This document shows, one piece after another, positions 1-33,289 of a stretch of DNA of 33,289 nt. The position numbers were made by a program, and so were the translations under genes. The notes under the pieces are model-generated. The model saw only the letters and a list, made by a program, of their open reading frames with translations. It ran no database searches and had not been told where the DNA came from. How positions within the stretch are numbered: position 1 is the first letter of the stretch; each line of letters opens with the position of its first letter. Source of the stretch: Longimicrobiales bacterium (GTDB lineage Bacteria; Gemmatimonadota; Gemmatimonadetes; Longimicrobiales; RSA9); the NCBI GenBank assembly GCA_035764935.1, contig DASTYK010000041.1, forward strand, positions 1 to 33,289, written 5' to 3'.

Positions 1-11
1 TCTGCTTTGAT

Positions 12-29
12 TATCTTAGTACTAAGATA
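12..29. promoter_or_regulatory. Perfect 18-bp palindromic operator, probably for the MarR regulator
   Basis: TATCTTAGTACTAAGATA reads the same on both strands across all 18 bases. It lies about 100 bp upstream of the MarR-family gene at 132. MarR dimers typically bind palindromes of 16-20 bp in divergent promoter regions, so autoregulation plus control of a gene to the left of the window is the natural reading. The right end of the palindrome coincides with the -10 element of a leftward promoter. The palindrome is seen; its binding partner is inferred. Confidence 0.7.
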
Positions 30-52
30 TATGCGAGCGAGAGTATAGTCAA
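24..52 (-). promoter_or_regulatory. Leftward sigma70-type promoter overlapping the palindrome
   Basis: On the minus strand, TTGACT (52-47) is followed after 17 nt by TATCTT (29-24), a good match in sequence and spacing to a housekeeping promoter. The -10 box is the right arm of the palindrome at 12-29, so a bound repressor would block it. It would drive a gene beyond position 1, the likely partner gene of the MarR regulator. The rightward promoter of the regulator is less clear; TTGATT (7-12) and TATATG (28-33) are only 15 nt apart. Confidence 0.55.
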
Positions 53-131
53 GTCTTTATTGAAGCGGAGGGAGCCCGCCGGCTGTCGGTCAGTTGGACC
101 GTGCGCGGGGTCCGGAACCTGGAGGGATCGA

Positions 132-581
132 ATGCGAACGAACCGGGATGCAGCGCTCAAGCTGTTCGTGGTGCTGAACCGCACGGTGGCGGCGCTCCGG
201 CAGCATGCGGAAGCGGACGTCGCACGACATGGCCTCACGGTCGTCGAGTTCGCCGTGATGGAAGCGCTCTATCACCGTGGTGACATGCCGCTGGGCGACC
301 TGCAGAAGCGGATCCTGGTCACGAGTGGTGGCATGACGTACCTGGTGGACCGGCTGGCCGAGCAGGGGTACGTCGAGCGGAGGCCGTGTGAGACGGATCG
401 GCGGGTGCGCTACGCGTCGCTGACCCCGCAGGGGCGCCAGCTGATGGCGGCGATCTTCCCGGCGCATGCGGAGGCGCTGGAGCGCGCGATGGCGGGGCTC
501 ACGCTCGATCAGAAGCGCGAGGCGGTCGCGCTGCTGCGGGAGCTGGGGACGTACGCGGCGGAAAACGCGCCTGATCAGTAG
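132..581 (+). CDS. MarR-family winged-helix transcriptional regulator
   Basis: The product has 149 residues, the usual MarR length. It shows the family pattern: an N-terminal dimerisation helix, a winged helix-turn-helix at about residues 52-100 (GDLQKRILVTSGGMTYLVDRL as recognition region), and the wing signature with DRR at 89-91, followed by a C-terminal dimerisation helix. The ATG at 132 was chosen because GGAGGG lies 8 nt upstream; an in-frame ATG at 60 would add 24 residues unlike the family. The only cysteine, C86, is at a wing position where many MarR proteins have one, so redox sensing cannot be claimed. It probably represses itself and a divergent gene through the palindrome at 12-29. 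Its stop codon overlaps the end of the convergent GGT-family gene by 7 bp. The ligand is unknown. Confidence 0.88.
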   Translation: MRTNRDAALKLFVVLNRTVAALRQHAEADVARHGLTVVEFAVMEALYHRGDMPLGDLQKRILVTSGGMTYLVDRLAEQGYVERRPCETDRRVRYASLTPQGRQLMAAIFPAHAEALERAMAGLTLDQKREAVALLRELGTYAAENAPDQ

Positions 582-2305
582 GCCAGTCCGTACGCCTCGC
601 GGCGCGGGTCCGCGCCGGTGCGGCGGGCGCCGGAAGCGGGATCGATCAGGATGAGCTGTACGCCGCCGAACGTCGCGTTCCAGCCACTGATCACGGACAG
701 GTCGTGGCCGCGTGCGGCGAGGGCATCGACGACCTCGTCGCGGACGCCGCGCTCGATGCGCACGCGCAGGCCGCCGTCGTGAATGTAGCGTGCCGCCTCG
801 ACCGCCTGCTGCGGCGACATGCCGAAGGTGAAGACGTTGTGGTAGACCTGCGTGAGGAACTGTGACTGGCCGTGACCGCCCGGCGTGCCGATGGTGAGGC
901 GAAGGTCGTTGTTGCCGTCCGTGACGAGGAGCGGCGTCAGCGTGTGGAACGGTCGTTTGCCGGGCGCGATCACGTTGGGATGGTTTCGGTCCAGCGTGAA
1001 GCCGGCGCCGCGGTTCTGCAGCACGATGCCGGTCTGCGGATCGACGAGGCCCGAGCCGAAGGTCGAGAAGAGGCTCTGGATCCAGCTCACGGCGTTGCCC
1101 CTGGCGTCGACGGCCATGAGGTAGACCGTGTCACCGTCACCGCTCGCGGGCTCCACCTGCATCGGCGCTCCCACACCGGCGGGCACACGCTCCGCCGCGC
1201 GCGTGCCGACGAGCGTTGCGCGACGACGCAGGTATTCGCCCTCGAGCAGGCGATCGAGTGGTGGCGGCGCGAACGCCGGATCGGCGAGCCAGCGATCGCG
1301 ATCGGCAAATGCGAGCTTCTTGATCTCGATCAGCGTGTGCAGATACTCCGCGGAGTTGTGCTGCATCTGCGCGAGATCGTAGTGCTCGCTCATGGCGAGC
1401 TGAGAGAGCTGCACGAAGCCCTGGCTGTTCGGCGGCATGGCCCAGGCGCGACGCCCGCCGGCAAGCTGCGCCGAGAGCGGCTCGACCCACTGGGGCTGAT
1501 GCTGACGGAAGTCGTCGACGCGCAGGTAGCCGCCTTCGGCTTCGACGAAGCGCGCGAGCTGTTCGGCGATGCTGCCGCGATAGAACGCATCGGCGCCGCC
1601 CTCGGCAATGGTGCGCAGCGTGCGGGCGAGCGCGGGGTTGCGCAGCACGGCACCTACCGCGGGCAGCTCACCGCCGGGCGCAAAGATCGCGCGACCGCCG
1701 TCATTCAGTCGCTGCACCGCCTCTGCGATGTCGCGCTGCAGCGTCGCGGTGACCACCCAGCCGTTTTCGGCAAGCTCGATCGCGGGCGCGAGCGCATCCG
1801 CGAGCGTGATGGTGCCGTAACGCTCGAGCGCGGCGGTCCAGGCGGACACGGCGCCGGGGACGGTGATCGTGAGTGCACCGTTGTCAGGCACTTCGTCGAG
1901 ACCGCGTTGCGCAAACAAATCCGGGGTGGCGAGTGCGCCGGCGCGGCCACTCCCGTTCAGACCGGTGATTCGCCTGGTCGATGCTTCGTAGAACAGCGCG
2001 AACGCGTCGCCGCCGACACCGTTCATGTGCGGCCGCACGACGGCGAGCACGGCAGCCATCGTGACGGCGGCGTCGACGGCGTTTCCGCCGCGGCGGAGCA
2101 CCTGGTAGCCGGCGGCAGCCGCGAGCGGGTGACCCGCGACGACGGCACCGCTGCGGCCTGACACGTCCGCGCGATTCTGACGGAACGGCTCGGAGCTCTG
2201 GGCCAGCACGGGCGCTGCTGCACCGGTCGCGAGCAACACCAGGGCGGGGGCGATGCAGAAACGGCGACGCCGCGCCCGCGCGCGCTTCGCATGCGACTGG
2301 ATCAT
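575..2305 (-). CDS. ggt: Secreted gamma-glutamyltransferase-family Ntn hydrolase
   Basis: The product has 576 residues, with an Arg-rich start (residues 8-15) and a hydrophobic stretch ending in VLAQ near 36, so it is exported. The family N-terminal block is present (RRGGNAVDAA at 71-80, GVGGDAF at 97-103). The predicted autocatalytic nucleophile is Thr393 in GDTVYL, followed by VDARGNAVSW and STFGSG; the glycine loop GTPGG is at 473-477. The protein should self-cleave before Thr393 into two subunits and hydrolyse or transfer gamma-glutamyl groups, as in glutathione breakdown. The DTVY context and GTPGGHGQ loop differ from E. coli GGT and resemble the HpxW/YwrD-like branch, so the substrate may be another gamma-glutamyl or oxamate-like amide. 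ATG 2305 was chosen because it opens the signal peptide; the frame remains open upstream to 2725. Confidence 0.85.
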   Translation of the reverse strand: MIQSHAKRARARRRRFCIAPALVLLATGAAAPVLAQSSEPFRQNRADVSGRSGAVVAGHPLAAAAGYQVLRRGGNAVDAAVTMAAVLAVVRPHMNGVGGDAFALFYEASTRRITGLNGSGRAGALATPDLFAQRGLDEVPDNGALTITVPGAVSAWTAALERYGTITLADALAPAIELAENGWVVTATLQRDIAEAVQRLNDGGRAIFAPGGELPAVGAVLRNPALARTLRTIAEGGADAFYRGSIAEQLARFVEAEGGYLRVDDFRQHQPQWVEPLSAQLAGGRRAWAMPPNSQGFVQLSQLAMSEHYDLAQMQHNSAEYLHTLIEIKKLAFADRDRWLADPAFAPPPLDRLLEGEYLRRRATLVGTRAAERVPAGVGAPMQVEPASGDGDTVYLMAVDARGNAVSWIQSLFSTFGSGLVDPQTGIVLQNRGAGFTLDRNHPNVIAPGKRPFHTLTPLLVTDGNNDLRLTIGTPGGHGQSQFLTQVYHNVFTFGMSPQQAVEAARYIHDGGLRVRIERGVRDEVVDALAARGHDLSVISGWNATFGGVQLILIDPASGARRTGADPRREAYGLAY

Positions 2306-2344
2306 GGCTAACCGGGCCGGGACGGGGAGTGGATGCGTTGAGGA

Positions 2345-2373
2345 GCAATATGCGGTGCCGTCGAGCGCGTCAA
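2345..2373 (-). promoter_or_regulatory. Promoter of the GGT-family gene
   Basis: On the minus strand, TTGACG (2373-2368) and TATTGC (2350-2345) are separated by exactly 17 nt. Transcription would begin near 2338, giving a leader of about 33 nt before the ATG at 2305. No good Shine-Dalgarno sequence is visible in that leader. Confidence 0.6.
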
Positions 2374-2437
2374 GACACATGTGGCCGGGCGGCCATCCCG
2401 AACCCGAGCGTCGCTCTTGACTGGGAGGTATCCGGAC

Positions 2438-2449
2438 TGCATCGATGCA
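2438..2449. promoter_or_regulatory. 12-bp palindrome in a divergent promoter region
   Basis: TGCATCGATGCA is a perfect palindrome located between the divergent GGT-family and cupin genes. It lies 16 nt after a TTGACT (2417-2422) on the plus strand, where a -10 box for the cupin gene would fall, although no good -10 sequence is visible. It could be a regulator site or chance; no partner is known. Confidence 0.3.
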
Positions 2450-2567
2450 CGTTGGCCCAAGTGCGCTGCACACTCCTGCACTGCTCTGGAGCCACTCGCA
2501 TTCGACGCAGCTCCCCCGGGCCAGCGCTGCAGTCGCGAGCGGCTTACGGGCAGAGGAAGTCTCCCCC

Positions 2568-3032
2568 ATGCTCCGCATCACCACACCCACCGCGCTCCTC
2601 CTCACGGGCCTGATGGCCCTTCCTGCTGCGGCGCAGGACAGCATGCACGCCACCGAGGCCGCATCGCTGGAGTGGGCACCGGCAGACGTCGAGGGATTCG
2701 CCCCCGGGATGATGATCGCCGTCATTCACGGTGACCCGTCCGCCGCCGGAGAGCCGTACACGCTGCGGCTGCGCTTCCCCGACGGCTACCAGTTCCCGGC
2801 CCACTGGCATCCCGTGGCCGAGCACCTGACGGTGATCAGTGGGACATTCCACCTGGCAATGGAAGGCAGTGAGACCGGGCCGCTGAACACGTACCAGCCC
2901 GGTGACTACCTGTACATTCCGGCCGAAATGGCGCACAGCGGCGGCGCGACGGGCGAAACCATCGTGCAGCTGCACGGCGTGGGGCCATTCGAGATCATGC
3001 TCGGGCGCGGTCCAGGTGTGAGCAGCCGCTGA
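2568..3032 (+). CDS. Secreted cupin-domain protein
   Basis: The product has 154 residues: a signal peptide (cleavage expected after AAAQ near residue 23), then one cupin barrel. Cupin motif 1 is G73-x5-H79-W-H81-x3-E85-x6-G92, and motif 2 is G112-D113-x4-P118-x4-H123. These give the standard 3-His/1-Glu metal site (H79, H81, E85, H123), so a bound metal is likely. Small secreted single-domain cupins have diverse or unknown roles (sugar or acid binding, dioxygenase-like chemistry) and the substrate cannot be read from sequence. AGAGGAAG at 2552-2559 supports the ATG at 2568. The gene is divergent from the GGT-family gene and stands alone before the tRNA. Confidence 0.85.
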   Translation: MLRITTPTALLLTGLMALPAAAQDSMHATEAASLEWAPADVEGFAPGMMIAVIHGDPSAAGEPYTLRLRFPDGYQFPAHWHPVAEHLTVISGTFHLAMEGSETGPLNTYQPGDYLYIPAEMAHSGGATGETIVQLHGVGPFEIMLGRGPGVSSR

Positions 3033-3186
3033 CAGCAGGTCGCGGGACCGATAGCAGGATGTGCGAGGCGGCACGGCGGGGGCTTCTGCCGGGTGCGGAG
3101 GCCCCCGCGCGATTCGGCGGAGCATGTGGGAAGCCGTGTGTTCTCCTGCGCGCCGGACCGGCACACGCGGCCGCGTACGTTTCGGG

Positions 3187-3215
3187 TTGCTTGCGGGAAA
3201 AGGCTAAACTAGCTT
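3187..3215 (+). promoter_or_regulatory. Possible tRNA-Pro promoter
   Basis: TTGCTT (3187-3192) and TAGCTT (3210-3215) are 17 nt apart, placing a start just before the mature tRNA 5' end at 3228. Each box matches the consensus at only three of six positions. TAAACT (3205-3210) is a better -10 but has no matching -35, so the assignment is tentative. Confidence 0.35.
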
Positions 3216-3227
3216 GTAGCCACAACT

Positions 3228-3301
3228 CGGGACGTGGCGCAGCCCGGTAGCGCACCTGAATGGGGTTCAGGGGGTCGCCGGTTCAAATCCGGCCGTCCCG
3301 A
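3228..3301 (+). tRNA. tRNA-Pro, anticodon GGG
   Basis: A complete cloverleaf can be drawn. The acceptor stem CGGGACG (3228-3234) pairs fully with CGTCCCG (3294-3300). The D stem is GCGC/GCGC (3237-3240, 3250-3253). The anticodon stem is CCTGA/TCAGG with loop ATGGGGT and anticodon GGG at 3262-3264. The T arm is GCCGG-TTCAAAT-CCGGC (3277-3293), and the discriminator base is A3301. CCA is not encoded. It reads CCC and CCU proline codons. It appears to be a single-gene transcript ended by the hairpin at 3311. Confidence 0.96.
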
Positions 3302-3310
3302 CTGTCTATG

Positions 3311-3356
3311 ACGAGGCCTGACAACGCTTTGCGGAGTCAGGCCTCGTCTGTTTTCT
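3311..3356 (+). terminator. Strong intrinsic terminator after tRNA-Pro
   Basis: A perfect 12-bp stem (ACGAGGCCTGAC at 3311-3322 with GTCAGGCCTCGT at 3336-3347) encloses a 13-nt loop and is followed by CTGTTTTCT. It starts 10 nt after the tRNA and is the clearest terminator in the window. Confidence 0.9.
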
Positions 3357-3952
3357 AAACAGATTGCCAGAAATCACCAGAGGATCAGCGCAGGCGGAAA
3401 TCGCATCGCCGCCGACACACCCGTGTGCGCGGGGACAGGAAGCGCTCAGGATATCCGTCGAAGCCTCTGCCACTCACGCGCGCCTGCCGACGACAACGCC
3501 AACATCGCGATCACCCGGAAGCGAGAGCAAGGCTCGGTTCACCGGGCATCTGCGGGGCCGCCGATTCTCGCAAGCGAGCCCCGGCAACAGCTGGATGGAT
3601 CTGCTGAGGCAACTTGAACCCGACTGGTGAAACACAACAACGACGAAGACTACCCGAAACACTTGACCATCACCGCACGGCGTTCAAACTGTCGTAGCTG
3701 GCACCAACCTCCAGCCCAGCGTCGTGCCCGCAGCTTGCAGTCGCAGCTCGCAGTCGCGGTCCTCCGATGCCCCGAGAGGCCGTACGGCAGTCGCCACAAA
3801 CAAGCGGCCATTTTTCTCACTTCGCTTGCGCACTGATGAAGCATTGCGCCGCCGCAAGCTGGGCGTGCAGGCAGTTGCCTGATACGGAGAAGCCCACGTC
3901 GCGCTCCTTGCGATCCATCTGAGTGTTACCACGCCGTGATTTGCAGGATTTT
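3357..3952. other. About 600 bp with no convincing gene, downstream of tRNA-Pro
   Basis: Open frames here are short (up to 88 codons), overlap one another and show no recognisable domain or good ribosome binding site. The stretch is less GC-rich than most of the window. It contains a tandem repeat at 3730-3755 and T-rich runs near 3810. I found no integrase remnant and no second copy of the tRNA 3' end that would mark an attachment site. It probably contains the promoter of the gene at 3953 and may be decayed acquired DNA. Confidence 0.5.
3730..3755. repeat. Two tandem 13-bp repeats
   Basis: GCAGCTTGCAGTC (3730-3742) is followed directly by GCAGCTCGCAGTC (3743-3755), identical at 12 of 13 positions. 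It lies in the gene-poor stretch after the tRNA. No function is apparent. Confidence 0.7.
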
Positions 3953-6394
3953 ATGGTGAACTCTCGCAAGTCTGGGCGCCCGTTGCTGACACGAAGCGCA
4001 CTGATCGCCGGGGCGGTAACAAGTCTTGTCAATGTCGCCTCACTTGCGGCGCAGGAGATCAGCGGCCGGGTCGTGCAACAGGAGACTGGGGAGCCCGTCG
4101 CCGCCGCGATCATCGAGCTGGTTGATGATTCCACGCAGGTTGTTACGGGTCAGACTCTCACCGGCCCGGATGGTTTGTTCCGCCTGACGGGCGCGAAGGC
4201 GGGTCGCTATCGTTTGAGGGTCGAGCGGATAGGCCTGGCCACAATCAACACAGCGCCCTTCCTGGTGTCTGGTGGGAGCCCCGTGTTCCGCGAGGTTGTC
4301 GTACCGGCCGAGCCAATCTCGCTGACAACGCTGAGTGTTGCGGCGGAGCGACGCTGTTCGGTCCGGTCTGATGCACCGATCTCGGTCCAGCGACTGTGGG
4401 ATGAAGCTCGCAAGACGCTCCTCAGCGTTTCTCTGCTGGATGAGGCGTGGCTCGCCACGTTTCGCCTGCTGCTCTGGGAGCGAGACCTTGACCCCGCCAC
4501 CGGCCGCATCCGCTCCGAGGAACTATCGGAGCGCACCGTGATGCAGGCGCTCCCATTCATCAGTGGTCCGCCACTCGAGCTGCTTCAGAAGGGCTTCATC
4601 CGCAGAGAAGGTTCCGTTACGACATACCACGTACCTGACGCCAATGTGCTGCTCTCTGAGGTGTTCCTCGAAACGTACTGTTTCCACTCGACGAGAGACG
4701 AAGAGCGTGTCGGCCTGGCATTCGAGCCCTTCGGAGGTGCCGCCGGAATCCGAGGCACACTCTGGCTTGATCGTGAAAGCGGTGCACTCAGCGAACTGGA
4801 GTACGCGTATACCAGCGCGCCTGACGGTGGTTATGACCTGAGCTCCGGCGGAGTGGTAGAGTTCGACCGAATCGAGAACGGGGCATCGATCGTGTCCCGA
4901 TGGTACGTGAGAATGCCCAGATTCGCCATAATGAACGGGAGGGAAACGGCGCAGGTTGCGCTGATACGCGAATCGGGAGGCCAGGTACAATCATCCCGGC
5001 TGCGCGGCCGGCCTCGCAACATCACCGCCCCCAATGCAACGGTATCCGGGACGTTGCTCTCGGCGGAGGGCGAGCCACTTCCTGACGCGTTGGTGTATGT
5101 GGCTGGCACGAACCGATCGGCTCGCACAGACCAGCACGGTGCGTTCGCGTTGTCCCACATGCTGCCGGGGCAGCATGTGATCAGCTGGATACGCGATGGT
5201 GACCGCAGTGGCGAATTCGCCGACGTGATAGACCTGGAGGTTTCCAACGCAGACACAGTGATTGTGCTCCGTGAGCTTCCTCGCCTGGCATACTTCAGCC
5301 AACAGTGTGGTACGGAAGCCCGGAGGAACAGCACGGGAAGCGTGTTGGGACGCGTGCTCGCCAACCGGATGCCCGTCCCATTTGCAATTGCGACCGCACA
5401 GGAACCCGGCGGCAGAATCGTCGAGGTCCGTACGGATGCCGCTGGTCGCTTTGCATTCTGTGACGTTCGCGAGGAAGCCCTGATTGAGGTGACACACGGC
5501 GCTCGGGTCGCAGTTCGGCACGTTGGCTTGAGCGCCGGGGAGGTCATGCGACTTTCGGTAGCCCTTCCATCGACTGATCACTCAGTCTCTACAGACACCG
5601 TGCTCACCGAGTCTATCCAGGCGCGGCTCGCCGCCGACTCGGTCGCGGAGGTGGAGGCGCGTCAGTCTGCAGCGCTCGCGCATGCACTCGAGCGCATACC
5701 GGGGTCGGATGCGCCCGGCCGGGTCTGGGGGGTAGTCCTCAGCGACGATTCCAACGCACCGGTACCAGGAGCACGGATCGTCGACATGCAGAGCAGTTCC
5801 GCTGTCACCACGGACCAACGAGGCACGTTTCGGTTCGAAACGCGCTCCCCGATGTTATACCTGCAGGTCAGTCACGTCGGATTTGCCACCGTTTACGACA
5901 CACTATATGTGCCCCCCGGCGACGTTGTGCAGCTCGAGATCCGCCTCGGCATCACGACGCTGGAGCCGATCGTGGTAACCACACGCCGGCGTGGGCTGCT
6001 GGCCGATGCCTATTGGAGACGCGCGCACCAAACCGGCATTTTTTTGGATACCCTCGCGATTCGCCGTCGAACACCGCGCGTAATCACGGATATGCTTCGC
6101 GATCAAAGCGGTGTGCATGTAATCACTCAGGGGAGCGGTGTCCAGGGTGGGCGCCTATACTTTCGGAATGAGTGCGCACCAGCCGTATTCGTGGACGGGG
6201 TTGAGGTGACTCGGGTGAGCAGCAGGCGCTCGGATCAAGCGATGCGCGAGGCATTCGATGAAGTCAACCGCCTGCATCCGAGCGGGATCGAGCTGATCGA
6301 AATGTATCGAGGGGCTTCCGAATTACCTGGACAGTTTGGAGGGGCGGGCTCGATGTGCGGGGCGATTGTCATCTGGTCGCGGCGCGGGAACTGA
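3953..6394 (+). CDS. Multidomain carboxypeptidase-regulatory-like protein with a TonB plug domain and no barrel
   Basis: The product has 813 residues, with a signal peptide ending in LAAQ near residue 34. Four carboxypeptidase-regulatory-like (Ig-like beta-sandwich) modules can be seen at about 35-118, 361-445, 461-540 and 589-680, each with the typical GRV/G-x-V start and TD-x-x-G-x-F turn. Residues 130-345 form a separate unrecognised beta-rich region. The C terminus (about 690-813) looks like a TonB receptor plug, with the FVDGVEV turn at 746-752 and a closing glycine-rich G-x-I-x-I-W strand. The chain ends where a barrel would begin. ATG 3953 was preferred to GTG 3923 because it opens the signal peptide; AGGA at 3945 is close but usable. 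Codon use is visibly less GC-biased than in neighbouring genes, compatible with transfer. It may bind a surface ligand or partner of a receptor; the function is unknown. Confidence 0.8.
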   Translation: MVNSRKSGRPLLTRSALIAGAVTSLVNVASLAAQEISGRVVQQETGEPVAAAIIELVDDSTQVVTGQTLTGPDGLFRLTGAKAGRYRLRVERIGLATINTAPFLVSGGSPVFREVVVPAEPISLTTLSVAAERRCSVRSDAPISVQRLWDEARKTLLSVSLLDEAWLATFRLLLWERDLDPATGRIRSEELSERTVMQALPFISGPPLELLQKGFIRREGSVTTYHVPDANVLLSEVFLETYCFHSTRDEERVGLAFEPFGGAAGIRGTLWLDRESGALSELEYAYTSAPDGGYDLSSGGVVEFDRIENGASIVSRWYVRMPRFAIMNGRETAQVALIRESGGQVQSSRLRGRPRNITAPNATVSGTLLSAEGEPLPDALVYVAGTNRSARTDQHGAFALSHMLPGQHVISWIRDGDRSGEFADVIDLEVSNADTVIVLRELPRLAYFSQQCGTEARRNSTGSVLGRVLANRMPVPFAIATAQEPGGRIVEVRTDAAGRFAFCDVREEALIEVTHGARVAVRHVGLSAGEVMRLSVALPSTDHSVSTDTVLTESIQARLAADSVAEVEARQSAALAHALERIPGSDAPGRVWGVVLSDDSNAPVPGARIVDMQSSSAVTTDQRGTFRFETRSPMLYLQVSHVGFATVYDTLYVPPGDVVQLEIRLGITTLEPIVVTTRRRGLLADAYWRRAHQTGIFLDTLAIRRRTPRVITDMLRDQSGVHVITQGSGVQGGRLYFRNECAPAVFVDGVEVTRVSSRRSDQAMREAFDEVNRLHPSGIELIEMYRGASELPGQFGGAGSMCGAIVIWSRRGN

Positions 6395-6460
6395 TGCCCT
6401 TGCGAACCGCGCGCAGCTAGGCGCCGCGGCCTGGCTGCCTGCCGCCCGCGACGTCATGAC

Positions 6461-7675
6461 ATGACCGACTCACCCGGCCGGCACGCCTCCAACGTTCGAC
6501 AGATCCCGCGCAGCATCTGGGTGCTGGGGCTCGTCAGCCTCTTCATGGACATTTCCTCCGAGATGATCCACGCCCTCCTGCCGGTCTACCTCGTGACGGC
6601 ACTGGGTGCATCCACGCTCACCGTCGGATTCATCGAAGGCGTGGCGGAGGCGACGGCCAACATTACCAAGGTCTTCTCCGGCGCACTGTCCGACTGGATG
6701 GGGCGGCGCAAGCTGCTGGCCGTGGCCGGCTACGGGCTCGCCGCGATCACGAAGCCCATCTTCGCACTCGCCACCACGGTGGGCTGGGTCGTCGCGGCGC
6801 GCTTTCTCGACCGCGTCGGGAAAGGGATCCGCGGTGCACCGCGCGACGCGCTCGTGGCCGACCTCGCTCCGGAGGACGTGCGCGGGGCGAGCTTCGGACT
6901 GCGGCAGTCGCTCGACACCGTGGGTGCCTTCATTGGACCGCTCGCGGCCATCGCGCTCATGTCCGTGACTGCGAACGCGTTCCGTACCGTGTTCTGGATC
7001 GCGGCGGTGCCGGCCGCGGTGGCGGTGGCACTGCTCGTCCTGGGGGTCGAGGAGCCGAGGTCGCACCGCGCGGTTTCGCAACCGAGACCGCGCCTGGCGG
7101 ACGCGGGTCGCCTGGGAGCTCGATTCTGGGTCGTCGTCGCCCTGGCGGCGGTGCTGACGCTTGCACGCTTCAGCGAGGCATTCCTGGTGCTGCGGGCGCA
7201 GGACGTCGGGCTGAGCGTGGCCATGGTGCCGCTGGTCATGGTCGTGATGAACGCGGTGTACGCGCTCTCGGCCTACCCGGCCGGCGCGGCGGCCGACCGG
7301 CTAGGGCGTGGCGGCGTGCTGATCGTCGGACTTGGATTCCTGATTGCTGCCGACCTGGTGCTCGCGCTCGGCGGGACGATCGCGACAACGCTCGTCGGCA
7401 CGGCACTCTGGGGGCTGCACATGGGCCTCACACAGGGCCTTTTCGCCACGCTCGTCGCGGACACTGCGCCACCCATGCTGCGCGGCACCGCCTTCGGGCT
7501 CTTCAACCTCGCGATCGGGATCGCCATGCTGGCGGCAAGCATCATTGCCGGCGCGCTCTGGAGTGCCTACGGACCGGCGGCCACGTTCCTGGCGGGGGCG
7601 GGCTTCACCTTCCTCTCACTCACGGGCTACCTGTTGGTTCGCGGGCGAATGCAGCTGGATCGGAGGACCTGGTAG
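6461..7675 (+). CDS. MFS transporter, probably a drug or metabolite exporter
   Basis: The product has 404 residues and about 12 hydrophobic segments, the normal MFS size. Motif A is clear in the loop between helices 2 and 3 (GALSDWMGRRK, about 74-84), and a weaker copy occurs in the second half (ADRLGRGG, near 278). The N-terminal DISSEMIHALLPVYL and the segment DRVGKGIRGAPRDAL (117-131) are typical of a bacterial branch of proton-driven exporters related to tetracycline and fosmidomycin efflux proteins. The substrate cannot be read from sequence. ATG 6461 has no strong Shine-Dalgarno sequence; an upstream ATG at 6456 is out of frame. The gene follows the preceding one by 66 bp on the same strand, and the next gene has its own promoter candidate. 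Confidence 0.87.
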   Translation: MTDSPGRHASNVRQIPRSIWVLGLVSLFMDISSEMIHALLPVYLVTALGASTLTVGFIEGVAEATANITKVFSGALSDWMGRRKLLAVAGYGLAAITKPIFALATTVGWVVAARFLDRVGKGIRGAPRDALVADLAPEDVRGASFGLRQSLDTVGAFIGPLAAIALMSVTANAFRTVFWIAAVPAAVAVALLVLGVEEPRSHRAVSQPRPRLADAGRLGARFWVVVALAAVLTLARFSEAFLVLRAQDVGLSVAMVPLVMVVMNAVYALSAYPAGAAADRLGRGGVLIVGLGFLIAADLVLALGGTIATTLVGTALWGLHMGLTQGLFATLVADTAPPMLRGTAFGLFNLAIGIAMLAASIIAGALWSAYGPAATFLAGAGFTFLSLTGYLLVRGRMQLDRRTW

Positions 7676-7694
7676 GCCACGTCCCACGTCGTCG

Positions 7695-7724
7695 TTGCGC
7701 CGCCGTTCGCCTGATGCCAATACT
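7695..7724 (+). promoter_or_regulatory. Candidate promoter of the beta-propeller lipoprotein gene
   Basis: TTGCGC (7695-7700) and AATACT (7719-7724) are 18 nt apart, just after the end of the MFS gene. Transcription from here would give a leader of about 60 nt that includes a small GGGT/ACCC hairpin near 7731. This suggests the gene at 7791 is transcribed independently. Confidence 0.4.
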
Positions 7725-7790
7725 GGAGTGGGTTTCGCACCCGCGACACTCCCGCACCAGCCCGGCCTCCATTCGACAACTCGACTCGCC

Positions 7791-9176
7791 ATGACGCGCA
7801 ATCTCCCGGTGGTTCATTCGACCTGCAGCGGCCTTGTGATCCGTTTCCTGTGCCTCGCCGCCGCGCTCGCACCAGTCGCCTGCGGCGACTCGCCGACCAC
7901 GCCTGCGACCGCTGAGCTGCGAGTGGCAGTGACTCAAAGCGGAAACAGCTCGGATGGCGACGGCGTGATCATCGAGGTCACGAACCAGGCGTCCGGCAGC
8001 CGGCGCTCCGTTCCCGCCGATCCGGGCGATGCCGTCGTTCTCGACGAACTCGGCGCCGGTACTTACCTGGTCCGCCTGACCGGCCTCGCCGAACACTGTG
8101 TCGCCGTGCCGGACGAGATCTCCGTAACGCTGTCCGGGCAGGCGGCTGAGGTCAGCCTTGCCGTCGACTGCGTCGGCCAGTTCGCCTGGGCGCGCTGGTT
8201 CTCGCAGGAGCGGCAGGACGTGCTGTACCTCGACGAGCACGGCGCCGAACAGACCCTTTCGCAGGGTGGCTGGGACATACCGCGCGACTGGTCGCCCGAT
8301 GGCCGCTTTCTGCTCGTCGACCGCTGGATCGGGGATCGGTGCGAGACCCGGCGTGTGGGCCTGGACGGCAGCGTGCAGCAGGTGCTGATCGGGCCGAGCT
8401 CCGTCGGAAACTCCCAGTGGTCACCATCCGGGGACCTGATCGCAGTCCAATACGGCTCGTGCACCGACGGGGTCGAGCAGATCGATGTCGTTCTGCTCGA
8501 TGCGGCGACGTTGGCGCCACTGGACTTCGTCCCGAACACCACGAGTGAGCTGGATCAGCATCCTGCCTGGTCACCGGATGGCAGCGAGATCGTGTTCGTG
8601 CGCTCCGAGCACGCGCTGAACAGCTATGCCGTCGCAACCCGCGAGCTGCGCGAAATCGCACAGTTTCCCCGCCGCATCGATTTCCCCGTGTGGTCTCCCG
8701 ACGGTGATTACATTGCCGTCGTCGCGTACTCCCCGCAGCAACTCCTCATCCTGGACGGACAGTCGGGTGAGATCGTAGCGACCACACCGGATTCGATCAT
8801 TGCGATCACCGCGGCATGGCTGCCCGATGGCAGGACCATCCTCTTCAACGGACTGCAGGGCGCCGACGAGTCGCTGTATTCCATGAGCGTGGAGGATGGC
8901 GCGACGCGCCGCTTCACGGGAGAGGTCTCGGGCATCGTCGCCGCCGGTCTAAGCGTGGATGTAGACGCCCGTGTGCTGTTCGTGGCCCGCCCGACGGGCA
9001 CCAACGCAGTGTTCGTTGCCGATGCCGATGGCAGCAACGCCCGGCAGCTGAAATCGGGCAGCGAGCACATGCAGATACCGGTGTGGCGAAGCACGGTGAG
9101 CGCTTCTGCAAGCCTTGCCAGGAGGGGTGCGGCTCGCCAGGCGCAGGCAAGCCGGCAACAGGGTGCGCCGCAATGA
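7791..9176 (+). CDS. Lipoprotein with WD40-like (PD40/TolB-type) beta-propeller
   Basis: The product has 461 residues. It starts with an export signal ending in PVAC (C31), a probable lipid attachment site with an atypical Pro at -3. Residues 40-130 form a small beta-sandwich resembling a carboxypeptidase-regulatory module, with Cys103 and Cys127 possibly paired. Residues 135-435 contain repeated TolB/PD40 blades, recognised by the WSPDG-type motif (DWSPDGRF, WSPSGDL, WSPDGSEI, WSPDGDYI, WLPDGRTI). Such propellers normally bind proteins or ligands at the envelope. No catalytic motif is visible. ATG 7791 was chosen because it begins the lipoprotein signal, although it lacks a Shine-Dalgarno sequence; the frame is open much further upstream inside the MFS gene. 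The gene is convergent with the SusCD operon. Confidence 0.82.
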   Translation: MTRNLPVVHSTCSGLVIRFLCLAAALAPVACGDSPTTPATAELRVAVTQSGNSSDGDGVIIEVTNQASGSRRSVPADPGDAVVLDELGAGTYLVRLTGLAEHCVAVPDEISVTLSGQAAEVSLAVDCVGQFAWARWFSQERQDVLYLDEHGAEQTLSQGGWDIPRDWSPDGRFLLVDRWIGDRCETRRVGLDGSVQQVLIGPSSVGNSQWSPSGDLIAVQYGSCTDGVEQIDVVLLDAATLAPLDFVPNTTSELDQHPAWSPDGSEIVFVRSEHALNSYAVATRELREIAQFPRRIDFPVWSPDGDYIAVVAYSPQQLLILDGQSGEIVATTPDSIIAITAAWLPDGRTILFNGLQGADESLYSMSVEDGATRRFTGEVSGIVAAGLSVDVDARVLFVARPTGTNAVFVADADGSNARQLKSGSEHMQIPVWRSTVSASASLARRGAARQAQASRQQGAPQ

Positions 9177-9231
9177 TCGGATCGAGGCATCGCGATGGGG
9201 CCGGTCGGCTCATATGCGAACCGGGGCGCAC

Positions 9232-9750
9232 CTAGTTGTTCGGATTCGGCTTGTCCGTGCCCGGAGTGCCATCCTCGTCGCCGAACTGCGTGAGCACGAC
9301 GTAGCCGGCGACGGCCGCTGCGAGGCCGACGAGGGAGAACGTACGCCAGCGGCTCAGCCGACGCTCCTCGAGCTCCAGGATGGCCGCATTGGAGAGCGTA
9401 ATGCGCCGGTGGAGTCGAGCTGGCGCGGTGCCGGGCTCGGGAATCACGGACGGGATCGAGAGCACCAGTGCGGCCGGCTCGACGTCCACGACTTCGCCCT
9501 GGATCACGCGATCCTGCAGCCCGACGAGGTCCTCGAGCCGTGCCGACTCCTCGGACGTGATCCGCGCGCGCACGTCCAGGCCGGGGTCAGCCTCGAGCGG
9601 GTCGATGAGGAAATAGCTGTAGCAGCCGCTGCTCGCCAGCGAGCCCAGGAGAATGATCGCGCAGGCCATCCGGGCTCGACCGCCACTGCAGACGGGGGCG
9701 GCGTTCGCCGCCCCCGCAGGTACTGGTTCCCGCAGTGAAGAGCGACTCAT
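9232..9750 (-). CDS. Small putative lipoprotein, third gene of the SusCD operon
   Basis: The product has 172 residues and no recognised family. A signal-like segment runs to LASSGC (C43). A beta-rich region follows, including a QGEVVDVEP-type strand pattern, and a second hydrophobic segment sits near the C terminus (about 134-155), leaving a short charged tail. ATG 9750 was chosen because it overlaps the SusD stop codon in an ATGA arrangement and supplies the positively charged n-region (R25, R27). An internal ATG at 9669 would leave a signal peptide without charge. Translational coupling suggests it acts with the SusCD transporter, perhaps as an accessory or assembly lipoprotein; that is inference. 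Confidence 0.6.
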   Translation of the reverse strand: MSRSSLREPVPAGAANAAPVCSGGRARMACAIILLGSLASSGCYSYFLIDPLEADPGLDVRARITSEESARLEDLVGLQDRVIQGEVVDVEPAALVLSIPSVIPEPGTAPARLHRRITLSNAAILELEERRLSRWRTFSLVGLAAAVAGYVVLTQFGDEDGTPGTDKPNPNN

Positions 9751-10970
9751 CCACGCAGGCTGTCGTTGGTGTTCAGCTCCTCCTGGCTGATCGGAATGCA
9801 CTGATCCCGATTGGCCAGGAAGTCATGGTGCGCGGGACCGCTCTCGGCAAACCAGCGGCGCAGGTCCCACAGCCGACGGTTCTCGAGCCACGTTGTGGCG
9901 CCCCGCTCGACGTGCAGGATGCTCCACGCATCCTCCAGCGTGAGCGGTGGCACGAGCGGGTCCATTCCGTAGTGGGCGCGAGCCTCGTTGAGCAGCAGGA
10001 AGGCACCGGGGATGTCCGAGTTCCGCAGCGCGGCCTCTGCCCGCAGCACCAGCATCTCGGTGCCGGACACGAGGGGTACGTCGTCTTCCGTGCTCGTGTA
10101 CTTCTTCTGCTGGTAGTGCGGTGTGCTGCCGTTCGCGCCTACGGCCACGGAGCCGTCATCCTCGTACACGATGATCCAGGGTGCGCGTGGATCATCCGGA
10201 TGGTCGGCCCACTCGGTGTCGAAGACCGTGTACTCGAACCGGTCGTGCGTCTCGTACGCGATCTGGTTGCTCTCGCCATCCGCTGACAGCATCGAAACGT
10301 AGGAGAAGTCGACGGGCACCTGCTGCGCGTCCTGGACCGCACCCGCCCAGTCGCCGAGCCAGGCGCGCACGCTGGCGCGACCGGCGTACGCGGCCGTGAC
10401 CACGTCGTCGCTGCCTGCCGCCTGGCCGATGGCGATCGCCTGGGTGAACTGGTCGATGGCGCGTTCGAAGTGGACGGTGTGCGGCTCGCGTCCGCCGCCG
10501 TCGATCGCTGTCTCGCACACGTTCTCGCCGAGAGTGCGATTCGCGAAGCCGGCGAGCAGGTACGCACGTGCGACGAAAGGCGAGCTCTCGAATGCCCCCG
10601 GCGTATCTTCGAGGATGCCCTCGATGCGGACGATTCCCTGTTCGGCGACCCAGCGCGCCTGGTGCATGGTGCCCCAGATGCCGTCGACGTCCTCGGGCAG
10701 GATCGTTCCACTCGGAACGTCCGCCCAGTCGTAGCTCCCGCCATGGAACAGCTCGCCGGCCGCGAGCGGCACCCAGGCCTCGAGCAGGCCGTCCATCGCC
10801 TGTGCGAGGTCGTAGGACATGCCGACGACCAGGCCGGAAATCGCGGCGCGGTTGTCGAGGTTCTCATCCGCGATACGGCCGGGCGCCTCCGTCTCGAAGA
10901 TGTCACAGGCAGCCAGCGGGACCAGGACGATGAGTGCGGCCGCGCGAAGCAGGTTCGTTGCGTTCGACAT
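9747..10970 (-). CDS. SusD/RagB-family substrate-binding outer-membrane lipoprotein
   Basis: The product has 407 residues with a clear lipobox LAAC (C22). The alpha-helical TPR-like body and the C-terminal RagB/SusD signature are recognisable: a helix with GTEMLVLRAEAALR (near 315), the ILHVERGATTWLENRRLWDLRRW region, and a final short segment after CIPI. SusD proteins sit on the cell surface as a lid over the SusC barrel and capture glycans, peptides or other oligomers. This copy is shorter than most Bacteroidota SusD proteins. It follows SusC by 18 bp with GGGAG upstream of the start, and overlaps the next gene by 4 bp. The substrate is unknown; no glycoside hydrolase lies nearby, whereas peptidases do. 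Confidence 0.88.
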   Translation of the reverse strand: MSNATNLLRAAALIVLVPLAACDIFETEAPGRIADENLDNRAAISGLVVGMSYDLAQAMDGLLEAWVPLAAGELFHGGSYDWADVPSGTILPEDVDGIWGTMHQARWVAEQGIVRIEGILEDTPGAFESSPFVARAYLLAGFANRTLGENVCETAIDGGGREPHTVHFERAIDQFTQAIAIGQAAGSDDVVTAAYAGRASVRAWLGDWAGAVQDAQQVPVDFSYVSMLSADGESNQIAYETHDRFEYTVFDTEWADHPDDPRAPWIIVYEDDGSVAVGANGSTPHYQQKKYTSTEDDVPLVSGTEMLVLRAEAALRNSDIPGAFLLLNEARAHYGMDPLVPPLTLEDAWSILHVERGATTWLENRRLWDLRRWFAESGPAHHDFLANRDQCIPISQEELNTNDSLRG

Positions 10971-10988
10971 CGATCTCGTCTCCCGGTC

Positions 10989-13900
10989 TCAGAACGTGAA
11001 GCGCAGCGCCATCAGGAACGCGCGCGCCGGCGGAATCTGGTAGTAATCGCGACGGCCGAACTCACCACCGCCCGGCTGATTGCCGGAAGCATCCGCTGCA
11101 TCGGTCATTTCGGGATCCGCACCGGTGTAGTCGGTGATCGTGAACAGATTGCGCGCCGAGAGCGTGATGCTCGCCTGGTCGGCGAAGCGGATGAAGCGCT
11201 CCGGGATGTCGTACGTCAGCGAGATGTAGCGCATCTTGAGGAAGTCGCCCTTTTCGGTCCAGAAACCAACGCTGGCACCGACCGTCTGGGCATCCTCGTT
11301 GTTCTGGCCGATGTAGGCACAGCGCGCACGGTCGATCGCACTCACGCCATCGAGGGCCGAGGCATCGCCTTCTTCCGTGTACGCCCAGATCTTCTCCTGG
11401 ATCGCGAAGCACGGGTGCCATGCACCCCGGCGTCCGCTCTGGTAGCCTGTGTAGTTCTGTACGACGTGACCGCCCTGGAACTCAGCCAGTGCATCCAGCG
11501 TGAGCCGCTGGAAGAACGTGATCGTCGTCCCCAGGCCGAGCAGCCGATTCGGATACACGAGCCCGATGATCGTATCGGTGACTACGGGTGCGCCGATCTC
11601 ATTCGGGTTCATCACCCGGTCGTTCACGTACACGGGCCCCGGCTGCCCCTCGATCAGATAGGAGTTGAGGCCGGTGTAGATGCGCGTGGTGTCCGGATCG
11701 CCGTCGTCCAGGTCGATGACCTCGCTGTCGAACAGCGTGCCGTTGAAGCGGACCTGCCAGTCCAGGTTGGTCGTGCGCAGCAGGCCGGCCGTGAGGGCGA
11801 ACTCGACGCCCTTGTTCACCATCTCGCCGACGTTCTCGTTGCGTGACGCCAGGAAGCCCTGCGACGGCGGGTACACGACCGGCACGAGCGCGTCGATCGT
11901 ACGCGCGTGGAAGGCCGTGAACTCCGCGCCGAGGCGACCGTCGAAGAAGCTGGCATCGAAGCCCGCTTCGATCTCGCGTGTCCGCTCCGGGCCGACCTTG
12001 TCATTGCCGATGTCCAGCGGCGTGAACCCGGGCTCGCCATCGTCGCCGGAAACCGGCGCCCACGTCCGGACCTTGTCGAACGCGTTCGGTGCCTTGCCTG
12101 ACTCGCCAATGGCTGCGCGGAGCTTGAACGTCTCCCAGAAGTCGGTGGGCCACCAGTCGTAGTCGGACAGCACGTACGACGCACTCACCTTCGGATACGC
12201 CTGGAGACCGAAGTCGTCACCGAAGGCGCTGTTGCCATCGACGCGCAGGCCGCCCGTAAGGAAGAGGCGGTCGCGCCAGCCGAGCTGCTCCTGCAGGAAG
12301 AAGCCTGCATTCGTGCCGGACACGACGTCGTCGGCGCGATACGTCAGCTCTGCACCCGACTCGAGGGTGGGCTCGCCGGGGCCGGCGAAGCTCTGCACAT
12401 CGAACTCGGTCCAGCGCCGCCGGTCGCGGAACAGCTGCCCGCCCCAGGAGAACGTCGATGCCAGCGATTCGCCGAAGTTGTTCCGGAAGGAACCGGCGTA
12501 GTCGAGCGAGACCTTGGTATGGAGCGTGTTCTCGTCCCAGTAGTACCCCTCCGGCAGCGTCAGATAATCGAACGGCAGGGTCGTCTCGGCGTTGATGTGG
12601 GTATAGTCGTAGCCCACCGTAAAGCGGTGCGTGAAGTTCTCCGTCGGCGAATACATCGCGGTCAGACCCGTCGTATAGTGATCCGAGCTCGCGAGATTGT
12701 CGCTCTCGAAGGCGTACACGTTCGTGACACAGGTCGTACCATCGGGCACGGCGTCGCATTCACCGGCCTTGCCGCCTCGCAGGTAGTTGTTCGCGCCACG
12801 CCCCACGTTCAGCAGGAAGCCCTCCGAGTTGTTGCCATCGGCAACGAACCGACTCTCCCGCTTCTGATAGGAGTTGTTCAGTGTGAAGGTGAGCTCGTCC
12901 ATCGGCGAGAACGTCACGTTGGCGCGGAAGCCGCCGTCGGTCGAGCGCTGCGTCGGCAGGATGCCATCTTCGCGACCGAAGTTGCCGGAGGCGAAGTACG
13001 TGATGTTGCCCGTCCCGCCGCGAACCGACAGCGCGAAATTGGTGATCGCGCCGTTGCGCATCCAGTCGCCGTCGGACGGACACGTCGGATCCACGAAGGG
13101 CTCGCGCTCGCCGGTGTCGATGTCGAAGCCGTAGAGCAGCTCCGTGTCGCCGCAATTGACGTACTGCTCGCTCGGATCCGCGTCCGTGCCCCAGCGGGCA
13201 CCACTGTTCACACCTGCGGTGAGCTCAGTGCTCCAGATCGCGTCCGAACCCGCCACGCCCCGCTTCGTGAATACCTGGATCACGCCGTTCGACGCCTCGG
13301 TCCCGTACAGCGTGGTCGCAGCCGCGCCCTTCACGATTTCGATGCGCGCGATGTCCTCCGGCGCGATGTCCTGCAGCGGCGAAATAAAACCCCGACCGCC
13401 CCAGCCGGCGCGTGTCGGCTGGTTGGCGATGCGCACGCCGTCGACGTAGATGAGTGGCTGTGCGTCCTGCGACACCGAATTGATTCCGCGGATCTTGATG
13501 GTCGACCCGGACCCCGGCTGGCCGCTGTTCGCCATGAAGGTCACCCCGGGCGCCCGGCCGGCGAGAACGTCACTCGCATTGACAACCGGCACATTCTCGA
13601 TCTGCGCGGCACCGACCGTTGCAACGCTGTTGCCGATCTCCTTGCGGCGCACCTGCGCGGCCGTGCCCGTCACGACGATCTGGTCGAGCGCCACCGCGGT
13701 CTGCGACAGCGTGAAATCGACGGTGACCGTCTGGCCGGCCGTCACGTCGATCGTCCGCTCCTCGCCGCCGTACCCGATCAGCTGGACCGCGACCACGTGC
13801 TGGCCAGCCGGCACCCCGGTCAGCATGTAGACCCCGTCCGCATTGGTCAGCATGCCGATGCCGGTGCCACTGACCATGACCTGCGCACCGGCCAGCGGTT

Positions 13901-14036
13901 GACCTGAGCCCTCGCTGGTTACCGTGCCCTGGATGCGACCGGTGGTCTGCTGGGCCCCGGCCGAGGTCGGCCATGCCGCGAACAGCATGGTCACGACACA
14001 TACCAACGCACGGGCGACTGCGGAGCGGATCGTCAT
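10989..14036 (-). CDS. SusC/RagA-family TonB-linked outer-membrane transporter
   Basis: The product has 1015 residues. It has a signal peptide (to about residue 28), a carboxypeptidase-regulatory-like domain (about 33-112), a TonB-box region (DQIVVTG, 118-124), and a plug domain (about 140-260) with the SusC markers IKIRGINS (180-187), PLIYVDGV (194-201) and IEIVKGAAATTLYG. A long barrel follows, ending in the outer-membrane signature FLMALRFTF. It imports substrate captured by SusD, energised through TonB. GGAGG (14048-14044) lies 7 nt before the ATG at 14036, which decides the start; the frame stays open to 14228 upstream. It is the first gene of a three-gene operon behind a strong promoter. 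Confidence 0.93.
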   Translation of the reverse strand: MTIRSAVARALVCVVTMLFAAWPTSAGAQQTTGRIQGTVTSEGSGQPLAGAQVMVSGTGIGMLTNADGVYMLTGVPAGQHVVAVQLIGYGGEERTIDVTAGQTVTVDFTLSQTAVALDQIVVTGTAAQVRRKEIGNSVATVGAAQIENVPVVNASDVLAGRAPGVTFMANSGQPGSGSTIKIRGINSVSQDAQPLIYVDGVRIANQPTRAGWGGRGFISPLQDIAPEDIARIEIVKGAAATTLYGTEASNGVIQVFTKRGVAGSDAIWSTELTAGVNSGARWGTDADPSEQYVNCGDTELLYGFDIDTGEREPFVDPTCPSDGDWMRNGAITNFALSVRGGTGNITYFASGNFGREDGILPTQRSTDGGFRANVTFSPMDELTFTLNNSYQKRESRFVADGNNSEGFLLNVGRGANNYLRGGKAGECDAVPDGTTCVTNVYAFESDNLASSDHYTTGLTAMYSPTENFTHRFTVGYDYTHINAETTLPFDYLTLPEGYYWDENTLHTKVSLDYAGSFRNNFGESLASTFSWGGQLFRDRRRWTEFDVQSFAGPGEPTLESGAELTYRADDVVSGTNAGFFLQEQLGWRDRLFLTGGLRVDGNSAFGDDFGLQAYPKVSASYVLSDYDWWPTDFWETFKLRAAIGESGKAPNAFDKVRTWAPVSGDDGEPGFTPLDIGNDKVGPERTREIEAGFDASFFDGRLGAEFTAFHARTIDALVPVVYPPSQGFLASRNENVGEMVNKGVEFALTAGLLRTTNLDWQVRFNGTLFDSEVIDLDDGDPDTTRIYTGLNSYLIEGQPGPVYVNDRVMNPNEIGAPVVTDTIIGLVYPNRLLGLGTTITFFQRLTLDALAEFQGGHVVQNYTGYQSGRRGAWHPCFAIQEKIWAYTEEGDASALDGVSAIDRARCAYIGQNNEDAQTVGASVGFWTEKGDFLKMRYISLTYDIPERFIRFADQASITLSARNLFTITDYTGADPEMTDAADASGNQPGGGEFGRRDYYQIPPARAFLMALRFTF

Positions 14037-14114
14037 GGCGATGCCTCCGAAGAGATGTGCTGTGTTTTCTGATCTACTGAAGCGCGTTGCGCTCGCGCTC
14101 CGAACAGAATTCGA

Positions 14115-14131
14115 ACAGCCACGGGGGCTGT
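14115..14131 (-). promoter_or_regulatory. Hairpin in the SusC leader
   Basis: ACAGCC (14115-14120) and GGCTGT (14126-14131) pair around a 5-nt loop within the roughly 150-nt leader of the SusC transcript. No run of T follows, so it is not a simple terminator. It may stabilise the leader or be a regulatory structure; no known riboswitch was recognised. Confidence 0.35.
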
Positions 14132-14191
14132 CGAAAGAAATCGCCTCGATACGGCAGGCGCCTGATGACTGACCAATAGGGGTGGTCTGCG

Positions 14192-14221
14192 ACAATACGC
14201 GACCGCGCGACGCGCTGTCAA
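14192..14221 (-). promoter_or_regulatory. Strong sigma70-type promoter of the SusCD operon
   Basis: On the minus strand, a perfect TTGACA (14221-14216) and TATTGT (14197-14192) are 18 nt apart. This is the best promoter match in the window. It implies a 5' leader of about 150 nt before the SusC start codon. A GACCA/TGGTC inverted repeat (14171-14187) lies around the expected transcription start. Confidence 0.75.
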
Positions 14222-14230
14222 GAAGCAATC

Positions 14231-14249
14231 CGGGGCGGTGACCGCCCCG
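14231..14249 (-). terminator. GC hairpin after the RnfD-like gene
   Basis: CGGGGCGG (14231-14238) pairs with CCGCCCCG (14242-14249) around a 3-nt loop, 10 nt past the stop codon at 14259. Reading on the minus strand it is followed by a moderately T-rich segment (ATTGCTTCTT). It separates the upstream gene from the SusC promoter. Confidence 0.6.
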
Positions 14250-14258
14250 CGGCTCAGG

Positions 14259-15851
14259 TCACGACCCGGCCGAAACCGGCCGCTGCGCGCAGGTGCCGGG
14301 CCATCCCTGCTCGCAGGCGATCGCATAGAGTCGTGCCGGATCACGTTCCGTCAGTGGCGGTTTGGTCCCCCTGAGCACGATGGGCAGGTCAGCGAGCCGC
14401 GGGGCTTCCCGCGCAGGGGCAACGGCGCCGGGCCCCTCCGGGCGGGCAGCGGCACATGCCGGTGTGAAGCCCAGGCTGCACCCCCGGACCAGCGCCTGGC
14501 CTGCCGGTTCGCCCGCTTCCAGGCGGCGGATTGCCCACTCGTTGCAGGCCCACCCGGAGCCGTTCTCGCAGTAAATTCCCGTCATCGCCAGGACATAGTC
14601 ACAGGCGCGCTCGCTGCCAGCGCTGCACGCCTGGTCCCAGAACGGCAGTGCCTGGCCTGGATGGTGGTCTCCGACACCTCGTGAGACGCTCAGCGCCAGG
14701 AAGACGCAGGCCCAGACGGCGGTCCACGCGAGATGGGCTCTGCGCGCACTCGACGGCGCCGCCGCGACGGCCTGCCGCGGGGCTCGAGTGAGCCGGTCGA
14801 TCCCGCGCACGGTCAGATTCATGAGCGGCACCGGGAGCAGTTTGTCGTAGAACGTCGGAACTCCGAGTGCACTGAGCAGCACGTAGAAGGCGGCGGTGCC
14901 CGTGCCGTAGATCGCACCGAAGGCGACACGTCCCGTGCCGGTCCGCGGCGAGGTGGACGGGTCGGTGAAGAGGAGGTGCATCCCGAGAAAAACGGGCAGC
15001 GGGATGTGCGAGTCGAAGAAAAGGTAAGTGCCGGTGACCTGAAGGTAGACCTCACTGATGAGGAACAGCGTGACCACGGCCGACAGCGTCATCCGCGCCA
15101 CCCCGAACAGGACCTGGCCCGGGAGTGACACGAGGAAGATCACGAGGTACATGTGCGGCGGGTAGAACTGCGTCGTGGCGATGGCGGTCCCCAGCGTGAT
15201 GTCGGAGGACGCCGTCGCGATCAGCAGGATCGACGCGAGCCCGAGCGGGAAGGAGGACGGGTTGAAGATGTGTGCCGAGCGTCCCTCACGCTGCCAGCGG
15301 ATGAACTCCTTGGCCGCGAACCCGACCAGGATCATCGCAAACTGCAGGGCGAACCATTCCGGCTTGAACCAGAGGAACAGGTTGATGCTGAGGATGACCG
15401 GAAACGGGCCGAACCCGATCGGGTACCGGTGACGGCGCGAAAGGTTGAGCAGCGCATCGACGCCGTAGGCAAACACGAGCTGTGCAACGATGAGAGGCAG
15501 GAACGCATAGACGAAGCGGACATGCCACCCCCAGTACAGCAGCACGGCAGCCTGCGCACATGCCTGCACCCAGTGCGGCGTGCGGATGACGACCTCGAGG
15601 GCCAGCGACCGGCTGCTCCGGCGCGAACGAAGCCAGACGGCAGCGGTCCACGCGAGCAGCAGGCCGCCCGCACCTGCGAATGCCCAGAACAGGCCTGGCG
15701 TTCCGACGGCCAGCGGTGCAAACGCGAGCAACACTGCCGCACACGAGAGCGGCAGCAGCAGCACGCGAGCGGTTCCCGGTCCACTCGCGCGCTGAGTTGG
15801 CGTGCTCGCCGCGGCAGGCGCCGTGATTACCGGTGAAACGTCCCTTCCCAT
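14259..15851 (-). CDS. RnfD/NqrB-like integral membrane protein with C-terminal CX7C Sel1/HCP-like repeats
   Basis: The product has 530 residues. Residues 28-350 hold about nine or ten hydrophobic helices and the NQR2/RnfD/RnfE-family landmarks: HIFNPSSFPLG (194-204) and LFTDPSTSPRTGTGR, then GAIYG (about 294-316), matching the RnfD block around TDP and GR...GALIG. The SGAT motif used for covalent FMN binding in RnfD/NqrB is not visible. A further helix (about 373-390) leads to a non-membrane tail with four CX7C pairs: C409/C417, C428/C436, C458/C466 and C513/C521, each with a G between the cysteines and most preceded by A, as in disulfide-linked Sel1/HCP repeats. The tail is therefore probably periplasmic. 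ATG 15851 was chosen at MGRDV, with GGAAAGG upstream; the frame extends to 15971. No other Rnf genes lie nearby. The role is unknown; redox or scaffolding is plausible. Confidence 0.75.
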   Translation of the reverse strand: MGRDVSPVITAPAAASTPTQRASGPGTARVLLLPLSCAAVLLAFAPLAVGTPGLFWAFAGAGGLLLAWTAAVWLRSRRSSRSLALEVVIRTPHWVQACAQAAVLLYWGWHVRFVYAFLPLIVAQLVFAYGVDALLNLSRRHRYPIGFGPFPVILSINLFLWFKPEWFALQFAMILVGFAAKEFIRWQREGRSAHIFNPSSFPLGLASILLIATASSDITLGTAIATTQFYPPHMYLVIFLVSLPGQVLFGVARMTLSAVVTLFLISEVYLQVTGTYLFFDSHIPLPVFLGMHLLFTDPSTSPRTGTGRVAFGAIYGTGTAAFYVLLSALGVPTFYDKLLPVPLMNLTVRGIDRLTRAPRQAVAAAPSSARRAHLAWTAVWACVFLALSVSRGVGDHHPGQALPFWDQACSAGSERACDYVLAMTGIYCENGSGWACNEWAIRRLEAGEPAGQALVRGCSLGFTPACAAARPEGPGAVAPAREAPRLADLPIVLRGTKPPLTERDPARLYAIACEQGWPGTCAQRPVSAGS

Positions 15852-15940
15852 GTGCGGTCGCCTTTCCGTAAGAACGGATCGGTTACGTGCCGGGGCCGGA
15901 GGATCCGCCGGCAGACGACGAACCAGTTGATCGCCAGCAT
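15827..15940 (-). CDS. Possible 37-residue small protein overlapping the RnfD-like start
   Basis: An ATG at 15940 opens a 37-codon frame starting MLAINWFVVCRRILRPR and ending with TAA at 15827, overlapping the next gene by 25 bp. The start is a short hydrophobic segment followed by a basic cluster, as in tiny membrane proteins or leader peptides. The same frame is open and hydrophobic a little further upstream. The ribosome binding site is weak. It lies within the expected leader of the RnfD-like transcript, so it could couple translation. Evidence is thin and it may be chance. Confidence 0.25.
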   Translation of the reverse strand: MLAINWFVVCRRILRPRHVTDPFLRKGDRTWEGTFHR

Positions 15941-16012
15941 GGCGACCAGAGAAGCATCCTGATGGGAACAAGCGGTGGCCGCCGCTGGCAGGCAGCGCGC
16001 GGGGTCACTGGA

Positions 16013-16040
16013 ATGATATGCAGATCGACCGGACCGGCAA
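16013..16040 (-). promoter_or_regulatory. Candidate promoter of the RnfD-like gene
   Basis: On the minus strand, TTGCCG (16040-16035) and TATCAT (16018-16013) are 16 nt apart; the -10 box matches consensus at five of six positions. The transcript would start near 16006 and have a leader of about 155 nt that contains the possible small frame starting at 15940. Confidence 0.42.
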
Positions 16041-16211
16041 TGGTGTCATTCCAGCGCTTCCGGTCGGGTGCACGGCCGCAGTCATGGCCGCGACGTCGAG
16101 CCTGACAAACGCGAAACCGAGCCGCAGCGAGTTGGGGAAACGAGGGTTTCGGCGCGCCTGCCGGTGCCGGGGCAATCCTCGCGTTCCCTTCCGCGCACCG
16201 GCAGCCCACCC

Positions 16212-16217
16212 TATGAT
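16212..16217 (+). promoter_or_regulatory. -10 box of the M14-like peptidase gene
   Basis: TATGAT matches the -10 consensus at five of six positions and lies 31 nt before the start codon. No convincing -35 box is present at the right distance, so the promoter may need an activator or be weak. Confidence 0.35.
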
Positions 16218-16248
16218 CCCGCCCTGATCCAAACCCGAGGGGCGAGCG

Positions 16249-18831
16249 ATGATGCGACTGCGGCACCTGCACACCCGCGTACTCCTGAGCGCTGCCCTGC
16301 TGTGCAGTGCGGCGCCGGTTCACGCGCAGAACGACTACTACTTCCCGGCCGGCGAGACCTTCGATCCGTCGGTTCCGAGTCCTGCGGAATTCCTCGGTTA
16401 CGACATCGGCGACTGGCACACGCGGCACGACCGCATCGTCGCGTACATGCAGGAGCTGGCGCGTGTATCGCCGCGCGCTACCTACCAGTCGATCGGCACC
16501 ACGTACGAGCAGCGTGCGATGCCGGTGCTGACCGTGACGTCGCCCGAGAATCACGCGCGACTGGAGCAGATCCGGCAGGAACACCTGCGCGCGATCGATC
16601 CGGCCCAGCCGTATCCCGGTGCGGGAGAGCGACCGGCGATCGTGCACCTCGGCTACAACGTGCATGGCAATGAGCCGTCGTCCGCGGAGGCGGCCATGCT
16701 CACTGCGTACTGGCTGGTCGCGGGACAGTCGCCGGAGGTGCAGCGCTACCTGCGTGAAGGCGTGTACCACGTGGAGCCGTCGCTCAACCCGGACGGCCGC
16801 GACCGGCATGCGCACTGGGCGAACATGCACCGTGCGGAGCCACCGGTCTCCGACCCGGCCGACCGTGAGCACAACGAGGTGTGGCCGGGCGGCCGTACGA
16901 ACCACTACTGGTTCGATCTCAACCGGGACTGGCTGCCGCTGGAGAACCCGGAGAGCCGCGCACGCATCGAGTTCCACCACGCGTGGCGCCCCAACGTGGT
17001 CACGGACTATCACGAGATGGGCACCAGCAGCAGCTACTTCTTCGAGCCGAGCGAACCGCACGGGTCGTGGAACCCGCTGCTGCCGGAGGAAATCTACACG
17101 GACATCACGCTCGACTTCGCGCGCTACTGGGCAGGCGCGCTGGACGAAATCGGCTCGTTCTACTTCACCAAGGAAGTCTACGACAACACGTATCCGGGCT
17201 ACGGCTCTACCTACCCGAAGTTCCTGGGTGGGCTCGGACTCGTCTTCGAGCAGGCCAGCTCGCGCGGACACGTGCAGCAGAGCAGCCACCACGGCGAGCT
17301 GACGTTTGCCTTCACGATCCGCAATCACGTACGGACCAGTCTCGCGACCGTGCGCGCGGCAATCGATCAGCGTGCGCGCATGCACGACTACCAGCGCAGG
17401 TTCTTCGAGTCAGCGCTGGACGAGGCGGCGGAGTTCCCGGTCCGGGCATACGTCTTCGGCCATCCGCACGACGCATCCCGCAACCGTGAGTTCCTCGACC
17501 TGCTGCTGCGCCATCGCATCCAGGTCTACGCCCTGGGAGACGAGATTCGTGCCGACGGCAACGTCTTCAGGCCCGGCTCCGCATGGATCGTCCCGACGCG
17601 CCAGCCGCTGTACCGCATGGTGCGCACGATCTTCGAGCGCACCAGCGAATACGCGGACAGCCTGTTCTACGATGCATCCACCTGGACCGTCAGCCTCGCC
17701 TACGGCATGCCCGACGCCGCCGTGCGCGGAGGGTACGACGCGGGAGCACAGGTGACGGCGGTGCCCGAAGCCGCCGGTGCCGGCACCGTGCCCCGCAGCA
17801 GCTACGCGTATGTGCTCGACTGGAGTGACTACTACGCGCCGCGCGCACTCTACGCGATGCTCTCACAGAACGTTCGTGCGGACGTCGCCTTCGAGCCATT
17901 CACGGTTCTGACCAACGAGGGTGAGCGGACGTATCCACGCGGTTCGATCGTCGTGCCCGTCGAGCGGCAGAGTGCCGACGCTGCCGCACTGCACGACATC
18001 GTACGCACCGCGGCCGCGGACGCCGGCGTGCGCTTCCAGGCCGTCGCAAGCGGCTACGTCGTGGCGGGCCCTGACCTCGGCAGCCGCAGCTTCCGTCCGG
18101 TCACACTGCCCCGCCTCCTGATGCCGATCGGTGAGGGTCTCTCCGCCAACGAGGCAGGCCAGCTCTGGCATCTGCTGGATACCAAGATGGCAATGCCGGT
18201 GACGAAGGTGGATCCGGGCGACTGGGACCGGATCGATCTGAACGACTACGACGTCCTGGTGCTCGTCTCGGGCAATCACGGGTACATCGACGGCGAACGG
18301 CTGGAGGCGCTGCGCCGCTGGATCCGCGCAGGCGGAACACTGGTCGCCACCCGCACAGCCACCCAGTGGGCCGTGCGCAACGGACTGGCGCCGAACACGA
18401 CGCTGGCGGACGAGGAGGCGGTCGACAGCACCCTCACGCGCCGCGACTTCGCCGATGCCGTCGAGATCGAGGGCGCGCAGGAAATCGGCGGGTCCATCTG
18501 GCTGGCCGACCTCGACACCACGCACCCGCTCGCATTCGGCTACCACGATCGGCGCCTCGCGGTCTGGCGCGACCACGAGCTGTTCTTCGAGCCGAGTGAG
18601 AACCGGTACAGCACCGTCGCACAGCTCACGGCAGAGCCGCACCTGAGCGGCTACATCTCCGCTGCCAACCTCGAGCGATTGCGCAACTCACCCTCGGTCC
18701 TCGTCGACCGGCTCGGCCGCGGCACCGTGGTGCTGCTGATCGACAACCCGAATTTCAGAGGATACTGGCTGGGGACCAACCGGCTGTTCCTGAATGCGCT
18801 GCTGTTCGGTTCGTTGATCACCGTTCCCTAG
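16249..18831 (+). CDS. Secreted M14-family zinc carboxypeptidase-like protein
   Basis: The product has 860 residues, with a signal peptide ending in VHAQ (about 27). The M14 domain (about 50-380) keeps the zinc ligands H139-x-x-E142 (in VHGNEPSS) and H255 (in DYHEMG). It also has the substrate-binding NPDGR (180-184) and LNRDW (224-228) motifs and a likely catalytic Glu334 in FEQASSRG. It should therefore be an active metallopeptidase acting on exported or environmental peptides, or on peptidoglycan. The C-terminal half is a long extension. Residues around 640-720 look like a Rossmann-type, GATase-like fold (NDYDVLVLVSG, LRRWIRAGGTLVATRTAT), seen in related large M14 proteins and probably not catalytic. 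GAGGGG at 16237 supports ATG 16249, with the adjacent ATG 16252 as an alternative. It is convergent with the Spy-like gene. Confidence 0.85.
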   Translation: MMRLRHLHTRVLLSAALLCSAAPVHAQNDYYFPAGETFDPSVPSPAEFLGYDIGDWHTRHDRIVAYMQELARVSPRATYQSIGTTYEQRAMPVLTVTSPENHARLEQIRQEHLRAIDPAQPYPGAGERPAIVHLGYNVHGNEPSSAEAAMLTAYWLVAGQSPEVQRYLREGVYHVEPSLNPDGRDRHAHWANMHRAEPPVSDPADREHNEVWPGGRTNHYWFDLNRDWLPLENPESRARIEFHHAWRPNVVTDYHEMGTSSSYFFEPSEPHGSWNPLLPEEIYTDITLDFARYWAGALDEIGSFYFTKEVYDNTYPGYGSTYPKFLGGLGLVFEQASSRGHVQQSSHHGELTFAFTIRNHVRTSLATVRAAIDQRARMHDYQRRFFESALDEAAEFPVRAYVFGHPHDASRNREFLDLLLRHRIQVYALGDEIRADGNVFRPGSAWIVPTRQPLYRMVRTIFERTSEYADSLFYDASTWTVSLAYGMPDAAVRGGYDAGAQVTAVPEAAGAGTVPRSSYAYVLDWSDYYAPRALYAMLSQNVRADVAFEPFTVLTNEGERTYPRGSIVVPVERQSADAAALHDIVRTAAADAGVRFQAVASGYVVAGPDLGSRSFRPVTLPRLLMPIGEGLSANEAGQLWHLLDTKMAMPVTKVDPGDWDRIDLNDYDVLVLVSGNHGYIDGERLEALRRWIRAGGTLVATRTATQWAVRNGLAPNTTLADEEAVDSTLTRRDFADAVEIEGAQEIGGSIWLADLDTTHPLAFGYHDRRLAVWRDHELFFEPSENRYSTVAQLTAEPHLSGYISAANLERLRNSPSVLVDRLGRGTVVLLIDNPNFRGYWLGTNRLFLNALLFGSLITVP

Positions 18832-18866
18832 CCGTCCAGGCATCTCGACGATCGCATCCACCACGC

Positions 18867-18894
18867 CCGCCAGATCCAGCATCGGATCTGGCGG
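18867..18894. terminator. Bidirectional hairpin between convergent genes
   Basis: CCGCCAGATCC (18867-18877) pairs perfectly with GGATCTGGCGG (18884-18894), an 11-bp stem with a 6-nt loop. It lies between the ends of the M14-like gene (18831) and the Spy-like gene (18935). There is no T run on either side, so it may act as a weak terminator or RNA end protector for both transcripts. Confidence 0.55.
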
Positions 18895-18934
18895 CCGCCG
18901 GAGGAGCTGCGCAGCCCGCGCAGCGGCAGCCGGC

Positions 18935-19585
18935 TCACCCGTCGTGACCGCCCTGGTGCCCCTCCGCGCCCATCATCATGCAGTGCATCATCATCATCTG
19001 ATGCATGTGCTGCATGTCACTCATGCCGGCGCGCGGCTGTCCCGCATCCATGCGCGGCGGGCCGGCGCTATCGGGGCGTGCGGGCATGCGCGGCATTGCG
19101 GCGGCGTCTGCGCCGGGCGGCATCGCGTGCATCGGGCGCAGTGTCTGGAGCGTAGCGCGCTGCTCGGCCGTCAGGACCTGCCGTGCCTCGACACTGGCTC
19201 GCACGACCGCGACGTGCGCCTCCACCATGTGCTCCGCGGCTTCCTCGAGCGCGTCCTCGTACTCGTCGAAGTCGGGAGAGTCTGCGCGCAGCAGCTCGAC
19301 GGCTCGCATGTGCGCAGCACGCACCGGCTGCATGTGCTCGGCGCCGATCGCCTGCGTCCGGTCGCTGATCGCCTCGAGCCGGCTGACCTGGTCTGCGGAA
19401 AGCGACAGCGCTTCGCGGTGCTCGAGCAGCAGCGCCGCTGGCGGCCCGCCCATCATGTCCATGCACTGCTGCATCGCCGGCGCCTCCGCCGGCATCGGGT
19501 GCTGCTGTGCCGCGGCGGGCAGTGCAACGGCGAGGGTCGCGAACGGGATGAGTGCGGCAGCCGGTCTGAGTGAACGTGCTCTCAT
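18935..19585 (-). CDS. Spy/CpxP-like periplasmic protein with Met/His-rich C-terminal tail
   Basis: The product has 216 residues, with a signal peptide ending in AAAQ (about 27). The body (about 50-150) is helical and has two LTxxQ-type motifs, LSADQ (62-66) and LTAEQ (138-142), the hallmark of Spy/CpxP periplasmic chaperones and metal-resistance sensors such as CnrX. The last 29 residues (188-216) contain ten Met, five His and one Cys, including QMMMMHCMMM, which strongly suggests copper or silver binding; an earlier Met-rich patch with Cys41 lies near 38-46. A role in copper stress or in protecting periplasmic proteins is inferred. GGAGG (19595-19591) sits 5 nt before the ATG at 19585. No copper transporter or two-component system is adjacent. 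Confidence 0.78.
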   Translation of the reverse strand: MRARSLRPAAALIPFATLAVALPAAAQQHPMPAEAPAMQQCMDMMGGPPAALLLEHREALSLSADQVSRLEAISDRTQAIGAEHMQPVRAAHMRAVELLRADSPDFDEYEDALEEAAEHMVEAHVAVVRASVEARQVLTAEQRATLQTLRPMHAMPPGADAAAMPRMPARPDSAGPPRMDAGQPRAGMSDMQHMHQMMMMHCMMMGAEGHQGGHDG

Positions 19586-19780
19586 GGATACCTCCGGGGG
19601 TCGGGGAGCAGCTGGCGCGCTGAGCGCAGCGGGACCGACGCCAGCACTCGGCGCCAGCACTACCTGTCCTGCGACTCCCGTACCACGGCGGTGCCGGCCG
19701 CCGCCTGTGAGCAAAGTCACGGTTTCCGGCGACCTGATCCTCCATCCTTCCACCCATACCCGCACTCGGGGGAGGAACGC

Positions 19781-22189
19781 ATGGCGCAGTCGGCAAATCT
19801 CGGGTTTCCGCGCATCGGCGCGGACCGCGAGCTGAAGCACGCGATCGAGGCGTACTGGGCGGGACGCCTGCCCGCACACGATCTTCACGAGACGGCCCGC
19901 CGGCTGCGCGCCGCGCACTGGGGCATGCAGCAGGATGCGGGCATCGCGCTGATCCCGTCCAACGACTTCTCCCTCTACGACCACGTGCTCGACACGGCAA
20001 TGCTCGTCGGTGCCGTTCCGGAGCGCTACGGTCGCGCAGGCGGCAGCGATGCGCTTGCGACGTACTTCGCACTCGCGCGCGGGGTGCAGACGGGAGGGCG
20101 CGACGTCGCCGCGCTCGCGCTGACGAAGTGGTTCGACACGAACTACCACTACATCGTGCCCGAGCTGGGGCCGGAAACGCGCCTGTGCCTGTCCGCCACC
20201 AGGCCGTTCGACGCATTCAGCGAAGCGCTCGCGCTCGGCGTCCGCACCCGGCCTGTGCTGCTCGGTCCCGTCAGCTTCCTGCTGCTGAGCCGATCGACCG
20301 ACTCGTCTTTCGACCCCCTCGAGCGGCTGCTCGATCCTCTCGTCGAGATCTATGGTGAAGTGATCCGTCGCCTGGGCGAGCTGGGCGCGGAGTGGATCCA
20401 GGTGGACGAGCCGTGCCTCGTGCAGGATCGCACGCCCGCCGAGCTGGCCGCGCTGGAGCGCGCCTACTCCAGGCTCGCCGATCACGCCGGCAGCGCCCGC
20501 CTGCTCGTGCAGACGTACTTTGGCGACGTCGGCGCGGCGTACCCCGTGCTCGCCCGCCTGCCGGTGGCGGGCATCGGCCTCGACTTCACGCGCGGCGACA
20601 ACCTCGCTCTGCTGACGCGGCACGGTCTGCCGGCGGACCGCATCCTTTCCGCCGGCATCGTGGACGGCCGCAATGTCTGGATCAACGACCTGGAATCCTC
20701 GCTCGGGAAGCTGGACGCGATCACCGCGCACGTCGCGCCGGACCGGCTGATCCTCGCGCCGTCCTGCTCGCTCCTGCACGTACCGCTGGACGCCGGTCGC
20801 GAGACTGCACTGGACCCGGAGCTGCGGTCGTGGCTCGCATTCGCGCGCCAGAAGCTGGACGAGGTCGCCACGCTCACGCGCGCGGTCAATGAGGGGCGTG
20901 CGGCGATCGACGACGAGCTCGCGCGGAACCGAACGATCCTGCGTACGCGCGCCGCGTCCGCCCGCACACGGGATCCGGAGGTGCGTGTGCGCACCGCGCA
21001 GCTGGATCCGGCGGGCGCTGCACGCGACGTCGCATACGGCGAGCGCCGTACTCTGCAGCAGGCCCGGCTCGCGCTGCCAGCGCTGCCGACCACGGTCGTC
21101 GGCTCTTTCCCGCAACACGCGGAGGTGCGTGCGGCGCGGCGGCGCTACCACGCAGGCGAGATCGGAGCGGAAGAGTACGAACGCTTCCTGCAGAAGGAGG
21201 TCGAACGCGCGGTCCAGGTGCAGGAGGCAGCGGGCATCGACGTGCCCGCACATGGCGAGTTCGAGCGCGGCGACATGGTCGAGTACTTCGCGGAGCGATT
21301 CGACGGCTACGCATTCACGCGGCACGGCTGGGTGCAGTCGTTCGGCACGCGCTGCGTCAAGCCCCCCATCCTCTTCGGAGACGTGCGGCGGCCTGCACCA
21401 GTCACCGTCGCATGGTGGCAGTACGCGCAGTCGCTCACGAACAGGCCGATGAAGGCGATCCTGACCGGACCCGTGACGCTGCTGCAATGGTCGTTCGTGC
21501 GCGACGACCAGCCGCGCAGCGATACCTGCGTTCAGCTCGCACTCGCCGTGCGCGACGAGGTGCTCGACCTCGAGCGCGCCGGCGCTGCCGTCATCCAGGT
21601 CGACGAGCCCGCACTGCGCGAAGGCATGCCGCTCCGCCACGAACAGGCCGCGGGCTACCTCGCCTGGGCCGTGGGCTGCTTCCGCCTCGCGACCGGCGGC
21701 GTCCGGTCGGACACGCAGATCCAGACGCACATGTGCTACTCGGAGTTCAACGGGATCATGGACGCGATCGAGCAGCTCGACGCCGACGTGCTGCTCATCG
21801 AGAACGCACGATCGAACGAGGCGCTGCTCGAAGTATTCCGCGAGCGCGGCTACCCGCGCGATATCGGACCGGGCGTGTACGACATCCACTCGCCACGCGT
21901 ACCATCGGCAGATGAAATGGCTGCACGGCTCCAGGCTTCACTGCGCGTGCTGCCGGCCACGCACGTCTGGGTGACGCCGGACTGCGGGCTCAAGACGCGC
22001 ACGTACGAGGACGTGGAGCCCGCGCTCGCGAACATGGTGCGCGCCGCGCGCACGGTGCGAGCCGCGTGTATCTCGCGGAATGAACCCCCTCTGAGCGGTG
22101 CAGCGCAGGAGGCAGTGCGCGGCGGTGTCGCATCCGAGACGGGCTGGGCGCTGTACCTGCAGCGATTCAGCGCGCTGCTGGAGGAGTGA
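19781..22189 (+). CDS. metE: Cobalamin-independent methionine synthase
   Basis: The product has 802 residues. MetE transfers a methyl group from 5-methyltetrahydropteroyl-polyglutamate to homocysteine, the last step of methionine synthesis, in the cytoplasm. Both halves of the duplicated barrel are present, with the N-terminal LGFPRIG motif at residues 7-13 and the second-barrel start VVGSFPQ near 439-445. The zinc ligands are H650, C652, E674 and C735, each exactly nine residues later than in E. coli MetE (H641, C643, E665, C726). The protein is longer than E. coli MetE (753), mainly in the inter-barrel linker or surface loops and in a C-terminal extension of about 40 residues. GGAGGA at 19771 supports ATG 19781. 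The upstream 195 bp shows no cobalamin or SAM riboswitch that I can recognise. Confidence 0.96.
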   Translation: MAQSANLGFPRIGADRELKHAIEAYWAGRLPAHDLHETARRLRAAHWGMQQDAGIALIPSNDFSLYDHVLDTAMLVGAVPERYGRAGGSDALATYFALARGVQTGGRDVAALALTKWFDTNYHYIVPELGPETRLCLSATRPFDAFSEALALGVRTRPVLLGPVSFLLLSRSTDSSFDPLERLLDPLVEIYGEVIRRLGELGAEWIQVDEPCLVQDRTPAELAALERAYSRLADHAGSARLLVQTYFGDVGAAYPVLARLPVAGIGLDFTRGDNLALLTRHGLPADRILSAGIVDGRNVWINDLESSLGKLDAITAHVAPDRLILAPSCSLLHVPLDAGRETALDPELRSWLAFARQKLDEVATLTRAVNEGRAAIDDELARNRTILRTRAASARTRDPEVRVRTAQLDPAGAARDVAYGERRTLQQARLALPALPTTVVGSFPQHAEVRAARRRYHAGEIGAEEYERFLQKEVERAVQVQEAAGIDVPAHGEFERGDMVEYFAERFDGYAFTRHGWVQSFGTRCVKPPILFGDVRRPAPVTVAWWQYAQSLTNRPMKAILTGPVTLLQWSFVRDDQPRSDTCVQLALAVRDEVLDLERAGAAVIQVDEPALREGMPLRHEQAAGYLAWAVGCFRLATGGVRSDTQIQTHMCYSEFNGIMDAIEQLDADVLLIENARSNEALLEVFRERGYPRDIGPGVYDIHSPRVPSADEMAARLQASLRVLPATHVWVTPDCGLKTRTYEDVEPALANMVRAARTVRAACISRNEPPLSGAAQEAVRGGVASETGWALYLQRFSALLEE

Positions 22190-22207
22190 CGCGCTCGTAC
22201 CAGCCGC

Positions 22208-24667
22208 TCAACGCACCCGGATCGTTTCCCCCTGCTGCTGTTCGTCCGGGCCGGTCCTGCGGCTCTGCTGTTCGGGCGGCTTGCCGAAGTTGAACGTGAG
22301 GCCGACGCTCACCATCCGGGAGCTGAAGCTCGAGCGGCTGACCTGGACGTGCGTGGCATCCCGCGTGGAGCTGTCGTAGCTGTAGAGGTTGAGCGGATCG
22401 CTCACGCTGAGCGATATGCTGCCCTTGTTGCCGAACATCTGCTGGCGCAGCGAGATCGACGTGAACAGGTAACCGGACGCGCGTCCCTGCAGGATCGACT
22501 GCTGCGGGAAGTAGTTCGCGTACATCTGCGAGGTGAGAGACTCGCGGATCTTCACGCCGACATTGCCGCCGAGCGACCAGAGGAACGCGGCGCGGCGATG
22601 CTGCCCGGCGATGTTGCTGCCGTCGCGCTCGTCGCGGTAGACGCTGAACGACGTCGAACCGGTCACGCGACCGGAGGGCGGCAGCGAGATGGTGAAGCTG
22701 GAGCCGTACGCCTTGCTCGACGCTGCGTTCTCCCAGCGGGACGTTGCGACGCCCTCCTCATCCACCGTCCGGATGCGCTCCCAGACGTCCGTCGAGTAGC
22801 GGTAATACGGCGCGATGCGCAGCGTGCCGAGCCTGCCGGTGATGCTGCCGTCGAGTGTGATCGACTGCGTGTGGCTCGGGCGCAGGTTTGGATTGCCCGC
22901 GTAGCGGTTCAGCGGATCGGTCACGGGAACTGCGGGATCGAGGTAGTAGGGGTGCGGCCGGTTGATCCGCTTCGAGTAGAGCAGTCGGAGCGTGCGCCCG
23001 GGCTTCGGCGTCCAGGACAGGTTCGCACTGGGGAAGAGCGTGTTGTAGGGACGGTCGAACTCGTCACCGGTCACGAGCGAAAGGAACTCCGTCTCGGCGC
23101 GCTCTGCACGCAGCCCTCCCTGGATGCCGAACTGCCCGAACGTGCGTGCCCACGTCCAGTACAGTGAATGGAAGATCTCCTCGAAGTCGAAGCCTGACGC
23201 TGCGCGCGTAGAGGGGACGTCGTCGTCGGGCGATGCGTAGATGCGCAGCAGGTTGTCGCCGTTCTGCGTTCGCTGCCAGGCCTTGTAGCCCAGATCGACG
23301 CGGCCGCCGAAGAGCGGTGCAAAGTAATCGGCCTGAATGGAGAGCTGCCCGTCGCCGACGTCCTGGTCGTTGTCCGTGATCTCGTCGGTCAGGTCCGCCG
23401 GCTCACCGTTCTGCACGTGCATGTGGCGGGTCATGAAGATCTCGCTCTCGTGCCCACCATTGGTCCAGCGTGCGTCGATGGTCAGCTCGCGCTTCTGCTG
23501 CTCGAACACCTGCTTGAAGCCGGCGCCGATGTTGTAGCTGTGCCAGCCCTGGCTCTCGTCGGAGAGCCGGTCGTAGCGTTCCAGCTCGACGTGGCCCTCG
23601 TTGAAGATGTCGTAGCCGGTCACGCCGCCGCCGCTGCCGCTGCTGCTGTACATCCATGCGTTGGACCACAGTGTCGCCTGCGCACCGACCTTCAGCTCCG
23701 CCGTCCAGTCGAGGTTCCAGCCGCGTGAGCGATTGTCCCGCGTCGCATTCTGTTCGACGACCGTAATCGGATCCGCCAGCAGGTTCTCGCGGCGATCGTA
23801 GGACGTGTACTCCATGCCGTAGCGGTTCACGCCACCGCCGGCGAAGAGCGTGAGGCCACCGCGCTGGTAGTTGAGCCGCCCGCTCAGGAACTGCCGGTTG
23901 CGTGTCGATGCGTTCGCGGAGAGGCTGCCGCTGAGACCCAGGTCCAGGTCGTCCTGCAGCACGATGTTGACGATGCCGCCCATGCCCTCCGGATCATGAC
24001 GTGCCGAAGGGTTCGGCATCACCTCGACGCGCTCGATGCGATTGCCGGGAAGCTGCTCGAGAAAGTTGGCGAGCTGCTCGCCGCGCAGCGGCGCGGGCCG
24101 GCCGTTGATGTGGATCGCGACCGGACGATTGCCACGCAGCTTCACGTTGTTGTCGACGTCGATCTCGAGCTCCGGGACCGCGCGCAGCACGTCGATGCCC
24201 GTGCCTGTCTCAGCGACCGGCATCGCAGCGGTGCCGTAGATCGTGCGATCCGCCTCGATGATGACACCCGAGCGTTCCGCCTCTGCGACAACGGCGTCGA
24301 GTGCGACAGCGCTCACCTCCAGGTCGATCGTGCCCAGGTCGGCCGTGCTCGAGGCTGCAGTCAGCGAAATCGTTTCACTGTTCCGGGACTTGAACCCGAT
24401 GAAGCTGACGCGAATGCGGTAATCACCGAGGGGCAGCGATTCCAGGACGAAGCCGCCACTGGCTTCGGTCAGCACACCCGTGACCACGGTGGAGTCCTCA
24501 GCGCTTCGGAGCGTGATGGTGACGCCGGCGAGGGGAGTCGAGTCGGCGTCGACCACGGTACCGGTGATGCGGCCCGGTCCGCCGACCTGCGGGAGGTCCT
24601 GGGCCGTCAGTGCTTGCGGGAGCGCGCCGCACAGCAGCAACGCAGGGAGAAGGAGAGCCGATTTCAT
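22208..24667 (-). CDS. TonB-dependent receptor, outer-membrane beta-barrel family (OMP_b-brl_3 type)
   Basis: The product has 819 residues: signal peptide (to about 22), a carboxypeptidase-regulatory-like domain (about 33-115), a plug domain (about 130-240) with VKLRGNRPVAIHINGRP and the GGIVNIVL strand, then a barrel. The length and layout fit the OMP_b-brl_3 branch of TonB-dependent receptors, common in Bacteroidota-like lineages, and differ from the SusC type at 10989. The C terminus is an unusual polar tail (QSRRTGPDEQQQGE) after the last FNFG strand instead of ending in Phe. The substrate is unknown. ATG 24667 was chosen at the start of the signal peptide; the ribosome binding site is weak. 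Only 18 bp separate its stop codon from that of metE on the other strand. It is divergent from the S41 protease gene. Confidence 0.88.
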   Translation of the reverse strand: MKSALLLPALLLCGALPQALTAQDLPQVGGPGRITGTVVDADSTPLAGVTITLRSAEDSTVVTGVLTEASGGFVLESLPLGDYRIRVSFIGFKSRNSETISLTAASSTADLGTIDLEVSAVALDAVVAEAERSGVIIEADRTIYGTAAMPVAETGTGIDVLRAVPELEIDVDNNVKLRGNRPVAIHINGRPAPLRGEQLANFLEQLPGNRIERVEVMPNPSARHDPEGMGGIVNIVLQDDLDLGLSGSLSANASTRNRQFLSGRLNYQRGGLTLFAGGGVNRYGMEYTSYDRRENLLADPITVVEQNATRDNRSRGWNLDWTAELKVGAQATLWSNAWMYSSSGSGGGVTGYDIFNEGHVELERYDRLSDESQGWHSYNIGAGFKQVFEQQKRELTIDARWTNGGHESEIFMTRHMHVQNGEPADLTDEITDNDQDVGDGQLSIQADYFAPLFGGRVDLGYKAWQRTQNGDNLLRIYASPDDDVPSTRAASGFDFEEIFHSLYWTWARTFGQFGIQGGLRAERAETEFLSLVTGDEFDRPYNTLFPSANLSWTPKPGRTLRLLYSKRINRPHPYYLDPAVPVTDPLNRYAGNPNLRPSHTQSITLDGSITGRLGTLRIAPYYRYSTDVWERIRTVDEEGVATSRWENAASSKAYGSSFTISLPPSGRVTGSTSFSVYRDERDGSNIAGQHRRAAFLWSLGGNVGVKIRESLTSQMYANYFPQQSILQGRASGYLFTSISLRQQMFGNKGSISLSVSDPLNLYSYDSSTRDATHVQVSRSSFSSRMVSVGLTFNFGKPPEQQSRRTGPDEQQQGETIRVR

Positions 24668-25009
24668 GACGCCATCGCTGCGCGTGTTGACGACCGCAGG
24701 CTGCCATGGCACAGGGAAATCCTGCTTCCGCGCGCGCCGCGACAGTGCATACTTGGAATCAGTGACGGGGAATGGCCCCATCGGGAATGGCAGGCAAAGG
24801 AAAGCTGCCGCTGGAGGATGAGCGGCGCAAGGATCATCATCGTCGGTACCGACGCGGAAGGTGTCGTACTGCGCCCGATCAGCCGCACCGCTCGATATAG
24901 CAGCAGCGATCCATGGCATGCCCCCTCTCTCACCATGAGCTTGCGAGGCGCGCCCCGGCGGCCGATATCTTCGCACGATCCCGACGCTCTCCCGAACGCC
25001 CGGAACATC
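24668..25009. other. Divergent promoter region with paired GGGAATGGC repeats
   Basis: The 342 bp between the TonB receptor and the S41 protease start codons contains no gene. Two direct repeats of GGGAATGGC (24768-24776 and 24783-24791) lie about 100 bp from the receptor start and upstream of TGCATA (24746-24751), a possible leftward -10 box. They could be activator sites. The right part carries the protease promoter candidate at 24941-24969. Confidence 0.45.
24941..24969 (+). promoter_or_regulatory. Weak candidate promoter of the S41 protease gene
   Basis: TTGCGA (24941-24946) and GATATC (24964-24969) are 17 nt apart, 40 bp before the start codon. The -35 box is fair and the -10 box poor, so this is tentative. 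Confidence 0.3.
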
Positions 25010-28228
<3,219 letters not shown>

Positions 28229-28240
28229 CCCACGCGGGAT

Positions 28241-28256
28241 CGGTTCCCTGCAACCG
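28241..28256 (+). terminator. Possible weak terminator hairpin after the S41 protease gene
   Basis: CGGTT (28241-28245) and AACCG (28252-28256) pair around 6 nt, nested inside a longer GGTGACC/GGTCACC pair (28224-28230, 28265-28271) that starts in the stop codon region. A T-rich stretch follows from 28272. The structure is modest and uncertain. Confidence 0.3.
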
Positions 28257-28273
28257 CCGGCTTCGGTCACCTA

Positions 28274-28297
28274 TTTGTCAATATGTTGCTTGACAAA
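28274..28297. promoter_or_regulatory. Inverted-repeat operator TTTGTCAA-N8-TTGACAAA
   Basis: The two 8-bp arms (28274-28281 and 28290-28297) are perfect inverted repeats around an 8-nt spacer, and the right arm contains the -35 box of the downstream promoter. This position suits a repressor. It resembles Rex- or FNR-like boxes only loosely, in spacing and sequence. The regulator is not encoded next to it and is unidentified. Confidence 0.65.
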
Positions 28298-28316
28298 TCC
28301 GACGCGGCAGCATACT
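28290..28316 (+). promoter_or_regulatory. Promoter of the Rieske/FAD-folE operon
   Basis: A perfect TTGACA (28290-28295) is followed after 15 nt by CATACT (28311-28316); the spacing is shorter than the usual 17. The -35 box lies inside the inverted repeat at 28274-28297. The start site would be about 25 nt before the start codon. Confidence 0.5.
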
Positions 28317-28347
28317 CATCCGAGGTACACGTGCATCGGAGGTGAGG

Positions 28348-29892
28348 ATGGCGGAGGGTGGCGGAGCGAACACGGGGGTGGATCTGCAGGACGGCGTACC
28401 GCTGGGCGCGCTGGCGGAGGGGGTCCCGCTGGCAGGGCACCTGGGCGAAGAGGCGATCCTGCTCGTGCGGCGGGGCGACACGGTGCATGCGATCGGCGCG
28501 ACGTGCACGCACTACGGCGGGCCGCTGGCGGAGGGGCTGATCGTCGGGGACACGGTGCGCTGTCCGTGGCACCACGCGTGTTTCTCGTTGCGGACGGGCG
28601 AGGCGCTCGGTGCGCCGGCGCTGAACCCGGTGGCGACCTGGACGGTCGAGGTGCGCGACGGCCGCGCCTTTGTCGGCGGCAGGCAGGAAGCAGCGCCGCT
28701 GTCGTCGCGGGGCCGCCGCTCGGACGTGCGCGGTCCCGTGGTGATCGTCGGCGCGGGGGCCGCGGGCAGTGCGGCGGCGGAGTGGCTGCGTCGCGAGGGG
28801 TTCGTCGGCGACATCGTGCTGGTGGACCCGGATCGTGACGCGCCGTACGATCGGCCGAACCTGTCCAAGGACTATCTGCAGGGGACAGCACCGGAGGAAT
28901 GGATCCCGCTCCGGCCTGCCGGCTTCTACGAGGAGCACCGGATCGAGCGCGTGAGCGATGCGGTAAGCCGCATCGACCGTGAGCGGCGAGTCGTACTGTT
29001 GCAGTCGGGTGTTTCCCTGCCCTACGCGGCGCTGCTGCTCGCAACCGGCTCGACGCCGCGGCGCCTGGACGTTCCTGGTGCGGACCGTGAGCACGTGCAC
29101 ACGCTGCGCTCGCTCGCGGACAGCCGCAGCATCATCGCGCGGGCCGAAAAGGTCGGCCGTGTGGTCATTGCGGGCGCCAGCTTCATCGGAATGGAAGTGG
29201 CGGCTTCGCTCCGGCAGCGCGGGCTGGACGTCTCCGTCGTCGCACCGGACCGGCTGCCCTTCGAGCGCACGCTGGGTGAGGAGCTGGGCAACCTTCTGCT
29301 CGATGTGCACCGCGGGCATGGTGTGCAGTTCCGGCTCGGCCGCACGATCGCGCGTATCGAGGATGCTTCGGTCGTGTTGAGCGACGGCGAGGAGCTGGGA
29401 GCGGAGCTGGTGATCGTGGGTGTGGGAGTGGATCCCGACGTGAGGCTTGCGACCGAGTCGGGCCTCGACGCAGACAACGGCGTTCTCGTGGACGAGTACC
29501 TGCGCACGTCGGATCCGCACATCTACGCGGCCGGCGACATCGCGCGCTGGCCGGATGCGCGCACCGGGCGTCGCATGCGGGTGGAGCACTGGGTCGTCGC
29601 GCAGCGGCAGGGTCAGGCGGCAGCGCGCAACATCCTGGGGCTGGCTCAGGCCTGGACGGATGTCCCGTTCTTCTGGACCACGCAGTTCGACGCCAGCGTG
29701 CGGTACGTGGGGCATGCGCCCGGCCTGGACGGTTTGCGTGTCGAGAGCACGTCGGACGGCGATGGCCGCGCGTTCCGCTACATCGAGGGGAACACGCTGC
29801 ATGCGCTCGCAACGGTCTCCCGTGACATGCTGAGCCTGGAAGTGGAAGCGGACATGGAGAGCGAGTCGCGAGCCGCGGCGGGTGCGCGATGA
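28348..29892 (+). CDS. Rieske [2Fe-2S]/FAD-dependent oxidoreductase (AIF-like ferredoxin reductase)
   Basis: The product has 514 residues. The N-terminal Rieske domain (about 12-112) has the complete cluster motif C53-T-H55 and C72-P-W-H75. It is fused to a pyridine nucleotide-disulfide oxidoreductase-type FAD module (about 128-430) with the FAD dinucleotide fold [10 protein letters not shown] (131-140), a second NAD(P)-binding fold with [11 protein letters not shown], and the FAD motif YAAGDIA. A reductase C-terminal domain follows. This layout is known from AIFL/AIFM3-type proteins and from ferredoxin reductases of oxygenase systems, so it probably moves electrons from NAD(P)H to an unknown partner in the cytoplasm. 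GGAGGTGAGG directly precedes ATG 28348, a very strong ribosome binding site. Its stop codon overlaps folE (ATGA). The operator and TTGACA box lie about 50 bp upstream. Confidence 0.9.
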
Positions 29893-30512
29893 GCGTCGAC
29901 GTCGTCGCCGCGCTGCGGCCGGGTGCGAATGGCACCGCGCCGGACGCGCCTGCGGACCGTACGCAGCGCGCCGCGGAGCTGATCCACGAGCTGCTCACGG
30001 TCCTGGGCGAGGATCCGGAACGCGAGGGGCTGCGCAGCACGCCGGAGCGTGCGGCGCGTGCACTGCAGTGGCTCACGCGCGGCTATGCGAGCTCGGCGGA
30101 AAAGGTCGTGGGCAGCGGCGTGTTCGAGGAGCGCCACGACTCGATGGTACTGGTCCGCAGCATCGAGCTGTACTCGCTGTGCGAGCATCACATGCTGCCG
30201 TTCTACGGGCAGGCACACGTCGCCTACATCCCGAACGGCCGGATCATCGGACTTTCCAAGCTGGCCCGGATCGTCGACGTGTTCGCGCGCAGGCTGCAGG
30301 TGCAGGAGCGGCTGACGGACCAGATCGCCGATGCACTGGAATCCGTGCTGCACCCGCGGGGCGTGGGTGTCATCATCGAGGCGCGCCACCTCTGCATGAT
30401 GATGCGGGGCGTGGAGAAGCAGAACTCGATGACGCTGACGAGCGCGCTGCGCGGCTCGTTTGCGGACTGCCAGATGACCCGCGACGAATTCCTCCGGCTG
30501 GCGACGCGGTAG
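29889..30512 (+). CDS. folE: GTP cyclohydrolase I
   Basis: The product has 207 residues, the normal FolE1 length. The enzyme converts GTP to 7,8-dihydroneopterin triphosphate, the first step toward tetrahydrofolate, and in some bacteria toward biopterin or deazapurines. The zinc ligands C98 and H101 (in SLCEHH) and C169 (in RHLCMMMRG) are present, as are the conserved GLSKLARIV and [10 protein letters not shown] segments. About 25 poorly conserved residues precede the catalytic domain. ATG 29889 overlaps the previous stop codon, so it is translationally coupled to the Rieske/FAD protein. Pairing folE with a Rieske reductase is unusual and could link pterin supply to an electron-transfer or stress response. 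Confidence 0.96.
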
Positions 30513-30614
30513 ACGGTCCGACAGGGTGTGTCCGGCATCGTGGATACTGGCGCCGACGGGGAGACGTTCGACGAGCCTGCCCTCCTGGACAGTGCGCCTC
30601 CTGCCGCCGGCTGT

Positions 30615-30620
30615 TAGTGT
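30615..30620 (+). promoter_or_regulatory. -10 box placed for a leaderless transcript
   Basis: TAGTGT fits the TANNNT pattern and ends six bases before the ATG at 30627. No Shine-Dalgarno sequence is present in between. This spacing is typical of leaderless mRNAs, where transcription begins at or next to the start codon. No -35 box at standard distance is evident. Confidence 0.4.
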
Positions 30621-30626
30621 CCATCC

Positions 30627-31598
30627 ATGAGCGAAGCCATTCGAACCCGGACACACTCCCCGCTGCTGCTGGCGGCCGCAGTGCTTGCGGGCTGTACGAC
30701 GCGCGCCCCCGCGGCGAGCCCTGCTGCCTACGAGCACGAGCTGCCGCCGTCGGCGATACCACACGCGTCGTGGGACGCTACGCCGCCGCTCGGTCATGCG
30801 GCCGACGCGACGCGGCGCAACCTGCGCGCGGGCGATGAGCTCGCCTTCCGCGACATGACGGTGAGTGTCCTGGCGACGAGCGTCGATTCCACGAGCGACT
30901 CGGATCCTGTTGACGTCGTGCGGCTGCGGCTGGCGCAGGACGGTGCCACCGAAGAGCGCACCGTTCACGAAGGTGCGGCGTTCAACTGGAACGGCTACCA
31001 CGTTGCGGTGGTCGCGGTCTACGGCCCGGGCGAGCTCGGTGCCGGCCTCGTCGCGCTCGAGCTAGCCACGCTGGCCTCGCTGCCCCCGGCGGTTGCGCAG
31101 TCCGCAGTCGCGGGCGGTGCCGAGCTGCGGTTGCGGATACCGCACCGCATCACGCACGTGACGCTGCACCACAGCGGCAGTGCCGAGCCACTGCGTCCGT
31201 CGGATGACCCCGTCGCGAAGCTGCGTGGCCTCCAGTCCTGGGGCGCCTCGGACCGCAACTGGTGGGACGTGCCGTATCATTTCCTGATCGACCTGTCGGG
31301 ACGCGTCTACGAGGGCCGCGACTGGCGCTACATGGGCGAGACCAACACCGACTACAACCCGGCGGGCCATTTCCTGATCAGCGTGATCGGCAACTACGGC
31401 CTGCAGGAGCCCACCAAGGCGCAGATCGAAGCGATCGCGGATCTCATGGCTTGGGCCGTGGAGCGTTTCGACGTGCCGCTCGACCGGATCGGCGGTCATT
31501 ACGATTACGCGCAGACGAGCTGTCCGGGCGAGCACCTGCGCGCACTGCTGGAGGACGGCACGTTCCGGAGGCTGGTAGAGGAGCGGCTGGGGTCCTGA
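30627..31598 (+). CDS. N-acetylmuramoyl-L-alanine amidase (Amidase_2/PGRP-type) lipoprotein
   Basis: The product has 323 residues with a lipobox LAGC (C23), so it is anchored in the envelope. Residues 60-155 form an unrecognised beta-rich domain. The Amidase_2 domain (about 170-312) has the likely zinc ligands H181 or H182 (TLHHSG), H291 (GGHYDY) and C299 (TSCPGEHL), with the DVPYHFLID strand between. It should cut the bond between muramic acid and the stem peptide, in cell-wall recycling or remodelling. The N-terminal domain may bind the wall or regulate the enzyme. ATG 30627 begins the lipoprotein signal and has no Shine-Dalgarno sequence; see the -10 box at 30615. Confidence 0.88.
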   Translation: MSEAIRTRTHSPLLLAAAVLAGCTTRAPAASPAAYEHELPPSAIPHASWDATPPLGHAADATRRNLRAGDELAFRDMTVSVLATSVDSTSDSDPVDVVRLRLAQDGATEERTVHEGAAFNWNGYHVAVVAVYGPGELGAGLVALELATLASLPPAVAQSAVAGGAELRLRIPHRITHVTLHHSGSAEPLRPSDDPVAKLRGLQSWGASDRNWWDVPYHFLIDLSGRVYEGRDWRYMGETNTDYNPAGHFLISVIGNYGLQEPTKAQIEAIADLMAWAVERFDVPLDRIGGHYDYAQTSCPGEHLRALLEDGTFRRLVEERLGS

Positions 31599-31659
31599 CG
31601 GGGCGCAGGTATTGCGTCGCGAGCGAGTGCAGCGACACACCCGCCTGACGGAGACGCAC

Positions 31660-32511
31660 GTGAAGCGCTGGAAGACGTTTGCCGGTGCCGCAGTGGGTAC
31701 GGTACTGGCCGGTGGTGCGGCTGCGGTGGGTGCCGGGCGTGCGGCCTGGTACCGTCAGACGGCACGTGCGCTCGCACGGCTGCGTGGCGCAGCGCATGCC
31801 GGCCCGCAACAACCGCCACTCACACACGAACAGCTCGATGCGCTGCCCGGACCCGTGGCGCGGTACCTGAAGATGGCGCTCCCGGACGGGCTCGAGCGGC
31901 CGGCCGTCGTGCGTGTGGTGTGGAGCGGCCACTTCCAGAGCCGGCCCGCGGGCGGGTGGGCGCCCTTCGACGCCGTGCAGACGTTCACGACGGTGCCGCC
32001 GGGGTTCGTGTGGGACGCATCGATCCGCATGCTGCCGCTGCTGCCCGTCCAGGTCCGCGACAGCTACATCGCGGGTGGCGCCACGATGAACGGGCGCATG
32101 GCCGGCATCCTGCCCGTGGTCAACGAATCCGGCAACGAGGAGCTCGCGCAGAGCGCGCTCACCCGCTGGCTCGGCGAATCCGCGTGGTTCCCGGCAGTGC
32201 TTGCGCGCGAGCCGGTCACGTGGGAAGCCGTGAGCGAGCACGTGGCCCGCGCCACGGTCACGGACGGCGCCGTGCAGGCATCCGCGGAATTCCATTTCAA
32301 TCCGACCGGTGAGATCAGCCGCTTGACCGCCGAGCGTCACCGCTCGGTGGACGGCAGGAACGTGCTGACGCCCTTCGAAGGCAGGTACTTCAGCTACATC
32401 CGCTGGAACAGGGTGATGGTGCCTGCGCGGGCGGAAGTCGCCTGGCTGCTCCCCGAGGGGCGCTACCCCTACTGGCGCGGCACGGTCGAGCGCATCGAAC
32501 ACGAGCAGTGA
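31660..32511 (+). CDS. DUF6920 (former DUF6544) family protein with N-terminal membrane segment
   Basis: The product has 283 residues. One Ala/Gly-rich hydrophobic segment at about 8-26 follows a basic start (VKRWK), suggesting membrane anchoring. The rest matches the DUF6920 pattern as I know it: a PVARYL segment near 70, a W-x-PF-x-A-x-Q-x-F-T region, PPGFVWDA, a V-RDSYI-x-G-G strand, WFP-x-x-L, WEAV, RATVTDG and the ending PYWRGTVERIEH. The function of the family is not established. GTG 31660 was chosen because GGAG lies 6 nt upstream and it opens the basic membrane anchor; a TTG at 31612 is in frame. Its stop overlaps the next start (GTGA). Confidence 0.72.
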   Translation: MKRWKTFAGAAVGTVLAGGAAAVGAGRAAWYRQTARALARLRGAAHAGPQQPPLTHEQLDALPGPVARYLKMALPDGLERPAVVRVVWSGHFQSRPAGGWAPFDAVQTFTTVPPGFVWDASIRMLPLLPVQVRDSYIAGGATMNGRMAGILPVVNESGNEELAQSALTRWLGESAWFPAVLAREPVTWEAVSEHVARATVTDGAVQASAEFHFNPTGEISRLTAERHRSVDGRNVLTPFEGRYFSYIRWNRVMVPARAEVAWLLPEGRYPYWRGTVERIEHEQ

Positions 32512-33038
32512 GCAGCAGGTTCGCGCTGACAGCCGACGACTGCGAGATCCTCGTCGTGCGTGAGCTGCGGCGCGCGGGGATCGAGCCATCCGGGCTGCGC
32601 CGCAGGAGGGGCTCGTACGAGCCGTCCAGCGACGGCTGGCGCTTCGAGCTCGCAGGTGCCCTCGAGGCCTACGGCCGCAGGTGGAGCGCGTGCGTGGCGT
32701 GTCGCAACATTGCGGGCCAACTCGGCACAGCCGACGTGGATGACGCACGCCTGCGTGCTGACCACGCGAATGCGCGCAGTGCGCTGCTGTTCACCACCGG
32801 CTCCTTCCAGGCGGACGCAATCGAGCGCGCCCACGAGCTGCGCGTGGCGCTGTTCGAGATCGTCGACGCACAACCCGCACTGCTTGCTGCCGGCCTGATC
32901 CAGCCGGGACCACTGCCCGCCTGGGTACCGGAGTTCACCGCGGAGCTGATCACGCACGACGATCGCGGCGTGCGACGTCGCCTGCTGGAAGCGAACGAGC
33001 CGGAAATGATCCTGCGGGAGCTGCGCCGGCTGCACTGA
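32508..33038 (+). CDS. Mrr-like restriction-endonuclease-fold protein with altered catalytic motif
   Basis: The product has 176 residues. The order of features recalls the Mrr_cat fold: an N-terminal helical DCEILVVRELRRAG, a core strand FELAGALEAYGRRWSACVACR (46-66), and the strand ARSALLFTTGSFQADAIERA (89-108) typical of Mrr-like domains. The position where active enzymes have QxK carries V-A-C-R (63-66), so nuclease activity is doubtful. Mrr proteins cut modified or foreign DNA; this one may instead bind nucleic acid or be inactive. It starts with GTG at 32508, overlapping the previous stop by 4 bp, so it is coupled to the DUF6920 gene. The fold assignment is by eye and unverified. Confidence 0.55.
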   Translation: MSSRFALTADDCEILVVRELRRAGIEPSGLRRRRGSYEPSSDGWRFELAGALEAYGRRWSACVACRNIAGQLGTADVDDARLRADHANARSALLFTTGSFQADAIERAHELRVALFEIVDAQPALLAAGLIQPGPLPAWVPEFTAELITHDDRGVRRRLLEANEPEMILRELRRLH

Positions 33039-33039
33039 C

Positions 33040-33066
33040 CCGGGAGTGCCGGCACGCGGCTCCCGG
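33040..33066. terminator. Hairpin between convergent genes
   Basis: CCGGGAG (33040-33046) pairs with CTCCCGG (33060-33066), enclosing the self-complementary TGCCGGCA. It lies directly after the Mrr-like stop codon and 14 bp before the end of the glycosyltransferase gene. There is no T run, so termination strength is uncertain. Confidence 0.5.
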
Positions 33067-33079
33067 AGATCCGATCCCC

Positions 33080-33289
33080 TTACGACGCCGGCTCGAGCTC
33101 CGCGATCCCCTCGACCGCACGTGTTTCACCGCTCGCGCGGATCCGTTTCCGCACTTCGACATTGCGGCGCATGATCTCCGGGTCGCGCCAGGGTCGCTCG
33201 TGGTGCAGGTGCAGCACGGGGGCGCGGTGCCGGATGCGCAGCGGCATCACGCCCAGATTCTCCAGCCGATCCCCCAGCGCAGCATCCTC
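33080..33289 (-). CDS. C-terminal end of a probable family 2 glycosyltransferase (partial)
   Basis: The last 69 codons of a minus-strand gene run in from the right edge and end with TAA at 33080. The sequence contains DRLENLGV followed by RIRHRAPVLHLHHERPWRDPE, which resembles the C-terminal part of GT2 glycosyltransferases (Glyco_transf_7C-like), where a His-rich H-x-HH-x-RP segment follows the catalytic core. The catalytic domain lies outside the window, so substrate and donor cannot be judged. The family assignment rests on this short segment alone. Confidence 0.6.
   Translation of the reverse strand, partial: EDAALGDRLENLGVMPLRIRHRAPVLHLHHERPWRDPEIMRRNVEVRKRIRASGETRAVEGIAELEPAS

Follow-up and report, generated by a model that had tools for sequence, protein, structure and literature searches.

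The gene under study lies in a window of 33,289 nucleotides (the whole stretch of Longimicrobiales bacterium DNA that was analysed) and encodes a fusion protein made up of a membrane domain of the NqrB/RnfD type, one additional transmembrane helix and, after it, a tail that contains four cysteine pairs of the C-x7-C type. This architecture is near certain. The domains themselves are known; their combination is undescribed as far as we found, and the covalent cofactor that defines the membrane family is lost. What was computed comprises the fusion and its conservation, the fold class of the membrane domain, the retention of pocket residues and the loss of flavinylation, in motif and machinery alike; the features of the gene are collected in Table 1. 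In the full-text literature (most subscription journals being outside its scope) no paper combining RnfD with Sel1 was found, in agreement with the original prediction, which had regarded the fusion as belonging to no described family.

The open reading frame begins with an ATG at position 15851 and its stop codon ends at position 14259, with a ribosome site of the GGAAAGG type located 5' of the start. Two promoter-like sites were found where 0.1 would be expected, and the gene looks monocistronic.

Table 1. Features of the fusion gene and its flanks, in window positions.
Feature	Positions	Strand	Evidence or remark
Whole gene, 530 aa fusion protein	14259..15851	(-)	ORF and start site; full length kept in Acidobacteriota/Gemmatimonadota
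NqrB/RnfD-like membrane core, residues 27-355	14787..15773	(-)	PF03116, AF2, Foldseek
K181...HIFNPSSF loop, cytoplasmic side, residues 181-201	15249..15311	(-)	Fits AK...G-x-N-x-x-N-P-A, which in NqrB belongs to the riboflavin pocket
Periplasmic loop, residues 214-233	15153..15212	(-)	Position of the covalent-FMN Thr of RnfD/NqrB; motif absent here
TDPSTSP, residues 296-302	14946..14966	(-)	D297 aligns with the riboflavin ligand D346 of NqrB
Extra transmembrane helix, residues 366-389, past the NqrB/RnfD core	14685..14756	(-)	AF2 helix and positive-inside count
Sel1/HCP-like tail, predicted periplasmic, residues 396-521	14289..14666	(-)	Profile matches HcpC 1ouv, COA7 7mqz
Cys pair 1, C409-x7-C417	14601..14627	(-)	Kept in 64/67 and 64/67
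Cys pair 2, C428-x7-C436	14544..14570	(-)	Kept in 64/67 and 64/67
Cys pair 3, C458-x7-C466	14454..14480	(-)	Kept in 62/67 and 62/67
Cys pair 4, C513-x7-C521	14289..14315	(-)	Kept in 62/67 and 64/67
Terminator-like hairpin just 3' of the stop	14231..14249	(-)	8 G-C pairs; weak when taken alone, as shuffles likewise give 1.4 such sites per region
Promoter-like TTGACA-18-TATTGT	14192..14221	(-)	Assigned to SusC, the next gene downstream, and not to the fusion gene
Promoter-like TTGCCG-16-TATCAT	16013..16040	(-)	~160 nt upstream of the fusion-gene start codon

The membrane core is formed by two inverted helical repeats with half-helices. PF03116 (NQR2_RnfD_RnfE) is the only Pfam family seen in the query, at 20.5 bits and thus below the cut-off of 27.7, and no match to the NAD-binding domain PF00175 is present. 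All 23 family members tested match PF03116, and 17 of 23 match the NCBIfam model rnfD and 16 the model nqrB. Homologues in genomes G055, G087, G094 and G107 reach 30.7-33.3 bits with PF03116, above the curated cut-off. The single-sequence query gave no match to the PDB and a profile was needed; when the family profile is aligned to true RnfD/NqrB (RsxD) with hhalign, the TDP region matches with E=1.5e-6. The AlphaFold model of the whole protein has a pLDDT of 82 and a pTM of 0.81, and that of the membrane part, calculated with 64 sequences, a pLDDT of 90.9 and a pTM of 0.90. The ten best Foldseek matches in the PDB are all NqrB/RnfD (probability 0.99-1.00, TM 0.37-0.46, E about 0.01), followed by Rh/Amt proteins, and NqrB/RnfD come first for both AlphaFold models. 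Since the TM-scores are moderate (0.46) and E is about 0.01, the fold is related yet diverged. The membrane part had been proposed to be RnfD/NqrB-like, and a structure prediction of another kind would have spoken against this; the domain assignment stands on the profile matches of the family members and on the fold matches. The RnfD landmarks pointed out earlier are also present, NPSSFPLG at residues 197-204 and TDPSTSP...GR..FGAIYG at residues 296-316. The core resembles V. cholerae NqrB and E. coli RsxD in its two-repeat membrane fold and in the AK...xNPx and TDPxTSP landmarks.

In NqrB and RnfD a covalently bound FMN lies towards the periplasm and a riboflavin towards the cytoplasm, the latter held in NqrB by the side chains of N200, N203, D346 and T162 and by backbone groups (PMC10643135, PMC9588780, PMC12174285). 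The threonine motif for the covalent flavin, S[GQ]AT, is absent from the query, as was noted in the original prediction for SGAT, and occurs in none of the 67 family members, while threonine fills the column of RsxD T187 in all true RnfD/NqrB compared (31/31, namely E. coli RsxD and 30 sequences of the sampled genomes). At the other site, residues K181, H194, N197 and P198 are invariant in the 66 sequences that cover them, as is D297. Using equivalences anchored on the common FNP and TDP motifs and not on a structural superposition, N197 corresponds to NqrB N203 and D297 to NqrB D346, so the asparagine and aspartate of the riboflavin pocket are present as in RnfD/NqrB, and K181 corresponds to the invariant lysine of RnfD. 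Unlike in NqrB, the N200 position is taken by the invariant His194. NqrB F342 corresponds to L293, and the equivalent of T162 is at or near S155, where the loop length differs and the placement is uncertain. As S[GQ]AT is missing from all members, N197 and D297 are invariant and K181 is matched, the covalent flavin site is, judged by sequence, gone and the non-covalent one largely kept. The retained pocket residues favour non-covalent flavin binding.

The cysteines of the tail are exactly those of the four pairs, with no further ones, and the tail contains no CxxC pair. Among 200,000 shuffles of the tail, 16 contain at least four C-x7-C pairs (p about 8e-5); the conservation of the pairs is stronger evidence than this statistic. 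The spacing within pairs is almost always 7 across homologues in pairs 1-3 and is 6-8 in pair 4. The pairs follow each other at offsets of 19, 30 and 55 residues, away from the regular period of about 36 residues of Sel1/HCP repeats, so that the constant spacing described earlier applies within the pairs (7) and not between them. The HCP/Sel1-type character assigned to the tail is borne out by the family profile, which matches HcpC (1ouv) with E=2.5e-9; the profile match to COA7 (7mqz) is weak (E=0.04). By itself the query is below the Pfam threshold for Sel1, which is matched in the planctomycete homologue L024 with E=6e-12. Like HcpC and other Sel1 repeats (PF08238), the tail has helical repeats in which C-x7-C pairs join adjacent helices by predicted bonds, each pair spanning the turn between consecutive helices in the AlphaFold model. 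It differs from them in being anchored to a membrane domain and in containing about 2-3 irregular repeats. The C-x7-C pairs of HCP-type repeats are normally structural disulfides joining neighbouring helices; the tail cysteines are thus probably structural, as predicted disulfides, and a 'redox-coupled' role through them is the weaker part of the original proposal.

Lysine and arginine counts in the loops place the amino-terminus and residues 79-90, 140-148, 184-199 and 356-365 inside, and residues 214-233 and 390 onward outside. From this positive-inside pattern (N-in, tail-out) we infer that the tail is periplasmic, as had been suggested. The carboxy-terminus of RnfD is cytoplasmic (PMC9588780), and the added helix 366-389, which RnfD/NqrB do not have, therefore explains how the tail would reach the periplasm, where disulfides form.

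A search for the same fusion in related genomes, suggested as a check, led to a conserved family; its alignment comprises 67 copies, one of them planctomycete and the others from Acidobacteriota and Gemmatimonadota. Because it is conserved in these copies, the fusion must be old and under selection rather than an annotation artefact. Among the GTDB genome contigs searched there are 25 loci, most of them acidobacterial; two have Gemmatimonadetes in their titles and one has Planctomycetota. In Gemmatimonadota, 53 of 298 genomes contain the gene, in up to four copies each and sometimes in tandem pairs; about one in six of the genomes sampled from this phylum thus has the family, as do many Acidobacteriota. 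Homologues lacking the cysteine pairs, which would have counted against the proposal, are not what is seen: 59 of the 64 full-length Acidobacteriota and Gemmatimonadota copies have all four pairs and the other five have three. Outside these 64 are two copies truncated by contig ends and the planctomycete homologue L024, which retains the fusion and a Sel1 tail, with the tail cysteines nearly all gone. A plasmid search for the fusion protein gave no match. Tandem pairs about 14-116 bp apart are located in one genus (G068:C65, G067:C1:503297-506363, G070:C67, G136:C45, G180:C39 and G253:C15); such divergent copies may form heteromers. One copy typical of Acidobacteriota, with neighbours of the acidobacterial type, comes from a MAG titled 'Bordetella parapertussis' (L010, CALQCC020000005.1), an organism label that is probably wrong.

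The host genome is 96% complete and the positive controls of the genome searches gave matches. Profile searches found neither ApbE, nor FMN_bind, nor a second PF03116 gene in it, so the earlier remark that no Rnf/Nqr subunits or ApbE are nearby is true and holds genome-wide as far as PF03116, ApbE and FMN_bind are concerned. A hidden Rnf/Nqr complex was considered and rejected on the grounds of these three genome-wide searches. ApbE is absent from 18 of 50 carrier genomes, including the one-contig genomes G067 and G027, and neither ApbE nor FMN_bind occurs in any of the 66 fusion-gene neighbourhoods; among the at least 24 carrier genomes of the sampled set, only G084 contains a full-length RnfD/NqrB. 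In the neighbourhoods neither a partner gene conserved across phyla nor an electron donor or acceptor partner was found, and only one WCxxC protein was seen across all of them.

A SusC/SusD uptake pair adjoins the fusion gene downstream in the window and is close to it in several other genera, and an operon was considered. This was downgraded because terminator-like and promoter-like sites are located in between and because an orthology control spoke against the association, the target-linked SusC being the best match of the window SusC in only three of 12 test genomes. With 14 SusD match stretches in the genome, chance adjacency is plausible. The order SusC, SusD, a small CarboxypepD_reg protein and the fusion gene or genes is conserved in two genera (L069, L070, L074, L088, L089, L091 and L097). 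Other neighbours considered as partners, DUF6152 and secreted proteins without names in Acidobacteriota and a creatininase/amidase group in Gemmatimonadota, are limited to their lineages and have no common theme. The double creatininase-domain protein beside the fusion gene, with the amidase further on (L062, L065, L068, L071 and L090), is conserved within one genus. For a possible link to the enediyne proteins UnbU/UnbV, UnbV_ASPIC had no match in the genome, an uninformative result since the search control was also silent. Elsewhere in the window, a Rieske [2Fe-2S] domain is fused to a pyridine nucleotide-disulphide oxidoreductase about 12 kb from the fusion gene (28342-29892, + strand). A Tricorn-type protease that carries S41 and PDZ domains is located at 23996-28225 (+ strand). 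The true start of the latter reading frame is probably well downstream, because its listed start overlaps a TonB-type receptor on the opposite strand (22208-25090).

Our preferred reading, held tentatively and with somewhat less than half of our confidence, is that of a stand-alone inner-membrane protein in which the non-covalent flavin half of NqrB/RnfD is combined with a disulfide-stapled periplasmic docking solenoid that replaces the covalent-FMN/RnfG relay. Going beyond the computed features, it involves a topology of the tail, the binding of a flavin, the transfer of electrons and the docking of a partner that we infer. The redox-coupled sensor or electron conduit of the original proposal would likewise go beyond them. 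The NqrB/RnfD-type domain would be joined to the periplasmic Sel1/HCP solenoid by the one added helix, and the core, keeping the inner pocket in the cytoplasmic leaflet, most likely binds a flavin there non-covalently, which possibly exchanges electrons with membrane quinone. Lost are the covalent-FMN site on the periplasmic side and the shuttle subunit (RnfG, NqrC or FMN_bind). The solenoid, on the side of the former covalent-FMN site and kept rigid by four structural disulfides, most likely offers a periplasmic partner a fixed place to dock. What passes between the membrane and the docked partner would be electrons or a conformational signal that depends on the flavin redox state. Against this reading stand the lack of a donor or acceptor partner among the neighbours, the sub-threshold PF03116 score of the query, the diverged fold, the exchange of one riboflavin ligand (N200 to His194), the change of F342 to L293 and the uncertain T162 equivalent, as well as the resemblance of NqrB/RnfD to urea/ammonium transporters. 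If the core binds flavin, the NqrB/RnfD fold would work without ApbE, covalent FMN or a multisubunit pump, and the protein would be a simple one for asking if electron or ion transfer can be sustained by the inner riboflavin site on its own. That it is a one-protein trans-envelope redox device without covalent flavinylation, in which the domain with its non-covalent flavin passes electrons directly to a partner, or to thiols on the protein's own solenoid, or senses either of them, we consider distinctly unlikely; if true, it would add to RnfG/NqrC and FMN_bind/ApbE a third route for linking this membrane fold to the periplasm.

It is rather unlikely that the protein is a flavin-free transporter or channel whose fold has lost its redox role and works like its urea- and ammonium-transporter relatives, with the solenoid as a periplasmic domain for binding a ligand or partner. 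NqrB has been described as urea- and ammonium-transporter-like and as the Na+ module (PMC10643135), and Rh/Amt proteins directly follow NqrB/RnfD among the fold matches; the loss of the covalent flavin and of all partner subunits searched for, and the uptake pair next to the gene, would also fit. Such a transporter would, if flavin-free, form a natural link between NqrB/RnfD and these transporters. Against it, the flavin-pocket Asn and Asp are invariant, and the neighbouring SusC has a promoter-like site of its own, with the target-linked SusC genes not consistently the closest relatives of that in the window.

An envelope sensor or assembly scaffold appears quite improbable; here other envelope proteins would be docked or chaperoned by the solenoid, and the membrane domain would serve chiefly as anchor or as reporter of redox state. 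Sel1/HCP repeats are usually protein-interaction scaffolds, and the weak match to COA7, a Sel1-like respiratory assembly factor, points the same way. COA7 and the tail both combine a Cys-rich Sel1-like fold with an oxidising compartment linked to respiration, a predicted location in the case of the tail; COA7 is soluble and eukaryotic. The high conservation of the core, with internal invariant polar residues, goes beyond the needs of an anchor, and no recurrent partner gene was found. A trans-membrane relay from flavin to thiols, DsbD-like in effect, in which the flavin electrons would pass to the tail C-x7-C pairs and reduce periplasmic disulfides, is suggested by the tethering of four conserved pairs to a flavin-type membrane domain and by COA7-type Sel1 proteins, which are reportedly disulfide reductases, but is very improbable given the structural nature of such pairs in HCP repeats, the lack of a tail CxxC pair, the single WCxxC neighbour and the planctomycete homologue, which keeps the fusion with hardly any tail cysteines.

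The preferred reading, a membrane core with a non-covalent flavin, has a parallel in the Nqr/Rnf-like two-subunit systems, in which the NqrB/RnfD domain of the complex is without the flavinylation threonine and a non-covalent flavin site is predicted to be kept; there, a cytosolic NAD-binding domain is fused and the protein is paired with an FMN_bind protein flavinylated by ApbE (PMC8238504, PMC11334425). The fusion described here differs in having no NAD domain, FMN_bind or ApbE, and in that its fused domain is predicted to be periplasmic. In the same phylum there is a lone RnfD-like protein of about 265 residues (loci L129-L139), a distant homologue of the membrane core, which aligns with the fusion over both repeats (hhalign E=3.5e-5) and has the motif GRSA[NH][VI]FNP in common with it; SGAT is absent from both. 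Unlike the fusion, the lone protein has no tail, and FMN_bind and ApbE genes adjoin it in nearly all of the loci seen. These loci (for example L134:6335-8291 and L133:4954-7443) are compact sets of three genes, encoding an FMN_bind protein with VSGAT, ApbE and the RnfD-like protein. The latter is without the NAD-binding domain that the published Nqr/Rnf-like systems have, and the three-gene set is possibly a smaller variant of these systems.
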